Assembly: GCF_024298825.1 (NCBI RefSeq)
Contig: NZ_CP101153.1
Coordinates: forward strand, 1,488,001 to 1,552,000
Length of the DNA stretch: 64,000 bases
Origin: Haloglomus salinum
GTDB taxonomy: Archaea; Halobacteriota; Halobacteria; Halobacteriales; Haloarculaceae
Direction of reading: 5' to 3'
Shown: piece by piece, positions 1 to 64,000 of the stretch
Layout: every line of letters starts with the position of its first letter
Position numbering within the stretch: the first letter of the stretch is position 1
Made by a program: the position numbers and the translations under genes
The notes under the pieces: generated by a model
What the model saw: only the letters and a program-made list of their open reading frames with translations
What the model was told of the DNA's origin: nothing
The model's database searches: none

Positions 1-1648
1 CGTGCGAGGCCACGTACGCGAACTGCTCCAGCTCCGCGTTGGTCCGCTCGAGCCGGTCGACGGTCCGTTCGAGCTCGTCGGTCTTCTCGGCCAGCTCCTG
101 CTCCCGCTGTTTGAGTTCCGTGATGTCCCGCCCCTCCGGGATGAGCAGGACGACCTCGCCGGACTCGTCCGTGACGGGTTTCAGCGAGAAGTCGATGGGG
201 ACGGTCTCGCCCGGCTCCGCACCGTCTATCTCCATCTCGAAGCGGACGAACTCGCCCCCGCGAGCGCGCTCGGTCGCCTCGCGCACCTGGTCGCGGTTCT
301 CCTCGGTGATCCAGGCGGCATCGACCAGATGCTTGCCGACGACATCGTCCCGTTCGATGCCGGCGAACGACAGTGCGGTATCGTTGGCCTCGAGCATCGT
401 CCCGTCGGGTTCCATCAGTCCCGTGAACTGGTAGGTCTGGTTGAAGATGGCCTCGAACCGGCGCTCGCGCTCCTTGCGCTCCGTGACATCCCGTCCGATG
501 CCGACCACACCCATGACCTCGCCCTCGGGGCCGCGCCACTGGCCGGCCTTGAACTCGTAGGGGATCCGGTCCCCGGCTCTGGTCTCGAGGTAGCTCTCGA
601 TGACGACTGGCTCGCCCGTCTCGAGGATGCTGCCGATGGCCTCGCCGACGGACTCCGACTCGTCCGCCGGAACGAAGTCGAGCGGCTCCATCGTCTCGAT
701 CTCGTCGTCGTCGTAGCCGGTCACCGAGGCGAATCGGTCGTTCCACCGGACGAAGTTCCCGTCGGCGTCGTACGCGTAGAAGATGTCGGGCACGGCCCCG
801 AGCATGCTATCGGTGAAGGCCCGCTCCTCGCGAAGGTCGGCCTCCCGCTGTTTGAGTTCCGTGATGTCCCGTCCCTCCGGGATGAGCAGGACGACCTCGC
901 CGTGCTCGTCGGTGAACGGCTTCAGCGAGAAGTCGATGGGAACGGTCCCCTCGCGCTCGGCGCTGTGGATCTCCATCTCGAAGCGGACGAACTCGCCCCC
1001 ACGAGCGCGCTCGGTGGCGTCGTAGACGCGCTCGCGGTTCCCGTCGGTGATCCACGGCGACTCCGCGAGATGCTTCCCGACGGCCGCCTCGCGCTCGGCC
1101 CCGACGAACTGGAGTGCCGTCCGGTTGGCCTCGATGAGCGTGCCGTCGGGCTCCATCAGTCCCGTGAACTGGTAGGTGTTGTTGAAGACGGCATCGAACC
1201 GGCGCTCGCGCTCCTTGCGCTCCGTGATGTTCTCGAAGGCGAGGACGATGTGCTCGACCGCGCCGTCATCGTCCAGCAGTGGCGTCCCGCTGATGGAGAG
1301 CCAGATGTGCTCCCCGGTCGGCAGGTCGATGCGATAGACCCGGTTCTGGACGGGTTCGCCGGTCTCGAGGATCTCGGCCGTGATCCCCTCGCCCTCCCCG
1401 ACGGGGTCGCCGTCGGCGTCGACGGCCGAGAGCGACGAGTCGTCCGTACTCAGGCCGAGGAGTTCCTCCTCTCTGAGTCCCAGTTCTCGCTTCGCTCTGT
1501 CGTTGGCGAGGACGACCTGCCGGTCGGCGTCGAGGATGGCGATGGGGACGGGACTGATCTCCAGTATCCCCTCCCGCAGCGCCCCCTCCGGCGGGAGCGC
1601 CTCTCCGACCGACGGCCCGCCACCACCTGCGGATGTGTTGTCCGCCAC
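1..1648 (-). CDS. Multi-PAS sensor histidine kinase, C-terminus beyond window edge
   Basis: Cytoplasmic signal-transduction kinase; no membrane segment is visible in the 549 residues present. Four PAS units can be read: about residues 20-140, 150-270, 276-395 and 398-515. They are followed by a Leu/Glu-rich coiled coil and the start of a HisKA dimerisation helix (LEQFAYVASH), whose last His would be the phosphoacceptor. The ATPase domain must lie beyond position 1. PAS units 2 and 4 are near copies of each other (both carry TYQFTGLMEPDGT and ARGGEFVRFEMEI), also at DNA level, so this is an internal duplication. The start is a GTG; the frame is closed by a TAG a short way upstream. Ligand unknown. 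Kinase identity rests on the PAS series and the HisKA start, since the catalytic domain is not in view. Confidence 0.88.
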   Translation of the reverse strand, partial: MADNTSAGGGGPSVGEALPPEGALREGILEISPVPIAILDADRQVVLANDRAKRELGLREEELLGLSTDDSSLSAVDADGDPVGEGEGITAEILETGEPVQNRVYRIDLPTGEHIWLSISGTPLLDDDGAVEHIVLAFENITERKERERRFDAVFNNTYQFTGLMEPDGTLIEANRTALQFVGAEREAAVGKHLAESPWITDGNRERVYDATERARGGEFVRFEMEIHSAEREGTVPIDFSLKPFTDEHGEVVLLIPEGRDITELKQREADLREERAFTDSMLGAVPDIFYAYDADGNFVRWNDRFASVTGYDDDEIETMEPLDFVPADESESVGEAIGSILETGEPVVIESYLETRAGDRIPYEFKAGQWRGPEGEVMGVVGIGRDVTERKERERRFEAIFNQTYQFTGLMEPDGTMLEANDTALSFAGIERDDVVGKHLVDAAWITEENRDQVREATERARGGEFVRFEMEIDGAEPGETVPIDFSLKPVTDESGEVVLLIPEGRDITELKQREQELAEKTDELERTVDRLERTNAELEQFAYVASH

Positions 1649-1746
1649 GATATCGAGTGATGTGTGTACTCGTACCTAAGTGTTCGGCGTGCGGCCGTGG
1701 TCGCGCCGGACACACCGGAACCACACCACCCCGACTCCGGCACGTG

Positions 1747-3555
1747 TCAGCTGGTGTCGTCCCTGATGCCGCCTTCGGCGTTGTTCTCGTAGACGTTGTT
1801 GCGCCCCTCGAAGGTCGCGCCCCCCTCGACGACGAGGCCCCAGGTGGCGCTGTTCGCGAGTCTGGAGTTGGTCAGGGAGAGGCGGGCACCGTTCTGCACC
1901 CAGACGTTCGCCCAGTCGCCACCGCCGCCGTAGGCCACCTCCACGTTGTCGAGGACGTTGTCGGGGTTGTTGGATTCGAACTCGATGGTCTGCCAGTAGC
2001 CCGGCGACTGCTCGGCGCCCTCGAAGACGATGGGCTCCCCGTCCCCGGCGTCCGCCGAGAGCGCGCCCTCCGGTTTGACGGTCAGCTTCCCGCCTTCGGC
2101 GAAGGTGAACTGTGCCCCGGAGTCGACCGAGACGGGGGCGAACAGTCGGCTGTTGCCCTGAAGATAGATGGGAGCGTCCGTGGCAGGCCACGTGGCCTCG
2201 CTCTCGACATCCGTTCCGTCGACTTCGATGCGGTCGGCACCGTTGTCGCCGGCGTAGGTCGACCCGGCATCGAGCGCGCCGACGAGCGTCGTGGACACCG
2301 ACAGCGGCGCCGTCTCGTTCCCGGTGAACGTGTTCGTCGCGAACTCCGGGAGCGTGGCACCGTCCTCGGCCACCAGCCCCCACGTGGCGCTGTTGGCGAA
2401 CGTGCTGTTCGAAACAGAGAGTCGGGCACCGCCCTGCACCCAGACGTTCGCCCAGTCGCCGCCGCCCGCGTCCCGGACGACCACGTTCGACAGTTCGTTG
2501 TCGGGGTTGTTGGATTCGAACTCGATGGTCTGCCAGTAGCCGGGGACCTCCTCGTCGCCCTCGAAGACGATCGGGCGCTCGCTCGTCCCGCTCGCGGCGA
2601 GCGACCCTTCCGGTTTGACCGTCAACTTCCCGCCTTCCGCGAAGGTGAACCGCGCCCCCCGGTCGACCGAGACAGGAGCGAGCAGCCGACTGTTCCCTTC
2701 GAAGAAGAACGGGGCGTCGGTGGCGGGCCACGTGGCCTCGCTCTCGACATCCGCAGCGCTGACCTCGATGTGGTCGGTCCCGTTGCCGCCGGCGTACAGC
2801 GAGACGCCGTCGAGCGCGCCGACGAGCGTCGTGGACACCGACAGCGGCGCCGTCTCGTTCCCGGTGAACGCGTTCCGCGCGAAATCGAGCGTGGCGCCGT
2901 CCTCGGCCACCAGTCCCCACGTCCCGCTGTTGGCGAACCAGGAGTCGGTCACCGAGAGTCGAGCGCCACCCTGCACCCAGACGTTCGCCCAGTCGCCGCC
3001 GCCCGCATCGTGGACGACCACGTTCGACAGTTCGTTGGGGTTCTCCGACTCTATCTCGATGGTCTGCCAGTGGGCCGGCACCCTCGAGTCACCGTAGAAC
3101 CAGATGGGGTCGCTGGCGCTGCCGCTAGCTACGAGCGTCCCGTCGCCCTTCACCGTCAGCTTCGACCCGGGCTTGCCGACGACCTCGACGCCCGGTTCGA
3201 TGGTCAGCGTCGCCCCGCTGGTGACCCTGACGTTGGTCTCGAGGGCGACCCGCGGACAGTCGCTGGCGTCCCAGGTCGTGTCCGACGTGATGTCCGACTC
3301 GATCGGCTCCGGGTCACAGTCCGCGGGGGTGAGCGGGGGCTCCGTGCCCACGCTGGTTGGGGTCGCGTCGCCGCCGCCGCCGTCACCCCCACCGTCCCCA
3401 CCATCGCCGCCGTCGCCGAAGTCGCCGACATCCGTACTACACCCGGCGAGGGCGAGTCCGGCACCGACCGTCGTGGCACCCCTGAGGAACCGGCGTCGGT
3501 CGACCGGCGTTCGACTCCCCTCCGTTCCCCCCTCTGCATTGGTATGCAGTCCCAT
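1747..3555 (-). CDS. Tat-exported lipoprotein with three beta-helix-like modules
   Basis: Predicted surface lipoprotein. The N-terminus has a twin-arginine motif (RRRFLRG), a short hydrophobic stretch and a lipobox ending in LAGC, so Tat export and lipid anchoring are inferred. A Gly/Asp-rich linker follows. The rest is built from about three tandem modules of roughly 160 residues, each repeating the elements WANVWVQ-GARLS, TWGLVAEDGA, ETAPLSVSTTLVGALD, GGKLTVKPEG and GYWQTIEFES. The pattern resembles right-handed parallel beta-helix proteins. ATG 3555 was chosen because a TATA-like TTGAATA lies about 25 bases before it, which suits a leaderless transcript; a TTG at 3585 is an alternative. 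The modules are similar at DNA level, suggesting recent duplication. Substrate or ligand unknown. Confidence 0.85.
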   Translation of the reverse strand: MGLHTNAEGGTEGSRTPVDRRRFLRGATTVGAGLALAGCSTDVGDFGDGGDGGDGGGDGGGGDATPTSVGTEPPLTPADCDPEPIESDITSDTTWDASDCPRVALETNVRVTSGATLTIEPGVEVVGKPGSKLTVKGDGTLVASGSASDPIWFYGDSRVPAHWQTIEIESENPNELSNVVVHDAGGGDWANVWVQGGARLSVTDSWFANSGTWGLVAEDGATLDFARNAFTGNETAPLSVSTTLVGALDGVSLYAGGNGTDHIEVSAADVESEATWPATDAPFFFEGNSRLLAPVSVDRGARFTFAEGGKLTVKPEGSLAASGTSERPIVFEGDEEVPGYWQTIEFESNNPDNELSNVVVRDAGGGDWANVWVQGGARLSVSNSTFANSATWGLVAEDGATLPEFATNTFTGNETAPLSVSTTLVGALDAGSTYAGDNGADRIEVDGTDVESEATWPATDAPIYLQGNSRLFAPVSVDSGAQFTFAEGGKLTVKPEGALSADAGDGEPIVFEGAEQSPGYWQTIEFESNNPDNVLDNVEVAYGGGGDWANVWVQNGARLSLTNSRLANSATWGLVVEGGATFEGRNNVYENNAEGGIRDDTS

Positions 3556-3756
3556 GTCACGGCGCAGTGACGGGAGGGTATTCAAACTCTAGGTCGCTGG
3601 CTACCGGGGGCACATGGCTGGACGCGGTGGTCCCGGGAACTCGGCTATCACCGAGCGGTTCGACGGTGGGGGGTCCGGCCGGGAGGAGTTCGACCTGCAT
3701 CAACGGGGATGGTACCGAGCCCACGTGTTATGCCCTGTGGCCGCCTACGCGGTGGT

Positions 3757-4506
3757 ATGCGCGAACTCGTCTTCGCCCTCGAGTACGAGCCAGGGTGCAA
3801 CAGGGTGGCGGACGCCCTCGCCGACCACCCCGACGCCCGCGTCCGCTCGCTCTCGCTGCACGCCACCGCCGAGCGGCTCTGGCGGGTCGACCACGCCAAC
3901 GGGACCCCGGACGCGCTCGACGCCATCGAGGACGCCTTCCACAACAGCGACTACTACGCCGACTGCCTGGCGACCGAGGACTGTGGCGCCACGCAGACCA
4001 CCCGCGTCCTCGACCGCACGGACGGTGCGCTCGTCCTCTACTCCGACTGGGAGCGCACGCCCACCTGTGCCTCGGTTCCCCACATCGCCCGCGACCACCT
4101 CGGGGACGGCGTGCTGTTCGAGACGCGCCACGAGGGCCGCCACTACACGTGGCGGCTCATCCACTCCGGGGAGGGGGACCTGGCGGCCTTCTTCGACGAT
4201 CTGGAGGCGGCTGTCGGGGAGTGTGCCCGGCTGGAGATGCTCCGAACCGCGGATACTACGGCATCGGCTGGGGGGAGCGACGGGAAGACGAGCGGCCTGT
4301 CCCCGGAGCAGGAGGCCGCGCTCCGGGCAGCCGTCGAACACGGCTACTACGAGTCGCCCCGCGAGGTCGATGTCGGGGAGCTGGCCGAGCATCTCGACGT
4401 ACCACGGTCGACGCTCACCTACCGGCTCCGCCGGGCGGAGGAACACCTGGCGAAGCAACACGTCGCAGGCGAGCGGGAAGCGAGCGAACGACTTGCGTCG
4501 CGCTGA
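3757..4506 (+). CDS. HTH_10 (bat-type) transcriptional regulator
   Basis: DNA-binding regulator of the bacterio-opsin-activator family. Residues 1-165 form the variable input domain typical of the family. The last 60 residues are the HTH_10 domain, with LSPEQEAALRAAVEHGYYE, then GELAEHLDVPRSTLTYRLRR as the recognition helix region. The input domain holds two cysteines ten residues apart (YADCLATEDCGA) plus a further Cys and His, which could bind metal. It lies 84 bases upstream of a P1B-type metal ATPase on the same strand, so it is a plausible regulator of metal export, although nothing in the sequence proves it. ATG 3757 fits the family N-terminus (MRELVFALEY); longer in-frame starts exist upstream. 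Confidence 0.85.
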   Translation: MRELVFALEYEPGCNRVADALADHPDARVRSLSLHATAERLWRVDHANGTPDALDAIEDAFHNSDYYADCLATEDCGATQTTRVLDRTDGALVLYSDWERTPTCASVPHIARDHLGDGVLFETRHEGRHYTWRLIHSGEGDLAAFFDDLEAAVGECARLEMLRTADTTASAGGSDGKTSGLSPEQEAALRAAVEHGYYESPREVDVGELAEHLDVPRSTLTYRLRRAEEHLAKQHVAGEREASERLASR

Positions 4507-4540
4507 CGCCAGGGGCAGGCATCGCGCTGGCGCCCGCGAA

Positions 4541-4554
4541 TTGGAATATTCCAA
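4541..4554. promoter_or_regulatory. Perfect 14-bp palindrome before the metal ATPase gene
   Basis: The sequence TTGGAATATTCCAA is its own reverse complement and lies 37 bases before the ATPase start codon, in the 84-base gap after the HTH_10 regulator gene. Its AT core (AATATT) stands out in GC-rich DNA. It could be an operator, possibly overlapping the promoter. Which protein binds is not shown. Confidence 0.6.
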
Positions 4555-4590
4555 CAAAGGGCTATCGAGCACCCGCTCCTACCCAGGGAT

Positions 4591-6996
4591 ATGACAGAGA
4601 CCCCGAATGCGGCGGGGCCGCCACGCGGCAGCGGGCAGCGACGCGAGCTGACCGCCCGCCTCGCCGTCCCCGAGATGGACTGCCCCTCCTGCGCGCAGAA
4701 GGTCGACAAGAGCCTCGAGCGCGTCGACGGCGTGGTCGAGGTCGCTCTCCAGCCGACCACCGGCACGGCCACGGTCACCTACGACCCCGACCGCACCACC
4801 GAAGCCGATGTCGTTCGGGCCGTCGAGAACGCGGGCTACGAGGTCGTCGGTCGCGGTGCCGAGAGCGACGACGACAGGGGCGGCGGTGGGATGGAGGTCG
4901 CACCGCCGTCCGAGGTCTGGACGAGTTCCCGGGCGGTCAAGACGTGGGTCGGCGCGGTGTTCGTGTCGCTCGGCCTCCTCTTCAAGTTCGTCCTGGCCGG
5001 ACAGAACCTCGCCGTCGCCAGCGTCCTCGAGCACCCACTTCACGTCGCGGACGTGCTCTTCCTCGTCGCGATCGTCACCAGCGGTATCCCGGTCGTTCGC
5101 GGCGGCTACTACTCCGCGAAGAACCTGAGCCTCGACATCGACCTGCTGATGGGGACGGCCATCATCGCCGCGACCGGCATCGGCTACTTCGTCGAGGCCG
5201 CGACGCTGGCGGTGCTGTTCAGTATCGCCGAACTGCTGGAGGACTACGCGATGGACCGGGCGCGTGACTCCCTGCGGGAGCTGATGGAGCTGTCGCCCGA
5301 CGAGGCGACCGTCCGCCGCGACACCGGGTCGTCGGAGACACCCGGAACCGGCGGCGAGGAGGTGACCATCCCCGCCGACGAGGTCGAAGTCGGCGAGACG
5401 GTCATCGTCCGCCCCGGCGACAAGATCCCGCTCGACGGCACCGTCGTCGAGGGCAGGAGTGCCGTCGACGAGTCCCCCATCACCGGCGAGAGCGTCCCCG
5501 TCGACAAGGCGGTCGGCGACGAGGTGTACGCCGGCAGCATCAACGAGGACGGATATCTCGAGTTCGAGACGACCGCGCCCGCCTCGGAGTCGACGCTCTC
5601 CCAGATCATCGAGATGGTGCAGGGCGCACAGGCGAACAAGACCGAGAAGGAGCAGTTCGTCGACCGGTTCGCGGGCTACTACACCCCGGTGGTCGTCGTC
5701 CTGGCGATTCTGACCGCCGCGCTCCCGCCGCTGTTCATCAGTGGGGGGGCCACCGTCGGGGTCGCCGGCGTCTCGCACACCTTCAGCGGGAGCTGGCAGA
5801 CGTGGTTCATCCGCGGGCTCACTCTGCTGGTCATCGCGTGTCCGTGTGCGTTCGTCATCTCCACGCCCGTCTCCGTGGTGTCGGGAATCACCAGCGCCGC
5901 GAAGAACGGCGTCCTCATCAAGGGTGGCAACCACCTCGAGGCGATGGGTGATGTCGACGCCATCGCCGTGGACAAGACGGGGACCCTCACCAGGGGCGAA
6001 CTCGCGGTCACGGATGTGGTCTCGCTCGGTGATGCGAGCGAGGAGACAGTGCTCCGGCACGCGGCCGCGCTCGAGCAGCGGAGTGAACACCCCATCGGCG
6101 AGGCGATTCTCGCGTGTGCCGACGCGGCGGCGGTCGGCGACCTGCCGGGCATCGAAGGGTTCGAGAGCATCACGGGGAAGGGTATCCGCGCGGCTATCGG
6201 CGGCGAGACGTACTACGCGGGCAAGCCGTCCCTGTTCGAGGAACTGGGCTTCGACCTGGCGCACGCGCACCTCCGTGCCGACGGCGGGACGGTCGCCGAG
6301 GTGGCAGACGAGCAGTGCGAGCGCGAGGACTGTGCCGACATCGAGAACGGCGCTATCGCCCGGTTCGAGGACGAAGGGAAGACGGTCATCCTCGTCGGCA
6401 CCGAGGACGAACTGGTCGGCGTCATCGCTATCGCCGACGAGGTGCGGCCGGCCGCCGAGCGGGCAGTCGAGCGGCTGCACGACCTCGGTGTCGCACACGT
6501 GGTGATGCTGACCGGCGACAACGAGGGCACCGCCCGCGCCATCGCCGGGCAGGTCGGCGTGGACGAGTACCGGGCCGAACTGTTGCCGGACGAGAAGGTC
6601 GACGCCGTGGCGGAGCTGCAGGCGGAGTACGGCGACGTGGCGATGGTCGGCGACGGCATCAACGACGCCCCCGCGCTGGCGACCGCCGATGTCGGAATCG
6701 CGATGGGCGCCGCCGGCACGGACACGGCCATCGAGACCGCCGACATCGCGCTGATGGGTGACGACATCGGCAAGCTCCCCTACCTCTACGCGCTCTCGAA
6801 CAAGGCCAACGGCGTCATCAGGCAGAACATCTGGTCGAGTCTCGGCGTGAAGGCACTGCTCGCACTCGGCGTCCCGCTGGGGCTGGTGAGCGTCGCGCTG
6901 GCGGTCGTGGTCGGCGACATGGGGATGAGCCTCGGCGTGACGGGCAACTCGATGCGGCTCTCGCGGATGGCGCCCGACCGGTTCTTCGACACCTGA
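4591..6996 (+). CDS. Zinc/cadmium-type P1B ATPase (heavy-metal exporter)
   Basis: ATP-driven metal efflux pump in the cytoplasmic membrane, 801 residues. The N-terminus has a heavy-metal-associated domain (residues about 20-85) with the metal site MDCPSC. Hydrophobic segments follow, then the actuator loop (ITGES, about residue 296), the membrane metal site CPCAFVISTP (about 416), the phosphorylated Asp in DKTGT (about 461), the HP motif (SEHPIGEAI) and GDGINDAP (about 687). CPC followed by ISTP, a Lys in the NIWSSLGVKALLAL helix and an Asp in the last helix (GDMGMS) match the ZntA/CadA group, not the copper group. The nucleotide-binding domain carries an insert with HAH and two cysteines (EQCEREDCADI). 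Likely regulated with the preceding HTH_10 gene. Confidence 0.93.
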   Translation: MTETPNAAGPPRGSGQRRELTARLAVPEMDCPSCAQKVDKSLERVDGVVEVALQPTTGTATVTYDPDRTTEADVVRAVENAGYEVVGRGAESDDDRGGGGMEVAPPSEVWTSSRAVKTWVGAVFVSLGLLFKFVLAGQNLAVASVLEHPLHVADVLFLVAIVTSGIPVVRGGYYSAKNLSLDIDLLMGTAIIAATGIGYFVEAATLAVLFSIAELLEDYAMDRARDSLRELMELSPDEATVRRDTGSSETPGTGGEEVTIPADEVEVGETVIVRPGDKIPLDGTVVEGRSAVDESPITGESVPVDKAVGDEVYAGSINEDGYLEFETTAPASESTLSQIIEMVQGAQANKTEKEQFVDRFAGYYTPVVVVLAILTAALPPLFISGGATVGVAGVSHTFSGSWQTWFIRGLTLLVIACPCAFVISTPVSVVSGITSAAKNGVLIKGGNHLEAMGDVDAIAVDKTGTLTRGELAVTDVVSLGDASEETVLRHAAALEQRSEHPIGEAILACADAAAVGDLPGIEGFESITGKGIRAAIGGETYYAGKPSLFEELGFDLAHAHLRADGGTVAEVADEQCEREDCADIENGAIARFEDEGKTVILVGTEDELVGVIAIADEVRPAAERAVERLHDLGVAHVVMLTGDNEGTARAIAGQVGVDEYRAELLPDEKVDAVAELQAEYGDVAMVGDGINDAPALATADVGIAMGAAGTDTAIETADIALMGDDIGKLPYLYALSNKANGVIRQNIWSSLGVKALLALGVPLGLVSVALAVVVGDMGMSLGVTGNSMRLSRMAPDRFFDT

Positions 6997-7294
6997 GGTC
7001 CGGTCCGGCGAACTCCAGCCCCGGTATCGTCACCGGTTCCTCCCACGGCTGACGCCGTGGTCGCTCGCCTCGCCACCGGAGACGTCTGGCGTCGGACACG
7101 ACGGCGGCGGCGGACAGCACCCGTACGGGCGCATCCGATGTCCATTTCCCCATCGACGGCGTCACGACGGGTATGACCGTGGATTCGGCGGAACCGGGGA
7201 GCCGACCATCACGCTCGGAGGACAGGGAACGACCGGGGCGAGACACCCAGTGGACCCCCTCCGAGACCGTGTCGGTGAACACGGTGAGATGGAC
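6997..7294. other. Intergenic gap with no gene seen
   Basis: About 300 bases separate the metal ATPase stop from rlmE. Several short frames cross it but none has family features or a start signal. No repeat or RNA gene recognised. Confidence 0.5.
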
Positions 7295-8107
7295 ATGACG
7301 GGTCGTGACGAGTACTACAACCGCGCCAAGCAGGAGGGCTACCGCTCGCGGGCGGCGTACAAGCTCCAGCAACTCGACGAGGAGTGTGGCCTCCTCTCAC
7401 AGGGCGACATCGTCGTCGACCTGGGTGCCGCTCCCGGTGGCTGGCTGCAGGTCGCGGCCCAGCGCGTCGGTGCGAGCGGCAAGGTCGTCGGCGTCGACCT
7501 CCAGAACGTCCGGAACCTCTCGGAGGACGAGGCCGGCAGCGGCGACGGTGCCGCACACGTCGAGACCGTCCGCGGGGACATGACCGAGGCCGACACCCGC
7601 GAGCGGGTCCAGGAGCTGGTCGGCGAGGGCGGCGCCGACACCGTCCTCTCGGACATGGCGCCGAACATGAGCGGGGAGTACGACCTCGACCACGCCCGCT
7701 CGGTCCACCTCGCGCGACAGGCGTTCGAGACCGCACTGACGGTGCTCCCGGCGGGCGGCGACCTCGCCGTGAAGGTGTTCGACGGACGCGACCTCGACGA
7801 CCTGAAGGCCGATGTCGACGCGGAGTTCGAGTACGTCCGCGAGGTCCGGCCGCCCGCCTCGCGGGACGCGTCCTCGGAGCTCTACCTCGTCGCGAAGAAC
7901 CGCCTCACGGCACCCGTCCGAGCCGGAGACGAGGTCGTCGTCGAGGTGAGCGACGAGGGCAACGAGGGCGACGGCATCGCCCGCGTCGAGGGGTACACGC
8001 TGTTCGTCCCGGGAACGAGCGTGGGCGACCGGGTTCGGGTACGGGTCGACGAGGTGAAGCCGAAATTCGGCTTCGCCGAGGTCGTGGACCGGGACCCGGA
8101 CGAGTAG
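7295..8107 (+). CDS. rlmE: 23S rRNA 2'-O-methyltransferase (RlmE/FtsJ) with C-terminal TRAM domain
   Basis: S-adenosylmethionine-dependent methyltransferase of the RrmJ/FtsJ family, which 2'-O-methylates a uridine in 23S rRNA. The N-terminus RDEYYNRAKQEGYRSRAAYK holds the first catalytic Lys. VVDLGAAPGGWLQVA (about residue 45) is the SAM motif, LSDMAPNMSG holds the catalytic Asp, and LAVKVFDG the second catalytic Lys. The last 65 residues (EVVVEVSDEG to GFAEVV) are a TRAM RNA-binding domain, an extension usual in archaeal homologues. ATG 7295 was preferred over ATG 7289 because GGTGAG at 7284-7289 gives it a ribosome binding site and because family members begin at this point. The gene stands alone. 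Confidence 0.93.
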   Translation: MTGRDEYYNRAKQEGYRSRAAYKLQQLDEECGLLSQGDIVVDLGAAPGGWLQVAAQRVGASGKVVGVDLQNVRNLSEDEAGSGDGAAHVETVRGDMTEADTRERVQELVGEGGADTVLSDMAPNMSGEYDLDHARSVHLARQAFETALTVLPAGGDLAVKVFDGRDLDDLKADVDAEFEYVREVRPPASRDASSELYLVAKNRLTAPVRAGDEVVVEVSDEGNEGDGIARVEGYTLFVPGTSVGDRVRVRVDEVKPKFGFAEVVDRDPDE

Positions 8108-8116
8108 TGCCGCAGG

Positions 8117-8299
8117 CTACCCTTCTTCCTCGTCGTCCAGCCGCCCGTGGCGGGCGTCGATCTCGTCCAGCACGTCCAGCGTCTTCCGCACGGAGGCGCG
8201 GATGGCGTCGCTCCGGTTGACGAACTTCCCGTCGTCGCCGACGTGCTCGTCGAGGTCCTCGAGGAGCTCCTGGGGCATCTCGACGGATATCTTGGGCAT
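8117..8299 (-). CDS. Ribbon-helix-helix DNA-binding protein (CopG/Arc-like)
   Basis: Sixty-residue protein. MPKISVEMPQ is the beta strand that would enter the DNA groove; ELLEDLDEHV and NRSDAIRASVRKTLDVLDEI are the two helices, the standard ribbon-helix-helix plan of small transcription factors acting as dimers. The C-terminal tail is acidic. A CAATATC stretch about 28 bases before ATG 8299 is a likely TATA element and implies a leaderless message. Convergent with rlmE, 9 bases away. Target genes unknown. Confidence 0.85.
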   Translation of the reverse strand: MPKISVEMPQELLEDLDEHVGDDGKFVNRSDAIRASVRKTLDVLDEIDARHGRLDDEEEG

Positions 8300-8417
8300 A
8301 CCGCGTCTATCGGCCGGACGATATTGACCTTCGGGGTCGGGCGCGGAGGGATGCGAAGTTACCGGGCAGGGAGGGCTGTGACGAACACTGATGTGTTTCC
8401 ACGAACGATGTGGCGGT

Positions 8418-8531
8418 ATGCCGAAGTTCGTTCCCCTGTCCGAGGTCGAGAAGGCGGCGATGCGAAGGGGGAGATTCCCGTCCGGCATCGAGACCGACGA
8501 GGATGATGTAGACAACTGTCTCTACGGGTGA
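8418..8531 (+). CDS. Possible 37-residue protein
   Basis: Short frame from ATG 8418 to TGA 8531, reading MPKFVPLSEVEKAAMRRGRF then an acidic tail ending DNCLYG. It lies between the ribbon-helix-helix gene and the end of tatC. The composition (acidic, one Cys) is compatible with a real haloarchaeal small protein, and it begins with the same MPK as its divergent neighbour. No family recognised and no clear promoter, so this is tentative. Confidence 0.35.
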   Translation: MPKFVPLSEVEKAAMRRGRFPSGIETDEDDVDNCLYG

Positions 8532-8540
8532 CGGGCGCGC

Positions 8541-10898
8541 TCAATCCGCCGCCTCGGCCTCCGGCGCGGGCTTCGGCGGCCCGCCGCGTCGGCCGCCCAG
8601 CGTGACGACGTACAGCAGGCCCAGCCCCGCGAAGTACGCCAGCAGGACCGGGATGCCGACGATGAACATCGAGAAGACGCTTTTCGGCGTGAACAGCGCG
8701 GCGCCGCCGAGGATGAGCACGGTCACCTCGCGCCAGCGCCCCAGCTGCGTGCGGTAGGGCACCAGCCCGCCCCGGTGGAACAGGTACATGGTGACGGGGA
8801 TATCGAACAGCAGCCCGACGCCGACGGTCGTGAAGAAGACCAGCCAGCCGAAGGAGTTGATCTGGTAGGCGATGACCATGTTCGCGCCGAGCGCGTCCGC
8901 GACGAGCCAGGAGATGATGTTGGGCGCGACGTAGAGGAAGCCGACCGCACTGCCGGCGACGAGGCCGAGTGTCGTGAGCCCGCCCCACAGGAGCAGGACG
9001 TTGCGGTCGCCGGCGGCGAAGCCACGCTCCTTCAGCGCGGGCCACGCGAAGTACAGCAGCACCGGCAGCGTGGCGACCGCGGCGAAGATGACCGAGACCT
9101 TGATCTCGAAGATGAGCACCTCGACCGGATGGAGCGCGACGATGTCGATGGCGCTCGGGTCGACCACCTGCGACGGGACGCGGCTGATGAACTGCTCTTT
9201 CAGGTAACCGATACCGCCCAGATAGAGCGCGCTGAATGAGGCCGCCAGCACGACCATGAACAGCCCAACGATGAGGAACGCCTTCGAGGTGAGCGACTCG
9301 ACGATGAACTGGATGTCGTAGAGGTAGCCGCCGATGTCGTCCTCGTCGGTTTCCTCGGCGGTGAAGGCGTTGGCGACGCCCGCGGCAGTGCGGGTGCCGA
9401 CGCCGGCCTCCTCCGTGTCGGCGCTGACGCCGGCCTCGTTCGGGCCCGGCTCCGCCGCGCCCGCCGGGCGGCCCACGTCGTTGGCCGCGGCCGCGGTCGC
9501 CCCCTTCTCGACGGGGTCGGCCTCGGCCAGCTCCTGGGCCTCGTCGAAGCGGTCGAGGATGGCCTGGGCCGTGTCGGGGTCGTCCTCGTCCATGGCGTCG
9601 CCGGCGAGCGAAAGCGCCTCGTCCTCCTCCATATCGGCGAACGCCTCGATGGGTGCTGCACGGATGCCGCCCGCATCGAGCTCCGAGAGGTCGATATCCC
9701 CGGGCGCACCGGTCGAGGCGGGGGCGGGGCCGCCCTCGCCCGCCGTCGCCGAGCGATTGAGCCCACGCTCGACCGCTTTCAGCCCACCCTCGGCCTCGAT
9801 GATGTCGTCGACGGCGGCGACCAGGAGGTACGCCAGCGCCACGAGGACGGCCCCCAGCGCGACGGCGACGGCGCCGATACCGAGCGCGACCTCGGGCGAG
9901 AGCCCGAGGATGGGGTCGGGCGTCCACTGCGAGGGCGGACGGAGCCGTCCCGTCGCGGTGTACCGGTCGAGGACGGTCAGGGCGGCGTTGACACGCGGGA
10001 CCAGCGAGTCGGCCGCGCCGGCCAGCAGCGCCTGGTAGCCGAAGTAGGTCGCGGCGAAGGCGACGGCGGCCGCGCCGGCGAGCACGTTCCAGCGGGCGCG
10101 GGCGACGTTCTTGACCCCGAGGCGCTGGCTGGACACCTTCGCGGTGACGACGAACTTCGATATCTGGAGGCTGATGGCGTAGAGGACGACCAGCGGTGTC
10201 GCCCACATCAGCTGCGTGAGCGGGTCCGGCGGCGTGAAGAGGGCGCCGATGGCGTACAGCCCGACGATGGCGTGGCGCCAGTAGTCACGGAACGTCGTGT
10301 ACGGGACGACACCCGAATACGAGAGTGCGCTCATCACGAGCGGGAGCTGGGCCGCGAGCCCGAACGAGGCCGAGAGCAGCATGATGAACTGCGCCCACTT
10401 GACGATGGAGTAGGTGGGCGCGAAGCCGGACTGGACGGCGTTCTCGGCGAGGAACTGGAAGGCGGTGGGGAAGAAGACGGCGTAGCCGTACGCGACGCCG
10501 CCGCAGAACAGCAGGAAGCTGAAGAACGAGACGGTGGCGATCTTCCAGCGGGGGATGCCGGTCGGCCAGATGCCACGCGCTTTCAGCGCGTCCCGGGAGT
10601 AGTAGAGCAACAGGGGGAGCGCGACGAGTATCCCGACGACGAGGCCGATCTTCACCTGGAGGAGGATGACGTCGAACGGCGTGACCGCGACGATGACGAT
10701 GTCCTCCTGAACGTTGAGGTCGGCCTTCAGCTGGGCCCAGACGAAGTTCCGGAGGACGTAGATGGTCCCCATGAGCCCGACGACGAACAGGATGAACACC
10801 TTCTGCAGGTGCTTCTGGACCTGCCGGAGCATCGCGCCCGCCGTCTCACGGCCACTGTCCAGCGTCCGGGCCGTGTCCTCGTCCAGGTATGATGACAC
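8541..10898 (-). CDS. tatC: Double-length Tat translocase subunit TatC (TatCt)
   Basis: Membrane component that recognises twin-arginine signal peptides. At 785 residues it is about three times a normal TatC and contains two TatC domains, roughly residues 25-290 and 525-770. Both begin with the same scheme: an amphipathic segment, one helix, a loop, then KIGLVVGILVALPLLLYYS in the first half and KVSVIFAAVATLPVLLYFAW in the second. The two are joined by extra hydrophobic segments and a Ala/Asp/Glu-rich linker (about 375-515). This tandem fusion is known from haloarchaea, which export most secreted proteins by Tat. GTG 10898 is the start; TTGATAGG about 28 bases before it is the likely TATA box. 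No tatA gene is adjacent. Confidence 0.93.
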   Translation of the reverse strand: MSSYLDEDTARTLDSGRETAGAMLRQVQKHLQKVFILFVVGLMGTIYVLRNFVWAQLKADLNVQEDIVIVAVTPFDVILLQVKIGLVVGILVALPLLLYYSRDALKARGIWPTGIPRWKIATVSFFSFLLFCGGVAYGYAVFFPTAFQFLAENAVQSGFAPTYSIVKWAQFIMLLSASFGLAAQLPLVMSALSYSGVVPYTTFRDYWRHAIVGLYAIGALFTPPDPLTQLMWATPLVVLYAISLQISKFVVTAKVSSQRLGVKNVARARWNVLAGAAAVAFAATYFGYQALLAGAADSLVPRVNAALTVLDRYTATGRLRPPSQWTPDPILGLSPEVALGIGAVAVALGAVLVALAYLLVAAVDDIIEAEGGLKAVERGLNRSATAGEGGPAPASTGAPGDIDLSELDAGGIRAAPIEAFADMEEDEALSLAGDAMDEDDPDTAQAILDRFDEAQELAEADPVEKGATAAAANDVGRPAGAAEPGPNEAGVSADTEEAGVGTRTAAGVANAFTAEETDEDDIGGYLYDIQFIVESLTSKAFLIVGLFMVVLAASFSALYLGGIGYLKEQFISRVPSQVVDPSAIDIVALHPVEVLIFEIKVSVIFAAVATLPVLLYFAWPALKERGFAAGDRNVLLLWGGLTTLGLVAGSAVGFLYVAPNIISWLVADALGANMVIAYQINSFGWLVFFTTVGVGLLFDIPVTMYLFHRGGLVPYRTQLGRWREVTVLILGGAALFTPKSVFSMFIVGIPVLLAYFAGLGLLYVVTLGGRRGGPPKPAPEAEAAD

Positions 10899-11041
10899 TG
10901 CCAGTCAGTTACGTGGAGGCACCTATCAATCTTTCAGATATCGGGACGAGGTCGTCGTCTGCCGAGACTCCCGCTCCCAGCGACGAACGAGGACAACAGC
11001 GACGACAGCGACCCACAGCAGCGCCGACCGAAGACAGCAAG

Positions 11042-11367
11042 ACGGCTACGAAGCCCTCGTGCGCTCCCGGCCGGAGAGCGGTTGCTCCGTCGGCCGGTTC
11101 CGGGGCCAGGAAGCGCGCCAGCGGCCCCCCTGTGGAGGTCGTTCGCGCCAGCGAGCGGGCCGGAACACCCCGCCGCTGGCGCGGGGAGGTGTGGGGACGC
11201 TAGCACTCCGCTGGAACCACAACGCGCGAACGCTCGATGCGACCAGCAACAGGGCGGGACTGAAAGGGGCCGCCCGCTCGACGAAGCACGCCGACGCAAG
11301 CACCGCAACGAGCGAAGCGAGTGAGGAGCGCAGCGAGGCGCGCGAGTCGAGCGGGCGGGGGCTTTCA
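11042..11367 (+). repeat. Dispersed repeat A, copy 1 (long form)
   Basis: Core 11092-11218 runs from GGCCGGTTCC to TGGAACC. It folds as outer stem GGTTCC/GGAACC and inner stem GCGCCAGCGGC/GCCGCTGGCGC, with conserved unpaired blocks CAGGAAGC on the left and GGAGGTGTGGGGAC plus TAGCACTCCGCTGG on the right. Right of the core comes GGGCGGGACTGAAAGGGGCC and the string GAGCGAAGCGAGTGAGGAGC. The same layout recurs near 47.4 kb on the other strand, and the core also near 18.7 and 43.4 kb. The inner stem differs in sequence from the other copies yet stays paired. Confidence 0.8.
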
Positions 11368-11394
11368 ACAGGAGTCGATTGTCGCTATCGTAGC

Positions 11395-11490
11395 AGCCAT
11401 AATAAAGAGAGTTAATTTTCTAAGAACCAGATTAGAATAATATATACCAAATAAATGATATAATTGAGTGATAATAGGATAGTTGGATGC
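11395..11490 (+). promoter_or_regulatory. AT-rich tract, possible distant pheST promoter
   Basis: Strings such as AATAATATATACC and AAATAAATGATATAAT form the most AT-rich stretch of this neighbourhood. It is followed by 320 bases without a gene before pheS. It could drive a long-leader pheST message or be a remnant of foreign DNA. Confidence 0.35.
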
Positions 11491-11806
11491 TTGAACGCAG
11501 AATTCCCCTGCCCACGGTCCCACAACACTCAAGTTCCGTTCCCACCCATCCGGTCCCATGCCAGTCGGACGCACCGGACGGCGCGTCGCCCCGCAACCGC
11601 CAGCGGCGTCCGACCCGTTCTTCTTCGCCTGACGCGGCGGCGGACCCGCTGACCCCTCGGAAACTGGAGACGAAACGAAGGGGTCGGCGGGGAAACCGTC
11701 GCGCAGGTCGGAACCGTTAGTTGACCGGCCGCCGCAGGCATCGACGACGACCATCCGGGCGGCCATCCGCCGGCCGCTCGCACGCACGACACCCAATCAC
11801 CACAAC

Positions 11807-13327
11807 ATGCGACTTCCGGCAACACAGGTCGCGCTGCTCGAGGCCGCCAGCGCGACCGAGACGAAGACGGTCGAATCGCTCGCCGAACAGGTAGACGCCG
11901 ACACGACCGCGGTCACGAACGCCGCGTTCGAACTCGAGGCCGAGAGCCTCGTCGAGGTCGACGAGTACGCCGCCGAGGACGTCGACCTCACCGAGGAGGG
12001 CGAGCGCTACCGCGAGGACGGGCTGCCCGAGTTGCGGCTGTATCGGGCGGCCGTCGATGCGGGGGCCGAGGACGACCCCGTCGGCATCGGCCAGCTGGTC
12101 GGCGCCGCCGAACTGGACGGCCCCGAGGTCGACATCGCACTCTCGAACTTCGCGCGGAAGGGCTTCGGCGACATCGAGGAGGGCGCCGTGACGGTGGACC
12201 TCGAGGGCGGCCCGGACGTGGACCCCGACGACGACCCGGAGGAGGGTGCGCTGGACGCCATCGCCGGCGGGAACGCCGGCTACCTCGACGGGAACGTCCT
12301 CGACCGGCTGGTCGACCGTGGCCTCGCCACCCGGCACGAGACGACCGTGCGCTCCGTGACGCTCACGGACGAGGGCGTGACGGCGCTGATGGAGGGCGTC
12401 GAGGTGGCCGAGACCGTCGGCGCGCTCACGCCCGAACTCCTCACGAGCGGTGAGTGGGAGGACGTCGAGTTCGCCGAGTACAACGTCGCGGCCGACGCCG
12501 AGGCCGAGTACGGCGGCCGCAAGCACGTCCTCCGGCAGACCGCCGACCGGGTGAAGGACGTCCTCGTGGGGATGGGGTTCCAGGAGATGGAGGGCCCCCA
12601 CGCCGACGCGGAGTTCTGGATCAACGACTGCCTGTTCATGCCACAGGACCACCCCGCCCGGACCCACTGGGACCAGTTCGCGCTGGACGTGCCGCCGATG
12701 CGTGACCTGCCCGACGACCTCGTGGACCGGGTCGAGTCCGCCCACCGGGAGGGCGTCGGCGACGACGGCGACGGCTACCACTCCCCCTGGACCGAGGACG
12801 TCGCGAAGGGCGTCGACCTGCGGGGCCACACCACCTCACTGTCGATGCGCTACCTCTCCGGCGAGCAGGTGGGCGAGCTGGAGCCGCCCCAGCGGTGGTT
12901 CTCCGTCGAGAAGGTGTACCGCAACGACACGCTCGACCCGACGCACCTGCTGGAGTTCTTCCAGATCGAGGGCTGGGTGATGGCCGAGGACCTCTCCGTG
13001 CGGGACCTGATGGGGACGTTCACGGAGTTCTACGAGCAGTTCGGCATCACGGACATCGAGTTCAAGCCCCACTACAACCCGTACACGGAGCCCTCGTTCG
13101 AGCTGTTCGGCACGCATCCGAAGACGGGCGAGATCGTCGAGATCGGCAACTCGGGTATCTTCCGCGAGGAGGTGCTCCGGCCGCTCGGCGTGGAGTGCGA
13201 CGTGATGGCCTGGGGACTGGCGCTGGAGCGACTGCTCATGCTCATGTACGGCTTCGAGGACATCCGCGACGTGCACGGGACGCTGTGTGACCTGGACCTC
13301 CTGCGGACCGCGGAGGTGGTGAACTGA
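11807..13327 (+). CDS. pheS: Phenylalanyl-tRNA synthetase alpha subunit
   Basis: Catalytic subunit of the alpha2-beta2 enzyme that charges tRNA-Phe. Residues 1-80 are a winged-helix region (ATETKTVESLAEQVDADTTA) as in archaeal and eukaryotic PheS. Class II synthetase motifs follow: motif 1 region GMGFQEMEGPHADAEFWIND, motif 2 around FFQIEGWVMAED, and motif 3 AWGLALERLLMLMYG. Length 506 is normal for archaea. Its stop codon overlaps the start of pheT in TGATG, so the two subunits are translationally coupled. Confidence 0.96.
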   Translation: MRLPATQVALLEAASATETKTVESLAEQVDADTTAVTNAAFELEAESLVEVDEYAAEDVDLTEEGERYREDGLPELRLYRAAVDAGAEDDPVGIGQLVGAAELDGPEVDIALSNFARKGFGDIEEGAVTVDLEGGPDVDPDDDPEEGALDAIAGGNAGYLDGNVLDRLVDRGLATRHETTVRSVTLTDEGVTALMEGVEVAETVGALTPELLTSGEWEDVEFAEYNVAADAEAEYGGRKHVLRQTADRVKDVLVGMGFQEMEGPHADAEFWINDCLFMPQDHPARTHWDQFALDVPPMRDLPDDLVDRVESAHREGVGDDGDGYHSPWTEDVAKGVDLRGHTTSLSMRYLSGEQVGELEPPQRWFSVEKVYRNDTLDPTHLLEFFQIEGWVMAEDLSVRDLMGTFTEFYEQFGITDIEFKPHYNPYTEPSFELFGTHPKTGEIVEIGNSGIFREEVLRPLGVECDVMAWGLALERLLMLMYGFEDIRDVHGTLCDLDLLRTAEVVN

Positions 13328-15102
13328 TGCCCGTCGTCGACGTGGACCCGGACGAGCTGCGGCACCTGACCGGGCACGACGAGAAGGACGACGAGGAACT
13401 CAAGGACGACCTGTTCGCGCTCGGCCTGGAGTACGAGGGCGAGACCGAGGACGGCCTGATGCAGCTGGAGTTCGCGCCCGACCGCCTCGACCGCCTGTCG
13501 GTCGAGGGGGTGGCGCGCTCCCTGCGCTACCAGTACGGCGACGACCGCGGCGTCTACCTCCCGAACACGAACGACGCCGACTGGACCATCGAGGTCGAGG
13601 AGTCCGTTCCCGCCGAGCGCCCGTACGTCACGGGCGCCATCGTCCGCGGCCTGGACATGGACGAGGCGGGCCTGGACTCACTCATCCAGTTGCAGGAGAA
13701 GCTCCACGCCACGATGGGCCGCAAGCGCGCGAAGGGCGCCATCGGCGTCCACGACCTGACGATGCTGAAGGGAGGACCGGCCGCGGGAGACGGGGACGGC
13801 CAGAAGTCCATCCGCTACGTCGGCATCGAGCCCGACGGCGACACGTTCGTCCCGCTGGACTCGAACCGGGAGCTGACGCCCGGAGAGGTCCTCACCGAGC
13901 ACGACACCGGCGAGACGTACGCCGACCTCGTGGCCGACTACGAGCGCTACCCGGCCATCTACGACGACGTGGGGCTGTTCTCGTTCCCGCCCGTCATCAA
14001 CGGGAAGCGCACGGAGGTCGAGACCGACAGCCGGGACCTGTTCATCGAGATGACGGGGACCGACCAGTGGACCATCGACAAGATGCTCAACATCGTCTGC
14101 TACGCGCTCGACGCGCGTGGTGGACGGGTCGAGCGCGTCGACGTCGAGTACCCCGACCGCACCCTCGACCGGCCGGACCTCTCGGTCTCGGAGAAGTCGG
14201 TCAGCCACCAGCGCATCGAGTCGCTGCTCGGCATCTCGCTGGAGGCCCGCGAGGTCGTCGACCTGATGGAGCGCGCGGGGCTGGACGCGACGGCCGAGGG
14301 GGTCGACGACCCCGACGACATCGACACCGACGAGGTCGTCTACGACGCCGAGGTACCGCCCTACCGCGTGGACGTGCTCCATCCGCTCGACCTCGTGGAC
14401 GACGTGGGGCGGGCGTACGGCTTCAACGACCTCGAGCCGCGCTACCCCGAGATCGGCACCATCGGTGGCCGCCACGAGCGCTCCCGCGTCGAGGACGCCG
14501 CCCGCGACGCCTTGGTCGGCCTGGGCTTCGAGGACATGCTCGACTTCCACATGATAAGCGAGGGCGAAAACTACGAGCGGATGGGCCTCTCCGTGCCCGA
14601 GACAGACGGCGACGACGAGGTCACGCCCGACCCCGACGCCCCGGTCGGTGCGTCACCCCCCGTGACCATCACCGAACCGTACAGCGAGGACTACACGATG
14701 GTCCGGACGTGGGCACTCCCGTCGCTGGTGATGGTCCTCGAACGGAACACGCACCGCGCGTACCCGCAGGACCTCGCGGAGATAGGCCTCGCCGCCCACC
14801 GCGACGACTCGGAGAACACCCGCGTCAGCGAGCACCGCACCGTCGCCGGCGTGCTGGCGCGGACGGACGCCACCTACGAGGACGCGAAGGGCAAGCTCCA
14901 GGCGCTCACGCGGGCGTTCGACGTGGACCTGGAGACGCCGCCCACCTCGCACCCCTCGTTCATCGACGGGCGCACGGCGTCGGTGGTCATCGACGGCGAC
15001 GATGTGGGCGTCGTCGGCGAGCTCCACCCCCGCGTGCTGGTCGAGCACGACCTCGAACTGCCGGTCGCAGGCTTCGAGTTCCGGCTGGACGCGCTGCGAT
15101 AA
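13327..15102 (+). CDS. pheT: Phenylalanyl-tRNA synthetase beta subunit
   Basis: Beta subunit, 591 residues, archaeal/eukaryotic type without the bacterial tRNA-binding N-domain. Visible blocks: B3/B4 editing region (about 90-265, with TGAIVRGLDMDEAGLDSLIQ), the paired B5 domains (about 270-375, with PPYRVDVLHPLDLVDDVGRA), and the catalytic-like B6/B7 domain (LGFEDMLDFHMISEG to the end, finishing VGVVGELHPRVL). The ATG shares bases with the pheS stop codon. The stop is followed within 12 bases by a short perfect hairpin. Confidence 0.96.
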   Translation: MPVVDVDPDELRHLTGHDEKDDEELKDDLFALGLEYEGETEDGLMQLEFAPDRLDRLSVEGVARSLRYQYGDDRGVYLPNTNDADWTIEVEESVPAERPYVTGAIVRGLDMDEAGLDSLIQLQEKLHATMGRKRAKGAIGVHDLTMLKGGPAAGDGDGQKSIRYVGIEPDGDTFVPLDSNRELTPGEVLTEHDTGETYADLVADYERYPAIYDDVGLFSFPPVINGKRTEVETDSRDLFIEMTGTDQWTIDKMLNIVCYALDARGGRVERVDVEYPDRTLDRPDLSVSEKSVSHQRIESLLGISLEAREVVDLMERAGLDATAEGVDDPDDIDTDEVVYDAEVPPYRVDVLHPLDLVDDVGRAYGFNDLEPRYPEIGTIGGRHERSRVEDAARDALVGLGFEDMLDFHMISEGENYERMGLSVPETDGDDEVTPDPDAPVGASPPVTITEPYSEDYTMVRTWALPSLVMVLERNTHRAYPQDLAEIGLAAHRDDSENTRVSEHRTVAGVLARTDATYEDAKGKLQALTRAFDVDLETPPTSHPSFIDGRTASVVIDGDDVGVVGELHPRVLVEHDLELPVAGFEFRLDALR

Positions 15103-15112
15103 GTCTATTAAG

Positions 15113-15127
15113 TTCCGAATTTCGGAA
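15113..15127. terminator. Hairpin after pheT
   Basis: TTCCGAA and TTCGGAA are complementary arms around a single T, ten bases after the pheT stop, followed by the AT-rich run ATATATC. It sits between two converging genes, which suits a terminator; operator function cannot be excluded. Confidence 0.45.
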
Positions 15128-15202
15128 ATATATCTCCCCCAGACCATATTCTCGCGCAATAAAGAACCTGTTGAAGATTCCGGAAGAGGTCTATCGAGGG
15201 AG

Positions 15203-15610
15203 TCACAGCACGCCGAACACGTTCGCCAGTGCGACCCCCAGCACGGCGGCGAAGCCGAAGTGCAACGCCACGAGCGGCGCGGTCGACCGGGTGCGGAGTC
15301 GGTAGACCGTACTGATAGCGATGCCATCCGCGACCAGCGTGGCGGCGATGGTGACCCCCGCCAGCAGCGAGGGGCCGACGCCGAACGCGCCGCCCGCGAC
15401 GCCGTACTGCTGGAGGAGGATGGAGACGGCGGCAGGGAGGGCCGCGGCGGTGGCGGCCTTCTGCGAGGGCACGTCCCCGATGAAGAACGTGGCCGCGAGA
15501 TGGAGCGTGAACGCGTAGAACAGCCACGTCAGCAGGAAGGTGACGATGACAGCGAGTGGGCCGCCGCCGGTGACCGACTGGAGCGGCACGGGCGCGATGG
15601 GACCGGCCAT
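15203..15610 (-). CDS. Small haloarchaeal membrane protein
   Basis: 135 residues with four hydrophobic segments (starting near residues 18, 48, 80 and 113), for example AVIVTFLLTWLFYAFTLHL and GVTIAATLVADGIAISTVYR. Polar loops are short, so it is probably an integral inner-membrane protein with both ends exposed. No catalytic motif and no family name recognised with certainty. It lies between pheT (convergent) and tbp (same strand, upstream), 160 bases from the latter. Function unknown. Confidence 0.75.
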   Translation of the reverse strand: MAGPIAPVPLQSVTGGGPLAVIVTFLLTWLFYAFTLHLAATFFIGDVPSQKAATAAALPAAVSILLQQYGVAGGAFGVGPSLLAGVTIAATLVADGIAISTVYRLRTRSTAPLVALHFGFAAVLGVALANVFGVL

Positions 15611-15772
15611 ACCCCTGCTGGGTGCTCGTGGCGCATGTAGCCTCCGGACTCGGATGTACGTGGGGACGGGAGATGCGCGGGCCGAAGACGCGAGCTGTGG
15701 CGACGGCGGCGGCTACACGGCTCGGGAGACGGAAAGAGAACAGGAGAGAGAACCGTCGGTTCGTCCGGCGTC

Positions 15773-16336
15773 TTACCCGTCCAGCAGGCCGAGCTTGTCG
15801 AGTTCGGAGACGATCTTGTCGACGGCGTGCTCGGCGTCCTCGGGCTGCTTGCCGCCCGTGATGACGAGCTTGCCGGAGCCGAACAGGAGCGCCACGACAT
15901 CGGGCTCGTCGAGTCGATAGACGAGGCCGGGGAACTGCTCGGGCTCGTATTCGATGTTCTCCAGGCCCAGGCCGATAGCGATGGCGTTCAGGTTGAGGTT
16001 GCGCCCGAGGTCCGCGCTCGTGACGATATTCTGGACGACGATTTCGGGGTCCTCGTCGACCTCGATGTTCAGGTCGCGGAGCTTGTCGAAGACGATGCGC
16101 AGGGACTCGTGGACATCGTCCGTGCTCTTGGCACCCGTACAGACGATCTTCCCGGAACGGAAGATGAGAGCGGCGCTCTTCGGTTCCTGGGTCCGGTAGA
16201 CCAGCCCGGGGAACTGCTCGGGGTCGTAGTCGGCGCCCTCGAGGTCCATGGCCACGCTCTGCAGGTCGAGCTCCTGGCCGATACCCGTCGAGGCCACCAC
16301 GTTCTCGATGTTGATGGTTTCCTTGGGGTCGCTCAT
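15773..16336 (-). CDS. tbp: TATA-box-binding protein
   Basis: General transcription factor that binds the TATA box and recruits TFB. 187 residues in two direct repeats of about 90, each with the saddle strands: NIENVVASTGIGQELDL in the first and VQNIVTSADLGRNLNL in the second, and EQFPGLVYR in both. The protein is strongly acidic as in other haloarchaea. Its own promoter is clear: TTTATAAAGG centred about 30 bases before the ATG. The divergent neighbour is the tRNA methyltransferase gene. Confidence 0.97.
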   Translation of the reverse strand: MSDPKETINIENVVASTGIGQELDLQSVAMDLEGADYDPEQFPGLVYRTQEPKSAALIFRSGKIVCTGAKSTDDVHESLRIVFDKLRDLNIEVDEDPEIVVQNIVTSADLGRNLNLNAIAIGLGLENIEYEPEQFPGLVYRLDEPDVVALLFGSGKLVITGGKQPEDAEHAVDKIVSELDKLGLLDG

Positions 16337-16352
16337 CGTATGCCTTAAGCCA

Positions 16353-16371
16353 CGTATTTAACCTTTATAAA
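16353..16371 (-). promoter_or_regulatory. tbp promoter
   Basis: On the minus strand, TTTATAAAGG is followed by TTAAATACG and then the tbp start codon at 16336. The first element is at the right distance (about 30 bases) for a nearly leaderless transcript. The second TATA-like string lies only about 20 bases from the ATG. Confidence 0.75.
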
Positions 16372-16433
16372 TATGGGTGGTGGTGGCTGACAGGTCGAGA
16401 ACCGGAGATATCACGCGCCTCGCGCCGATTCAG

Positions 16434-16460
16434 CTTATAAAGCGGCATCGATTGCCGCTT
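16434..16460 (+). promoter_or_regulatory. Promoter plus inverted-repeat operator before Trm-G10 gene
   Basis: CTTATAAAG at 16434-16442 is a TATA box. Overlapping its end is a perfect inverted repeat, AAGCGGCA-TCGAT-TGCCGCTT, at 16440-16460. It therefore occupies the space between the TATA box and the expected start of transcription, the normal place for an archaeal repressor site. The leader to ATG 16525 would be about 60 bases. Confidence 0.6.
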
Positions 16461-16524
16461 GAAGTGGGGGCGTGTGTCGCTCCTGAAACGGAGTGGTTGC
16501 CGGGTCGGCCGGACCGGCACCCTC

Positions 16525-17784
16525 ATGCCCGACGCGGCCCCGACCCCGGCCGTGTACGTCCTCGAACTGGGCGGCCAGGACGACCGGTTCGCGCGCCGCG
16601 AGGCCGAGAGCGCCTGCTCCGCCGTCGAGCCGCTGGGAACGGGCCTCGCGACCGCGCGCGGCGTCACCGACCGCGTCCGTGGACTGGCGTTCACCCAGCG
16701 CGCCGCCGAACTCGTCGGGCGGACGGCCCCCCGCATCGAGGACGCCGTGACCCTGCTCGACGCCGCCGCACTCGCTCGCGAGGGCTCCGTTCGCGTCCGT
16801 GCCCGCGACGTGCGCGGACTGACCGACGTGGACACGAAGCAGGCCGAGCGCGACCTCGGGCAGGTGCTCGTCGACCGCGGCTTCACGGTCGACCTGGAGG
16901 ACCCGGACCACGAACTCCGGGCCCTGTTCGCCGCCCCGCCTGGACACGACGACGCGGACGACGGCACCGTCACCATCGGCATCGACGACACACGCGACGT
17001 GGAGGTCGTCGAACACGAGGGGACGGCCGACACGAGCGAACTCGGCGGCCTCGACGGCCCCGGCGGCGAGGAGCCGGGCGTCTGCGCACTGGGCTGGCTG
17101 ACCGCCGAGAGCCAGCGGGATTTCGGCGACCGCCAGCCGACCGACAAGCCGTTCTTCCAGCCCGGGAGCATGGACCCGCTCCTGGCCCGGGCGCTGGCGA
17201 ACATCGCCGGCGCACGGCCCGGCCGGACACTACTGGACCCGATGTGCGGGACGGGCGGTCTGCTCGCCGAGGGCGCACTCGTCGGCGCCGACGTGGTCGG
17301 CATCGACGCCCAGTACAAGATGGTCCGGGGCGCGACCGAGAACCTCGCGTACTATCTCGGCAGGGAGGAGGACGCGAACGGGGAGGGCACACCGGACGGG
17401 CTCTCAGGTGCCGCCGACGACCCCGGTGACGCGGCCGTCTGCCGGGGCGACGCCCGGCGACTCCCCATCGCGGGCGAGGAGGGCGAGGGGCCCATCGACG
17501 CCGTCGTCTTCGACGCACCGTACGGTCGGCAGTCGTGGGCCAGCGACGAGCTCTCGGCCGTGGTCGGCGACGCGCTCGCGGAGGCCCGCCGGGTCGCCCG
17601 CCGGGCCGTCGTCGTCGGGGACCGGCCGTGGACCGACGCGGCCGAAACCGCGGGCTGGACCGTCACCGACCGCTTCGACCGGCGCGTCCACGGCTCGCTG
17701 GTCCGGCACGTCCTCGTGCTGACGGCCGGCGACGAGCCTGCCGACGAGCGAGACGACGAACGCGACAGCGAGCCCGCCGGATAG
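16525..17784 (+). CDS. trmG10: tRNA (guanine-10-N2) methyltransferase (Trm-G10/Trm11 family)
   Basis: SAM-dependent enzyme that methylates the exocyclic N2 of G10 in tRNA. The N-terminal 160 residues match the THUMP-containing RNA-binding half. The catalytic half has PFFQPGSMDPLLARALANI, the SAM motif LLDPMCGTGGLLAEGALVG, and FDAPYGRQS, the equivalent of the (D/N)PPY motif of N2-guanine methylases. The last 15 residues are an acidic tail. ATG 16525 (MPDAAPTPAVYVLE) fits family starts; a TTG at 16459 would add 22 basic residues unlike the rest. Divergent from tbp. Confidence 0.9.
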   Translation: MPDAAPTPAVYVLELGGQDDRFARREAESACSAVEPLGTGLATARGVTDRVRGLAFTQRAAELVGRTAPRIEDAVTLLDAAALAREGSVRVRARDVRGLTDVDTKQAERDLGQVLVDRGFTVDLEDPDHELRALFAAPPGHDDADDGTVTIGIDDTRDVEVVEHEGTADTSELGGLDGPGGEEPGVCALGWLTAESQRDFGDRQPTDKPFFQPGSMDPLLARALANIAGARPGRTLLDPMCGTGGLLAEGALVGADVVGIDAQYKMVRGATENLAYYLGREEDANGEGTPDGLSGAADDPGDAAVCRGDARRLPIAGEEGEGPIDAVVFDAPYGRQSWASDELSAVVGDALAEARRVARRAVVVGDRPWTDAAETAGWTVTDRFDRRVHGSLVRHVLVLTAGDEPADERDDERDSEPAG

Positions 17785-17914
17785 TCCCATCCACGGCAGC
17801 TTCCGGCGCTGATGGCAGAGCCGAAGCGACCGGGCGGACGACTCCGCGTGGGTCGGACCACCGTCACCCGGCCGAACCGGTACCTTTTCTCTCGCGACCT
17901 GCCACCGCTCCCCC

Positions 17915-18640
17915 GTGCGCGAACGGTACGTCTGCCTCACCTTCGACACGCTCGCGGCCCGTGTGGGGAGCACGCCCGCGGGTGCGTACGGGCCGTCCGA
18001 CGACGACTGGGCCGGAGCGCTCCGTGACGCTGTGGCCGCGAGCAGCGTCGGGCGCACCACGACCCCCGACGCGGTCCGTCCCCACCTCGACCTCCCGTGG
18101 CACCACCCCGACCGGATGCACGCCGACCGGCGCGGCGAGGACTGGTGGCGCCACCACGAGTCGGCGTTCGCCGACGCGCTCGCGGCCGTGGATGTCCCCC
18201 GCCGGCAGGCCGACGCGGTCGCACGGGGCGTCCGCGAGGCGTATCTCGACCCGACGGCGTGGGCCGCCGTCGAGGACGCGAACACGGCGCTGGACCGCCT
18301 CTCGGGCGCCGGCTGGAAGCCCGTCGTCTACCTGAACGGTCCACCGGAGGTCGAGACGTTACTCGCGACCGTCGGCCTCGACGACCGGGTGCACGAGGCG
18401 TTCACCTCGGCGCTCACGGGCTACGAACTGCCCCACGCCCGCGCCTTCGAGACCGTCGAGGACGCGCTCGGCGACTGCCGGCTCTGGTTCGCCGGCCGCG
18501 ACCCGGCCGGGGCCGCGGGGGCGCTGGACCTCGGGATTCCGGGTATCGTGGTGGCGCCCGACGCCGACGCGGCCCTACCGCCCGGCGCACGGTCGGTCGC
18601 GACGCTCGATGGAGTGGCCGACCTGCTCGACGGGAACTGA
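17915..18640 (+). CDS. HAD-superfamily-like protein with altered catalytic motifs
   Basis: 241 residues with the layout of haloacid-dehalogenase-fold proteins: first strand VCLTFDTLAARV, a helical cap (about 30-125), then GWKPVVYLNG, LTGYELPHARAFETVEDAL, CRLWFAGRDPAGAAGALDLG and IPGIVVAPDAD. The classic DxD of motif I is reduced to FDT, the Ser/Thr of motif II is Asn, the Lys of motif III is replaced in GYELPHA, and motif IV reads AGRDP. Activity as a phosphatase or dehalogenase is therefore doubtful; it may be a binding protein. GTG start. It follows the Trm-G10 gene on the same strand by 130 bases. Its stop is followed 20 bases later by dispersed repeat A. Confidence 0.7.
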   Translation: MRERYVCLTFDTLAARVGSTPAGAYGPSDDDWAGALRDAVAASSVGRTTTPDAVRPHLDLPWHHPDRMHADRRGEDWWRHHESAFADALAAVDVPRRQADAVARGVREAYLDPTAWAAVEDANTALDRLSGAGWKPVVYLNGPPEVETLLATVGLDDRVHEAFTSALTGYELPHARAFETVEDALGDCRLWFAGRDPAGAAGALDLGIPGIVVAPDADAALPPGARSVATLDGVADLLDGN

Positions 18641-18660
18641 CGCCGAGAACCGCACCGCTC

Positions 18661-18788
18661 GGCCGGTTCCGAGCACAGGAAGCGCGCGGGCGCGCCCCGG
18701 GTGAGCCGCCGAGCCACCGGCGAGGGGGCGAACCCTCCTGCCGCGCCCGCGGGGGGAGGTGAGGGGCCACTAGCACTCCGCTGGAACC
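18661..18788 (+). repeat. Dispersed repeat A, copy 2 (core only)
   Basis: Starts GGCCGGTTCC, ends TGGAACC, with CAGGAAGC, inner stem CGCGGGCGCG/CGCGCCCGCG and the block GGAGGTGAGGGG followed by TAGCACTCCGCTGG. It begins 21 bases after the stop of the HAD-like gene and runs in the same direction, so it would be in that gene's 3' untranslated region. The long right flank seen in copies 1 and 4 is missing. Confidence 0.8.
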
Positions 18789-18897
18789 ACCACGCCCCTC
18801 GCTCGACCCGAAACGCAGCCCATCGGGGACCCGAACCACGCGGGAGTGTTGTTCCCCCTCGAAGCGGCCCCATACATGGATACGAGCGATATCCCCG

Positions 18898-18938
18898 ATT
18901 ATTCGGTTTTTTGAAAACGTATGCTGATTTTTGTTCAG
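18898..18938. terminator. T-rich bidirectional terminator region
   Basis: AT-rich stretch between the converging HAD-like and clamp-loader genes with a run of six T (18907-18912) followed by GAAAA, and a second run of five T (18929-18933). T-tracts are the usual archaeal termination signal. Confidence 0.55.
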
Positions 18939-18942
18939 TTAG

Positions 18943-19971
18943 TCACGCACTACCGCGAGAGCGACCGAGTTCCGCGAGCAGATGCGAGAGGTGGACCCGG
19001 TCCGAGGTGCCCTCGACGAGGTCCATGTCCACCTCGCCGGCGAGCTGGTGGAGCCGAGCCAGGTCCCAGTTGCGGTTGCTCTCGCGGGCCACGCGCAGCA
19101 GTTCGGCCAGCAGTTCGTCGCCCGACAGGCCCTCGTCCTCGAGCAGGTCGTCGAGCGTCGACCGGGCGGCGTCGAAATCCCCTGATGCGGCGGCGGCGAG
19201 CATCTCCTCGACGTGGGCATCCACACCGACCTCGCCGAGCGCCTCGTAGGCCGTGTCCATCGTGACGGCCGCCCCGTCGCCGTCGTCGGCCTTCGAGGCG
19301 ACCAGCTGGGCGCCGAGAATCGCCCGCCGGAGGTCACCGTCGCCGTAGCTCGCCACGAAGTCGATACCCTGGTCGTCGTACGCCACGTCCTCGGCGTCGA
19401 GAATACGGCGGAGGACCGTCGCCGTCTCGTCGTGGGTCGGCGACCGCATCGGCACCGGGAAACACCGCGACTCGATAGGGGGAATCAGTTTCGAGGGCTG
19501 CCGGGTCGCGATGACGAACTGCGTGGTCCGAGCGTACTGCTCCATCACGCGGCGCAACGCCTGCTGGAAGTCCTCGCGGATGGCCTCGGCGTTGTCGAGC
19601 AGCACCGTCTTGTACGTCCCCGAGACGGGCTGGTGGGCCGCGGACTCCTTGAGAACGTGGTTTATCATGTCGCGCTTGCTCATCCGGGAGCGACCCTCCA
19701 GGAAGGGCGCGAAGCGCGGGTCGTTCTTGATCTCCGTCTTCGTCCGGCCGAAGAAGTCCGCGACGTTGATCTCCACGAGGTCGTTGTCCGGGTCCGCGTG
19801 GGCCTCGCGAGCAAGCGCGCGAGCGGCAGCCGTCTTGCCGACTCCCTCCGGCCCGTGGAGGACGAGGTTTATCGGCTCGTTCACGGCCTCGGTCAGGTAG
19901 TCGCGCACGTCCGGCTGGGGGAGGTCCGCGAGGTCGGGCGCGTGCGTCTCCGTCCACAGCGGGGCGTCCAT
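18943..19971 (-). CDS. rfcC: Replication factor C small-subunit paralogue (clamp loader AAA+)
   Basis: Clamp-loader ATPase, 342 residues, that would help load PCNA. N-terminus WTETHAPDLADLPQ resembles the RFC box I region. Walker A is HGPEGVGKTAAARALARE; an FFGRTKTEI stretch follows; the arginine-finger motif SRC is present (PPIESRCFPVP). The Walker B region reads LLDNAEA instead of the usual DEAD, so the catalytic Glu position is Asn. The C-terminal 100 residues are the helical collar. Haloarchaea carry three RFC-like genes (rfcA, rfcB, rfcC); assignment to rfcC is my inference from this divergence. ATG 19971 is close to a divergent promoter region shared with the receiver/GAF gene. Confidence 0.85.
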   Translation of the reverse strand: MDAPLWTETHAPDLADLPQPDVRDYLTEAVNEPINLVLHGPEGVGKTAAARALAREAHADPDNDLVEINVADFFGRTKTEIKNDPRFAPFLEGRSRMSKRDMINHVLKESAAHQPVSGTYKTVLLDNAEAIREDFQQALRRVMEQYARTTQFVIATRQPSKLIPPIESRCFPVPMRSPTHDETATVLRRILDAEDVAYDDQGIDFVASYGDGDLRRAILGAQLVASKADDGDGAAVTMDTAYEALGEVGVDAHVEEMLAAAASGDFDAARSTLDDLLEDEGLSGDELLAELLRVARESNRNWDLARLHQLAGEVDMDLVEGTSDRVHLSHLLAELGRSRGSA

Positions 19972-20089
19972 CGGCCACGGGTAGGCGAGTCGGGCGTATC
20001 AATCCACCCGTTCCAGCGCCCGGCACGTCACCCGAGTCCGACGCGACCACGGACTCGGGCACCGTCCCGGAACGTGAATCACGACTACA

Positions 20090-20101
20090 GATTTTTATGC
20101 G
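20090..20101 (+). promoter_or_regulatory. Promoter of the receiver/GAF operon
   Basis: ATTTTTATGCG lies about 30 bases before ATG 20126, the spacing of a leaderless haloarchaeal promoter. Confidence 0.6.
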
Positions 20102-20125
20102 GCAACCGCGAAGCACCCGTATCCG

Positions 20126-21115
20126 ATGAGTGGGACGGTTCTCTGTGTCGACCCGGACGACGAGGCGCGGTCGGCGACCGCATCCACGCTCGAAGACGCC
20201 GGGCTGACAGCGACCACCTGTCCCGACCTCGCGACCGCGGTGGACCGGCTCGACGGGACCATCGACTGCGTGGTGAGCGAGTTCGAGCTCCCCGACGGGA
20301 GCGGTCTCGACCTCCTGACCGTGCTCCGCGAGCGGGTTCCGGATGCGAGCTTCGTGCTCTTCACCGAGGCCGACCCGGACGACATCGACAGTTCGGCGCC
20401 CGACGGCGCCGTCATCGAGTACGTCCCGAAGCGGGACCCCGGCGCCCGGACACGTCTCGCCGAACTGGTCCACCACAGCGTGGCGTTCCGGACCCAGACC
20501 GCCTATCCGCTCCCCGACGACGAACGCGACCGCGTCGAGGCCCTCGAGGCCTACCGGCCGATTCTCTCCGACGTATCCCCCGCGTTCGACCGCCTCGCCA
20601 CACTGGCGAGTGACCTGCTCGACGTACCGATGGCCGCGATCGGCATCCTCGACGAGCACGAGCAGGAGTTCGTCGCCTGCTACGGCGTCGACTTCGGCGT
20701 CTTCCCCCGCGAGGAGACCGTCTGCACCTACGCGTTACTTGAATCCGGCGTCAGCACCATCCCGGACCTCGCCGACGACCCCCGCTTCGCCGACAACGAG
20801 GGACTGGACACGCTCGACCTCCGGGCGTACGCCAGCGCCAACCTGACCACGCCGGAGAGACGCGTCGTGGGGACGTTCTGCGCCTACGACAGCGTCCCCC
20901 GGGAGTGGACGGACCAGGACCGCGAACACCTCCAGCTGCTGGCCGCCGAGGCGATGGAGCAGATGGACCTCCGGCGTCGGCTCCACGAGCACGGTGACAC
21001 CGGCGACGCCACCGACCGGCGCCCCGACGCGGTGCCGGCCGGGAACGCGGCGGACCGCAGACGCGACCCGGACCGACCCGGGACCGACGGCGACCGCGGC
21101 GGAGGGGAGAAATGA
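20126..21115 (+). CDS. Receiver-like plus GAF domain protein with Asp-to-Glu phosphoacceptor
   Basis: 329-residue cytoplasmic signalling protein. Residues 1-125 are a receiver domain: acidic pocket VLCVDPDDE, the conserved Thr (VLFTEAD) and Lys (YVPKRDP) are present, but the phosphoacceptor position is Glu (CVVSEFELPDGSG) where Asp is expected. Residues about 150-300 form a GAF domain (ILSDVSPAFDRLATLASDLL, AAIGILDEHEQEFVACYG, ETVCTYALLESG, SANLTTPERRVVGTFCAYD). The C-terminal tail is charged and low-complexity. The stop overlaps the next start as ATGA, so it is co-translated with the RecA-like protein. Likely works without phosphorylation, as a constitutive or ligand-driven switch; partner kinase unknown. 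Confidence 0.85.
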   Translation: MSGTVLCVDPDDEARSATASTLEDAGLTATTCPDLATAVDRLDGTIDCVVSEFELPDGSGLDLLTVLRERVPDASFVLFTEADPDDIDSSAPDGAVIEYVPKRDPGARTRLAELVHHSVAFRTQTAYPLPDDERDRVEALEAYRPILSDVSPAFDRLATLASDLLDVPMAAIGILDEHEQEFVACYGVDFGVFPREETVCTYALLESGVSTIPDLADDPRFADNEGLDTLDLRAYASANLTTPERRVVGTFCAYDSVPREWTDQDREHLQLLAAEAMEQMDLRRRLHEHGDTGDATDRRPDAVPAGNAADRRRDPDRPGTDGDRGGGEK

Positions 21116-21822
21116 GCAGCCAGCAGCCGACCGACCGCCCGGACGGCGAGGGCGACGGAACGATGGACCCGTACCGCTTCGGCGACCTCCCGCTGGACCC
21201 GATTCCGGCCGGGCGGAACGTCCTCGTCGCTGGACCACCACACGTCGGCGCGCAGGAACTCGTCCTCCGGATGGTCGCCGGCTCGCTCGCCGACGACGAG
21301 GGAGCCGTCCTCATCACGACCGACACGGACAGCGCGAGCGTCCTCGATGACTGCCGCCGCTGTGGCGCCAGTCCCCGGGCGGACGGCCTCGGCGTGGTCG
21401 ACTGCGTCGGAACCACGACCGACGGGAGCGAGGACATCAGGGCGACGACGGTGTCGGGCCCGGACGACCTCACCGGCATGGGGATGCGCTACTCGAAGCT
21501 CTGCGCGGACTTCGACGCCGACAGCATCGGTCGCATCCGGATGGGCGTCGCCTCCGTCTCGACGCTGCTCTCGTTCGGCGACGTCCAGCGGACCTCGCGC
21601 TTCGTCCACACGCTCGCCGGGCGGAACGCCTCTATCGGCGGTTTCGGTGTCTTCCTCCTCGACCCCGAAACCCAGGACGAACGGACCGTCCGGACCATCG
21701 CGCACTTCTGCGACGGTCGTATCCAGGTCCGCGAGGCAGAGGACAGCGGGGATAGTGAACTCCGGGTCCGGGGTGTCCCCGGTCCCCGCGAGTGGACTCC
21801 GTTCGAGACGGATTCGACCTGA
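21112..21822 (+). CDS. RecA/KaiC-like protein with lost Walker A lysine
   Basis: 236 residues related to the haloarchaeal RAD55/KaiC-like ATPase group. PIPAGRNVLVAGPPHVGAQE is the P-loop region, but the GKT/GKS is replaced by GAQE, so ATP hydrolysis is unlikely. Other fold landmarks are kept: LITTDTDSASVLDDC (Walker B-like strand), SGPDDLTGMGMRYSKLCADF and GVASVSTLLSFGDVQRTSRF. It is coupled by a 4-base overlap to the receiver/GAF gene, so the two proteins probably interact. Its stop codon lies inside a 19-bp tandem repeat. Confidence 0.75.
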   Translation: MSSQQPTDRPDGEGDGTMDPYRFGDLPLDPIPAGRNVLVAGPPHVGAQELVLRMVAGSLADDEGAVLITTDTDSASVLDDCRRCGASPRADGLGVVDCVGTTTDGSEDIRATTVSGPDDLTGMGMRYSKLCADFDADSIGRIRMGVASVSTLLSFGDVQRTSRFVHTLAGRNASIGGFGVFLLDPETQDERTVRTIAHFCDGRIQVREAEDSGDSELRVRGVPGPREWTPFETDST

Positions 21823-21860
21823 AGCGACAGATTCGACCTGAAGCGACGGATTCGACCTGG
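21811..21860 (+). repeat. 19-bp tandem repeat across a stop codon
   Basis: Unit GATTCGACCTGAAGCGACA at 21811, 21830 and (12 bases only) 21849. The first unit contains the TGA of the preceding gene, so the second unit would re-encode the same end if the stop were read through. Confidence 0.85.
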
Positions 21861-21877
21861 CCAGTCCCTGACGGGGG

Positions 21878-21900
21878 GTTCCACCGGAAACGGAGGGGTT
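21878..21900 (+). other. ORB-like motif
   Basis: GTTCCACCGGAAACGGAGGG followed by GTT matches the origin ORB elements at 28.2 and 28.4 kb (consensus GTTCCAnnnGAAAnnnAGGG then GT). It is intergenic, 29 bases before the next gene, and about 6.5 kb from the origin core. Confidence 0.55.
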
Positions 21901-21928
21901 GAAGCCGGGCGCCGCCGGACCACGCCGT

Positions 21929-22210
21929 ATGACCGACGACGAGACCGAAGCGGGCGACGAGGTGCGGACGTGGCTGGTCGAACGCTCCTACAACAGCCGG
22001 AACCTCATCACGCTGGTCTACGCCACCCCCGACGGCGAGCAGGCGCTGACCCGGGAACTCTCCTCCTCGATGCTCGACCGGACCGCCGTCACCGCTGCGC
22101 GCGACGTGGACCCGGACGACCTCGCACCGGTCGCGGAGTCCGAACAGGAGCGCTACCGGACTGAGGCCGAGCGCGTCCGGGAGAACAACGACCCCGACGA
22201 CGAGATCTGA
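21929..22210 (+). CDS. Conserved-type small haloarchaeal protein, function unknown
   Basis: 93 residues, acidic. The readable centre TWLVERSYNSRNLITLVYAT then DGEQALTRELSSSMLDR has the alternating pattern of a compact alpha/beta domain. It has no cysteines, membrane segment or known catalytic motif. ATG 21929 is preferred over an upstream in-frame ATG at 21899, which falls inside the ORB-like motif region. It follows the receiver/RecA-like pair on the same strand but with a 106-base gap. No function can be proposed. Confidence 0.65.
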   Translation: MTDDETEAGDEVRTWLVERSYNSRNLITLVYATPDGEQALTRELSSSMLDRTAVTAARDVDPDDLAPVAESEQERYRTEAERVRENNDPDDEI

Positions 22211-22279
22211 GTCCGACGCCCGACGACCGGGTTCCGACGCCCGACGACCGGGCCCGACCTGCCGGTTCCGTGTTGGCCC

Positions 22280-23083
22280 TCACTCCCCGGTCGCGAGCGC
22301 GTCGAACGTCTTCTCGGCCCACCGAACCGCGAAGGCGGCTCCGTTGCGCTCGTACGCAGCCGTATCGAGGGCGGCAAACGGGTCCGGGAGGTCGAGGCCG
22401 TGCTTGACCGCGGCGCAGGCGAGTTCGGCGGCCGCGGCGAAGTCGGTCTCCCCGCGCGCGACCTCGCCCGGGAGGCCGTCGAGCCGGGGCTGGAGGCGCT
22501 CGCCCGCGTCGGCCCAGGCGTCGTGGAGCGCCGGGAGATGCGGGTCGTGCTCGGGGTCGCCCCACGCCTCGAAGACGGGCCGGGTCAGCCGGCCGACGTA
22601 CGCGTCGTACAGCGCTGCGCCGAGCTGGAAGGTATCGGCCGACGAGAGGGGTGTCGCCGCCGCCAGCTCCGGATAGCGCTCGCCGAAGAACGCGAAGAAG
22701 GACTCGGCGGGCGCCACGTCGGTCTCGACGAGCGCCTCGGCGACGAGGAAGTCGACGAAGGACTCGGGTGACCCCTCGAGTCGCGGCTTGACGAACACTG
22801 TCGGGGGCTCGGTCTGCCGGGTCCACGCCACCCCGCCATCGCCGGGAAGCCCGACGGTGAACTCGTCGCTCGCGTAGCGCGAGAGGACCTCGGGAACGTC
22901 CGCCGGGAGCCACTCGTCGGGCGCGGAGAAGGGGTCGAGCCCGTCGACGAGGAGGCCCAGCTGCTCGGCGACGGCCGGCTCGATGGTCTCGAAGTCGCGC
23001 GCGCAGTCCAGCACGACGGCTGCCGGCGCGTGCGCTCGGCGGACCGCCTCGAGGTCGTCGGAGAGGGTGCGTGGCTCGAACAC
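22280..23083 (-). CDS. Haloarchaeal protein of unknown function
   Basis: 267 residues, mostly helical, acidic, no membrane segment. Recognisable stretches are AVVLDCARDFETIEPAVAEQ near the N-terminus, TVFVKPRLEGSPESFVDFLV, and a Trp/Asp/His-rich centre (FEAWGDPEHDPHLPALHDAW). I recognise it as a haloarchaea-type conserved protein but not a function. The GTG start is one base after the stop codon of the 31-residue membrane peptide upstream, so the two are coupled. Confidence 0.75.
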   Translation of the reverse strand: MFEPRTLSDDLEAVRRAHAPAAVVLDCARDFETIEPAVAEQLGLLVDGLDPFSAPDEWLPADVPEVLSRYASDEFTVGLPGDGGVAWTRQTEPPTVFVKPRLEGSPESFVDFLVAEALVETDVAPAESFFAFFGERYPELAAATPLSSADTFQLGAALYDAYVGRLTRPVFEAWGDPEHDPHLPALHDAWADAGERLQPRLDGLPGEVARGETDFAAAAELACAAVKHGLDLPDPFAALDTAAYERNGAAFAVRWAEKTFDALATGE

Positions 23084-23084
23084 G

Positions 23085-23180
23085 TCAGGCCATGTACAGG
23101 CTCACGTAGACGACCGCCACCACCGCGAGGAACGCCGAGGCGCCGATGGTGCCCATGACGATCTTCGTCGCGTCGCTCAT
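23085..23180 (-). CDS. 31-residue single-pass membrane peptide
   Basis: Reads MSDATKIVMGTIGASAFLAV then VAVVYVSLYMA: a short polar start and one transmembrane helix of about 20 residues to the C-terminus. A TATA-like TTTTTAAATGG lies about 28 bases upstream of ATG 23180, and the stop codon is one base from the GTG of the following gene, which supports expression as the leading gene of a two-gene operon. Small regulatory or anchoring role is possible; nothing proves it. Confidence 0.65.
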   Translation of the reverse strand: MSDATKIVMGTIGASAFLAVVAVVYVSLYMA

Positions 23181-23324
23181 TGTCGGCCCTGCGTCCGGCC
23201 ACCATTTAAAAACTTCAGTTCGCGTCCGTGAGTGGGGCCGGAATCGTCTCGGCTGGCTCACGCAGCCGCGGTGTCGACAGCGCGAGCGGCGTTCGGGACT
23301 CGAATCTCGTGCCTGCCGGAAACA

Positions 23325-23366
23325 ACTTATAAATTGACCGTTCTCCACGGGAAACAGAGGGGTTGG
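23325..23366 (+). promoter_or_regulatory. TATA box followed by ORB-like motif
   Basis: ACTTATAAATT at 23325-23335 is a good TATA box. An ORB-like string (TTCTCCACGGGAAACAGAGG then GGTT, about 23341-23364) covers the expected transcription start. The promoter points to the Rid-family gene about 150 bases on. Orc1 binding here would be expected to interfere with transcription. Confidence 0.5.
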
Positions 23367-23504
23367 ATGAGTGTTACACACCGGCACGGGTCCGCCACAC
23401 AGGAGTGGCCATAGCCGTAGCGGTGACCACACCGCTGTCGAGACCCCCCGACCACCGCGAGCATCTCGCGAGCATTGACAGTGGCCGGGGCCGACGGGAC
23501 CACC

Positions 23505-23897
23505 GTGACCCGAGAACGCGTCTCGTCGGGGACGGAGTGGGAGGCGACCGTCGGCTACTCGCGGGCCATCCGGGCGGACGGGCGGGTTTCCGTAGCCGGA
23601 ACGACCGCCACCGACGAGGATGGTGACCCCGTCGCGCCGGGGGACGCGTACGCCCAGACGGCCCACGCGCTGGGCCTCGTGGCCGATGCGCTCGACGAGG
23701 CTGGCGCCGGCGTCGAGGACGTGGTCCGAACGCGCCTGTTCGTGACCGACATCGACGACTGGGAGGCCGTCGGCCGCGCGCACGGAGAGATGTTCGGGGA
23801 GGTCCGACCGGCGACGACGATGGTCGAGGTCTCACGGCTGATTCACCCGGACCTCGTGGTGGAGGCCGAGGCCGAGGCCGTCGTGACGGAGGAATGA
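23505..23897 (+). CDS. Rid family protein (YjgF/UK114), probable enamine/imine deaminase
   Basis: Members of this family hydrolyse reactive enamines and imines. The 130-residue protein has the family landmarks ATVGYSRAIRADGRVSVAGT, GDAYAQTAHALGLVADALDE, the catalytic-type Arg in VVRTRLFVTDI, and VRPATTMVEVSRLIHPDLV with the C-terminal acidic residues. Start choice: GTG 23505 gives MTRERVSSGTEWE, which matches the usual start of haloarchaeal relatives; GTG 23481 and TTG 23475 are in frame upstream. It stands alone, convergent with the MATE gene. Confidence 0.85.
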   Translation: MTRERVSSGTEWEATVGYSRAIRADGRVSVAGTTATDEDGDPVAPGDAYAQTAHALGLVADALDEAGAGVEDVVRTRLFVTDIDDWEAVGRAHGEMFGEVRPATTMVEVSRLIHPDLVVEAEAEAVVTEE

Positions 23898-23946
23898 GCC
23901 GTCGAAACAGCGCGGATTTTCCAGCTACCGGGTCGTTCGTGGCGGC

Positions 23947-25512
23947 TCAATCACCACCGGCACCGACACTCGCGGTCCGGGCGATGGCCTTCCAGCGCCC
24001 GGTCGCGAAGCGGACGGCGTTGACTCCGGCCCTGGCGTAGAGGTCGAGCAGGATGGCGGCGTAGATGGCGACGACGCCGAGTCCCCGACCCGGCGCGAAC
24101 GACAGTGGCCCGAGCGTGACCGCGTACCCGACCGGGAGCGCGAGGAAGGCGATAGGGAGCCGGAGCCCGTATGTCCCGAACAGCGTGCCGTAGAACGGCC
24201 AGCGCGTGTCGCCGGCCCCACGGAGCGCGCCGCGGGTGGTGCGGGAGACGGCGAACCCCGCGACGCCGAGGGCGAACACCCGGACGAACTCGGCAGTGAG
24301 CGCGACGTCCTCGGTCCCGAACAGGGTCGCGATGGGGACAGCCAGGACCGCGAGTACGACCGCCGCGAGGAGTTGCGTGGCGAGCGCAATCCGGACGGTC
24401 GCCCAGCCGTCCCGAGTTGCGGTATCCTCGTCACCCCCGCCGACGGCCTGGCCGACCAGCGTACTCGCGGCGGTCGCGTACCCCCACGCCGGCATCATCG
24501 CGAACAGCACGACCCGCCGCCCGACGGCGTACGCGGCGACGTACGGCGTCCCGAGGACGCCGAGGACGAACAGGAACGGGAACCGGCCGAAGGTACGGGC
24601 GAGTCGTGTTCCGGTGAGTGGTGTCGCAACGCGGACGATCTCCGCGGCGAGTCCCCGGTCAAACTGCGGCCCGCCGAGGCGGAGGCGGATCGGCCAGCGT
24701 CCGGAGAGGAAGACGACCACGAAGACGGCTGCTCCGGCGGTGTTGGCGACTGCAGTGGCGATGGCGGCACCCACCACCCCCAGAGGCGGCGCGGGACCGA
24801 GCCCGAACACGAGCACCGCGTTGAGGACGATATTGGTCGGGAGCGTGATGAGTCGCACGTACATCGGCGTGCGCGTGTCCCCGACACCAGCGAGAGCACG
24901 CGCGGCAATCATCGACCAGAAACGGGGGGCCATCGACAGCATCACGATTCTGAGATACGCCGCCCCGATTCGGGCCGTCTCCGCGTCGGGCGCGAGCAGG
25001 TCGAGGAGCGGCCGTGCGTAGAACCAGGCGACCGCGGTGAGCGGCAGGGCGATTCCGAGCGCCAACCAGACCGACTGCTTCACCGCGAGGTCGGCCCTGG
25101 CGGGTTCGTCCGCGCCCGTGAGCCTGGAGACGACGCTGATGGTGCCCGACGTGAGCGCCAGCGAGATGCCGAACGCGACGAAGTAGTACTGGAACCCCAG
25201 TTCGAGCGCGGCGATGCCGACAGCACCGGTCGCGAGCCCGACGAAGACGAAGTCCGAGACCCGGAGCGCGACGCGGAGCCCACCGGTCACCATCACCGGC
25301 AGGGCGAGGTCGAACGCGCGGTCGGCACGGTCGCGCTCGACGAGCCCGAACCGTGCGAGGAGGGCCGGGAACCGCATCGCCACCGCCCGGAGTCGTGCCC
25401 CGAGGGCCCCGAGGAGTTCCGCCAGCCGGGAGAGCACACTCGTGAGCATCGACGCCAGCACGAGCGAGAACGTGAGCACGAGGACGACCGGCGGCGAGTC
25501 CCGGGGCGACAC
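23947..25512 (-). CDS. MATE family multidrug/organic-cation exporter
   Basis: Cation-coupled efflux transporter of the cytoplasmic membrane. Two homologous six-helix halves can be traced: LALPVMVTGGLRVALRVSDF, then FVGLATGAVGIAALELGFQY; in the second half IVRVATPLTGTRLARTFGRF and VGQAVGGGDEDTA. ALAGVGDTRTPMY and ALRGAGDTRWPFY are the matching loops of the two halves, a clear internal repeat. The start is uncertain: GTG 25512 adds a hydrophobic stretch and a basic region of about 45 residues before the standard family start; ATG 25377 (MRFPALLARF) is an alternative. Substrate not predictable. Confidence 0.88.
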   Translation of the reverse strand: MSPRDSPPVVLVLTFSLVLASMLTSVLSRLAELLGALGARLRAVAMRFPALLARFGLVERDRADRAFDLALPVMVTGGLRVALRVSDFVFVGLATGAVGIAALELGFQYYFVAFGISLALTSGTISVVSRLTGADEPARADLAVKQSVWLALGIALPLTAVAWFYARPLLDLLAPDAETARIGAAYLRIVMLSMAPRFWSMIAARALAGVGDTRTPMYVRLITLPTNIVLNAVLVFGLGPAPPLGVVGAAIATAVANTAGAAVFVVVFLSGRWPIRLRLGGPQFDRGLAAEIVRVATPLTGTRLARTFGRFPFLFVLGVLGTPYVAAYAVGRRVVLFAMMPAWGYATAASTLVGQAVGGGDEDTATRDGWATVRIALATQLLAAVVLAVLAVPIATLFGTEDVALTAEFVRVFALGVAGFAVSRTTRGALRGAGDTRWPFYGTLFGTYGLRLPIAFLALPVGYAVTLGPLSFAPGRGLGVVAIYAAILLDLYARAGVNAVRFATGRWKAIARTASVGAGGD

Positions 25513-25572
25513 GGGCTATTTCAGGGGCCGCTCCCCCCTCGTTCTTCGGGTTCCGGCCCGCTGCGCGGACGA

Positions 25573-25595
25573 GTTCCACCGGAAATGGAGGGGTC
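25573..25595 (+). other. ORB-like motif
   Basis: GTTCCACCGGAAATGGAGGG followed by GTC. It is close to the origin consensus and lies between the MATE and oapC genes, about 2.7 kb from the origin core. Confidence 0.55.
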
Positions 25596-25640
25596 GCGGG
25601 CGGCGGGGCGGTATCCGGGTGCTGGCAGCTGCCGCTCGGT

Positions 25641-25766
25641 GTGGACGTGGTGCTGGTCGTGGACGTGGTGCTGGTCGTGGACGTGGTGCTGGTCGTGGAC
25701 GTGGTGCTGGTCGTGGACGTGGTGCTGGTCGTGGACGTGGCGCTCGTCGCGGACGCGGTGCTGGTC
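25641..25766 (+). repeat. 18-bp minisatellite, seven units
   Basis: Unit GTGGACGTGGTGCTGGTC repeated five times exactly (25641-25730) and twice with changes (to 25766). Because 18 is a multiple of three, all frames stay open: one frame reads (MDVVLV)n on the plus strand, another (HDQHHV)n on the minus strand. It fills the space between the MATE and oapC genes. Confidence 0.9.
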
Positions 25767-25809
25767 GTGGATGATGACGAGGTGGAGAAGACGAACGGTC
25801 AACGAACGG

Positions 25810-26739
25810 TCAGGCGTCGCCGGGCTGCTCTCCGAGCCACTGCTCGGGGACCTGGATGACGTAGCGGCCGTTCTCCTGCAGGGCGATGATGTACTCCTCG
25901 CGGTCGTACAGCTCCATCAGATTGAGCTCGTACTGACCCGGCTCGAGAATCTTGATGGACTCGAACTGGTCGTTGAGCTGTTCACGGAGCTCGGAGATGT
26001 CGGGCTGGTCGCCATCCGGTTCGCTGACGACGCGGCCCTCATCCGGACCGTCACCCGACGGACCGTCCGAGAGCCCTCCTGCGTCGCGGGCACCGCTCAC
26101 TGGCCCCTCGACCGCGTCGGCGGCTCCCATCCCGGGCTCGGTAGAAGCGGCGTCCGGGCCCATCGAGCCGCCGCCCTCGGCACCCGATTCTGTCGAGGCG
26201 CCGCCCTCGTCGGCTTCCCCGACTGCACGAGCGGCCTCGCGGGCGTCCGCGTCGATGATGCCGTCGTCGTCGGGTTCGAGGTCGGACTGCTGGGCCTGGC
26301 CCTCCTCGCTCGGCCAGGTGGCGTTCGGGTCGGGCGCGGATCCAGCGTCCGTCCCGGCGGCCGCATCACCGGTCGTTCGGGCTTCACTACCGGGCTTCGT
26401 TCCGGCCGCATCATCCGTCGTTCCCGGGGTCGGTCCCGTCGACTCGGTGGCCCGGTCCGGGTCCGTCGGTCGGGTTTCTGGAGCCCCTGCCGTCGAGTCC
26501 GGCTCAGGGCTGTCATCGCTCGAGACGAAATCACGGACCTTCGTGGCGGCCCGACCGACCGTGTTGGCTGCGGTCGACCCCTCCGGTTCGGGGGGGTCAG
26601 CATCCGGCGGGGTTTCGGGGATATCCGAACCCTTCGGGTGGAACTGGAAGGTGTTGCCGCCACAGTCCGGGCAGCCGCTCAACATCTCCTTGGAGCCGTC
26701 ATCGAAGACGTGCCCGCACGTGGTACACTGGTGTGGCAT
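25810..26739 (-). CDS. oapC: Origin-associated zinc-ribbon protein OapC
   Basis: Third gene of the oapA-oapB-oapC group beside haloarchaeal origins. The first 35 residues are a zinc ribbon (CTTCGHVFDDGSKEMLSGCP then CGG). A very long acidic Ala/Glu/Asp/Thr-rich linker follows (about 40-240). The conserved C-terminal block DQFESIKILEPGQYELNLME and REEYIIALQENGRYVIQVP closes the protein. 309 residues is long for the family because of the linker. Molecular role is not established; origin proximity suggests a part in replication or its regulation. 100 bases separate it from oapB. Confidence 0.85.
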   Translation of the reverse strand: MPHQCTTCGHVFDDGSKEMLSGCPDCGGNTFQFHPKGSDIPETPPDADPPEPEGSTAANTVGRAATKVRDFVSSDDSPEPDSTAGAPETRPTDPDRATESTGPTPGTTDDAAGTKPGSEARTTGDAAAGTDAGSAPDPNATWPSEEGQAQQSDLEPDDDGIIDADAREAARAVGEADEGGASTESGAEGGGSMGPDAASTEPGMGAADAVEGPVSGARDAGGLSDGPSGDGPDEGRVVSEPDGDQPDISELREQLNDQFESIKILEPGQYELNLMELYDREEYIIALQENGRYVIQVPEQWLGEQPGDA

Positions 26740-26839
26740 CGGTCGTGGCGTTGTCGTGGTCCGTGTGTTGGTGCGCGTTCCGTGTTCCGTGGCTCCGTTC
26801 CGTGGCTCGGGGGGCCTCCGGACCGTGCCGCCGGCCGCC

Positions 26840-27256
26840 TCAGCGGCGCCGGATGAGCGTCCGGATGAAGTTCTCGTCCTTGTGGAGTGTCTCGATGCGG
26901 TTCGCCGGGCCGATGACTGTCAGCTTCGACTCCTCGTTCTTGCCGAGAACACGGCCCAGGATTCCGGACGTGTCCCGCCTGCCGCCGGGGTAGGTCTCGA
27001 TCTCGATGCCGGTGAACCCGTTCCCCTCGCTGCCGTCCGGCTGGATCTCACCCATCGTCACCTCGATGAGCTTCGACTCCTCGTCGGGGTCGAGACCGCG
27101 CTCGAGGATGACGATGTTGCCGTCCCTGACCCCATCCAGGATGAGCCGAATCTTCTCCATCGTCCGGAGCCCCTCCATCCGCTCGGCGCTGATCAGATCG
27201 ATCTGGACGCCGTCCATGGGGCTGTTGCCGTCGTCACCGGTGGTTAGCTCTGCCAT
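26840..27256 (-). CDS. oapB: Origin-associated DUF2073 protein OapB
   Basis: 138 residues of the DUF2073 family: DGVQIDLISAERMEGLRTME, KIRLILDGVRDGNIVILERG, the acidic centre and a basic C-terminus (FIRTLIRRR). The start ATG 27256 lies four bases after the oapA stop, and AGGTGA inside the end of oapA can act as its ribosome binding site, so it is coupled to oapA. Family function unknown; always found with the OapA GTPase. Confidence 0.9.
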   Translation of the reverse strand: MAELTTGDDGNSPMDGVQIDLISAERMEGLRTMEKIRLILDGVRDGNIVILERGLDPDEESKLIEVTMGEIQPDGSEGNGFTGIEIETYPGGRRDTSGILGRVLGKNEESKLTVIGPANRIETLHKDENFIRTLIRRR

Positions 27257-27260
27257 ACTA

Positions 27261-27890
27261 TCACCTGAAGTACTCCGCAATCTTGTCGTAGACCTCGTCC
27301 ATGTTGTCGCCTTCGAGGGCCGACAGCGGGACGGTCTCGTGCTGGGGGAACGCGTTCCGGATACGCTGGACGGAGGCGTCCTCCAGGTCGATCTTGTTGG
27401 CGAAAATCAGGACCGGGAGGTCCTGGCTCTCGATGATGCCGATCAGCATCGTGTTGACCTGCGTGAACGGGTCGGTCGTGGCGTCCAGCACGTAGATGAC
27501 GCCGTCGACGTCCTCCCGGAGCCAGTGCATCGCTTCGGCGACGCCCTCGGTCGCCTCCCGCGACCGCCTGATGGCGTCGTCCTCCTCGATGTCGTGCTCG
27601 AGGAACTCGGTGTAGTCGACCTTGGTGGTCACACCTGGCGTGTCCACGATGTCGATGTTCACCGAGTTCCCGTTCCGCTTGATCTCGACGTTCTCTTTCC
27701 GACGCGCCCGGCGCGTCTCGTGCGGTACGTGGCTCTCCGGGCCCACCGCGTCACCCGTCCAATCACGGGCGATGCGGTTCGCCAGGGTGGTCTTCCCCGC
27801 GTTGGGGGGACCGTAGATGCCGATTCGCTTCGGCTCGTCGGCCGCGAAGAGCTCTGAAATGCTCGATCTGATGCTTGTGAGCAGACCCAT
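27261..27890 (-). CDS. oapA: Origin-associated Era-like GTPase OapA
   Basis: Small GTPase, 209 residues. G1 is YGPPNAGKTTLANRIA, G3 is IVDTPGVT, G4 is FANKID and G5 is around PLSALEG. The switch I region holds PHETRRARRKENVEIKRNG. It leads the oapABC group; the gene points away from the origin and mirrors orc1 on the other side. ATG 27890 gives the usual start MGLLTSIRSSISELF; a longer in-frame start is less likely. The ATTTATATATG string about 85-95 bases upstream is the best promoter. Confidence 0.92.
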   Translation of the reverse strand: MGLLTSIRSSISELFAADEPKRIGIYGPPNAGKTTLANRIARDWTGDAVGPESHVPHETRRARRKENVEIKRNGNSVNIDIVDTPGVTTKVDYTEFLEHDIEEDDAIRRSREATEGVAEAMHWLREDVDGVIYVLDATTDPFTQVNTMLIGIIESQDLPVLIFANKIDLEDASVQRIRNAFPQHETVPLSALEGDNMDEVYDKIAEYFR

Positions 27891-27960
27891 CCTATCCTCC
27901 CGCACCCAGGCCCGATGGACCGGGGCGCTCTGCCGATACTGCCGAACCCGAACCACTTAA

Positions 27961-27985
27961 GTCTGCGTCAGACATATATAAATAA
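27961..27985 (-). promoter_or_regulatory. oapA promoter region
   Basis: AT-rich TTATTTATATATG on the minus strand next to the palindrome GTCTG-CGT-CAGAC (27961-27973). The leader to the oapA ATG would be about 60 bases. The same TATATAAATAAT could also act toward the origin. Confidence 0.5.
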
Positions 27986-28190
27986 TCAGATACAATATTG
28001 GCGAAGACGGTCGTTTTGGAGGCCAAGGCGGCCGTCTGACGCACGTCATCCGATATTTTGTCAGAGTCTAGGAAGTAGCTCGGGTGGACTCGACGGAATG
28101 GACTCGCCCGATGCAGGTCAGCCTGGCTGGGTCGGCGGAGTTCGGTCGGCTCTCGCGAAGACTGGTGTCGTGGGGGACCGACACAGGGAA

Positions 28191-28219
28191 CCCCCCCACC
28201 CCTTCGTTTCGGGTGGAAC
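28191..28219 (-). other. Origin recognition box (ORB), left
   Basis: On the minus strand GTTCCACCCGAAACGAAGGG is followed by GTGGGGGGG. It is the mirror of the right ORB and points outward from it around the AT-rich core. The G-string at the end is typical of haloarchaeal ORBs. A partial extra copy (GGACGGAGGGGTGGGGGG) lies just right of it at 28227-28244. Confidence 0.88.
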
Positions 28220-28314
28220 AACGAAGGACGGAGGGGTGGGGGGCGGGGAGGGTTATTACAAGTGGGAACCTTTATATCAAAGATGCCACAAGGATACCCG
28301 TAGAACTAGCAGGA

Positions 28315-28350
28315 AACGGTTTTGATGGATTGAATCCATCTCAAACCGTT
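28315..28350. repeat. Long inverted repeat in the origin core
   Basis: Left arm AACGGTTTTGATGGATT (28315-28331), one-base centre, right arm AATCCATCTCAAACCGTT (28333-28350). The arms pair over 17 bases with one bulge and one mismatch. It lies in the AT-rich stretch between the two ORBs. Confidence 0.85.
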
Positions 28351-28443
28351 CTAGACTAGCTATATCGCTTCTAGAGCTTTCTCGATAGCTGCAAGCCCTG
28401 ACGCAACCTGCTACTGCACCCCCCCGTCCCCCATCCGGTTTCC

Positions 28444-28472
28444 GTTCCACCCGAAACGAAGGGGTGGGGGGG
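28444..28472 (+). other. Origin recognition box (ORB), right
   Basis: GTTCCACCCGAAACGAAGGG followed by GTGGGGGGG, identical in its first 29 bases to the left ORB but on the opposite strand, so the pair faces across about 225 bases. Confidence 0.88.
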
Positions 28473-28519
28473 TCCCGCCCAACTCCTCTCTCTCCCGGCC
28501 CCCACCGCTCCTGCCCCCG

Positions 28520-28580
28520 CCGCTCCCGGCTCCCCACCGCTCCCGGCTCCCCACCGCTCCCGGCTCCCCACCGCTCCCTG
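28520..28580 (+). repeat. 17-bp tandem repeat
   Basis: CCGCTCCCGGCTCCCCA three times exactly at 28520, 28537 and 28554, then a partial copy. It is C-rich on this strand and sits between the right ORB and the 15-bp iterons. Confidence 0.88.
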
Positions 28581-28740
28581 GCACTTCCGGTCGTCACGGC
28601 GGTCACCACACCAAGCCATCATCACGTCACCACATCACAACGGGTCCCCAGCCATCTCCATATCCCACTATGCCGCCCCGATCCGAAGGCCCGAGAGCCC
28701 GAATATCCGGAATCGCGTACTCGGGGCCCCGAGTAAGGGC

Positions 28741-28890
28741 TCTACTCTGTTCGTCTCTACTCTGTTCGTCTCTACTCTGTTCGTCTCTACTCTGTTCGTC
28801 TCTACTCTGTTCGTCTCTACTCTGTTCGTCTCTACTCTGTTCGTCTCTACTCTGTTCGTCTCTACTCTGTTCGTCTCTACTCTGTTCGAC
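28741..28890 (+). repeat. Ten 15-bp iterons upstream of orc1
   Basis: TCTACTCTGTTCGTC is repeated ten times without spacers; nine copies are exact and the tenth differs at one base. The array ends about 40 bases before the TATA-like string of orc1. The frame stays open through it on both strands, but no start or family signal supports translation. Confidence 0.95.
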
Positions 28891-28926
28891 CCTGCTCCGC
28901 TCGGCTCCAGTCCACACTCACCACAA

Positions 28927-28995
28927 CGTTTAAGATACTCACAACCACCCGTTCTCCTGCATCAACTGGAACCCCGAAACGTTCCATCTGGGGTT
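28927..28995 (+). promoter_or_regulatory. orc1 promoter and inverted repeat
   Basis: CGTTTAAGATAC at 28927-28938 is TATA-like. About 30 bases later TGGAAC and GTTCCA (28967-28972, 28981-28986) form an inverted repeat, and GTTCCATCTGGGGTT resembles half an ORB. The leader to ATG 29104 would be about 150 bases. Confidence 0.5.
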
Positions 28996-29047
28996 ATTCG
29001 GGCCGCTGACCGCGTCCAACTGCCCGAACGTGATGCTGCGCAGTGAA

Positions 29048-29068
29048 CTTCCACCTGAAACTGGGGGC
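29048..29068 (+). other. ORB-like motif in the orc1 leader
   Basis: CTTCCACCTGAAACTGGGGG, 36 bases before the orc1 start codon. Spacing and sequence follow the ORB pattern with changes in the last third. Suggests self-regulation by Orc1. Confidence 0.5.
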
Positions 29069-29103
29069 ATCACGACACGCCGGCGCGGGATAGAGAGACC
29101 AGC

Positions 29104-31020
29104 ATGACCGATACAGACGGACACGACGACCCGAAGGACCGGGCACGGGAGCGGACCGAAGCGCGGGAAACGGAGGATGGACAGGCCGCCTCGACCGAAG
29201 GGGCGGTCGACGGCGAAGCCGCCGACCCTGCGACAACCGACAGCACTAGCGACGCCACGACTACCGATCACACCGACGAGACGGGCGCAGTCGAGAAGGG
29301 AAGCGCCGTCGTGACCGACCGACCGGATTCGGAGTCGTCGGCAGCCTCCGAATCGTCCTCGCAGTCGACCGCTTCCGGGTCGACCACTGCCGAAGCGTCC
29401 TCCAGCGACGGCCCGCCGGACTCCCTCGATGGCTCCGTCGGCGCACCCGACGACCTCTCCGCACCCGACGGTGCCTCCGTCCGCGGGGGCACCGGTTCGA
29501 GTGCAGGCGCGAGCTCCGACGGCGCCGCAGCCGACGCGAGCACGGAGGGCAGTGACGACACGCTCGGCGATGTGGACCTCGACCTCGACGAGATCGTTCT
29601 CGACGACGAGAGCGAGGACCCGGACGAGGCCTCGCGCGGCCTGTTCGACGACCTCCTCTCGGGCGAACCCATCTTCGAGAACAAGGAGGTCCTCCGTCCC
29701 TCCTACACACCGCACCGACTCCCACACCGCGAGGAGCAAATCAACAACATGGCGACCATCCTCGTCACCGCGCTCCGCGGGGACACGCCATCGAACATCC
29801 TCATCTACGGGAAGACGGGCACCGGAAAGACCGCGAGCGCGAAGTTCGTCAGCGAGGAACTCGAATCCACGAGTCAGAAGTACGAGGTCCCCTGCGAAGT
29901 CGAGTACATCAACTGCGAGGTGACCGACACGCAGTATCGCGTCCTCGCACAGCTCGCGAACAAGTTCATCGAGAAGAACGAGCAGGTCGTCGAGGAGAAA
30001 CTCGCGGACCTGCGCGAGCTGGCCGACCGAACCGCCGACGAACCCACCTCGGAGGCCCTCGCGGAGACGGAGTTCGCGACCCGTGAGGCCCTCGAGAGCC
30101 GCATCGAGGAGCTCGAAGCGGACCTCGACGAGCTCGAACCAGTCCCGATGACGGGATGGCCGACCGACCGCGTCTACTCGGCGTTCTTCGACGCCGTCGA
30201 CTACCACGAGCGCGTGGTCGTCATCATGCTGGACGAGATCGACAAACTCGTCGAGAAGTCCGGTGACGACACGCTCTACAACCTCTCTCGGATGAACTCC
30301 GAGCTGGAGAACTCCCGCATCTCCATCATGGGCATCTCGAACGACCTGAAGTTCACCGACTTCCTCGACCCCCGCGTCAAGTCGAGTCTCGGCGAGGAGG
30401 AAATCGTCTTCCCACCGTACGACGCCACCCAGCTCCGGGATATCCTCCAGCAGCGCGCGGACGTCGCGTTCAAGCCCGAATCCCTCACCGAGGATGTCAT
30501 CCCGCTCTGTGCCGCCTTCGCCGCACAGGAGCACGGTGACGCGCGGCGCGCCCTCGATCTCCTCCGGACGGCGGGTGAACTCGCCGAGCGCGACCGCACG
30601 GAGATGGTCAACGAGGAGCACGTCCGCCAGGCCCAGGAGAAGATCGAACTCGACCGCGTGGTCGAGGTCGTTCGCACGCTCCCCACCCAGTCGAAACTCG
30701 TCCTCTACGCCACCACCCTGCTGGAGAAGAACGGCGTCCACAACATCAACACCGGCGAGGTGTTCAACATCTACAAGCGCCTCTGTCAGGAGATCGACGC
30801 CGACGTGCTGACCCAGCGCCGCGTCACGGATCTCATCTCCGAACTCGACATGCTGGGCATCGTGAACGCGGTCGTCGTCTCGAAGGGTCGATACGGCCGG
30901 ACGAAGGAGATCTCCCTGTCGGTCCCCATCGAGGAGACCGAAGCGGTTCTCCTGTCGGACTCGCGCATCGGCGAGGTCGAGGACGCCCAGCCGCTCGTCC
31001 AGACGCGGTTCGACAACTGA
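29104..31020 (+). CDS. orc1: Origin-binding initiator Orc1/Cdc6
   Basis: AAA+ initiator that binds ORBs and recruits MCM. The first 170 residues are a Ser/Thr/Asp/Glu-rich, apparently disordered extension. Then VLRPSYTPHRLPHREEQINN (the start of the conserved part), Walker A YGKTGTGKTASAKFVSE (about 236), an insert of charged helices (about 290-345), Walker B VVIMLDEIDKLV (about 372), sensor 1 ISNDLKF with the ORB-contacting region FLDPRVKSSLGEEEIVF, sensor 2 GDARRALDLLRTAGE, and a winged helix at the C-terminus (LPTQSKLVLYATTLLEKNG to the end). 638 residues is long because of the N-terminal extension. It lies beside the predicted origin, as do the origin-linked orc1 genes of other haloarchaea. 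Confidence 0.95.
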   Translation: MTDTDGHDDPKDRARERTEARETEDGQAASTEGAVDGEAADPATTDSTSDATTTDHTDETGAVEKGSAVVTDRPDSESSAASESSSQSTASGSTTAEASSSDGPPDSLDGSVGAPDDLSAPDGASVRGGTGSSAGASSDGAAADASTEGSDDTLGDVDLDLDEIVLDDESEDPDEASRGLFDDLLSGEPIFENKEVLRPSYTPHRLPHREEQINNMATILVTALRGDTPSNILIYGKTGTGKTASAKFVSEELESTSQKYEVPCEVEYINCEVTDTQYRVLAQLANKFIEKNEQVVEEKLADLRELADRTADEPTSEALAETEFATREALESRIEELEADLDELEPVPMTGWPTDRVYSAFFDAVDYHERVVVIMLDEIDKLVEKSGDDTLYNLSRMNSELENSRISIMGISNDLKFTDFLDPRVKSSLGEEEIVFPPYDATQLRDILQQRADVAFKPESLTEDVIPLCAAFAAQEHGDARRALDLLRTAGELAERDRTEMVNEEHVRQAQEKIELDRVVEVVRTLPTQSKLVLYATTLLEKNGVHNINTGEVFNIYKRLCQEIDADVLTQRRVTDLISELDMLGIVNAVVVSKGRYGRTKEISLSVPIEETEAVLLSDSRIGEVEDAQPLVQTRFDN

Positions 31021-31101
31021 TAGACCTCTGGCTGGCTCGGCAACTGATTCGACAGCTGGCCGACCTCTGCTCTCGGCGCTGTCCGCGATTCTCCCGGTGA
31101 C

Positions 31102-31908
31102 CTAGCTCCGGGCGCACCGCCGTGGAGCCTCCCTGGGCGTGTCGGCGGAGTCCGCTCCGACGGTCGTCGAGCTGCTTCCGGGCACGTCCCCTGTCCGGGT
31201 ACTCGCGGTCCCGATGGTCGGGTTCGTGGCCCGGGCGGCCAGGAGGCTGTCGTCCGCCCAGAGGCGGATGTTGCCCAGCCAGGGGATGCGGAACTCGGCG
31301 GTTCCGATGACCCACTCGGGTCGGACGATGGGTGAGACCCCCATCACCTGGTCGTATCGGCCGTTGGTGACCGTGTTGTCGCCCTTGGTGACGAAGCCGG
31401 CGTGGGGTGCGGGACACTGCGAGAGCTGGCCACAGCTCTCGGCGCCGCCGAGGTGTTCGGGCTGGGCCTTGCCGTTGGCGACCCAGTTCTCGCTCTCGTT
31501 GACCCAGAAGTGGGCCCGGTGGATGACAGGGGTCCCGGCGGTATCCCCCTGCGGCCGGTAGATGATGACATCTCCGGGCGCACCGAAGGTCCGGTATCCG
31601 GTCCCGACGCCCGTGTGGGCGGGAACGACCCCGGTGTCCGCGTGGGCGCTCTCCGGCGGGAAGCGGTGTTCCTCCATGACGAACACGAGGTCGCCACGTT
31701 GCAGGTGAGGCTCCATCGAGCCCGAGGTGACGGCGACCATCGGCGGCCAGAGGCCACTCACCGCGAACAGCACCAGGCCGACGAGAAGAACGAGCGCGAC
31801 GCTCGAGGCGACCTCCCGGATGTAGACCACCGCACTGCTGTCGGTCGAGAGGAACCAGCGGACCCGCTCTCGGAGCGTCTCGGGGTCGTCGTCGTCGACC
31901 ACGCTCAC
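31102..31908 (-). CDS. sec11: Type I signal peptidase (archaeal Sec11 type), copy 1
   Basis: Membrane serine protease that removes signal peptides. One transmembrane helix near residues 32-50 (SSVALVLLVGLVLFAVSGLW), then the catalytic Ser in TSGSMEPHLQRGDLVFV, the His in PVIHRAHFWVNE that replaces the bacterial Lys, and Asp residues in VTKGDNTVTNGRYDQ. Pairs with the next gene, also a signal peptidase, as a tandem duplicate; the central 50 residues are almost identical. The C-terminal tail after LWADDSLLAARA is low-complexity and differs between them. Convergent with orc1. Confidence 0.92.
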   Translation of the reverse strand: MSVVDDDDPETLRERVRWFLSTDSSAVVYIREVASSVALVLLVGLVLFAVSGLWPPMVAVTSGSMEPHLQRGDLVFVMEEHRFPPESAHADTGVVPAHTGVGTGYRTFGAPGDVIIYRPQGDTAGTPVIHRAHFWVNESENWVANGKAQPEHLGGAESCGQLSQCPAPHAGFVTKGDNTVTNGRYDQVMGVSPIVRPEWVIGTAEFRIPWLGNIRLWADDSLLAARATNPTIGTASTRTGDVPGSSSTTVGADSADTPREAPRRCARS

Positions 31909-31941
31909 GCACTCCGGGCGGTCGGCCGAATATCTTCTCCC

Positions 31942-32889
31942 TCAGGCCCAGCCACACTGCCTGGGAGTTCCGTTCGCTCCCCCGGGAGTTCCGTTCGCCT
32001 CCACTCCGGTTCCGGCGGATGCAGCGCCTCCGGCCTCCGGTTCGAGCGGGGATGCAGCACCCACTGCCCCCTGTTCGAGCGTCGTCTGTCCGGCCCAGAG
32101 GCGGATGTTACCGAGCCAGGGGATGCGGAACTCGGCGGTCCCGACCACCCACGCCGGTTTCACCGGCTCTGACAGGCCCGAAACCTGGTCGTACCGGCCG
32201 TTCGCGTCGCCCTTCGTGACGAAGCCGGCGTGGGGTGCGGGGCACTGTGAGAGCTGGCCACAGCTCTCGGCGCCGCCGAGGTGTTCGGGCTGGGCCTTGC
32301 CGTTGGCGACCCAGTTCTCGCTCTCGTTGACCCAGAAGCGGGCCCGGTGGATGATCGGTGTCGTCCGGTCGTTCCCGTCCGGCTGGTAGACGATGACATC
32401 CCCGGCCAGCTGGAACTTCGTGTAGCCGGTCCGCTGTCCCGTCCGATAGGTCACGACCCCGGTGTCGTCGTAGGCCGCGGGCGCTGCGAGCCGGTGTTCC
32501 TCCATGACGAACACGAGGTCGCCACGCTCCATGTGTGGGTTCATCGACCCCGACTCGACGGCGACCATCGGTGGCCAGAGGCCGCTGACGGCGAACAGCA
32601 ACAGCCCGACCAGCAACACGAGCGCGACGCTCGAGACGACCTCTCGGATATAGACGACGGCTCCGTGGTCGGTGTAGAAGAACCACTTGACCCACTCGAC
32701 CGGCGTCTCCGGCCCTGAATCGTCGGTGGTCCGCGGTGCAGTTCCGGGCGAGTCGTCGCCGGGCGGACCACCGGCCGGCCCGTACTCGGCGTCGGACCGG
32801 CGGTCCGGCGAGGTTCGGCGTTCAGCCGCATCGCCCGCTGAATCGGGAGTATCGGCCGCATCACCGTCGCCCGAACCGGGGTCACTCAT
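31942..32889 (-). CDS. sec11: Type I signal peptidase (archaeal Sec11 type), copy 2
   Basis: Second signal peptidase, 315 residues, upstream of copy 1 on the same strand with a 33-base gap. It has an added acidic N-terminal region (about 70 residues), the helix SSVALVLLVGLLLFAVSGLW, catalytic Ser in ESGSMNPHMERGDLVF, His in PIIHRARFWVNE and the Asp region VTKGDANGRYDQ. The stretch from WVNESENWVANGKAQPEHLG to AGFVTKGD is the same as in copy 1 and nearly identical at DNA level. Two Sec11 proteases are known in some haloarchaea. ATG 32889 is chosen because it follows a stop-free but unrelated frame from polB. Confidence 0.9.
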   Translation of the reverse strand: MSDPGSGDGDAADTPDSAGDAAERRTSPDRRSDAEYGPAGGPPGDDSPGTAPRTTDDSGPETPVEWVKWFFYTDHGAVVYIREVVSSVALVLLVGLLLFAVSGLWPPMVAVESGSMNPHMERGDLVFVMEEHRLAAPAAYDDTGVVTYRTGQRTGYTKFQLAGDVIVYQPDGNDRTTPIIHRARFWVNESENWVANGKAQPEHLGGAESCGQLSQCPAPHAGFVTKGDANGRYDQVSGLSEPVKPAWVVGTAEFRIPWLGNIRLWAGQTTLEQGAVGAASPLEPEAGGAASAGTGVEANGTPGGANGTPRQCGWA

Positions 32890-32989
32890 CACCCGGGGTT
32901 TCGCCCGGTGGCGTTTCAACGTTCTGTTCGGGGCCGCTTCGCTTGCCACGGCCCGTAGCGTTTTTGCCCTCTCCCGGCCACCTGTTGCT

Positions 32990-34753
32990 GTGCCTCTCGA
33001 GGAGCCGGTTGCCGTCGCCCGCGCGCTCGCCAGCCACGGGTTCAACGCTGACCGCGAGGCGGTCACGCTGCTGGCCAACGCGCCGGACCCGAAGGCCGCT
33101 ATCGCGCACGTCACTGACGGAGCCCCCTCTGGAACCACCCGGCTCACCGCGGCCGATGTCCGACCCGCTATCGAGGCGACGGCCGACGACACTCCCGCCG
33201 GCGGGGGGACCGGGACGGCCGACCGACCGGACACGACCGAGGAGCCTGCGGCGGGCGACCGCGGGGTCACGGCCAGCGATGGCGGCGCTGCAGCCGCCAC
33301 GCCAGCGAACGCTCCCGAGGAGGAGCCGACGGCCGACCTTTCCAGTGGAGGGGACCCGCCCGACGACTCCTCCAGTGGGGGGGGCCCGACCGACGATACC
33401 CTCCACCCCAACCCCTCCGTTTCCACTGGAACTGATACTGGTAGCACCTCCTATTCGACGCCTGAAGAGGAGAAAACAGCCGATACTCCAGTCGAAGCGG
33501 AGGGGTCTAGAGCTGGTGGTCCCGACCCTTCCTTGCGCTCCATCGAAATCAGTGGCGACATCACCGGTCGTTCGACCGGGACCGGCCGGTACGAGGACTT
33601 CGTCGCGGTCTTCCGCGACCGCTACGAGCGGCTGTCGCGCCACCTGAAGGGGCGGGTCAACCACCGCTCGACGGACACGCTCGGGAGCGGTGGCAGCGGG
33701 GGCGGTGAGGCCGGCCTCGTCGGGATGGTCGCGGAGGTCAACTCCACGAAGAGCGGCCACTGGATGATAGACCTGGAGGACCCCCGCGGGACGTTCCCCT
33801 GCCTCGTGATGAAGGACAAGGAGATAGCCGACCACGTCAACGAACTCCTCCTCGACGAGGTCATCGCCGTCGAGGGCTCCGTGAGCGGCGACGGCTCCAT
33901 CCTCTTCGTCGACGACCTCCACTTCCCAGACATCCCCCGGACCTACCGCCCCAATACTGCCGACCGACCCGTCCGCGCGGCGCTCATCTCCGACGTCCAC
34001 GTCGGCAGCCAGGAGTTCCTTGCCGACGCGTGGTCCCGGTTCGCCGACTGGCTCCACACCGAGGAGGCCCACGAGGTCGAGTACCTCTGCATCGCCGGCG
34101 ACATGGTCGAGGGCGTCGGCGTCTACCCGGACCAGGACGAGGAACTCGACATCGTGGATATCTACGACCAGTACGAGGCGTTCGCGGAGTACCTGAAGGA
34201 GGTGCCCGGCGATATGGAGATCATCATGATTCCGGGCAACCACGACGCCGTCCGTCTCGCCGAGCCCCAGCCGGGTTTCGACGACGAACTGCGGGACATC
34301 ATGGACGTCCACGACCCTCGCATCGTCGGGAACCCCGCCACCGTGACCATCGAGGGGGTCAACATCCTGATGTACCACGGCGTCTCGCTGGACGAGGTCA
34401 TCGCCGAACTCCCCGAGGAGAAGGCCTCCTACGACGAGCCCCACAAGCCGATGTACCAGCTGCTGAAGAAGCGCCACGTCGCGCCCCAGTTCGGCGGCCA
34501 CACCCGCCTCGCCCCCGAGGAGAAGGACTACCTCGTGATGGACGAGGTGCCCGACATCTTCCACACTGGCCACGTCCACAAGTTCGGCTACGGCAAGTAC
34601 CGCAACGTCCTCGCGGTCAACACGGGTTGCTGGCAGGCGCAGACGGACTTCCAGCAGTCCGTCAACATCGACCCCGACACGGCGTACGCCCCCATCGTCG
34701 ACCTCCACCGGCTGGACAAGCCGGACCCGATGACCATCTACGACTTCAACTGA
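32990..34753 (+). CDS. polB: PolD DNA polymerase small subunit (DP1, 3'-5' exonuclease)
   Basis: Proofreading subunit of the archaeal replicative polymerase PolD. Residues 1-45 match the DP1 N-terminal domain (VAVARALASHGFNADREAV). A Pro/Ser/Gly/Thr-rich linker runs from about 65 to 180. The OB fold follows (about 245-320, VNSTKSGHWMIDLEDPRGTF). The calcineurin-like nuclease domain has metal motifs LISDVHVGSQEF, CIAGDMVEG, IPGNHDAVR, MYHGVSLDE and TGHVHKFGYG (about 331-530). The start is GTG 32990 (VPLEEPVAVA). The linker DNA holds two ORB-like motifs in inverted order. The stop is followed at once by structured repeat B. Confidence 0.94.
   Translation: MPLEEPVAVARALASHGFNADREAVTLLANAPDPKAAIAHVTDGAPSGTTRLTAADVRPAIEATADDTPAGGGTGTADRPDTTEEPAAGDRGVTASDGGAAAATPANAPEEEPTADLSSGGDPPDDSSSGGGPTDDTLHPNPSVSTGTDTGSTSYSTPEEEKTADTPVEAEGSRAGGPDPSLRSIEISGDITGRSTGTGRYEDFVAVFRDRYERLSRHLKGRVNHRSTDTLGSGGSGGGEAGLVGMVAEVNSTKSGHWMIDLEDPRGTFPCLVMKDKEIADHVNELLLDEVIAVEGSVSGDGSILFVDDLHFPDIPRTYRPNTADRPVRAALISDVHVGSQEFLADAWSRFADWLHTEEAHEVEYLCIAGDMVEGVGVYPDQDEELDIVDIYDQYEAFAEYLKEVPGDMEIIMIPGNHDAVRLAEPQPGFDDELRDIMDVHDPRIVGNPATVTIEGVNILMYHGVSLDEVIAELPEEKASYDEPHKPMYQLLKKRHVAPQFGGHTRLAPEEKDYLVMDEVPDIFHTGHVHKFGYGKYRNVLAVNTGCWQAQTDFQQSVNIDPDTAYAPIVDLHRLDKPDPMTIYDFN
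33410..33507. other. Inverted pair of ORB-like motifs inside polB
   Basis: Minus-strand motif 33410-33432 (GTTCCAGTGGAAACGGAGGG then GTT, continuing into G-rich TGGGGTGGAGGG) and plus-strand motif 33485-33507 (ACTCCAGTCGAAGCGGAGGG then GTC). The pair faces outward around about 50 bases of lower GC. All lies in the low-complexity linker of PolD DP1 (residues about 141-173). Confidence 0.5.
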
Positions 34754-34984
34754 GCTTTTTTGCCGGCTCGGGTACCGCTTGACCGGCGTTCGCGAGAGCG
34801 AAGCTCTCGCGCAGCCCATCAGAACCGCTCCGCGGTTCTGAGGACGGCGCTGCCGCCGGTCTGCGGGTACCACTCGCCGCAAAAAACGTTCAGAAAAAAT
34901 GCTCGCCCTCGACTCGGACCTGCTGGCCTGACGGTCGGCAGGACACTCGCCTCGGGCGAGTGAACCGCGCTCGCGCGGATGCAG
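34752..34984 (+). repeat. Structured repeat B, copy 1 (left border of the low-GC islet)
   Basis: Begins GAGCTTTTTTG directly at the polB stop, then GGCTCGGGTACC, two hairpins (GCGAGAGC/GCTCTCGC; CAGAACCG/CGGTTCTG), CTGCGGGTACCACTCGCCGC, AAAAAACGTTCAGAAAAA, ACTCGGACCTGC, GTCGGCAGGACACTCG, GTGAACCGC and CGCGGATGCAG. The same ordered blocks occur in reverse at 36455-36629. The hairpins differ in sequence while the blocks between them are conserved. The T-run doubles as a terminator for polB. Confidence 0.85.
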
Positions 34985-35158
34985 GACACCTGCTGTCATC
35001 TGTGCCGAGCATTTGCTGAACTCTGGCACCGTCGGAATCCTCAGCGGTTGACAGACCCCGTGTGCTGCATAGAGAGGGTGGGTTCAGCAGAGCAACCCCG
35101 TTGGTTTCGATTACTATTGTCAGAGAATATGCGCCATTTTTCTCGTTTAGGCGTGATG
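34985..35158. other. Low-GC spacer, no gene seen
   Basis: Between repeat B copy 1 and the phosphotransferase end. Base composition is clearly lower in GC than the surrounding genome. A short frame with several Cys residues exists but runs antisense into the phosphotransferase and is not convincing. Confidence 0.45.
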
Positions 35159-36079
35159 CTACGTCCTGAGGTCGTTGAGGATGTTGTGGATTGTCTTCTC
35201 GAACCGCCCTGCTTTCTCTGTCGTTTTGGCCGAGTCATGCTGATTCTGAACATACAGCGACTCGAAGAAGTAGATGAAATTCAAGAGGCCATAGAGTGGA
35301 GCACGTCGGTCGAATTCGTCCGGTAGCGGCCGGACAGATTCGAAGCCTTCGCGGAACGCGTTTCGGGCATCGTCGTTGTCAGGTCCGAACGCAGGTCCCA
35401 CAGTCCGCCAGTAATCATATTCGCTCGGCGCGGCAATCGCGTGCTCGAAATCCAGAAGACAGGCGATTTCTCCATCAATCACAGAAACATGCTCGGGCGT
35501 CGCCCAGCCGTGACAGCAGACTGCTTCACCGGCCCCAGCGAACGCGTCGGGATGTGCCTCCAGATACTCGATGACGAGATCGGCCACGTCGGCGTGTCCG
35601 AACCGGTCGAGCACTGGCCGCCGCCCGCGGACGTAGTCGATGGCTGCCTCGTGCCATTGCTCGTGTCCATCGACCGAGAGTCCATCAGCAGTCGGTTGAA
35701 ACGCGCCGTAACTATCGACTAACGGAGCTGTCTCGTCATGGAGTCGTGCCAATCCTGTTCCGGCGGCGAATGCCCATTTTTCATCTGCAGTCTGCCTATC
35801 GTCCGGTACGGGCGCATCGTCGTGCCACTCGGCAACATAATAGCTTTCTCCGACGTAGAGAACCTCAGGCACCGGAACGCTGGTATTTTTGCCGATGAAT
35901 TTCGTGACCTGCCCTTCCATTGCGGCACGTCCAGTTTGTCCGGTATTTTCCTTGTAGATTGCCCGCCGTCCATCGACAGTCACCTCGTACACCGCGTGTG
36001 GCGGCACGTCGTGAATCTGCTGGATCACACCGTACGTATCGAACTGTGCATTGAGTCTGGTGGCAATTTCCGTCGTCAT
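35159..36079 (-). CDS. Aminoglycoside/choline-kinase-like phosphotransferase
   Basis: 306-residue cytoplasmic protein of the APH superfamily. An N-lobe with the ATP-binding Lys (RRAIYKENTGQ) and the helix Glu (MEGQVTKFIG) is followed by hinge YYVAEWHD. The catalytic loop reads CCHGWATPEHVSV, where HGDxxxxN is usual, so both the catalytic Asp and the Asn are changed; the metal-binding CLLDFEHA motif is kept. The end is aromatic-rich (LYGLLNFIYFFESLY). GC content is well below its neighbours and it sits between inverted repeat B copies, so it was probably acquired. Substrate unknown; resistance function is only one possibility. Confidence 0.8.
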   Translation of the reverse strand: MTTEIATRLNAQFDTYGVIQQIHDVPPHAVYEVTVDGRRAIYKENTGQTGRAAMEGQVTKFIGKNTSVPVPEVLYVGESYYVAEWHDDAPVPDDRQTADEKWAFAAGTGLARLHDETAPLVDSYGAFQPTADGLSVDGHEQWHEAAIDYVRGRRPVLDRFGHADVADLVIEYLEAHPDAFAGAGEAVCCHGWATPEHVSVIDGEIACLLDFEHAIAAPSEYDYWRTVGPAFGPDNDDARNAFREGFESVRPLPDEFDRRAPLYGLLNFIYFFESLYVQNQHDSAKTTEKAGRFEKTIHNILNDLRT

Positions 36080-36082
36080 GGT

Positions 36083-36295
36083 TCAAACGTCACGTGACGG
36101 GTGACAACCGGCCGCCCGTAGCACGGTGCTACGGCTACGACGGTGAGCGGATGTCCTCAAATACTTCTGTAGCTGAACAAAAGCGTTATTACTCGATTCC
36201 GTCGAAAATTCTGCATATAGGTCCTGTACTGACTTATCAAATGTAATCGATCCCGAGGATGATTCTGTGCGCGATGTGCGCCCTGTATTCAGCAC
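36083..36295 (-). CDS. Possible 70-residue protein before the phosphotransferase
   Basis: Frame from GTG 36295 to TGA, ending three bases before the phosphotransferase ATG, a spacing typical of coupled genes. The middle GSITFDKSVQDLYAEFSTES and NNAFVQLQKYLRTSA looks protein-like; the ends are less so. It could be the remnant C-terminus of a decayed gene. No family recognised. Confidence 0.3.
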   Translation of the reverse strand: MLNTGRTSRTESSSGSITFDKSVQDLYAEFSTESSNNAFVQLQKYLRTSAHRRSRSTVLRAAGCHPSRDV

Positions 36296-36454
36296 GGACG
36301 CTCAGAACTGTCACCGGTCCGGAGTGCCGAGGGAAAATGACTAATGTATGTGTGTTGATTTTAGCTTATTTTGCCAATTTTCTATATATGATAAAATATC
36401 GTAAACTTATGGGTTCAGGGTGGATAACAGATGATATGTGGGTGTGTATAAACA
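36296..36454. other. AT-rich spacer of the islet
   Basis: Contains strings such as TTCTATATATGATAAAATATCG, the most AT-rich part of the islet. No coding signal seen. Ends at repeat B copy 2. Confidence 0.5.
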
Positions 36455-36629
36455 CTGCATCCGCGAGCGAAGCGAGCGGTTCACCGGTGCCGGACGAGTG
36501 TCCTGCCGACAACGCCGGCAGGTCCGAGTGAGACTCCGGGATTTTTCTGAACGTTTTTTGCGGCGAGCGGTGCCCGCAGAGCGCCGGCTTCGCCGGCGCA
36601 CAAGGGCACCCGAGCCGTCAAAAAAGCTC
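36455..36629 (-). repeat. Structured repeat B, copy 2 (right border of the low-GC islet)
   Basis: Read on the minus strand it begins at the stop codon of the GNAT-like gene with GAGCTTTTTTGACGGCTCGG, then hairpin GCGCCGGC/GCCGGCGC, CTGCGGGCACCGCTCGCCGC, AAAAAACGTTCAGAAAAA, ACTCGGACCTGCCGGC, GTCGGCAGGACACTCG, GTGAACCGC, hairpin CGCTCGC/GCTCGCGG and GGATGCAG. It is in inverted orientation to copy 1, with the phosphotransferase islet between. Confidence 0.85.
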
Positions 36630-37069
36630 TATTGCTCGACGCGCGTCGGCTCGTGTCGGTAGCGCACCGTCGGCATCCCGTCGAACGTCGGGCCGCGTCC
36701 CTCGTGGTGGAAGCTGGCGGCCTCGGCGATGTCGCGCTTCTCGTCCTCGTTCTCCGCGACGAGCAGTTCGACCGGCATCCCCTCGCCGCGGGCGAACCGG
36801 AGCGGTTCGTCGAGCAGGCGCTCGCAGGCCTCGAGCGTCCCCTCGAACTGGGTGATGTGTACGGCCCCGTTCTGGGCGTCGTAGCTCACGAAGCCGACGA
36901 CCCGACTCGCTTCCCCCTCGAGGTCCAGGTCCTCGCCGTCCTCGTCCGGTGGCTCGGTGGCCACCCGAACCGTCCGGTCGTGGACCAGGTTGCGCATCAC
37001 GTCCGACGGCTGGCCGGTCAACTCGGCGAGCCGGTCGGCGTCGGCTTCGACGGCGTCCCGCACGTCCAT
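36629..37069 (-). CDS. GNAT-like protein
   Basis: 146 residues. The start MDVRDAVEADADRLAELTGQ has the strand-helix pattern of GNAT acetyltransferases, followed by VVGFVSYD (the strand before the acetyl-CoA loop) and VHITQFEGTLEACERLLDEP. The classic Q/RxxGxG/A loop is not obvious, so enzymatic activity is uncertain. GGTTTAACTACC about 25 bases before ATG 37069 is a likely TATA element. Divergent from uvrC. The stop codon is followed at once by repeat B copy 2. Confidence 0.6.
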   Translation of the reverse strand: MDVRDAVEADADRLAELTGQPSDVMRNLVHDRTVRVATEPPDEDGEDLDLEGEASRVVGFVSYDAQNGAVHITQFEGTLEACERLLDEPLRFARGEGMPVELLVAENEDEKRDIAEAASFHHEGRGPTFDGMPTVRYRHEPTRVEQ

Positions 37070-37216
37070 ATCGGGCGGTGGGCGTGCAGGTAGTTAAACC
37101 CCCGCACGGAGGGGCGCAGTCGCGTGGTTTTTCGCCGTCGCGGGTCGTTGCGTCGATTTCGCCCAGCACCTGCAGCCGACACCCACATGTCCGTCCGGGT
37201 CCCAGTTGCGTCCAGC

Positions 37217-38959
37217 ATGGACGCGGCCGCGGTCAGGGAACGCGCCGGGGACCTCCCGGCGAGTCCCGGCGTCTACCAGTTCGAGGATGCTGACGGGACC
37301 GTCCTCTACGTCGGGAAGGCGGTCGACCTGCGGAGCCGGGTCCGGTCGTACGCGGACCCGCGCGGCGAGCGCATCCGGCGGATGGTCGAGCGCGCCGCGC
37401 GCGTGGACACCGCAGTCACGGACACGGAGACGCAGGCGCTCCTGCTGGAAGCGAACCTCATCAAACGCCACCAGCCGCGCTACAACGTCCGGCTGAAGGA
37501 CGACAAGTCCTACCCGCTCGTCCAGCTCACGGGCCATCGGTTCCCCCGCATCGAGGTGACACGGGACCCGGACCCCGACGCGACCGTCTACGGGCCGTAC
37601 ACACAGATGAAGCGTGTCGAGACGGTCGTGAAGGCGCTCCGCGAGACGTACGGCCTGCGTGGCTGTTCGGACCACAAGTTCGAGGGCCGCGACCGGCCCT
37701 GCCTCGATTACGAGCTGGGTCTCTGCACGGCCCCCTGCACGGGGGAGATCGATGAGCCCGGCTACGAGGCCGACACCGCTTCTGTCCGGCGGTTCTTCGA
37801 GGGTGAGACGGGTGTCCTCGCCGACCCGCTCCGGGACGCGATGGAGACCGCCGCGAACGAACAGGAGTTCGAGCGCGCGGCGAACCTCCGGGACCGCCTC
37901 GACGCGGTCGAGGCGTTCCACGGCGGCGGTGGCGAGGCCGTCCACGCCGGCGAACGCGAGGAGCGCGCCGTCGACGTGCTGGGCGTGGCCATCTCCGGCG
38001 GCGACGCGACGGTCGCACGGCTCCACAGCGCCGACGGCAAACTCGTCGACCGGGAGCGCCACTCCCTCGCGGCGCCGGAGGGCGAGGACCGCGTCGCGGC
38101 CGTCCTCTCTGCCTTCCTCACCCAGTACTACGCCGAGCGCGAATTGCCCGACGCACTGTTGCTCTCGGAGCGTCCCGACGACGGCGACGTGACGGCGTGG
38201 CTCGAAGCGGAGGGCGTCGCGGTCCGTGTTCCGGGCGCGGGCCGCGAGGCCACGCTCGTGGACCTCGCGCTGAAGAACGCCCGTACGCGCGACGGTGGTC
38301 GCGACGAACTCGCCGCGCTGCGGGATGCGCTCTCGCTCGACCGCCGCCCCCGCCGTATCGAGGGGTTCGACGTGAGCCACGCGCAGGGAAAGGCGGTCGT
38401 CGGCTCCGACATCACGTTCGTCGACGGCGAGGCCGACAAGAGCGGCTACCGGCGCAAGCGCCTCTCCGACGAGAACGACGACTACGCCAACATGCGCCGG
38501 CTCGTCGTGTGGCGCGCCGAGCGCGCGGTCGAGGGCCGCGACGACCGACCGAACCCGGACCTGCTGCTCATCGACGGCGGCGAGGGACAACTCGGCGCCG
38601 CGCAGGACGCGCTCGCCGAGACGGGCTGGGACGTGCCCGTCGTCGCGCTCGCGAAGGCGGAGGAACTCGTCGTCACGCCCGACGGCGTCCAGCGCTGGCC
38701 GGACGACGCCGCGCACCTCCACGTCCTCCAGCGTGTCCGCGACGAGGCCCACCGCTTCGCCGTCGCGTACCACCAGCAGGTCCGGGACGAGGTGTCGACG
38801 CCGCTGGACGACGTGGCCGGTGTGGGCCCAGAACTCCGCAAGCGCCTGCTCCGGCGGTTCGGCAGCGTCGAGGGGGTGCGCGCCGCCTCGCGCGAGGAAC
38901 TCGCGAGCGTCGAGGGGATCGGGCCGAATACGGCCGAGCGGGTCGACCGGGCGCTGTGA
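37217..38959 (+). CDS. uvrC: Excinuclease ABC subunit C
   Basis: Dual nuclease of bacterial-type nucleotide excision repair, which haloarchaea have in full. GIY-YIG nuclease at the N-terminus ([19 protein letters not shown], residues about 15-95, catalytic Arg in KAVDLRSRV), a Cys cluster ([19 protein letters not shown]), UVR domain binding UvrB ([18 protein letters not shown]), RNase H-like second nuclease ([20 protein letters not shown] and [11 protein letters not shown]), and tandem helix-hairpin-helix at the end ([19 protein letters not shown]). ATG 37217 matches usual starts; ATG 37187 is also in frame. uvrA and uvrB are not in the window. Confidence 0.95.
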
Positions 38960-38970
38960 GGTGGTCGTTC

Positions 38971-39001
38971 CGCACCCCTCGGCTCGGGGTGCGGTTTTAT
39001 T
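38971..39001 (+). terminator. uvrC terminator hairpin overlapping the next promoter
   Basis: CGCACCCC and GGGGTGCG are perfect arms (38971-38978, 38986-38993), followed by GTTTTATTG. The TTTTATT is 25-30 bases before the next ATG and probably also serves as its TATA box. Confidence 0.6.
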
Positions 39002-39025
39002 GCCCGACGGGACCAACGAGCGTGT

Positions 39026-40285
39026 ATGTCCCGCTCGCGGTCCTCGTCCTCCAACTCGGGCTCCGGCGGTATCTTCTACGAACTCGGCAAACTCACAGCC
39101 GAGGGCTCGGACGGCAACGAGATGCCGGACCCCGGGGACGGCGCGGCGACGCTCGACGAGGGGCCGGGCGCCGGGCGGCTCGTCTACTTCGTCGTCCTCG
39201 CCGCCGTCATCCTCGGGCTGGCGGTCGGCCAGCTGAACATCACGCCCGGGCTCGTCATCGGGCTCGTCGCGCTGTGGATCGTCATCGCGGGCGTCTCCTC
39301 GTCGGTCCAGATCGTGCAGGCCTACGAGAAGCGCGCGCTGACGGTGTTCGGCGCGTTCGAGCGCCTGCTCGACCCCGGTATCCACTTCGTTATCCCGTTC
39401 GTCTCCGACACGTACCAGTTCGACATGCGGACGGAGGCGCTGGACGTGCCGAGCCAGGAGGCCATCACCCGTGACAACTCCCCCGTGCGGGCGGACGCGG
39501 TGGTCTACATCCGCGTGATGAACGCCGAGCGCGCGTTCCTCGAGGTCGACGACTACCGGAACGCCACGCTCAACCTCGCACAGACCACCCTCCGGGCGGT
39601 CATCGGCGACATGGAACTGGACGAGACGCTGAGCCAGCGCGAGCGCATCAACGAGCGCATCCAGGACGAACTCGCCGGCCCGACCGACGAGTGGGGCGTC
39701 CGGGTCGAGGCCGTCGAGGTCCGCGAGGTCAAGCCCTCGCAGGTGGTCCAGGATGCGATGGAGCAGCAGACCGCCGCCGAGCGCCGTCGCCGGGCGATGA
39801 TTCTCGAAGCGCAGGGGGAACGCCGTTCCTCCGTCGAGCGCGCGGAGGGCGAGAAGCAGGCCAACATCATCCGTGCCGAGGGGTCGAAGCAGTCCCAGGT
39901 GCTCGAGGCCCAGGGTGACGCCGTCGCGACCGTCCTCCGGGCCCGCGCGGCCGACTCGATGGGCGAGCGCGCGATCATCGAGAAGGGGATGGAGACCCTC
40001 CAGGGCATCGGCGCGGGCGAGTCGACCACGTTCGTCCTTCCGCAGGAACTGACCTCGCTGGTCGGTCGGTACGGCAAGCACCTCTCCGGGAGCGACGCGG
40101 GCGTCATCGACGTCGGCTCGTCGCTCGAGGGTCGGGAGTTCGACGCCGACGAGCGCGAGATGCTCGGACTGGACGACATCGAGAACCTCGCGGCCGGGTT
40201 GCCGGGCGACGGCGCGAGTACGAACGGCCACGAGGTCGACCTCGAGGACCCCGAGCTCGAGTCCGACCCATCCGTCGACGACTGA
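39026..40285 (+). CDS. SPFH/band 7 (stomatin/prohibitin-like) membrane protein
   Basis: 419 residues. Two close hydrophobic segments (about 52-95: VYFVVLAAVILGLAVGQLNI and VIGLVALWIVIAGVSSSVQI) anchor it. The SPFH domain follows (AYEKRALTVFGAFERLLDPG, VPSQEAITRDNSPVRADAVV, NLAQTTLRAVIGDMELDETL), then a long Ala/Glu/Arg-rich coiled coil (about 250-320) and an acidic tail. The family forms oligomeric membrane scaffolds. No nfeD partner gene is adjacent, unlike many archaeal cases. Confidence 0.9.
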   Translation: MSRSRSSSSNSGSGGIFYELGKLTAEGSDGNEMPDPGDGAATLDEGPGAGRLVYFVVLAAVILGLAVGQLNITPGLVIGLVALWIVIAGVSSSVQIVQAYEKRALTVFGAFERLLDPGIHFVIPFVSDTYQFDMRTEALDVPSQEAITRDNSPVRADAVVYIRVMNAERAFLEVDDYRNATLNLAQTTLRAVIGDMELDETLSQRERINERIQDELAGPTDEWGVRVEAVEVREVKPSQVVQDAMEQQTAAERRRRAMILEAQGERRSSVERAEGEKQANIIRAEGSKQSQVLEAQGDAVATVLRARAADSMGERAIIEKGMETLQGIGAGESTTFVLPQELTSLVGRYGKHLSGSDAGVIDVGSSLEGREFDADEREMLGLDDIENLAAGLPGDGASTNGHEVDLEDPELESDPSVDD

Positions 40286-40340
40286 CCGGGGTCCCGGGCA
40301 CCCGACGCGCTTTTGCCGGCGTCCCCTGTATCGCCGTTCG

Positions 40341-41150
40341 ATGAGAGCGCTGACGCTGGGCCCCGCCGGGACGTACTCGCACCGCGCGACGCGAGCCATC
40401 GCGACCGACGAGGAGATCGAGTTCGCCGAATCCGTGACGGGTATCGTCGAGGGCGTCGCGGGCGGGGAGTTCCAGCGTGGCGTCATCCCCGTCGAGAACA
40501 GCATCGAGGGCTCCGTCTCGGAGTCGATGGACGCGCTGGCCGACCGGAACGTCGCTGTCGTCCGGGAGATAGTCACCCCGATCCGGCATGCGCTGCTCGC
40601 CCAGACCGGCGAGTTCGAGGTCGTCGCCAGCCACGCGCAGGCGCTGGCCCAGTGTCGCGAGTACCTCGACCGGGAGTACCCGAACGCGACCCTGGAGGCC
40701 GTCGCCTCCACCTCGCAGGGTGTCGAGCGCGCTCGTGAGGACGCCAGCGTGGCGGCAATCGGCCACCCGGACAACGGCGGCGATGTCCTGCGCGTGCTGG
40801 CCGAGGACATCCAGGACCAGGACTCCAACACCACTCGGTTCGTCGTCATCGCGCCCCAGTCCGAGCGGAGCGATGCCGGCGGCAAGACCAGCATCGTCGT
40901 CTACCCCGGGAACGACTACCCCGGGCTGCTGCTGGAGCTGCTGGAGTGCTTCGCCGACCGTGACATCAACCTCTCGCGCATCGAGTCCCGGCCCTCGGGC
41001 CAGCGCCTCGGCGACTACGTCTTCCACATCGACTTCAACGCCGGCCTCTACGAGGACCGCGCCCAGGCCGCCCTCGACGAACTGGAGGATATCTGCGGGA
41101 AGGGCTGGGTGAAGGTGCTGGGGTCGTACGACACCGAGCACGCACTGTAG
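40341..41150 (+). CDS. pheA: Prephenate dehydratase
   Basis: Converts prephenate to phenylpyruvate in phenylalanine synthesis. 269 residues: the catalytic domain opens LTLGPAGTYSHRATRA and contains GVIPVENSIEGSVSES, and the substrate loop Thr is in NTTRFVVIAP. The ACT regulatory domain starts at KTSIVVYPGNDYPGLLLELL and has the ESRP motif (LSRIESRPSGQRLGDYVFH), which senses phenylalanine. CTTTTGCC about 28 bases before the ATG is the likely TATA element. The stop is followed by a partial repeat B. Confidence 0.95.
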   Translation: MRALTLGPAGTYSHRATRAIATDEEIEFAESVTGIVEGVAGGEFQRGVIPVENSIEGSVSESMDALADRNVAVVREIVTPIRHALLAQTGEFEVVASHAQALAQCREYLDREYPNATLEAVASTSQGVERAREDASVAAIGHPDNGGDVLRVLAEDIQDQDSNTTRFVVIAPQSERSDAGGKTSIVVYPGNDYPGLLLELLECFADRDINLSRIESRPSGQRLGDYVFHIDFNAGLYEDRAQAALDELEDICGKGWVKVLGSYDTEHAL

Positions 41151-41290
41151 ACGAGCGTTTCGACGGCTCGGGTACCGGCTGGCGGCTCCGCCGTCCGCAG
41201 AACTCGCGGATTTCTGCTGGGCTGCATGAGAGCCCCGCTCGCACGGAGTTCGGGGCCGCCGAGCGGTGACCCGGTGTTCACGGCGTGAAC
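41151..41290 (+). repeat. Partial structured repeat B (copy 3) and inverted repeat
   Basis: Immediately after the pheA stop comes TTTCGACGGCTCGGGTACCG, the opening block of repeat B, with a local hairpin GGCGGCTCCGCCG. The later blocks are absent or changed. At 41276-41290 GTTCACG-G-CGTGAAC is a perfect inverted repeat. Confidence 0.55.
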
Positions 41291-41326
41291 GCCTGAAACC
41301 TCCGTGAACCCCGTTCAGGGAAACGT

Positions 41327-41335
41327 TCAATACGT
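41327..41335 (+). promoter_or_regulatory. Promoter of the Tat lipoprotein gene
   Basis: TTCAATACG about 28 bases before ATG 41355. Two GTTCA/TGAAC pairs lie just upstream (41276-41290 and about 41304-41317), possibly operator sites. Confidence 0.45.
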
Positions 41336-41354
41336 CCAGTCGCTGATAATAGTC

Positions 41355-42209
41355 ATGACTACCGAGCAGATGTCCTCCGGCGACGGCGGTGATGCCTCCG
41401 GGCCTCGGGCGCCGCGTCGGAGGCGAGCGTTCCTGGCCGGTGCTGGGGCCTCTCTCGCCGCACTCGCGGGCTGTACATTCGACGTTGACGTCGGCATCGG
41501 TGGGTCGACCCCCGAGCCACGGACGGCGGAGCGGACCGCAACCCGGACCCGGACGGTGACGGCTACACCAACCGAGCCCCCCACACCGACGATGACGGCC
41601 ACTGAATCCTCCACGGCGACGGCCACGCCCGAATCGGCCCCGGAGTTCGAGGTCATCGCCGTCCAGCCGGAGCCGATTGCGGTCGAACTGGTCACACCCA
41701 TCCCGGAGCTACGCTACCGCGTCGAGCGGCTCTACCTCTACATCAACGCCGCATCGGACGCCGCCTTCGACGGGCCGAACACCGAGGAGATATACGGTGA
41801 GATAACGGTCGCCGCCAGCGACGGCACCAACGAGGTGGAGACCACGCGGGGCCAGGACCTGCTGTGGTCGGCCCAGCCTGCCGACCACCGCGAGATCGCC
41901 GAAGGCGAGGGTGTCGTGTTCGATACCAGGTTCCATCCGGTGGAGTTCGTCTTCCCCGACCCGGCGAGTATCGACGACGATGATGCGTACATCGATGTCT
42001 CGGCCACTCTCTACGAGCGCGACAAGGGTGCGAATCAGGACGACGAATTCGTCCGCTTCGGTGATTCGCTCCCCGGGACGAAGTGGTTCCTCGACGGCGA
42101 GACCGTCGCCTCGGGGTACCGCAGAGCAGACGGACAGTCACGGTTCATCACTGAGTACGGTGGGAACGGGACGGAACTGAACCTCTCGTACAACGTCGTC
42201 GAGGGGTAG
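41355..42209 (+). CDS. Tat-exported lipoprotein, function unknown
   Basis: 284 residues. RRRRAFLAGAGASLAALAGC is a twin-arginine signal with a lipobox, so the mature protein starts at Cys and is anchored outside. A Thr/Pro/Ala spacer (about 40-95) follows. The globular part has beta-strand character (RYRVERLYLYINAASDAAFD, VVFDTRFHPVEFVFPDPA, SRFITEYGGNGTELNLSYNV). No family recognised. It stands alone between pheA and the p27-like gene. Confidence 0.8.
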   Translation: MTTEQMSSGDGGDASGPRAPRRRRAFLAGAGASLAALAGCTFDVDVGIGGSTPEPRTAERTATRTRTVTATPTEPPTPTMTATESSTATATPESAPEFEVIAVQPEPIAVELVTPIPELRYRVERLYLYINAASDAAFDGPNTEEIYGEITVAASDGTNEVETTRGQDLLWSAQPADHREIAEGEGVVFDTRFHPVEFVFPDPASIDDDDAYIDVSATLYERDKGANQDDEFVRFGDSLPGTKWFLDGETVASGYRRADGQSRFITEYGGNGTELNLSYNVVEG

Positions 42210-42298
42210 TTCGGTACGTCGCGGTCACCCGCTGTTCCGGTCGCCGTACTCGGCTGGTGACGCGTCCGCGGCAACCCCCTCGTCACCCAACAGCCCTT

Positions 42299-42316
42299 TT
42301 GCTCGCTAGCGAGCAA
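42299..42316. promoter_or_regulatory. Perfect 18-bp palindrome
   Basis: TTGCTCGCTAGCGAGCAA is fully self-complementary and lies nine bases before the p27-like gene, at the place of transcription start and ribosome binding. Candidate operator or RNA hairpin blocking translation. Confidence 0.6.
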
Positions 42317-42325
42317 CTCACGGGT

Positions 42326-43027
42326 ATGAGCGACTTCGACCGCGAGGCCGAGCGGAAGAAACTCGAGGAGAAGTACGGCAAGGAAGAGGAGGACCGCGAG
42401 CGGACCGAGCGGCTGAGCGAACTCCTCCTGAAGGGCGCGACGATGACCGACATCCACTGTCCGGAGTGTGGCGACCCCATCTTCCGCCACGAGGGACGGC
42501 AGTTCTGCCCGTCCTGCCAGCGCGAGGTCGCGACCGGCGAGAGCCAGCAGGCGACCGCCGGGCAGGCCGCCGCGGAGAACCCGCTGGCCGACGAAGGGGG
42601 TGAGGAGGCGGACATCGGGGAAGCCGAACCCGCTACCGACGGCCACTCCGTCGAGGTGGAGACGCCGGACGCCGGAGCCGAGGACGGCGCTGCGGGAGAC
42701 GATGCCGAACCCGAACCGGCCGAGATTCCCGACACCGGAACGCAACCACCCACGGACACGGGGGAGTCACAGCCCTCGCCCCCCCAGCAGCCCCAGTCCG
42801 ACCAGCAGCGCGCCAGTCCACCGGCACAGATGCCCTCGTCCGGCGGGCAGGCTGGAACCGGCGGCGACGCGTCCGGCCTGATGCCTGCCCGCCAGCATCT
42901 CACCCGGACGGTGAACCGGCTGGCCGAGCAGGCGGCCACTGAGGAGGACCCCGGGCGCAAGCGGGAGTTCCTCGCCGCGACACGGGAGGCCGCGGAGGCG
43001 CTGGAAGCGGTTCGGGATGCGGAATAA
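42326..43027 (+). CDS. Autoantigen p27-like zinc-ribbon protein
   Basis: 233 residues. The N-terminus is a charged helix (SDFDREAERKKLEEKYGKEE) with RLSELLLKGATMTDIHCPEC, the signature of the Sjogren/scleroderma autoantigen p27 family. A zinc ribbon follows (HCPECGDPIFRHEGRQFCPS then CQ). The middle 130 residues are acidic low complexity. The C-terminal 50 residues (ARQHLTRTVNRLAEQAATEE to the end) form a helical pair. Function in archaea unknown. Confidence 0.85.
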   Translation: MSDFDREAERKKLEEKYGKEEEDRERTERLSELLLKGATMTDIHCPECGDPIFRHEGRQFCPSCQREVATGESQQATAGQAAAENPLADEGGEEADIGEAEPATDGHSVEVETPDAGAEDGAAGDDAEPEPAEIPDTGTQPPTDTGESQPSPPQQPQSDQQRASPPAQMPSSGGQAGTGGDASGLMPARQHLTRTVNRLAEQAATEEDPGRKREFLAATREAAEALEAVRDAE

Positions 43028-43311
43028 TAGATAGAATCTGCCCCTGGGTGATTTATGCCGATTTCAATTTTCTTATTTAGTAAATTTGTGGGTTATATGG
43101 TATAAAATATAATTCAAGCGCCGGTGCCCTCGTGCTCTCTCACAGCCACGACGCCGACAAGAACGTCTACGAAGTCCTCGCGCTCTCGACGCGGGGGCCT
43201 CGCTGCGCTCCGGTCGCTGCGGTGCTTGCGTCGGTCGCCTTCGCCTCGCTGCGCTCGGCTCACCTTCGATTCTGCCGGGGGTCGTGTTACGAGTCGAGCG
43301 GCGCGTGCGGC
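43028..43311. other. AT-rich terminator region and repeat flank, no gene
   Basis: The first 90 bases are AT-rich (ATTTCAATTTTCTTATTTAG, GGTATAAAATATAATTC), suiting termination of the p27-like gene. From about 43140 the GC-rich flank of repeat A begins with CTACGAAGTCCTCGCGCTCT and GCTGCGGTGCTTGCGTCGG. Confidence 0.5.
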
Positions 43312-43441
43312 GGTTCCAGCGAGTCGCAGTGTCCCCTCACCTCCCCGCGCGTGCGCCGTGCGTGACTCGACACGCTCGCTCCGCTCGCGGTCTTGTCAGC
43401 GGAGGCGCCCGCGCGCTTCCTGTCGGTGGAACCGGCGGGCC
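43312..43441 (-). repeat. Dispersed repeat A, copy 3
   Basis: On the minus strand it runs from GGCCCGCCGGTTCC through CAGGAAGCGCGCGGGCGCC, a loop, GGCGCACGCGCGGGGAGGTG, AGGGGACACTGCGACTCGCTGG to GGAACC. One mismatch in the inner stem. It starts 16 bases after the hef stop and runs in the sense of hef, as copy 2 does for its gene. Confidence 0.8.
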
Positions 43442-43456
43442 GTCCAGCCGACCGTC

Positions 43457-46009
43457 TCAGGAGGGGTCGTACTCCCCGTTCACGACCTCGCGGATCTGCG
43501 TCGCGGTCACGTCGCCGACTCCGTCGACTCCCTTGAGCGCGTCGGCGTCAGCGGTCATCACCGCCTCGACGCTGCCGAAGTGGTCCAGCAGCGCCCGCGC
43601 GGTGACGGGGCCGACCTCCGCGACCGAGGAGACGACGTACTCCTGCTGTTCGGCCAGCGTCTTCGAGGACTTCTCCCCGTGGACGCGGACCTCCCGGTCG
43701 TCACGGTCCTGTTCGCGCCGGGCGATGACCTCCAGCAGGTCGGCGGTCTCGTCGGTGTCGCGGGTCTGGAGGACGCTCGCGCCGAAGTCGACCGCGAGCG
43801 ACGACAGGGCGCCCCGGATGGCGTTCGGGTGGACGTTGCGCTTCTCGTAGAGGCGCTCGCCCTCCAGGATGACGATGGGTCGGGCGTAGTGGCGGGCGGC
43901 GTCGCCGACCTGGTCGAACATCGAGCGGTCGTTGCCCAGCAGCGTATCGAGGAAGTCGTCGACGGACTTGCGCTCGACCGCGACGCGGTCCGAGAGGACG
44001 TAGTCCCCCACCGCGAGCGTCTCCAGCCGCGTGGTCACGCCCTCGCGCGTCGAGAGGTCCCGCGCGATGTGCGAGTCGAGTTCGCGCTGGTCCGCGACGA
44101 TCTCGATGTCCTCGGTGTCGGGGTCGCCGCCGGCCGTGGCGACGAGGCCCTCGTCCGCCGGGTCGGTGCCATGCTCCTCGCTGTCCGGCCCGTCGTCGGT
44201 CGCTCCATCGCTGTCGGCCCCGTCGGAGTCGCTCTCGCCCGCGAAGTCACCGAGCCCCGGCTGTCCGCCGTCCGACCCGCCGCTCCGCTCGTCGCTCGCA
44301 GTGTCCGTGGCTGCCCCGGCATCGGCCGTGCCGGACGCCCCCGTTTCGGGTGCGTCGCCGTCGCCGCTCGTGTCTTCCTCGCCCCCCGCGTCCGCGTCGC
44401 CGGCGTCTCCGTCGAAGGAGTCCAGCGACTGCTGTGAGTCGTCCAGTTCCGCCTCGATGTCCTGCTCGGCGCCCTTCAGCTTCCGGAGCTCCGCTTCCAT
44501 CTTCTGCTCCTCGTTCTTCGATATCCAGTAGAACGCCTCGTCGCGCGTGTCGTTGGCGATGAGGACGACGACCCGCCCCTCCTGTGCGCGGCCGGTCCGG
44601 CCCTTGCGCTGGATGGAGCGCACGCCCTTCGGGACGGGCTCGTAGAACAGCACCAGGTCCACGTCGGGCACGTCCAGCCCCTCCTCGGCGACGCTGGTCG
44701 AGACGAGCACCTCGAACTCGCCGTTCCGGAAGGCGTCGAGGGTGTCCTTCTGCTCGGTCTGGGTCATCCCGTCGGAGCCCTCCTTGTCGCCCTGCCCGAC
44801 GAACCGGCGCACGTCGAAGCTCTCGCTCAGGAACTCCGTGAGCGACTCGGCGGTGTCGCGGGACTCGGTGAACACGATGACGCGCTCGCCGTCCTGGATG
44901 CCGAGCGTCTCGGCGAGCAGGAGCCGGGTCTTCCGGAACTTCGGGTGGAGGTCGTCGAACGCCTCGGCCTTCCGCATCGCCTCTTTCACGCGCGGTTCGG
45001 AGACGAAGCGCTGGGCCGCCTTCGACGCGCCGGAGGACTGTGCTGCGTTGCGCTGGCGCTCGAAGTAGCGCCGCAGGCTCTCGACGGACTGGGTCTCGAC
45101 CAGTTCGACCGCCCGCCGGAGCTTCATTATCTCGGCGTGCGCGCTCATTCCCTCGTACCCCTCCGACTGGCCGTTGTTGATGAGCTCCTGCAGCTTCGCG
45201 CGGATGGCGTTCAGCTGCTTCTGGGACATCGAGGGGTCCGTCGAGTTCGTCACGCCGAGTTGCTTCAGTTGCTCCAGCCGTTCGGCGATGACGTCGTTCA
45301 GGGCGTCCCGTATCGCCAGCACCTCGTCGGGCAGGTCCAGATGGGTCCAGTCGACCTGCGTCTCGTAGGTGTGCTCGGCCACGTCGGCGTCGGCCTCGGT
45401 CATCACCTCCACGTCGTCGATGCCGAGGTTCCGGCAGACGACGAGGATCTCCTCCTCGTCGCCGCCCGGGGAGGCCGACATGCCGGTGACGAGCGGCCTG
45501 TCGGCGTCGGCGTGGTAGCGCTCGGCGATGTAGTTGTAGGCGTAGTCGCCGGTGGCGCGGTGGCACTCGTCGAAGGTGCAGTGGACCACCGACGAGAGGT
45601 CGATGCGGTTCCCGACGAGGTCGTTCTCGATGACCTGCGGCGTGGCCATCACGACGCGGGCGTCCTGCCAGACCGCGGCGCGGTCGCCCGGGCTGACCTC
45701 GCCCGTGAACACGACGATTTCGTCGTCGGGAATCTCCAGCGCTTCGCGGTAGAACGCGGCGTGTTGCTCGACGAGCGGTTTCGTCGGCGCGAGCATCAGC
45801 GCCTTGCCGCCGTACTCCGCGAGCCGGTGTGCCGTGACGAGCAGCGAGACCGTCGTCTTCCCGAGGCCGGTGGGCAGGCAGACCAGCGTGTGGCCGTCGC
45901 ATGAGGCATCGGCCAGCTGGGTCTGGTAGCTGCGGTCCTCTAGGAAGCCCGGCGTCAGCAGTGGCCGGTCGAGGTAGTCGGGTCCGCCCTCGGCGTCCGT
46001 GGCCGCCAT
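43457..46009 (-). CDS. hef: Hef: helicase-nuclease for stalled replication forks
   Basis: 850 residues combining a superfamily 2 helicase and an XPF-type nuclease. Helicase motifs: CLPTGLGKTTVSLL (Walker A), APTKPLVEQH, FDECHRATG (DEAH-like DECH), SASPGG, FTESRDTAE, STSVAEEGLDVPD and QRKGRTGRAQEGR. An acidic Asp/Gly/Ala-rich linker of about 130 residues follows. The nuclease domain has ADQRELDSHIARDL and GDYVLSDRVAVERKSVDDF (the GDx-ERKxxxD motif). The end has helix-hairpin-helix repeats (VGPVTARALLDHFGSVEAVM, LKGVDGVGDVTA). ATG 46009 (MAATDAEGGPDYLDRPLL) is preferred over an upstream start that would add a low-complexity leader. Confidence 0.95.
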   Translation of the reverse strand: MAATDAEGGPDYLDRPLLTPGFLEDRSYQTQLADASCDGHTLVCLPTGLGKTTVSLLVTAHRLAEYGGKALMLAPTKPLVEQHAAFYREALEIPDDEIVVFTGEVSPGDRAAVWQDARVVMATPQVIENDLVGNRIDLSSVVHCTFDECHRATGDYAYNYIAERYHADADRPLVTGMSASPGGDEEEILVVCRNLGIDDVEVMTEADADVAEHTYETQVDWTHLDLPDEVLAIRDALNDVIAERLEQLKQLGVTNSTDPSMSQKQLNAIRAKLQELINNGQSEGYEGMSAHAEIMKLRRAVELVETQSVESLRRYFERQRNAAQSSGASKAAQRFVSEPRVKEAMRKAEAFDDLHPKFRKTRLLLAETLGIQDGERVIVFTESRDTAESLTEFLSESFDVRRFVGQGDKEGSDGMTQTEQKDTLDAFRNGEFEVLVSTSVAEEGLDVPDVDLVLFYEPVPKGVRSIQRKGRTGRAQEGRVVVLIANDTRDEAFYWISKNEEQKMEAELRKLKGAEQDIEAELDDSQQSLDSFDGDAGDADAGGEEDTSGDGDAPETGASGTADAGAATDTASDERSGGSDGGQPGLGDFAGESDSDGADSDGATDDGPDSEEHGTDPADEGLVATAGGDPDTEDIEIVADQRELDSHIARDLSTREGVTTRLETLAVGDYVLSDRVAVERKSVDDFLDTLLGNDRSMFDQVGDAARHYARPIVILEGERLYEKRNVHPNAIRGALSSLAVDFGASVLQTRDTDETADLLEVIARREQDRDDREVRVHGEKSSKTLAEQQEYVVSSVAEVGPVTARALLDHFGSVEAVMTADADALKGVDGVGDVTATQIREVVNGEYDPS

Positions 46010-46109
46010 TACCCCGCCGTACCGCGTCCTCACCGATAAGGGTTCGCTGGGCGGGGTGGAAGTGGAGTCGGCTTCGCTCGTCCGGCTTCCGGGTACTCGC
46101 TCGTAGCTG

Positions 46110-46132
46110 GACCCCTCCATTTCGTATGGAGT
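46110..46132 (-). other. ORB-like motif upstream of hef
   Basis: Minus strand ACTCCATACGAAATGGAGGG followed by GTC, about 100 bases before the hef start and about 18 kb from the origin. Confidence 0.4.
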
Positions 46133-46213
46133 TACGGATACGTCGCTCTGTTCCGGACCCGGCTGCTCCGTCTCGACCGGGTCGGGTAAGTGGGACGCTC
46201 CCGAAGGCGAGGT

Positions 46214-46435
46214 ATGGACGGCCGGACGGCAGTCGGCGGGTTGTTGGCGGGGTCGGGCCTGCTGTTCGCGTACGTCGCCGCCCGTGCCATTCGCCGGGGA
46301 CTGGCGGGCGACGCCGGAACCCCCGCACTCATCGCGCTCGGCGGTCTCACGCTGTTCACGCTCGCGATGGCAGCACTCGGCACCTCGCTCATCCTGCGTG
46401 GGCGCCGCGACGACCCCGGTGCCAGTGCCGAGTAG
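46214..46435 (+). CDS. Small two-helix membrane protein
   Basis: 73 residues: MDGRTAVGG, helix 1 LLAGSGLLFAYVAARAI, a short basic loop, helix 2 ALIALGGLTLFTLAMAALG, then an Arg-rich and acidic tail. A TATA candidate before it is weak. Divergent from hef. Function unknown. Confidence 0.65.
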   Translation: MDGRTAVGGLLAGSGLLFAYVAARAIRRGLAGDAGTPALIALGGLTLFTLAMAALGTSLILRGRRDDPGASAE

Positions 46436-46437
46436 TC

Positions 46438-46507
46438 GTCATCCCCGACGGTCGCTGACGGTTCGCTCCACCGTCATCCCCGACGGTCGCTGACGGTTCG
46501 CTCCACC
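46438..46507 (+). repeat. 35-bp tandem duplication
   Basis: A 35-base unit starting GTCATCCCCGACGGTCGCTG occurs at 46438 and 46473, with a degenerate third start (GTCATCCACGCCTGTCG) at 46508. It lies between two converging genes. Confidence 0.85.
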
Positions 46508-46508
46508 G

Positions 46509-47096
46509 TCATCCACGCCTGTCGATGACGGCCTTCGCTTCCTCGGCCGCCTGCTTCCAGCCGTACCCGCGCTCGTAGACGTGTCGTTTGTCGTCGACGA
46601 CCTCCTCCGGGGAGCCCTCCTCCCAGCCGCCACGGGCCCAGGACCCCGATTCGCGGAGCCACGCGATGACCTGTTCACGGGTCTCGGGCCACGAGAGGCC
46701 GACCATCTCGTAGTACGCGACGAGCGCGAAGACGCTGTGGTCGTGTGCGCCCGGGACGCTGCCGTGCTCGTAGATGGTCTTCAGCGGCTCGTGGGTCGGC
46801 TCCCGGACGAGGTCGGTGTACTCCGCGGCGGTGAGCAGCCGTAACGGTCCGTCGTCGTCCGTGACGCGGCGCTCGGCGACGAGGCGGTCGAGCGCGTCGG
46901 CGTGGAGCCCGTCCCACTCGCCCGGTATCGCGTCGGGGAGCGACTCGCGCCCGACCGGTCGCCGCGAGAGGACCGACAGGATGTCCACGTACGCACGCTC
47001 GACGGCCGCACGGGTGATGCCGTCGTGCTCGCAGTCGGCGTCGTGGAGATTGCTCGTGGTCCGACAGTCCGGACACGGGTACGCGAAGCGCGCCAC
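46509..47096 (-). CDS. Haloarchaeal zinc-finger-like protein, function unknown
   Basis: 195 residues. The N-terminus has a probable metal site (YPCPDCRTTSNLHDADCEH, C-C-C-H). AAVERAYVDILSVLSRRPVG and WDGLHADALDRLVAERRVTD look like a winged-helix domain. The C-terminal half includes VPGAHDHSVFALVAYYEMVG and RGYGWKQAAEEAKAVID. GTG 47096 starts just before the zinc site. No function recognised. Repeat A copy 4 lies upstream on its sense strand. Confidence 0.7.
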   Translation of the reverse strand: MARFAYPCPDCRTTSNLHDADCEHDGITRAAVERAYVDILSVLSRRPVGRESLPDAIPGEWDGLHADALDRLVAERRVTDDDGPLRLLTAAEYTDLVREPTHEPLKTIYEHGSVPGAHDHSVFALVAYYEMVGLSWPETREQVIAWLRESGSWARGGWEEGSPEEVVDDKRHVYERGYGWKQAAEEAKAVIDRRG

Positions 47097-47193
47097 TGGT
47101 GAGTCTACTTCTGGCTGTGCGCTGGGGTCGGTATGAACGTGTCGGGAGCTAGGTGGGGTTAGTTCCGTGTGGTCCGCAAACAGCGGGCCTGTC
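47097..47193. other. Promoter-proximal gap
   Basis: About 100 bases before the zinc-finger-like gene, ending at the boundary of repeat A copy 4. A weak TATA-like TTCATACCG on the minus strand is the only signal noted. Confidence 0.35.
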
Positions 47194-47713
47194 TCGAAAG
47201 CCCCCGCTCGCTGAGGGCCCCGCGCCTCGCTGCGCTCCTCACGTCGCTCGCGTTGCTCGCTCGTTGCGGTGCTTACGTCGTCGGGGGGCCGCTCAGCGAG
47301 CGGCCCCTTTCGGTCCCGCCCTATTGCTAGTCCGGTCGAGCGGTGCGCTTGGTGGTTCCATTGGAGTGCTAGTGTCCCCACACCCCCCGCGCGGGCGCCG
47401 GGGTGGGCTCGACCCCCTCGCTCCGCTCGGGGCGTCTCGCCCGCTGAGGCGCCCGCGCGCTTCCTGGTCCCGGAACCAGCCGGCCGACCAGCAGCCACTC
47501 GGCCGGGAGCGCGTGGTGAGCAGCTCGCCTGCGAACCCGCGCGACGCGGGGAAGGGCAGGGCCACAGCGTCCGTGCCACGTTCAACGTCCCTGGCGGACT
47601 CGAAGGGCGAGCGCTCTCGGCCCGGTGAGGCGAAGTAAGCACCGCAGGCCGAACGAAGTGAGGCCGAGGAGCGCAGCGAGCCGTAACCGGTCGAGAGCGC
47701 GAGGGCTTCGTAG
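47194..47713 (-). repeat. Dispersed repeat A, copy 4 (long form)
   Basis: Core 47354-47485. On the minus strand: CCGGCTGGTTCCGGGACCAG, GAAGCGCGCGGGCGCC, loop, GGCGCCCGCGCGGGGGGTG, TGGGGACACTAGCACTCC, TGGAACC. The right flank GGGCGGGACCGAAAGGGGCC and the left flank ACGAAGCCCTCGCGCTCTCG match copy 1 in the same order. An extra segment of about 180 bases separates left flank and core here. It fills most of the gap between the zinc-finger-like gene and cofE. Confidence 0.8.
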
Positions 47714-47819
47714 GTGTCCGCGTTGTCGCCCACGGTATCGACTCCAACGCACGCCTACCCTCGCCGATTCGCCGGTATCGACGCCCCTTATGTGTGCCCG
47801 CCACCGAATACGACCACAC

Positions 47820-48596
47820 ATGGAGGTGTTCGCGGTCGAGGGACTGCCGGAGATACGCGAGGGCGACGACCTCGCCGCGCTCGTCGACGAGCAGGTCGAC
47901 CTCCGGCCCGAGGACGTGGTCTGTGTCGCCAGCACGGTCGTCTCGAAGGCCGAGGGCCGCACCGCGTCGCTCGACGAGTTCCCGCCGAGCGACCGGGCCC
48001 GGCGCATCGCCGAGCGCCTCGGCGACATCCAGGGCGAGGAGAAGGACCCGCGCTTCGCGGAGGCCGTCCTCGCGGAGAGCGAGGAACTGCTCCTCGAAGC
48101 GCCGTTCATCCTCGCGGTCACGCAGTTCGGCCACATCACCGTGAACGCCGGTATCGACCGCTCGAACGTGCCGAACGCGGACCTGCTGTTGCTGCCGGAG
48201 GCGCCCAGCGCGAGCGCCGCGGCGCTCCGGGAGTCGCTCCCGGCCGACCGCGTCGTCGTCACGGACACGTCGGGGCGGCCGTTCCGCTACGGCCAGCGCG
48301 GGGTCGCGGTGGGGTGGGCCGGCCTGCCCGCCTCGCGGGACTGGCGTGGCGAGCACGACCGTGACGGCCGGGAACTCGAGGCGACGGTGCAGTCCGTCGT
48401 CGACGAACTCGCGGCGGCCGCCAACCTCGTGACCGGCGAGGGCGCGGGCGGGACGCCGGTCGCGGTGGTCCGGGACTTCGAGTTCGGCGACCACGCCGGC
48501 TCGGAGAACCTGTTCCGCTCGGCGGACGACGACGTGGTCCGCCAGGCGCTCCGCGCGTGGACCTTCGGCGGCGACTCGCACGACACGGACGCCTGA
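47820..48596 (+). CDS. cofE: Coenzyme F420-0:L-glutamate ligase
   Basis: Adds glutamates to F420-0 with GTP, giving the F420 deazaflavin cofactor. 258 residues with family blocks MEVFAVEGLPEIREGDDLAA, DVVCVASTVVSKAEGR, GHITVNAGIDRSNVP, VVVTDTSGRPFRYGQRGVA and VGWAGLPASRDWRG (metal- and GTP-binding region). ATG 47820 has CCTTATGTG about 30 bases upstream, fitting a leaderless message. The next gene, mer, uses F420, so pathway and user are adjacent. Confidence 0.93.
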   Translation: MEVFAVEGLPEIREGDDLAALVDEQVDLRPEDVVCVASTVVSKAEGRTASLDEFPPSDRARRIAERLGDIQGEEKDPRFAEAVLAESEELLLEAPFILAVTQFGHITVNAGIDRSNVPNADLLLLPEAPSASAAALRESLPADRVVVTDTSGRPFRYGQRGVAVGWAGLPASRDWRGEHDRDGRELEATVQSVVDELAAAANLVTGEGAGGTPVAVVRDFEFGDHAGSENLFRSADDDVVRQALRAWTFGGDSHDTDA

Positions 48597-48605
48597 CGAT
48601 ATTAC

Positions 48606-48674
48606 TCGAAAACACCCGAACCACGGCACGAATCTATCGGAGATATCGAAAACACCGCCAACCCATCGAAAACC
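48606..48674 (+). promoter_or_regulatory. Three phased direct repeats before mer
   Basis: TCGAAAACACC at 48606 and 48646, and TCGAAAACC at 48666 directly before the ATG. Spacings are 40 and 20 bases, near whole numbers of DNA turns. Candidate operator for an unknown regulator. Confidence 0.45.
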
Positions 48675-49694
48675 ATGCTCGGAATCGAACTCACGCCGGA
48701 ACATCCGGTCGACCGCATCGCCGACCTCGGCGTCCGCGCGGCGGACGCCGGGTTCGACACCGCCTTCGTCTCCTCGCACTTCTTCAACCGCGACCCGTTC
48801 GTCGCCTGCGACCGCCTCGCCCGCGCGACCGACATCCGGGTCGGTCCGGGCATCATCAACCCGTACGAGACCCACCCCGTCACCCTCGCTGCGCGCGTCG
48901 CGAGCCTCGACGAGGCCAGCGGCGGCCGCGCGGTGTACGGCGTCGGTCCGGGCGACCCCTCCGCGCTGCGCTCGCTCGGGCTCGACGAGGAGCGGGGCCT
49001 CCGCTCGGTGCTGGAGGCGTTCTCCGTCGCCCGCGACCTCTGGAGCGGCGAGACCGTCGACCACGACGGCACCTTCGAGGCCAGCGGCGCGGGCCTGAAG
49101 TTCGAGCCCCCGCAGGGGGGCGACATCCCGGTCTACGTGGGCGGCGAGGGCCCGCACATGTGCCGGATGGCCGGCAAGCACGCCGACGGCCTGCTGTTCA
49201 ACGGCTCGCACCCGGACGACCTCGCGTGGGCCCGCGACCGCGTCGACGAGGGTGCCGGGGACCGCCCCGCAACGGCCGACGGCCGTGAGGACCGGCCCGA
49301 CGAGCGGGGCGACGTGGACCTCGCGGCGTACGCCAGCATCTCCGTCGCCGAGGACGCCGACGCCGCCCGTGAACTGGCCGTCCAGCCGGTCGCGTTCATC
49401 GCCGCCGGCGCCGCGCCGCCGGTGCTCGACCGGCACGGTCTCGACGGTGACCGCGCCGAGCGCATCGGCGAGCACCTTTCGGCCGGCGACTTCTCCGCCG
49501 CCTTCGACGAGGTGACGCCCGCGATGGTCGACGCGTTCTGCATGGCCGGCACGCCCGAGACGGTGGCCGAGCGGATGGCCGGCGTTCTCGAGCACGCCGA
49601 CTCGCTCGTGGTGGGCTCGCCGCTCGGTCCGGACCTCGAGACCGCCATCGAGCTGGCCGGCGCGGCCGCTCGCGAGGCGGGAATCCGGGAGTAG
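48675..49694 (+). CDS. mer: 5,10-methylenetetrahydromethanopterin reductase (Mer), F420-dependent
   Basis: Luciferase-like TIM-barrel enzyme reducing a methylene-pterin with F420H2. 339 residues: MLGIELTPEHPVDRIADLGV, AFVSSHFFNRDPFVACDRLA, RVGPGIINPYETHPVTLAAR (the non-prolyl cis-peptide region), GRAVYGVGPGDPSALRSLG, GDIPVYVGGEGPHMCRMAGK and MAGTPETVAERM. Haloarchaea keep Mer for one-carbon folate-like metabolism without methanogenesis. An acidic insert about 185-215 (GDRPATADGREDRPDERGD) is likely a surface loop. It lies 78 bases after cofE. Confidence 0.92.
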   Translation: MLGIELTPEHPVDRIADLGVRAADAGFDTAFVSSHFFNRDPFVACDRLARATDIRVGPGIINPYETHPVTLAARVASLDEASGGRAVYGVGPGDPSALRSLGLDEERGLRSVLEAFSVARDLWSGETVDHDGTFEASGAGLKFEPPQGGDIPVYVGGEGPHMCRMAGKHADGLLFNGSHPDDLAWARDRVDEGAGDRPATADGREDRPDERGDVDLAAYASISVAEDADAARELAVQPVAFIAAGAAPPVLDRHGLDGDRAERIGEHLSAGDFSAAFDEVTPAMVDAFCMAGTPETVAERMAGVLEHADSLVVGSPLGPDLETAIELAGAAAREAGIRE

Positions 49695-49726
49695 CTGGCG
49701 CGCGGAGAACGGACCCTCTCGCCGGT

Positions 49727-49945
49727 TCAGTTGCGCTCCTCGCCCCCCGGCGGGGAGCGGCCGCCGGGCACGAGCTGGCCCAGCTGCTCGACGACGGCGC
49801 CCAGCGAGAGGTAGCCCAGCATCGCCGAGGACCCACCGACGAACAGCGCGCCCAGCAGGACGAGTACGAGCGTGATGGGGTCGGAAAGGACGTTGTTCAC
49901 GACGAGGTCGATGGCCTCCGCGGGCGTGATTCCGGTCTCTGCCAT
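49727..49945 (-). CDS. Small membrane protein, function unknown
   Basis: 72 residues. After MAETGITPAEAIDLVVNNVL there is one long hydrophobic stretch (ITLVLVLLGALFVGGSSAML then GYLSLGAVVEQLGQL), enough for one or two helices, and a Gly/Pro/Glu tail. It converges with mer. No family recognised. Confidence 0.6.
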   Translation of the reverse strand: MAETGITPAEAIDLVVNNVLSDPITLVLVLLGALFVGGSSAMLGYLSLGAVVEQLGQLVPGGRSPPGGEERN

Positions 49946-50047
49946 GTCCGCCCCTTCGACGCTCGGACCTTCAGTCTGTCCGTTGCCGGCCCGTAGCGGG
50001 GCGCCGGGCACCGTCAGGGCTAACGCCCCCGCGCCCCTCCCCCCGGT

Positions 50048-50392
50048 ATGACCCGCGACGCCTCGCTCGACGAGTTCCTCGGTGGCGGGGACGGGGAGAG
50101 CGGGGGCGAAGCGACCGAGGACGAGGGGGCAGCGACCGAGCCAGCCAGCCCGGCCGAGGAGCCACCGGTCGACGGGGCCGAGGAGTCGGCGGACGCCACC
50201 GAGAGCGACGACCCACCAGCCGATGCCGAAGGCGAGGAGGACCCGCCGCTCGCACCCGCCGCCGTCGACCCGGCGCACTCGACCTACGACTGGTCGCCCG
50301 ACGGCGCCGACTGCGCCGACTGCGGCGAGACCGCCGAGGTACGCTGGCACGACGAGCCGGGGCTGGTCTGTGCGGACTGCAAGGTGTGGTAG
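50048..50392 (+). CDS. Haloarchaeal zinc-ribbon protein with acidic N-terminus
   Basis: 114 residues. MTRDASLDEFLGGGDGE and a long acidic spacer (about 15-75) precede the C-terminal module STYDWSPDGADCADCGETAE, VRWHDEPGLVCADCKVW, in which two CxxC pairs form a zinc ribbon. It resembles a group of conserved haloarchaeal zinc-finger proteins with no known role. Confidence 0.75.
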   Translation: MTRDASLDEFLGGGDGESGGEATEDEGAATEPASPAEEPPVDGAEESADATESDDPPADAEGEEDPPLAPAAVDPAHSTYDWSPDGADCADCGETAEVRWHDEPGLVCADCKVW

Positions 50393-50596
50393 CCACCGTG
50401 CCGTGTCGGCCCGGCCGACGACCACCGGCTATATACCCCTCAATACGTCCACAGCGAGTGCCCACACCCAGCAGAGTTACAAGCGTCCCGACCGTCCCTG
50501 TGGCACAATGACAGTCGGGGAGCCATCGAGCGAGCGGCCCCGTGGGGACGGGCAAGACACTTACCGCAACCGCCACCAGCGCTTCGCGAGGTCCCC

Positions 50597-51562
50597 ATGA
50601 GCGAGTCACCCTCCACTGCCGACACCCCGCTCGATGCCGAGCCGAGCGTGGAGTCGGCCGGCGACACCGCCCGTGCGGTCATCGATAACGTCGAACAGGT
50701 CATCGTCGGGCACCACGACGCCATCGAGCACCTCATCTGTGCCTTCCTCGGTCGGGGCCACGTCCTGCTGGAGGACGTGCCCGGCGTCGGGAAGACGATG
50801 CTGGCGCGCTCGGTCGCGCGGTCGTTCGAGTGTGATTTCAAGCGCGTCCAGTTCACGCCCGACCTCCTGCCCACGGACATCACGGGGGTCAACATCTACA
50901 ACCAGCAGACCGGCGAGTTCGAGTTCCGCCCGGGCCCCATCTTCGCCAACGTCGTCCTGGGTGACGAGATCAACCGGGCACCCCCCAAGACCCAGTCGGC
51001 GCTGCTGGAGGCGATGGAGGAGGACCAGGTCACCGTCGACGGCGAGTCGTACCCCGTCCCGTCGCCGTTCACGGTCGTCGCGACGCAGAACAGCGTCGAG
51101 CGCGACCGCACCTACGACCTGCCCGCGGCCGAGCTGGACCGGTTCATGGTCCAGCTCTCGCTGGGCTACCCCGACGAGGCCGACGAGGCCGCCCTCCTCG
51201 GACAGATCGTCGGCGACCACCCCATCGAGGAGCTCCAGCCGGTCGCGACGACCGATGACCTGCTCGCGGCCCGGGAGGCGACCGCCCAGGTCGCCGTCGA
51301 GAAACCCCTCCGCGAGTACGTCACGCGCCTGGCGCGCTACACCCGCGAGCACGCGCAGCTGGGCGTGAGCCCCCGCGGCGCCATCTCGCTGCTGCGCGCG
51401 GGCCAGGCCCGCGCCGTCCTCGACGGCCGCGACTACGTCGTCCCGGACGACGTACAGGCCGAGGCCCAGGTCGTGATGGCCCACCGCATCCGGCGGAGCG
51501 CCGGCGAGGGGACGGGCACCGAGCTCGTCGCCGAGGCGCTGGATGCCGTTGCGGTCGAGTGA
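50597..51562 (+). CDS. MoxR-type AAA+ ATPase
   Basis: 321 residues. Walker A LLEDVPGVGKTMLARSVAR, LLPTDITGVNIYNQQTGEFE, Walker B NVVLGDEINRAPPKTQSALL, sensor 1 TVVATQNSVE, the arginine finger in AELDRFMVQLSLGYP and sensor 2 GVSPRGAISLLRAGQARAVL. MoxR proteins act as chaperones that activate partner complexes. The next genes, a DUF58 protein and a transglutaminase, follow with 1-base and overlapping junctions, the standard MoxR operon. Confidence 0.93.
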   Translation: MSESPSTADTPLDAEPSVESAGDTARAVIDNVEQVIVGHHDAIEHLICAFLGRGHVLLEDVPGVGKTMLARSVARSFECDFKRVQFTPDLLPTDITGVNIYNQQTGEFEFRPGPIFANVVLGDEINRAPPKTQSALLEAMEEDQVTVDGESYPVPSPFTVVATQNSVERDRTYDLPAAELDRFMVQLSLGYPDEADEAALLGQIVGDHPIEELQPVATTDDLLAAREATAQVAVEKPLREYVTRLARYTREHAQLGVSPRGAISLLRAGQARAVLDGRDYVVPDDVQAEAQVVMAHRIRRSAGEGTGTELVAEALDAVAVE

Positions 51563-51563
51563 G

Positions 51564-52637
51564 ATGCGCCCGACACGACGCGGCATCGCGGCGCTGGCCC
51601 TCGGTATCGGCGCGCTGGGTTTCGGTCTCAGGTTCGGTATCACGGGCCTGAACGCGTTCGTCGTCCCCGTGGTCGTCGGCTACGCGGTCGGCGCCGTCCA
51701 GCTGTACCGGGCGCCGACGCCGACCGTCGAGCGCTCCACGCCACAGCCCGGCTTCCCCGGCGCCCGCCGGACCATCACCGTCGATGTCGAGTCGGCGGTC
51801 CCGCTCGACCTCTGCGAGCGCGTGCCCGACCGTGTCAGGGTCGCCGACGCCACCGTCGTCAGCCCGGACGGCCGCGAGCGCCGGGACGCGGCCACCGTCA
51901 CCGACGCGGGTGCGACCGTCTCGCTCCCGGGCGATGCCATCGTCCGCCTGCACTGTGACCTCGTCGGGCGGGGGGTCCACGACCTGGGCCCGGCGACCGT
52001 TCGGGTCCGGGACTCGCTGGGGCTGCTCGTCGCCGAGACCGAACTCGCTGGAAGCGAGCCTATCGTGGTCTACCCGGACGTGGCGGCCCTGACGAACAGC
52101 GGGCCCCTCACCGGCCTCGTGGAGAAGGCGACCGCCGACGACCGGACCGCCTTCGACGAGGTCCGCGAGTACGTCCCCGGCGACCCGCTCCGCGACGTGA
52201 ACTGGAAGGTGTCGGCGAAACAGGCCGAGGGTGACCTCGTCGTCACGGAGTGGGCCGCCGACCAGGAGGGCGGTATCACCGTCGCCGGCGAGGCCGGCCC
52301 CGAGTACGTCGACGAGATGGCGGCCGCCGTCGGCTCCATCGCCACGCACCTGCTCGACGCGGACCTCATCATCGGTGTCCGGGTGCCGGGCGGCGAGGTC
52401 GACGACGAGCGTGGTGAGACCGCCCGCAACCGTATCCTCGAACTGCTCGCCCGGACGGGCGCTGGCGCCGTCGACGAGGACGCCGAGGTCCTCGTCCGCG
52501 CCGGGGCCGACGGTACGACCGTCACCGTCGGCGGTCGGACGGTCCCGTTCGAACGGCTCGCCGGCGCTCCGACCGAGCACACCGACGAAACGCCGGACCG
52601 GTCGGTCACCGGTCGCATCCGGGAGGTCGTCTCATGA
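51564..52637 (+). CDS. DUF58 domain membrane protein
   Basis: 357 residues. Two hydrophobic stretches at the N-terminus (RGIAALALGIGALGFGLRFG, GLNAFVVPVVVGYAVGAVQL) are followed by beta-rich regions (PGARRTITVDVESAVPLDLC) and the DUF58 signature FDEVREYVPGDPLRDVNWKV SAKQ (split here). A vWA-like C-terminal part follows. It starts one base after the moxR stop and overlaps the next gene by ATGA. Partner of MoxR; molecular activity unknown. Confidence 0.9.
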   Translation: MRPTRRGIAALALGIGALGFGLRFGITGLNAFVVPVVVGYAVGAVQLYRAPTPTVERSTPQPGFPGARRTITVDVESAVPLDLCERVPDRVRVADATVVSPDGRERRDAATVTDAGATVSLPGDAIVRLHCDLVGRGVHDLGPATVRVRDSLGLLVAETELAGSEPIVVYPDVAALTNSGPLTGLVEKATADDRTAFDEVREYVPGDPLRDVNWKVSAKQAEGDLVVTEWAADQEGGITVAGEAGPEYVDEMAAAVGSIATHLLDADLIIGVRVPGGEVDDERGETARNRILELLARTGAGAVDEDAEVLVRAGADGTTVTVGGRTVPFERLAGAPTEHTDETPDRSVTGRIREVVS

Positions 52638-54919
52638 GCACGGGCACCAGCACGAGCCGGTCCGCGAACGTAGACGACGCGGCCTCGGGCCTGGCCCGGG
52701 TCGTGCCCGAGCTGGACCCCGTCCGGCTGCTGGCGCTCGCCAGCGTGGCAGCGCTGCTCGGGACCTTCCTGTCGGTCCTCTACCGGGTCTCCGACGTGGC
52801 CGGCGACGTGACGCTGTTCCTGGCCGTCGCGGCCGGGACGCTCGTCGCCGCCACCGTCGTCGCCCGGCTCGTTCCCGAGGGTATCGCCGTCGCCCTCGCC
52901 GCGGTCCTGCTGGTGGTCGGTGCGTACGCGTACGTCACGCAGCTCCCCCGGGACGTGGCGGCGATGCCGACGCTCCTGCTGCTCGTCAGCGACGGCATCG
53001 AACTGCTGACCGGGCTCTCGGTCCTCCGAATCGTCAACGTGGGGCTGTGGGCGCTGGCAGCGACGCCGGCGCCGACGTTCGTGGCGTGGTATCTGGCGCT
53101 CCGGCGGCGCTACGTCGCCGCGGTCGTCGTCGGCGGGGCGATGCTCACGTTGTTCATCCTGACGGGAGACGCGAGCGGTGCGCTCGCGCTCCTGGGGGTG
53201 GTCGCGGCCGCCGGGGCCGTCGGCTTCGGCGACCTCGAACTGCGCGGAGGTGACCTCGCGACCGCCGAGACGGTCGCGGTCGTCCTCGCCGCGATGGTGA
53301 CGGCGGCGCTGCTGGTGAGCGTCGTCCCGGCCGCGGGGTCGGACCCACTCGACCTCGGCACCGGCGGCGACGACCAGACCGTCGAGTCGAGCCTCACCAC
53401 CGCCGGCGACAGCGTCAGCATCCTCGGCTCCATCCGGCTCTCACCGGAGGTCCGGTTCACCGTCACCAGTTCCGAGCCGACCTACTGGCGCGTCGGCTCC
53501 TACGACCGCTACACCGGGGGCGGCTGGGTCCGGACGGGTGCGGACCGCTCGTACGACGGGCGCCTCTCAGGCCCGATCGGGCAGAGCCGGACGGTCCGCC
53601 AGCGCTACACGGTCGAGTCCGAGCTTCAGGTGCTGCCGGCGGCGTGGAAGCCCACGCGGGTCGCGGACGCGCCTGTCTCGCTCGTCGAGTTGCCGGGCGG
53701 TGGCGTGGGGCCGGACGGGACGCTCTCGCCCGGTGACACGTACACCGTCGAATCCGAGCGCCCGGTCGCGAGCGCCCGCGAACTCCGCGAGTCCGGCACG
53801 AACTACCCGGGCCCCATCGAGGAGCGCTACACGCAGCTCCCGTCGACGACGCCCGACCGCGTCGGCGAGCGGACCGCGCGCATCACTGCCAACGCGGAGA
53901 ACCCGTACGATACGGCCCGCGTCATCGAGCGGTGGCTGGAGAACAACCGCGAGTACTCGCTCAGCGTCGACCGCCCCCGCGGCGATATCGCCGACGCGTT
54001 CCTCTTCGAGATGGAGCAGGGGTACTGCACCTACTACGCCACGACGATGGTGACGATGCTCCGGTCGCAGGGCATCCCGGCACGGCTGGCGGTCGGCTAC
54101 ACGCCCGGCCAGCAGGTCGCCCAGGACAGGTGGGTCGCACGAGGGCTCGACTCGCACGCCTGGGTCGAGGTCTACTTCCCCGACCAGGGCTGGGTCCGGT
54201 TCGACCCGACGCCCGCCGCCCCGCGCGAGGCGGCCGAGCGCCAGCGCGTCCAGCAGGCCCGCCAGGCCAACGGAACCGGCGGTGTCGACACGAACGAGTC
54301 GCGCAACCGGACGTTCACCCCGACGCCGACCCCGACGCCGGACACGCCGACGCCTGGTAACCCGAACCCCGGCGTGACCCCGACGCCGACCCCGACCACA
54401 CCGACCACGAACGGCACGACGAACGGGACCAACACCACCTCCAGCGGCCCCGGATTCGGTGACGGTGCGGACATCGCCTCGCCCGGCGGTGGCGGTGACG
54501 AGGGCGGCGGTGGTATCCCGCAGCCCACTCGCGAGCAGACGGCGCTCGGCCTGGTCGTCCTCGCGGGTGTCGCCGCCGGCGTCCACCGGTCGGGTGCCCA
54601 CTCCCGGCTCTACCGTGAGATTCGGCTCCGCTACCAGCCTCGGACGGACGACCCCGCACGGGACGTGGCGCAGGCGTTCGACCGACTGGAACACCTCGGC
54701 AGGAAGGCCGATGCCGCCCGGCGGCCGGGTGAGACGGCCCGCGAGTTCGCCGCCCGCGTCGGCGCCGTCGGCGTGAGCGGCACGCCGGACGAGCGGGCCC
54801 GCCGCCTGGCGACGCTCCACGAGCGGGCCCGGTACGGCGGTGGGGTCACCGTCGAGGAAGCCGACGAGGCCGTCGCGCTCGCCGACGAGCTGGTGAGCGA
54901 CCGTCCACCCATCTCCTGA
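52634..54919 (+). CDS. Membrane-bound transglutaminase-like protein
   Basis: 761 residues. About seven transmembrane helices in the first 240 residues, then an external region with the transglutaminase core: catalytic Cys in MEQGYCTYYATTMVTMLRSQ, His in LDSHAWVEVYF and Asp in WVRFDPTPAAP. A Thr/Pro/Asn/Gly-rich spacer (about 545-620, with TPTPTPDTP) precedes a last helix (EQTALGLVVLAGVAAGVH) and a cytoplasmic DUF4129-like end (PARDVAQAFDRLEHLG, GETAREFAARVGA). The active-site triad is complete. Last gene of the MoxR operon; may modify or cleave envelope proteins. Confidence 0.92.
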   Translation: MSTGTSTSRSANVDDAASGLARVVPELDPVRLLALASVAALLGTFLSVLYRVSDVAGDVTLFLAVAAGTLVAATVVARLVPEGIAVALAAVLLVVGAYAYVTQLPRDVAAMPTLLLLVSDGIELLTGLSVLRIVNVGLWALAATPAPTFVAWYLALRRRYVAAVVVGGAMLTLFILTGDASGALALLGVVAAAGAVGFGDLELRGGDLATAETVAVVLAAMVTAALLVSVVPAAGSDPLDLGTGGDDQTVESSLTTAGDSVSILGSIRLSPEVRFTVTSSEPTYWRVGSYDRYTGGGWVRTGADRSYDGRLSGPIGQSRTVRQRYTVESELQVLPAAWKPTRVADAPVSLVELPGGGVGPDGTLSPGDTYTVESERPVASARELRESGTNYPGPIEERYTQLPSTTPDRVGERTARITANAENPYDTARVIERWLENNREYSLSVDRPRGDIADAFLFEMEQGYCTYYATTMVTMLRSQGIPARLAVGYTPGQQVAQDRWVARGLDSHAWVEVYFPDQGWVRFDPTPAAPREAAERQRVQQARQANGTGGVDTNESRNRTFTPTPTPTPDTPTPGNPNPGVTPTPTPTTPTTNGTTNGTNTTSSGPGFGDGADIASPGGGGDEGGGGIPQPTREQTALGLVVLAGVAAGVHRSGAHSRLYREIRLRYQPRTDDPARDVAQAFDRLEHLGRKADAARRPGETAREFAARVGAVGVSGTPDERARRLATLHERARYGGGVTVEEADEAVALADELVSDRPPIS

Positions 54920-55321
<402 letters not shown>

Positions 55322-55361
55322 GACCTGACCGCACGTCGAGCACCCCACGTGGGGTGACTTC

Positions 55362-56027
55362 TCACTCGCCGACAACGCGCCCGACCAGCCGCGCCTCCGC
55401 CTTCCGCAGGTGGGTCGCGGCCGTCGACTCGGCCACGCCGAGCGCGTCGGCCACGTCCGCGACGCTCCCCTCGCGCGGCACCTCGTAGTAGCCGGCCTCC
55501 CACGCAGCGGTCAGCGCCTCGCGCTGGCGGCCCGTCAGGTCGCCGCCGCCGATACGGCCGGCTCGCGAGGGGCCGGGGCGGGACTCGACCCCGTCGATGT
55601 CGACCTGGACACGCTCGTCGGCCTCCATCGTCCCGACCACGGCCTCCAGCGGCTCTGCCTCACCGACGACGGTCAGTCGCATCGTCCGGTCCGGCCGGAA
55701 CGCAACCGGCGGCACCAGCACGACCCCGCCGAGGTCGAACGCGTCGTAGAACACCTCGTCGGCCGGGCGCGGCGTCTCCCGGACGTAGGCGTAGCACCCC
55801 CCTGCCGCCGGGACGAGGTCGTAGAACTCGACCTGGTCGGTATCGGCCAGCAACGCCTCGTACGCCTCGTGGTCACCCTCGATGTAGAACAGGAGCGCTG
55901 CCAGGTCACCCTCCGGGTTCGCCTGGAACAGCAGCTCGCGCTCGATCGGCGCCCCCTCGCAGATCGCCCGGTGGACCGGATGCAGCGCCTCGTCGCCGAG
56001 ACGGACCGTGAGATGGAGGCAGTTCAT
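55362..56027 (-). CDS. HTH_10 (bat-type) transcriptional regulator, divergent from P450
   Basis: 221 residues. The input domain (about 1-160) contains LLFQANPEGDLAALLFYIEG, YDLVPAAGGCYAYVRETPRP and VLVPPVAFRPDRTMRLTVVG. The HTH_10 domain at the end reads LTGRQREALTAAWEAGYYEV, then SVADVADALGVAESTAATHL and RKAEARLVGRVVG. Its start is 88 bases from the divergent P450 start, so it may regulate that gene. ATG 56027 (MNCLHLTVRLG) is chosen over a longer upstream start that would cover the shared promoter. Confidence 0.85.
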   Translation of the reverse strand: MNCLHLTVRLGDEALHPVHRAICEGAPIERELLFQANPEGDLAALLFYIEGDHEAYEALLADTDQVEFYDLVPAAGGCYAYVRETPRPADEVFYDAFDLGGVVLVPPVAFRPDRTMRLTVVGEAEPLEAVVGTMEADERVQVDIDGVESRPGPSRAGRIGGGDLTGRQREALTAAWEAGYYEVPREGSVADVADALGVAESTAATHLRKAEARLVGRVVGE

Positions 56028-56115
56028 GCGCGCCCGTCCGTCCGCGACGCACTTGAACACGCTAGTGTGTCCACGGCAACGGCGAGGTGTCGCTCGTCCC
56101 AACCTTCGCGTGTCC

Positions 56116-57534
56116 ATGAGTACGATGCGCCCTCCAGGCTCGGACGGCTGGCCGGCCGTCGGACAGAGCCTCGCGTTCGCCCGGGACCCGTTCGGCTTCT
56201 ACAGCCGGATGGGACGGTACGGCGACGTGGTCCGGACCCACGTCTTCGGCCACGTCGTCTACCAGGTCCGCCATCCGGAACCGGTCCGGACGGTGCTGGT
56301 CGAGGACCACGCCCGCTACGAGAAAAGCGAGATCCTGCAGGAGTCCGCCGAGGAACTGGTACCGACCGGGCTGGTCACGCTCGACGGCGAGCAGTGGCAG
56401 CGGGTCCGGGGACTGGTCCAGCCGGCGTTCTACCGCGAGCAGGTCGAACGCTACGACGACGCGATGCGGGCCGCGACCGAGCGCGCGAGCGCCGGCTGGA
56501 CCGACGGCGAGCGGCTCGCGGTCGCCGACGAGATGCGGTCGCTCACCCTCGACGTGCTCTCGCAGGCCATGTTCGGCGGCGACGTGGGCGGCCCGGGGCC
56601 CGACGACCCCATCGACCGGGCGACCCGGGCCATCAACGACCGGTTCGATGTCTCCTCGCCCTCGCGGTTCCTCCCGCCGTGGGTCCCGACGCCGACCAAC
56701 CGGCGCTACCAGCGCGCCGTCGCGGCGTTCGACGACACCATCGAGACCCTCATCGCCCAGCGGCGTGACCGCGCGGACCCCGGCGAGGACCTGCTCGGGA
56801 TGCTGGTGGCCGCCGGCGACGCCGGCCTCACGGACGAGGAGCTGCGCGACCAGCTGTTCACCTTCCTGTTCGCCGGCCACGAGACCTCCTCGATGGCGCT
56901 GACCTACGCCTGGCTCCTGCTGGCCTCGAACCCCGACCGCCGGCGCCGGCTGGAGCAGGAGGTCGACGCGCTCGACGGGGCGCCCGACGCCCGCGCGGTC
57001 CGTGACGGCCTGCCGTACACGGAGGCGGTCGTCCGGGAGGCACTCCGGCGCTACCCGCCGGTGTTCGTCCTCTTCCGCCAGCCCATCGAGGACGTCGACC
57101 TGTACGGCTACCACATCCCCGAGGGGACGGACCTCTCCATCCCCGTCATCGAACTCCACCGGGACGACCGGTGGTGGGATGCTCCCGACGCCTTCCGCCC
57201 GGAGCGGTGGCTGGTCCCCGCCGAGGCGTCCGACCTCGGCGACGATTTCGTGCCCGACGCCGCTGCGACCCGCGACCCCGCGACCGACGACCTGCGGGTC
57301 CTGGCGGACCCGCCGGGGCGCCCGGAGTACGCCTACTGCCCGTTCGGGGGCGGCCCACGGACCTGCATCGGCAACCGGTTCGCGATGCTCGAACTACAGC
57401 TGGCACTCGCCACGCTCGCCCGCGACTGGCGGTTCGACCTCGCGCCCGACCAGTCGGCCGACCCGGACCTCCGGATGTCCGTCACGCTCCAGCCCAGCGA
57501 CCCCATCGAGCTGGTCGCCCGGCGGCGGGACTGA
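56116..57534 (+). CDS. Cytochrome P450
   Basis: Haem monooxygenase, 472 residues. I-helix LFAGHETSSMALTYAW (oxygen-activating Thr), ExxR in VREALRRYPPVF, RPERW, and the haem loop YCPFGGGPRTCIGNRFAMLE with the Cys ligand. No membrane anchor, so probably soluble. Its layout resembles the CYP102/fatty-acid-type class but no redox partner gene is near; a ferredoxin elsewhere would be needed. Substrate unknown. Confidence 0.94.
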   Translation: MSTMRPPGSDGWPAVGQSLAFARDPFGFYSRMGRYGDVVRTHVFGHVVYQVRHPEPVRTVLVEDHARYEKSEILQESAEELVPTGLVTLDGEQWQRVRGLVQPAFYREQVERYDDAMRAATERASAGWTDGERLAVADEMRSLTLDVLSQAMFGGDVGGPGPDDPIDRATRAINDRFDVSSPSRFLPPWVPTPTNRRYQRAVAAFDDTIETLIAQRRDRADPGEDLLGMLVAAGDAGLTDEELRDQLFTFLFAGHETSSMALTYAWLLLASNPDRRRRLEQEVDALDGAPDARAVRDGLPYTEAVVREALRRYPPVFVLFRQPIEDVDLYGYHIPEGTDLSIPVIELHRDDRWWDAPDAFRPERWLVPAEASDLGDDFVPDAAATRDPATDDLRVLADPPGRPEYAYCPFGGGPRTCIGNRFAMLELQLALATLARDWRFDLAPDQSADPDLRMSVTLQPSDPIELVARRRD

Positions 57535-57571
57535 GCGCGCTCTTTATCCGGGCTCCCCGTCTCGTCCGACC

Positions 57572-57892
57572 ATGGACGAGCCCTCCACCGACCCGTCCGG
57601 GAGCGGCATCGACGCCGCCCCCTCCACAGACGAACAGTACATCGTCGTCCGCCGTGCCGTCGAGGACGCCCTCTGGTCCGTCCTCGGGACCGCCGTCTAC
57701 GCCGTCTTCCTCGCGGTCCTGTTCGTCGTCGGCCTCGCGATGACCGCCGGCGGCCTCTTCGCCGCCGACCAGTCGGGCGGCCTGACGCTGCTGCTGGTCG
57801 GCGCGGCTCTGTTCGCCGGCGCCGGCATCGAACTCGCGCGGACGTTCGGGCTGTTTCCGTCGGTCAGGCGGCGGTCGACGGCCGAGGAGTAG
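57572..57892 (+). CDS. Small membrane protein after P450
   Basis: 106 residues. Polar N-terminus (about 40), helix 1 SVLGTAVYAVFLAVLFVVGL, helix 2 GLTLLLVGAALFAGAGIELA, and a basic tail. It lies 37 bases after the P450 and could be co-transcribed, or use the TTTATCCG string about 30 bases before its ATG. Function unknown. Confidence 0.7.
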   Translation: MDEPSTDPSGSGIDAAPSTDEQYIVVRRAVEDALWSVLGTAVYAVFLAVLFVVGLAMTAGGLFAADQSGGLTLLLVGAALFAGAGIELARTFGLFPSVRRRSTAEE

Positions 57893-57912
57893 TCCCGCGG
57901 TCCGGCCCGCGC

Positions 57913-58287
57913 TCAGAACGGGGCCTCGGGCCCCTCGTCCTGCTCCCCGGTCTCTCCGCCGTCCGCCGCGGCCGTCTCCAGCCCGTATCGCTCCTGCCAC
58001 CCGGTGACGCCGTCGGCCATCGACTCGACGCGGCCGTCGAACCCCTCGTAGGAGGCGACGAGCCGGGCAGCCTGCACGCTGGCCTCGCCGTGCGGGCAGA
58101 CCGTCACGACGTGGTCGGCGCCGGCCAGTTCCTCGATACGGCCCGTCAGCTCCCGGAACGGGATGTTCTCGCTGTTCGGCAGGCGCCCCCGTCGGAACGC
58201 GTCGGCCGACCTGATGTCCACGACGCGTACGTCTGTGCCCGATTCGAGGAGGTCGTGGAGCTCCTCGGCGGATATCTCGTCGTCCAT
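57913..58287 (-). CDS. Rhodanese-domain protein
   Basis: 124 residues, single rhodanese domain: ISAEELHDLLESGTDVRVVD, IRSADAFRRGRLPNSENIPF, the active-site Cys loop VTVCPHGEASVQAA, and VESMADGVTGWQERYG. Cys as catalytic residue suggests sulfur transfer. ATG 58287 fits the usual domain start. Confidence 0.88.
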   Translation of the reverse strand: MDDEISAEELHDLLESGTDVRVVDIRSADAFRRGRLPNSENIPFRELTGRIEELAGADHVVTVCPHGEASVQAARLVASYEGFDGRVESMADGVTGWQERYGLETAAADGGETGEQDEGPEAPF

Positions 58288-58450
58288 ACCCCGAGGGAGC
58301 AGTTCAGCGAGGATAAATCCACGGCGACACGCGCCGGACAGCGCCGCGCTGCTACACATGGGGGCTCACTCTCATGCCCATCCTCCCCCCGTCCTCACCA
58401 GTCGCCCGGCACCCGGCAGCCACAAGTGCGGTCCGGACCCACGCCGGGTC

Positions 58451-59848
58451 GTGTCTCAATCCCGGGCCGCGACCGTCGCCGAGGCCGCCGCCGAGGGGGT
58501 CTCTCGCCGTCGCGCGCTGCTGACGGTGCTCGGGGTCGTCTTCATCGACCTGCTCGGGTTCGGCGTCATCATCCCGGTCCTGCCGTTCTACGTCCGGAGC
58601 TTCGGGGTGAGCGACGTGTTCATCGGGCTGCTCGCGGCGTCGTACTCGCTGACGCAGTTCGTCTTCGCGCCCCTGCTGGGCCGCCTGTCGGACGAGCGCG
58701 GCCGCCGCCCGGTGCTGATGCTGTCGCTGGCCGGGAGCGCCGTCGCGTGGGTGGTCTTCGGCCTCGGCGAGCAACTGCAGGGCCCCTTCGGCACGGCCGG
58801 CGCGCTGGGGGCCCTGTTCGCCGCCCGGATGCTGGCCGGCGCGATGGGCGGCAACATCGCCACCGCACAGGCGTACATCACCGACATCACGCCGAAGGCC
58901 GAGCGGGCGAGCGCGCTGGGACTCGTCGGCGCGACGTTCGCGCTGGGGTTCGTCTTCGGTCCCGCGCTCGGCGGTGCCGTCGCCAGCGACCCCGCGGTCG
59001 CCCTCGCACGGCGTGTGCTGCCCGGGTTCGTCCCGGCGACGGTGTTCTCGCTGCCGAGTTTCCTCGCGGCGACGCTGTCCCTGCTCGCGCTGCTCGCGGC
59101 GGCGCGCTTCCTCCCGGAGCCGAACCGACAGCGCGGGACCGCGCGGCGGGAGCGTGGCCTCGTCTCGCAGTTCCGCGAGGCGCTGGCCGACAGCGACCTC
59201 CGGCCGCTCGTCCTCGTCTTCCTCGTCACCTCGGTCGCGTTCTCCGGCGTACAGGTCGCGTTCATCCCCTTCGTCGCGGACATCTACGGCTACGACGCGG
59301 CCGCGGCCGGCCTCCTGCTCACCTACATCGGCGTGCTCGGTGCCATCAACCAGGGGGTCGTCGTGCGTGCGCTCTCGCGGCGCTTCGCCGACACCCGCCT
59401 CGCCGTCGGCGGCGCGGCTCTCCTGCTGGTGGCGCTGGCGCTCCTCCCGTTCGCGCCCGAACTCGGCCGGACGCTCCTCTCCGGCATCGCAGGCGCGGTC
59501 CCCGTCGTCGGGCCGGAACTGCTCGCGTTACTGGGCGTCCTCGCGCTGCTCTCGGCCGGGAACGGACTGCTGAACGTCGGCATCACGGCGATGGTGTCGG
59601 CGGCGGCCGACGAGTCCGCACAGGGGAGCGCCTTCGGCGTCACGCAGGGGGCCGGCAGCCTCGGCCGGACGCTGGGCCCGCCGGCGATGACTGCCATCTA
59701 CGTGCTCTACTACTGGGCACCGTTCCTCGCGGGGGCCGTGCTCACCGTCGGAGTCCTGGGCGCGCTGGTCGCGGTCGCGCGCCGGTCGGACGCCTTCGAG
59801 ACCATCCCGCCCGGGTCCGACTCCGACTCGGGTCCCGAGCGGCTGTAG
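58451..59848 (+). CDS. MFS transporter of the DHA1 (TetA-like) type
   Basis: 465 residues, 12 hydrophobic segments. FIDLLGFGVIIPVLPFYVRS is the first helix; motif A is GRLSDERGRRPVL; motif C lies near GATFALGFVFGPALGGAVA. The second half begins with DLRPLVLVFLVTSVAFSG. An insert of about 45 residues around ALARRVLPGFVPATVFSLPS is an added loop and helix. GTG 58451 is the start (VSQSRAATVAEAA). Drug or metabolite export is likely; substrate unknown. Confidence 0.88.
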   Translation: MSQSRAATVAEAAAEGVSRRRALLTVLGVVFIDLLGFGVIIPVLPFYVRSFGVSDVFIGLLAASYSLTQFVFAPLLGRLSDERGRRPVLMLSLAGSAVAWVVFGLGEQLQGPFGTAGALGALFAARMLAGAMGGNIATAQAYITDITPKAERASALGLVGATFALGFVFGPALGGAVASDPAVALARRVLPGFVPATVFSLPSFLAATLSLLALLAAARFLPEPNRQRGTARRERGLVSQFREALADSDLRPLVLVFLVTSVAFSGVQVAFIPFVADIYGYDAAAAGLLLTYIGVLGAINQGVVVRALSRRFADTRLAVGGAALLLVALALLPFAPELGRTLLSGIAGAVPVVGPELLALLGVLALLSAGNGLLNVGITAMVSAAADESAQGSAFGVTQGAGSLGRTLGPPAMTAIYVLYYWAPFLAGAVLTVGVLGALVAVARRSDAFETIPPGSDSDSGPERL

Positions 59849-59914
59849 CTCCCCCCATCGGCGACCTGTCGGCCCGGGCCAGGGCCGCCCGTGGCCACCG
59901 GCTCGTGCCCGCGT

Positions 59915-60721
59915 TCAGAGGTCCGCCCGCTCGAACCGGGCGACCCCGACCGCCAGCGGCACGACCGTCCAGGCGACCAGCACGAGGCCGGCGGCGAGTG
60001 GCCCGGCGGTGACGACCGGCGGCGGCGCGGCGGTCGGCAGCAGGGCCGCGACGAGGTTCCGGTAGGCCTCGGTGGGGACGGTCTGGGCGAACGCGACTGC
60101 CCACCCCGGCTGCGGGCCGGTCGGTGCCTGGAGCCCGTTCGCGACGAACCGGACGGCGGTCGGGATGGAGCCCCAGAAGGCTAGGAGCGTGAGGTAGGTC
60201 ACCGCCGCGATGATGGTCGCGCGGCCGCGGGTCGACATCGATGCCGAGAGCCCGACGGCGAGTCCGGCGACGGACACTCCGAGCGCGAGCGCGAGGAGGT
60301 AGCCACCCAGCGTGTACACCGGGTCCGGCACCCCGACGACGGCGAGGTAGGCCACGGTCGCGACGAGGTAGCCGGCGGTCACCAGCAGCGCCGTGAACGC
60401 GGCGCGACCCAGGAACGTGCCGAGCACGAACGCCCGGCGGGAGTGTGGTGGTGCCAGCAGCAGCCGGATCTCGCCCGTCTCGCGCGGCCCCGCGATTCGG
60501 TCGTAGCCGAACTGGAGCGCCGCCAGCGGGAGGAACAGGAAGACGACGCCCTCAAGCTGGCGCAGCAGCCCCGGCGCCCGCGCGCCGGTCCCCCCGCCTC
60601 TGGTCAGGGCGACCGGGCCGCCGAAGAACACGACGAACAGTAGCAGCACGGGCCACACGGACCGCGACCGGAACGGGTCGCGGAGGTCCCGCTCGACGAC
60701 GGCGCGCAGGCGGCCACTCAT
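59915..60721 (-). CDS. ABC-2 type transporter permease
   Basis: 268 residues, about six transmembrane helices (for example SVWPVLLLFVVFFGGPVALT and LLALALGVSVAGLAVGLSAS). An ABC-2/NatB-like membrane subunit. Its start overlaps the ATPase gene by four bases (ATGA), so the two are one transporter. Direction is presumably export. Confidence 0.87.
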   Translation of the reverse strand: MSGRLRAVVERDLRDPFRSRSVWPVLLLFVVFFGGPVALTRGGGTGARAPGLLRQLEGVVFLFLPLAALQFGYDRIAGPRETGEIRLLLAPPHSRRAFVLGTFLGRAAFTALLVTAGYLVATVAYLAVVGVPDPVYTLGGYLLALALGVSVAGLAVGLSASMSTRGRATIIAAVTYLTLLAFWGSIPTAVRFVANGLQAPTGPQPGWAVAFAQTVPTEAYRNLVAALLPTAAPPPVVTAGPLAAGLVLVAWTVVPLAVGVARFERADL

Positions 60722-61638
60722 GCGAGTCCCCCCTCCTCGCCCTCGGTGTAGGCCGCGAACAGTTCCTCCAGCGAGGCCTCCTCCGTCCGGATGTCGACCA
60801 CCTCGGCGCCGTCGTGGCGGGCCGCGTCGACGACCGCTGCCTTCCGGTCCGGCGGGCAGGACGCCGAGACGCTCGCCCCGTCGGCGCGCACGTCGTGCAC
60901 GCCGTCGACCTCCCGGACGGCCGCGACGGCCGCCTCCGAGGGGGTGTCCAGCGTCACGGTCAGCCGGCCGACCGAGCCGACGCGCTCGCGGAGCCCGTCC
61001 AGCGAGTCGCTGGCCACCAGCTCCCCGCCCGAGAGGATGCCGACGCGGTCACAGACCGCGGCCACCTGCTCGAGGATGTGCGAGGAGAAGAAGACGGTCG
61101 CGCCGCGCTCGTTCTCCTCACGGACGATCTCGCGCATCCGGCGGGCACCGTTGGGGTCCAGCCCGGTCGAGGGCTCGTCGAGGATGAGCAGGTCGGGTTC
61201 GCCGACCAGGGCACAGGCCAGCAGCAGCCGCTGGCGCATCCCCTTCGAGAACCCGCCGACCGGCCGGTCCGCATCGAGAGCGATACCGACGCGGTCCAGC
61301 AGCGCCAGCGGGTTCTCGTCGCTTCCCTTCGAGTCGACGACGTACCGGACGTGCTGGCGGGCGGTCACGTGGCCGGTCAGGCTGGTCGCGTCCGGCAGGA
61401 TGCCGGTCCGGGCGTGGACAGCCGTCGGCTCCGCCTGGGCGTCGTGGCCGAAGACCGAGACGCTGCCGGCCGACGGCCGGACGTAGTCGAGGAGGATGTC
61501 GATGGTCGTCGACTTCCCGGCACCGTTCGGCCCGAGGAAGCCGTACACCTCGCCCCGTTCGACCGTGAACGAGACGTCATCGAGCGCCCGGACGTCGCCG
61601 AAGCGCTTCGAGACCGCGTCTAGCTGGAGGGCTGGCAT
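60718..61638 (-). CDS. ABC transporter ATP-binding subunit (ABC-2 exporter)
   Basis: 306 residues. Walker A FLGPNGAGKSTTIDILLDYV, signature GFSKGMRQRLLLACALVG, Walker B LLILDEPSTGLDPNGARR and the H-loop in FFSSHILEQV. The C-terminal 90 residues are the extra domain seen in NatA/CcmA-type exporters. The loop before the signature (YVVDSKGSDENPLALLDR) is in its usual place. Partner is the overlapping permease. Confidence 0.94.
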   Translation of the reverse strand: MPALQLDAVSKRFGDVRALDDVSFTVERGEVYGFLGPNGAGKSTTIDILLDYVRPSAGSVSVFGHDAQAEPTAVHARTGILPDATSLTGHVTARQHVRYVVDSKGSDENPLALLDRVGIALDADRPVGGFSKGMRQRLLLACALVGEPDLLILDEPSTGLDPNGARRMREIVREENERGATVFFSSHILEQVAAVCDRVGILSGGELVASDSLDGLRERVGSVGRLTVTLDTPSEAAVAAVREVDGVHDVRADGASVSASCPPDRKAAVVDAARHDGAEVVDIRTEEASLEELFAAYTEGEEGGLA

Positions 61639-61796
61639 CTGACTGGTCGTTCAGCGCGCGGGGTCTTGAAAACGGGGCCTGAGCCGCCGCGAGGACCGAG
61701 CGCCAGCCTGCGCGAGCGCCCGAGAACGATGCCGACGGGCGACAGCCCCGTATCTTTTTTACTTACCTGTCTGCATATACAGGAAGTCCGGGAACG

Positions 61797-62657
61797 ATGG
61801 TCCGACGCTCGAAGGTCCTGCTCGCACTGGTCGTGCTGGTCGTGGCTGCCAGTATCAGCCTCGCGTATGCGGGTCTGCTCGCCCCGCTCGTCTCCCCCGC
61901 CGACCTGCCGGGGCCACCACCTGCCGCTATCGCGGGCGTCATCGGAACGGTCCTCCTCGGCGCGCTGGTGTCGTCCGTGCTCGACAGGAGAGCGTGGCGT
62001 GAGATGGGGAGCCAGGCCGGTCTGACCGCCGGCGGTGGCCCCCAGTTCGCCACCGGTCCGCCCGACGAGAGCGACAAGGCCACGCTCACCGGCACCGTCG
62101 ACGGCCGGGCGGTCCGGGCACGCACCTACAGCACCGGTGGCGGGCAGAACCAGTCCAGCAGGACCTACACGGTGGTCGAGGCCGAGCTCGGAACGCCCGT
62201 CGAGTGGCACGCTTCGTTCGGCGTCGTGGGGGCGGCCGAGGCGCCAGACGACCCCGGCATCGACGCCGCGAAGAGCCAGGTGGTCGACGGTGTGGGTGTG
62301 CGAGGCGACATCCCCGAGGACGTCGCCAGGTCGGTCCTCGGGCAGGAGGCCGAGGACGCCGTAACGGACCTCGCGGGCCCGGTGTCCGTCGGCGACGTGA
62401 CTGACAACGTCGTCGGTGACATGCTCGACGAACTCGACGGCGAGGCGGACGGCCTCGCGGGGTCGGTCGCGAAGGGGATGTTGAACATGTCGAGCGACGG
62501 CGAGGACGGCCCCTCCCGGACGGTCCAGTACCGCGACCGGGGACTGCTCACCGACGCGGAGGAACTCCGGCGTCGCATCGACGCCGTCACCACCGTCGCC
62601 GACGCCGTCGACGACGCCAGCACGGCTGCCGGACGGCCGAACGCCGCCCCGGAGTGA
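61797..62657 (+). CDS. Membrane-anchored protein of unknown function
   Basis: 286 residues. Two helices at the N-terminus (KVLLALVVLVVAASISLAYA; AAIAGVIGTVLLGALVSSVL) are followed by a cytoplasmic domain (SDKATLTGTVDGRAVRARTY, TYTVVEAELGTPVEWHASFG) and an acidic region rich in Asp/Gly/Val. TATCTTTTTTACTT and CATATAC before the ATG are AT-rich promoter candidates. No family recognised. Divergent from the ABC exporter. Confidence 0.75.
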   Translation: MVRRSKVLLALVVLVVAASISLAYAGLLAPLVSPADLPGPPPAAIAGVIGTVLLGALVSSVLDRRAWREMGSQAGLTAGGGPQFATGPPDESDKATLTGTVDGRAVRARTYSTGGGQNQSSRTYTVVEAELGTPVEWHASFGVVGAAEAPDDPGIDAAKSQVVDGVGVRGDIPEDVARSVLGQEAEDAVTDLAGPVSVGDVTDNVVGDMLDELDGEADGLAGSVAKGMLNMSSDGEDGPSRTVQYRDRGLLTDAEELRRRIDAVTTVADAVDDASTAAGRPNAAPE

Positions 62658-62690
62658 CCCTGTCTCCCCGTCTCCGGTCTCCGCGGTCGG

Positions 62691-63284
62691 CTACAGCAAG
62701 CCCTCTTCGCGCGCCAGCAGCACGCCCTCCATCGTCGCGTCGTTGGCTGGGTCGCTCCGCGCCACGTCCAGCGCCTCGTCGACGGGGACCGCGTGGACGT
62801 TGATGAACTCGTTGCCGTCGAGTTTCCGCTCGACCGGCTCCAGCCCCTCCGCCCAGACGATGCCGCGTTCGTGGCGCAGCACGCCCGTCGAGCAGCCGAA
62901 CGACTCCAGCAGGGCCATCCCCGACGGCGCGAATCCGGTCTCCTCGGCCAGTTCGCGCGCCCCGGCCTCGGTGTAGCTCTCGCCGTCCTCGACGATGCCG
63001 GCCGGGAGTTCGAGACAGAGTTCGCGGATGGTCGGGCGGTACTGCTCGACCATGAGGAGCGAGCCGTCGGCGACCGCCACCACGACGACCGCGGGCGGCA
63101 GCTCCGCCCAGTAGTACCTCTTCGTCGAGCCGTCGGGCTGCTCGACGAGGTCGTACCCGCCCGTGTACCAGCCGGTCTCGTACTCGGCGACCGACTCGAT
63201 GACCGGCCAGTCGTGGGTCGCGGGGTCGTGGTCCGTGATGGGCTGCTCGCGCCCACCGCTCGCGTCGTCGGGGTCGTCGCTCAT
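62691..63284 (-). CDS. NUDIX hydrolase (ADP-ribose pyrophosphatase-like)
   Basis: 197 residues. Nudix box GIVEDGESYTEAGARELAEE then TG fits GX5EX7REUXEEXGU; LCLELPAGIVEDGE is typical of ADP-sugar pyrophosphatases. MVEQYRP and the preceding strands VVVVAVADGSLLMVEQYR belong to the same class. The start overlaps the preceding gene's stop (ATGA), so it is the third gene of an operon running in from the window edge. Confidence 0.9.
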   Translation of the reverse strand: MSDDPDDASGGREQPITDHDPATHDWPVIESVAEYETGWYTGGYDLVEQPDGSTKRYYWAELPPAVVVVAVADGSLLMVEQYRPTIRELCLELPAGIVEDGESYTEAGARELAEETGFAPSGMALLESFGCSTGVLRHERGIVWAEGLEPVERKLDGNEFINVHAVPVDEALDVARSDPANDATMEGVLLAREEGLL

Positions 63285-63793
63285 CCGGCTCCCTCCGCGC
63301 GTGATGTCGCATCGCCGGCTGGTCCCGGCCTCACCACCCGACTCGTGGTCGCGTCGGTCCCGGCTCCGCCGACCGACCCCGGCGCCTGCGTAATCTCGAC
63401 CCGATAGCTGGTCCCGTTCCGCGAGAGGTAGACGCTGGTGTCGTTGCCCGCCGTGACCGTGGCGTTCGGGTGGTCCCGCGTGAGCGCCTCGAACTCGTCG
63501 AACGGGGAGTGCGTGAACCCCTCCTTGACGCCGAACGGCCCCCGCCAGTACGGGTCCGAGCGGCCCGTCTCGTTCGCGTTCCCGGCAGCGGCCGTGACGG
63601 CGTCCGTCGTGAAACGGTAACGCTGCGCCGAGAGGTTCGTGGTGTTCACGCTCTCGTTCGGCGCCTCGTCGGCCGTCGCGACCACGTAGTACGGGTCGCC
63701 GCTCTTCAGGTAGGCGGGGAGCGCCCCGAGCGCCAGCAGCAGCACCACGACCGCGAGGATGACCAGGATGGTGTTCCGGGTGATTCGCCTCAC
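63281..63793 (-). CDS. Single-pass membrane protein of unknown function
   Basis: 170 residues. One N-terminal helix (TILVILAVVVLLLALGALPA), then an outside domain with several N-x-S/T sites (NESVNTTNLSAQRYRFT, NETGRSD, NGTSYRVEI), compatible with archaeal N-glycosylation, and a disordered tail. Overlaps the genes on both sides by four bases (ATGA), so co-translated with NUDIX and the upstream gene. No family recognised. Confidence 0.75.
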   Translation of the reverse strand: MRRITRNTILVILAVVVLLLALGALPAYLKSGDPYYVVATADEAPNESVNTTNLSAQRYRFTTDAVTAAAGNANETGRSDPYWRGPFGVKEGFTHSPFDEFEALTRDHPNATVTAGNDTSVYLSRNGTSYRVEITQAPGSVGGAGTDATTSRVVRPGPAGDATSRAEGAG

Positions 63794-64000
63794 TGCGTGT
63801 TCTCCTCGGCTTCGGCGGCCGCGTCGGTCTCGTCCTCGGTGCCATCCTCGTCCTCGTCCTCCGGCGGCTCTGCGGTGTGGGCGCCCGTCTCGACGGGGTC
63901 GGCGTGGATAACATCACGGTAGACGCGGCCGAAGACGGTCCGGCGGAGCGTCGCCGTCGCGGCCGCGGGTTCGTCCTGGAACGTCGCGGCCACGGCGACC
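63790..64000 (-). CDS. C-terminus of an unidentified protein, start beyond window
   Basis: Open reading frame entering from the edge with no stop before 63790. The visible 70 residues read VAATFQDEPAAATATLRRTV then FGRVYRDVIHADPVETG and a strongly acidic tail. It is the first gene of the operon with the single-pass protein and NUDIX. Too little remains to name it. Confidence 0.55.
   Translation of the reverse strand, partial: VAVAATFQDEPAAATATLRRTVFGRVYRDVIHADPVETGAHTAEPPEDEDEDGTEDETDAAAEAEENTQ

Follow-up and report, generated by a model that had tools for sequence, protein, structure and literature searches.

Archaeal repeats that encode no protein are usually regarded as inert DNA debris. 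Among the closest described systems is SMR-A of Haloquadratum walsbyi, a ~110-bp repeat bounded by inverted sequences, which inserts into unrelated PATE and IS605 elements; how such small repeats are mobilised was a puzzle that its authors left open (PMC3119063). PATEs have no inverted terminal repeats and carry near-terminal palindromes like those of IS605 elements (PMC3119063). Haloarchaea carry both PATEs and IS605-type elements in abundance (PMC3119063, PMC10544981), and PATE transcription has been mentioned (PMC10544981).

Here we analyse a hairpin repeat with four copies in a 64,000-nucleotide stretch of the Haloglomus salinum genome (the window). A search of the window against Rfam 15 gave no match at gathering scores; copy 1 with its flanks gave nothing at E ≤ 5, and eight loci of several genera gave nothing at E ≤ 0.5. 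These searches bear out an earlier reading of the sequence alone (the sequence-only reading), which could name no matching RNA family. Searches of the open literature, taken without subscription papers and supplements, turned up no description of the element.

Results

Four copies in the window

The hairpin repeat is far beyond chance, and its 3′ motif was found three times against 0.09 expected in shuffled windows. All four copies proposed by the sequence-only reading were confirmed as elements of 122–124 bp with compensatory stem changes, although the exact GGTTCC-to-GGAACC bounds are slightly shorter than those first given (Table 1). Their alignment reproduced the outer stem GGTTCC/GGAACC and the blocks CAGGAAGCGCGC and GGGGAGGTGnGGGG as previously described. 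The reported swap on both sides of the inner stem also held, with CGCGCCAGCGGC/GCCGCTGGCGCG in copy 1 versus CGCGGGCGC/GCGCCCGCG in copies 2 and 4; copy 3 has one mispaired position (CGGGCGCC/GGCGCACG). A further block said to be shared, ACTAGCACTCC, is present in copies 1, 2 and 4 with one base tolerated, but not in copy 3 (ACTGCGACTCG). When the copies were folded singly, none gained markedly over shuffles except copy 4 (z = -2.76), a weak signal that is expected at >70% G+C, so that the comparative evidence is what counts. Only copy 4 is complete; truncation has affected copies 1 and 3, and copy 2 is a bare core between a HAD-like gene (17915–18640), whose stop lies 25 bp before it, and a convergent rfc-like gene.

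Table 1 Features of the four repeat copies, in window coordinates
Feature	Position	Strand	Remark
Copy 1 core: P1 GGTTCC/GGAACC, hairpin P2, GGGGAGGTGTGGGGA block	11096–11218	+	Between tatC (minus) and pheS (plus)
Copy 1 P2 5′ strand CGCGCCAGCGGC	11114–11125	+	
Copy 1 P2 3′ strand GCCGCTGGCGCG	11172–11183	+	12 bp with 11114–11125
Copy 1 GGGGAGG	11183–11189	+	Proposed 3′ strand of the long-range helix; 5′ partner (U motif) missing, copy truncated
Copy 1 arm C: GGGCGGGACTGAAAGGGGC ... GGGGGCTTTCAAC	11252–11369	+	Long imperfect hairpin
Copy 2 core	18665–18788	+	Alone, without recognisable arms
Copy 3 core	43312–43433	-	Between convergent p27-type zinc protein and Hef-like helicase/nuclease genes
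Copy 3 downstream arm B: GAATCGAAGG ... CGAGGACTTCGTA	43168–43276	-	Ends read by eye
Copy 4 core	47354–47477	-	Only complete unit in the window
Copy 4 U motif CCCTGCCCTTCCCC	47548–47561	-	Proposed 5′ partner of core GGGGAGG
Copy 4 downstream arm C: GGGCGGGACCGAAAGGGGC ... GGGGGCTTTC	47196–47321	-	
Copy 4 upstream arm B, inverted: CCTGGCGGACTCGAAGGGCGAG ... CGAGGGCTTCGTAG	47590–47713	+	

Copy number and distribution

The window holds four of ~41 copies in the Haloglomus genome, where a 12-base pattern of the repeat occurs 39 times and a covariance model built from 11 copies gave 43 matches at E ≤ 1, of which 41 have E < 1e-4. Three Haloglomus congeners carry 46, 39 and 9 copies. Among named genomes, an exact pattern scan matched Haloglomus halophilum ZY41 and one Halobacteriales MAG. 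A scan of sampled haloarchaeal genomes of the order (392 genomes, 95 genera) found relatives in 14 genomes from 7 genera and nothing in most; the large scans undercount, as they scored few candidates per genome. A second covariance model placed relatives in families f1, f3, f4 and f17, and a third contributed a single weak match, in family f7. Full scans gave 55 copies in a genome of another genus (G277) and 19, 19 and 11 in three genomes of genus g46. With 10–55 copies in several distantly related haloarchaea and so few genomes positive, the patchy, multi-copy spread is what a mobile element would be expected to show. Plasmids, phages and viral contigs searched for the repeat yielded no convincing match.

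Covariation and the core fold

With 103 copies placed on the model, 96.6% of pair cells were paired, versus 36–55% when the partner column was slid by 1–3 columns, and two-sided changes numbered 264 versus at most 69; this alignment was fitted to the model and therefore leans towards structure, and covariation is expressed here as paired cells and two-sided changes, not as R-scape significance. A wider alignment, in which 43 copies represent Haloglomus and five other genera, had 90.9% of cells paired versus 38–44% in the slid control, with 281 two-sided changes versus at most 61 on the same scale, spread over 32 of the 34 pairs. Because the copies are related and recombining, these counts do not represent independent events. 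RNAalifold, run on a MAFFT alignment of 11 copies, returned the same main stems as the model. Between genera, P1 changes from GGTTCC/GGAACC to GATCCCC/GGGGATC and GGAACCC/GGGTTCC, and the blocks GGA.GCG and GGGGAGG..GGGGA are conserved among distant relatives. Helices thus covary in the manner of a structured non-coding RNA, and the selection on structure proposed by the sequence-only reading is well supported by strong two-sided covariation in the 103 copies and again across several genera.

The balance of G-U and A-C differs between regions of the core. In P2, G-U pairs (12) and A-C pairs (9) show no preference for RNA over single-stranded DNA, and the poorly supported P3 region has 219 G-U against 4 A-C. 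The short stem P3 itself (GGAGgTG/CACTCC), which came from the first RNAalifold prediction, was dropped because of its weak pairing (78–90%), few two-sided changes and conflict with the long-range helix described below. In the upper P2 hairpin (A7 columns 48–58 and 133–143), the covarying helices are often separated by GA facing GA, the arrangement of tandem sheared G-A pairs, and the loop of this hairpin differs greatly in length from copy to copy.

A proposed long-range helix

A conserved upstream block, CCUCCCC (CCCUUCCCC in Haloglomus), is complementary to GGGGAGG of the core. RNAalifold joined the two without the pairing being imposed, in five g46 copies and again in 25 G277 copies, and the Haloglomus block CCCUUCCCC retains the complementarity with one G-U pair. 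Two G-rich blocks earlier called unpaired are probably the 3′ strand of this helix; the label had been given to GGAGGTGnGGGG, whose predicted partner lies upstream, beyond the coordinates considered at the time. Since the strands run in the order U block, P1 5′, GGGGAGG, P1 3′, the predicted helix would form a pseudoknot with P1, and RNA from the repeat would apparently fold into a conserved knotted shape. Within G277 the helix is nearly invariant, so conserved that it offers complementarity but little covariation, and covariation cannot prove it; the pseudoknot is a model of what may form in vivo.

A larger unit with hairpin arms

The hairpin is only the core of a unit flanked by long hairpin arms in opposite orientation. 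An upstream segment U, carrying CCCTGCCCTTCCCC or CCTCCCCAACC, is followed by the core and a downstream segment D, and D in turn by arm C (GGGACTGAAAGGGGC ... GGGGCTTTC) or arm B (GACTCGAAGGGCGAG ... GAGGGCTTCG); an inverted arm is often present upstream. By a simple pattern, the U1 motif was found in 21 of 40 copies in the Haloglomus genome, and a downstream arm C or B in 33 of 40. The order U, core, D, arm is conserved in several genera, and the core followed by arm C also occurs in G277 and G024, which belong to other families. Since U and D consistently flank it, independent insertion of the core was rejected for most copies. The Haloglomus unit ends in its inverted hairpin arms, and units of genus g46 have inverted terminal repeats, CGACTCCAATNNNACCGC, in pairs ~320–460 bp apart. 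These g46 ends number 45–68 per genome, are paired in inverted orientation and have variable outer sequence (e.g. GCTAGC or CTAGG). No longer element was obvious among the end pairs listed in g46, and no target-site duplication was seen at the unit ends that were read.

Arm C is widespread in haloarchaea and also occurs by itself, in 23 of 39 genomes and with up to 67 pattern hits, so that it leads a wider existence of its own. It is often found in outward-facing inverted pairs 40–50 bp apart, whose stem sequences are wholly different between genera. Beyond copies L013, L041 and L046, tandem repeats of the outer half of these arms (B and C) follow at ~60 bp spacing. In G277, copies L314, L317, L319, L322, L325 and L327 have their U hairpins separated from P1 by an A+T-rich insert, each strand of which bears TTTATA-like boxes that are possibly promoter-like.

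Genomic context and copy history

All listed Haloglomus copies are intergenic or at gene edges. The four flanking gene orientations occur 14, 9, 9 and 8 times (simple home-made gene caller), and around 40 Haloglomus copies no gene family recurred within 3.5 kb, so that the repeat has no fixed gene partner and a gene-linked cis element was rejected. Nor was a transposase able to mobilise the repeat found. At L051, in G024, two nearby cores lie in opposite orientation beside arm C and a tnpB-like gene.

Many copies have a counterpart at the same locus in the two other species, and some are shared by all three. A few loci show much stronger conservation of the core (114/121) than of its flanks (~60%). 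Elsewhere the core version differs between orthologous loci, with breakpoints inside the core: L079 and L142 share one flank at 249/250 identity, and L067 and L125, at the same locus, match almost perfectly in one or both flanks. A different core beside a near-identical flank points to exchange between dispersed copies, by recombination or gene conversion, in close species.

A close relative lacks copy 4 and has U joined straight to arm C at a GCTCGG repeat, and comparison of L089 with L241 showed a relative without the whole centre and with GGCGGG at the joint. For eight Haloglomus copies unmatched in a second genome (G002), the compared loci showed deletion or unrelated intergenic sequence; locus L084 aligned straight through in this comparison. 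None of the absences examined was a clean insertion or empty site with a target-site duplication. They resemble deletions or replaced intergenic DNA, and insertion is therefore not proven by them.

Discussion

On balance, with confidence somewhat above even, we regard the repeat as the core of a short, protein-less, mobile multi-copy element (~0.35–0.7 kb) carrying a conserved structured RNA. The sequence-only reading had posed a choice between an RNA and hairpin-ended mobile DNA; this either/or looks wrong, as a structured RNA core appears to lie inside a repeated hairpin-armed element. In the proposed layout, an inverted long hairpin arm is followed by U (one or two hairpins and CCUCCCC), core A (outer stem P1, hairpin P2 and GGGGAGGNNNGGGGA), the short linker D and a second arm; the U block would pair with GGGGAGG, extending P2 and forming a pseudoknot with P1. 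The element is probably mobile and would have spread, now or in the past, in many copies, presumably through mobilisation in trans, while recombination shuffled these copies further and deletion removed some. We infer transcription, transposition and a partner enzyme, and favour the idea that the RNA fold is conserved because it would help the element to propagate. More tentatively, and as a possibility that we hold to be well short of probable, the repeats may represent a new class of large pseudoknotted RNA on protein-less repeats of at least five haloarchaeal families, whose fold the element would need in order to spread, serving a transposition enzyme provided in trans as its substrate, guide or catalyst.

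The main rival is a plain DNA foldback or MITE-like element, whose hairpins would matter only as DNA, in a cruciform or a single-stranded transposition intermediate, with no RNA function. Its stems could co-vary through quasipalindrome correction (hairpin-templated repair) and recombination between copies, and because DNA repair can produce stem matching, this explanation deserves real weight, although we think it rather unlikely. The multi-copy, patchy occurrence, the hairpin arms and inverted terminal repeats, the different core versions with internal breakpoints at orthologous loci and the lack of a G-U excess in P2 all agree with it. What it explains poorly is the geometry: the P1 strands are ~110 nt apart and those of the long-range helix ~150–250 nt, and their crossing would make a pseudoknot, impossible for a cruciform. 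Strong conservation of the blocks on the unpaired side also argues against it, as does the large G-U surplus in the P3 region, where such pairs would be stable on one strand only.

A family of host-beneficial non-coding RNA genes, regulatory or scaffold-like, kept by the cell in many copies without being mobile, is a distinctly unlikely explanation. Loci shared by three species and cores that outlast their flanks are what it would predict, yet most related genera are without the repeat, close species differ by the loss or truncation of copies, neither neighbour gene nor orientation is fixed, and the arms resemble terminal inverted repeats. Descent from a decayed IS200/IS605-type transposon, as an omega RNA or PATE end without tnpB, seems very improbable. 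Haloarchaea are rich in such elements, transcription of PATEs is possible (PMC3119063, PMC10544981), and one core pair in another genus adjoins a tnpB-like gene, but neither tnpB nor any other gene family recurs around the 40 Haloglomus copies, Rfam gave no match, and PATEs are without the terminal inverted repeats that this repeat has.

If the folded RNA is conserved across several families, the repeat would join the few mobile elements with RNA structure in their machinery, and it allows a concrete test of the small-repeat mobilisation puzzle raised for Haloquadratum. The 40–55 diverged copies per genome are natural libraries for testing the fold. Should the element be plain DNA, it would still offer a well-documented example of how repeats that recombine with one another keep their stems co-varying. 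Arm C deserves its own study.

By published description, the repeat resembles SMR-A (HqIRS42/43/55) in its ~110–124 bp core, inverted ends, tens of copies per genome, absence of protein and lack of a visible target duplication. It differs in that the Haloglomus-type core nearly always occurs with the same U and D, as part of a larger unit common to most copies, whereas SMR-A inserts into unrelated hosts. With MITEs it shares a short, non-coding, protein-less sequence in many copies, whose make-up calls for no long open reading frame, and terminal inverted repeats, which are clear in g46; it differs in that neither a parent transposase nor a target-site duplication was found at the loci studied, and in its strong RNA-type covariation and proposed pseudoknot. 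PATEs, IS200/IS605 ends and omega RNAs are likewise found in haloarchaea as palindrome-rich, protein-less copies with a possible RNA product, but the repeat has inverted terminal repeats and other end sequences, and tnpB is not adjacent in the Haloglomus genome, its single occurrence as a neighbour being in another genus. HEARO, GOLLD and ROOL are large, structured RNAs of bacteria whose function is unclear and which are frequently associated with mobile DNA. The repeat is archaeal, has many copies per genome without protein and matches none of them in sequence or Rfam, but it resembles them in its large conserved multi-branched fold and its patchy distribution.
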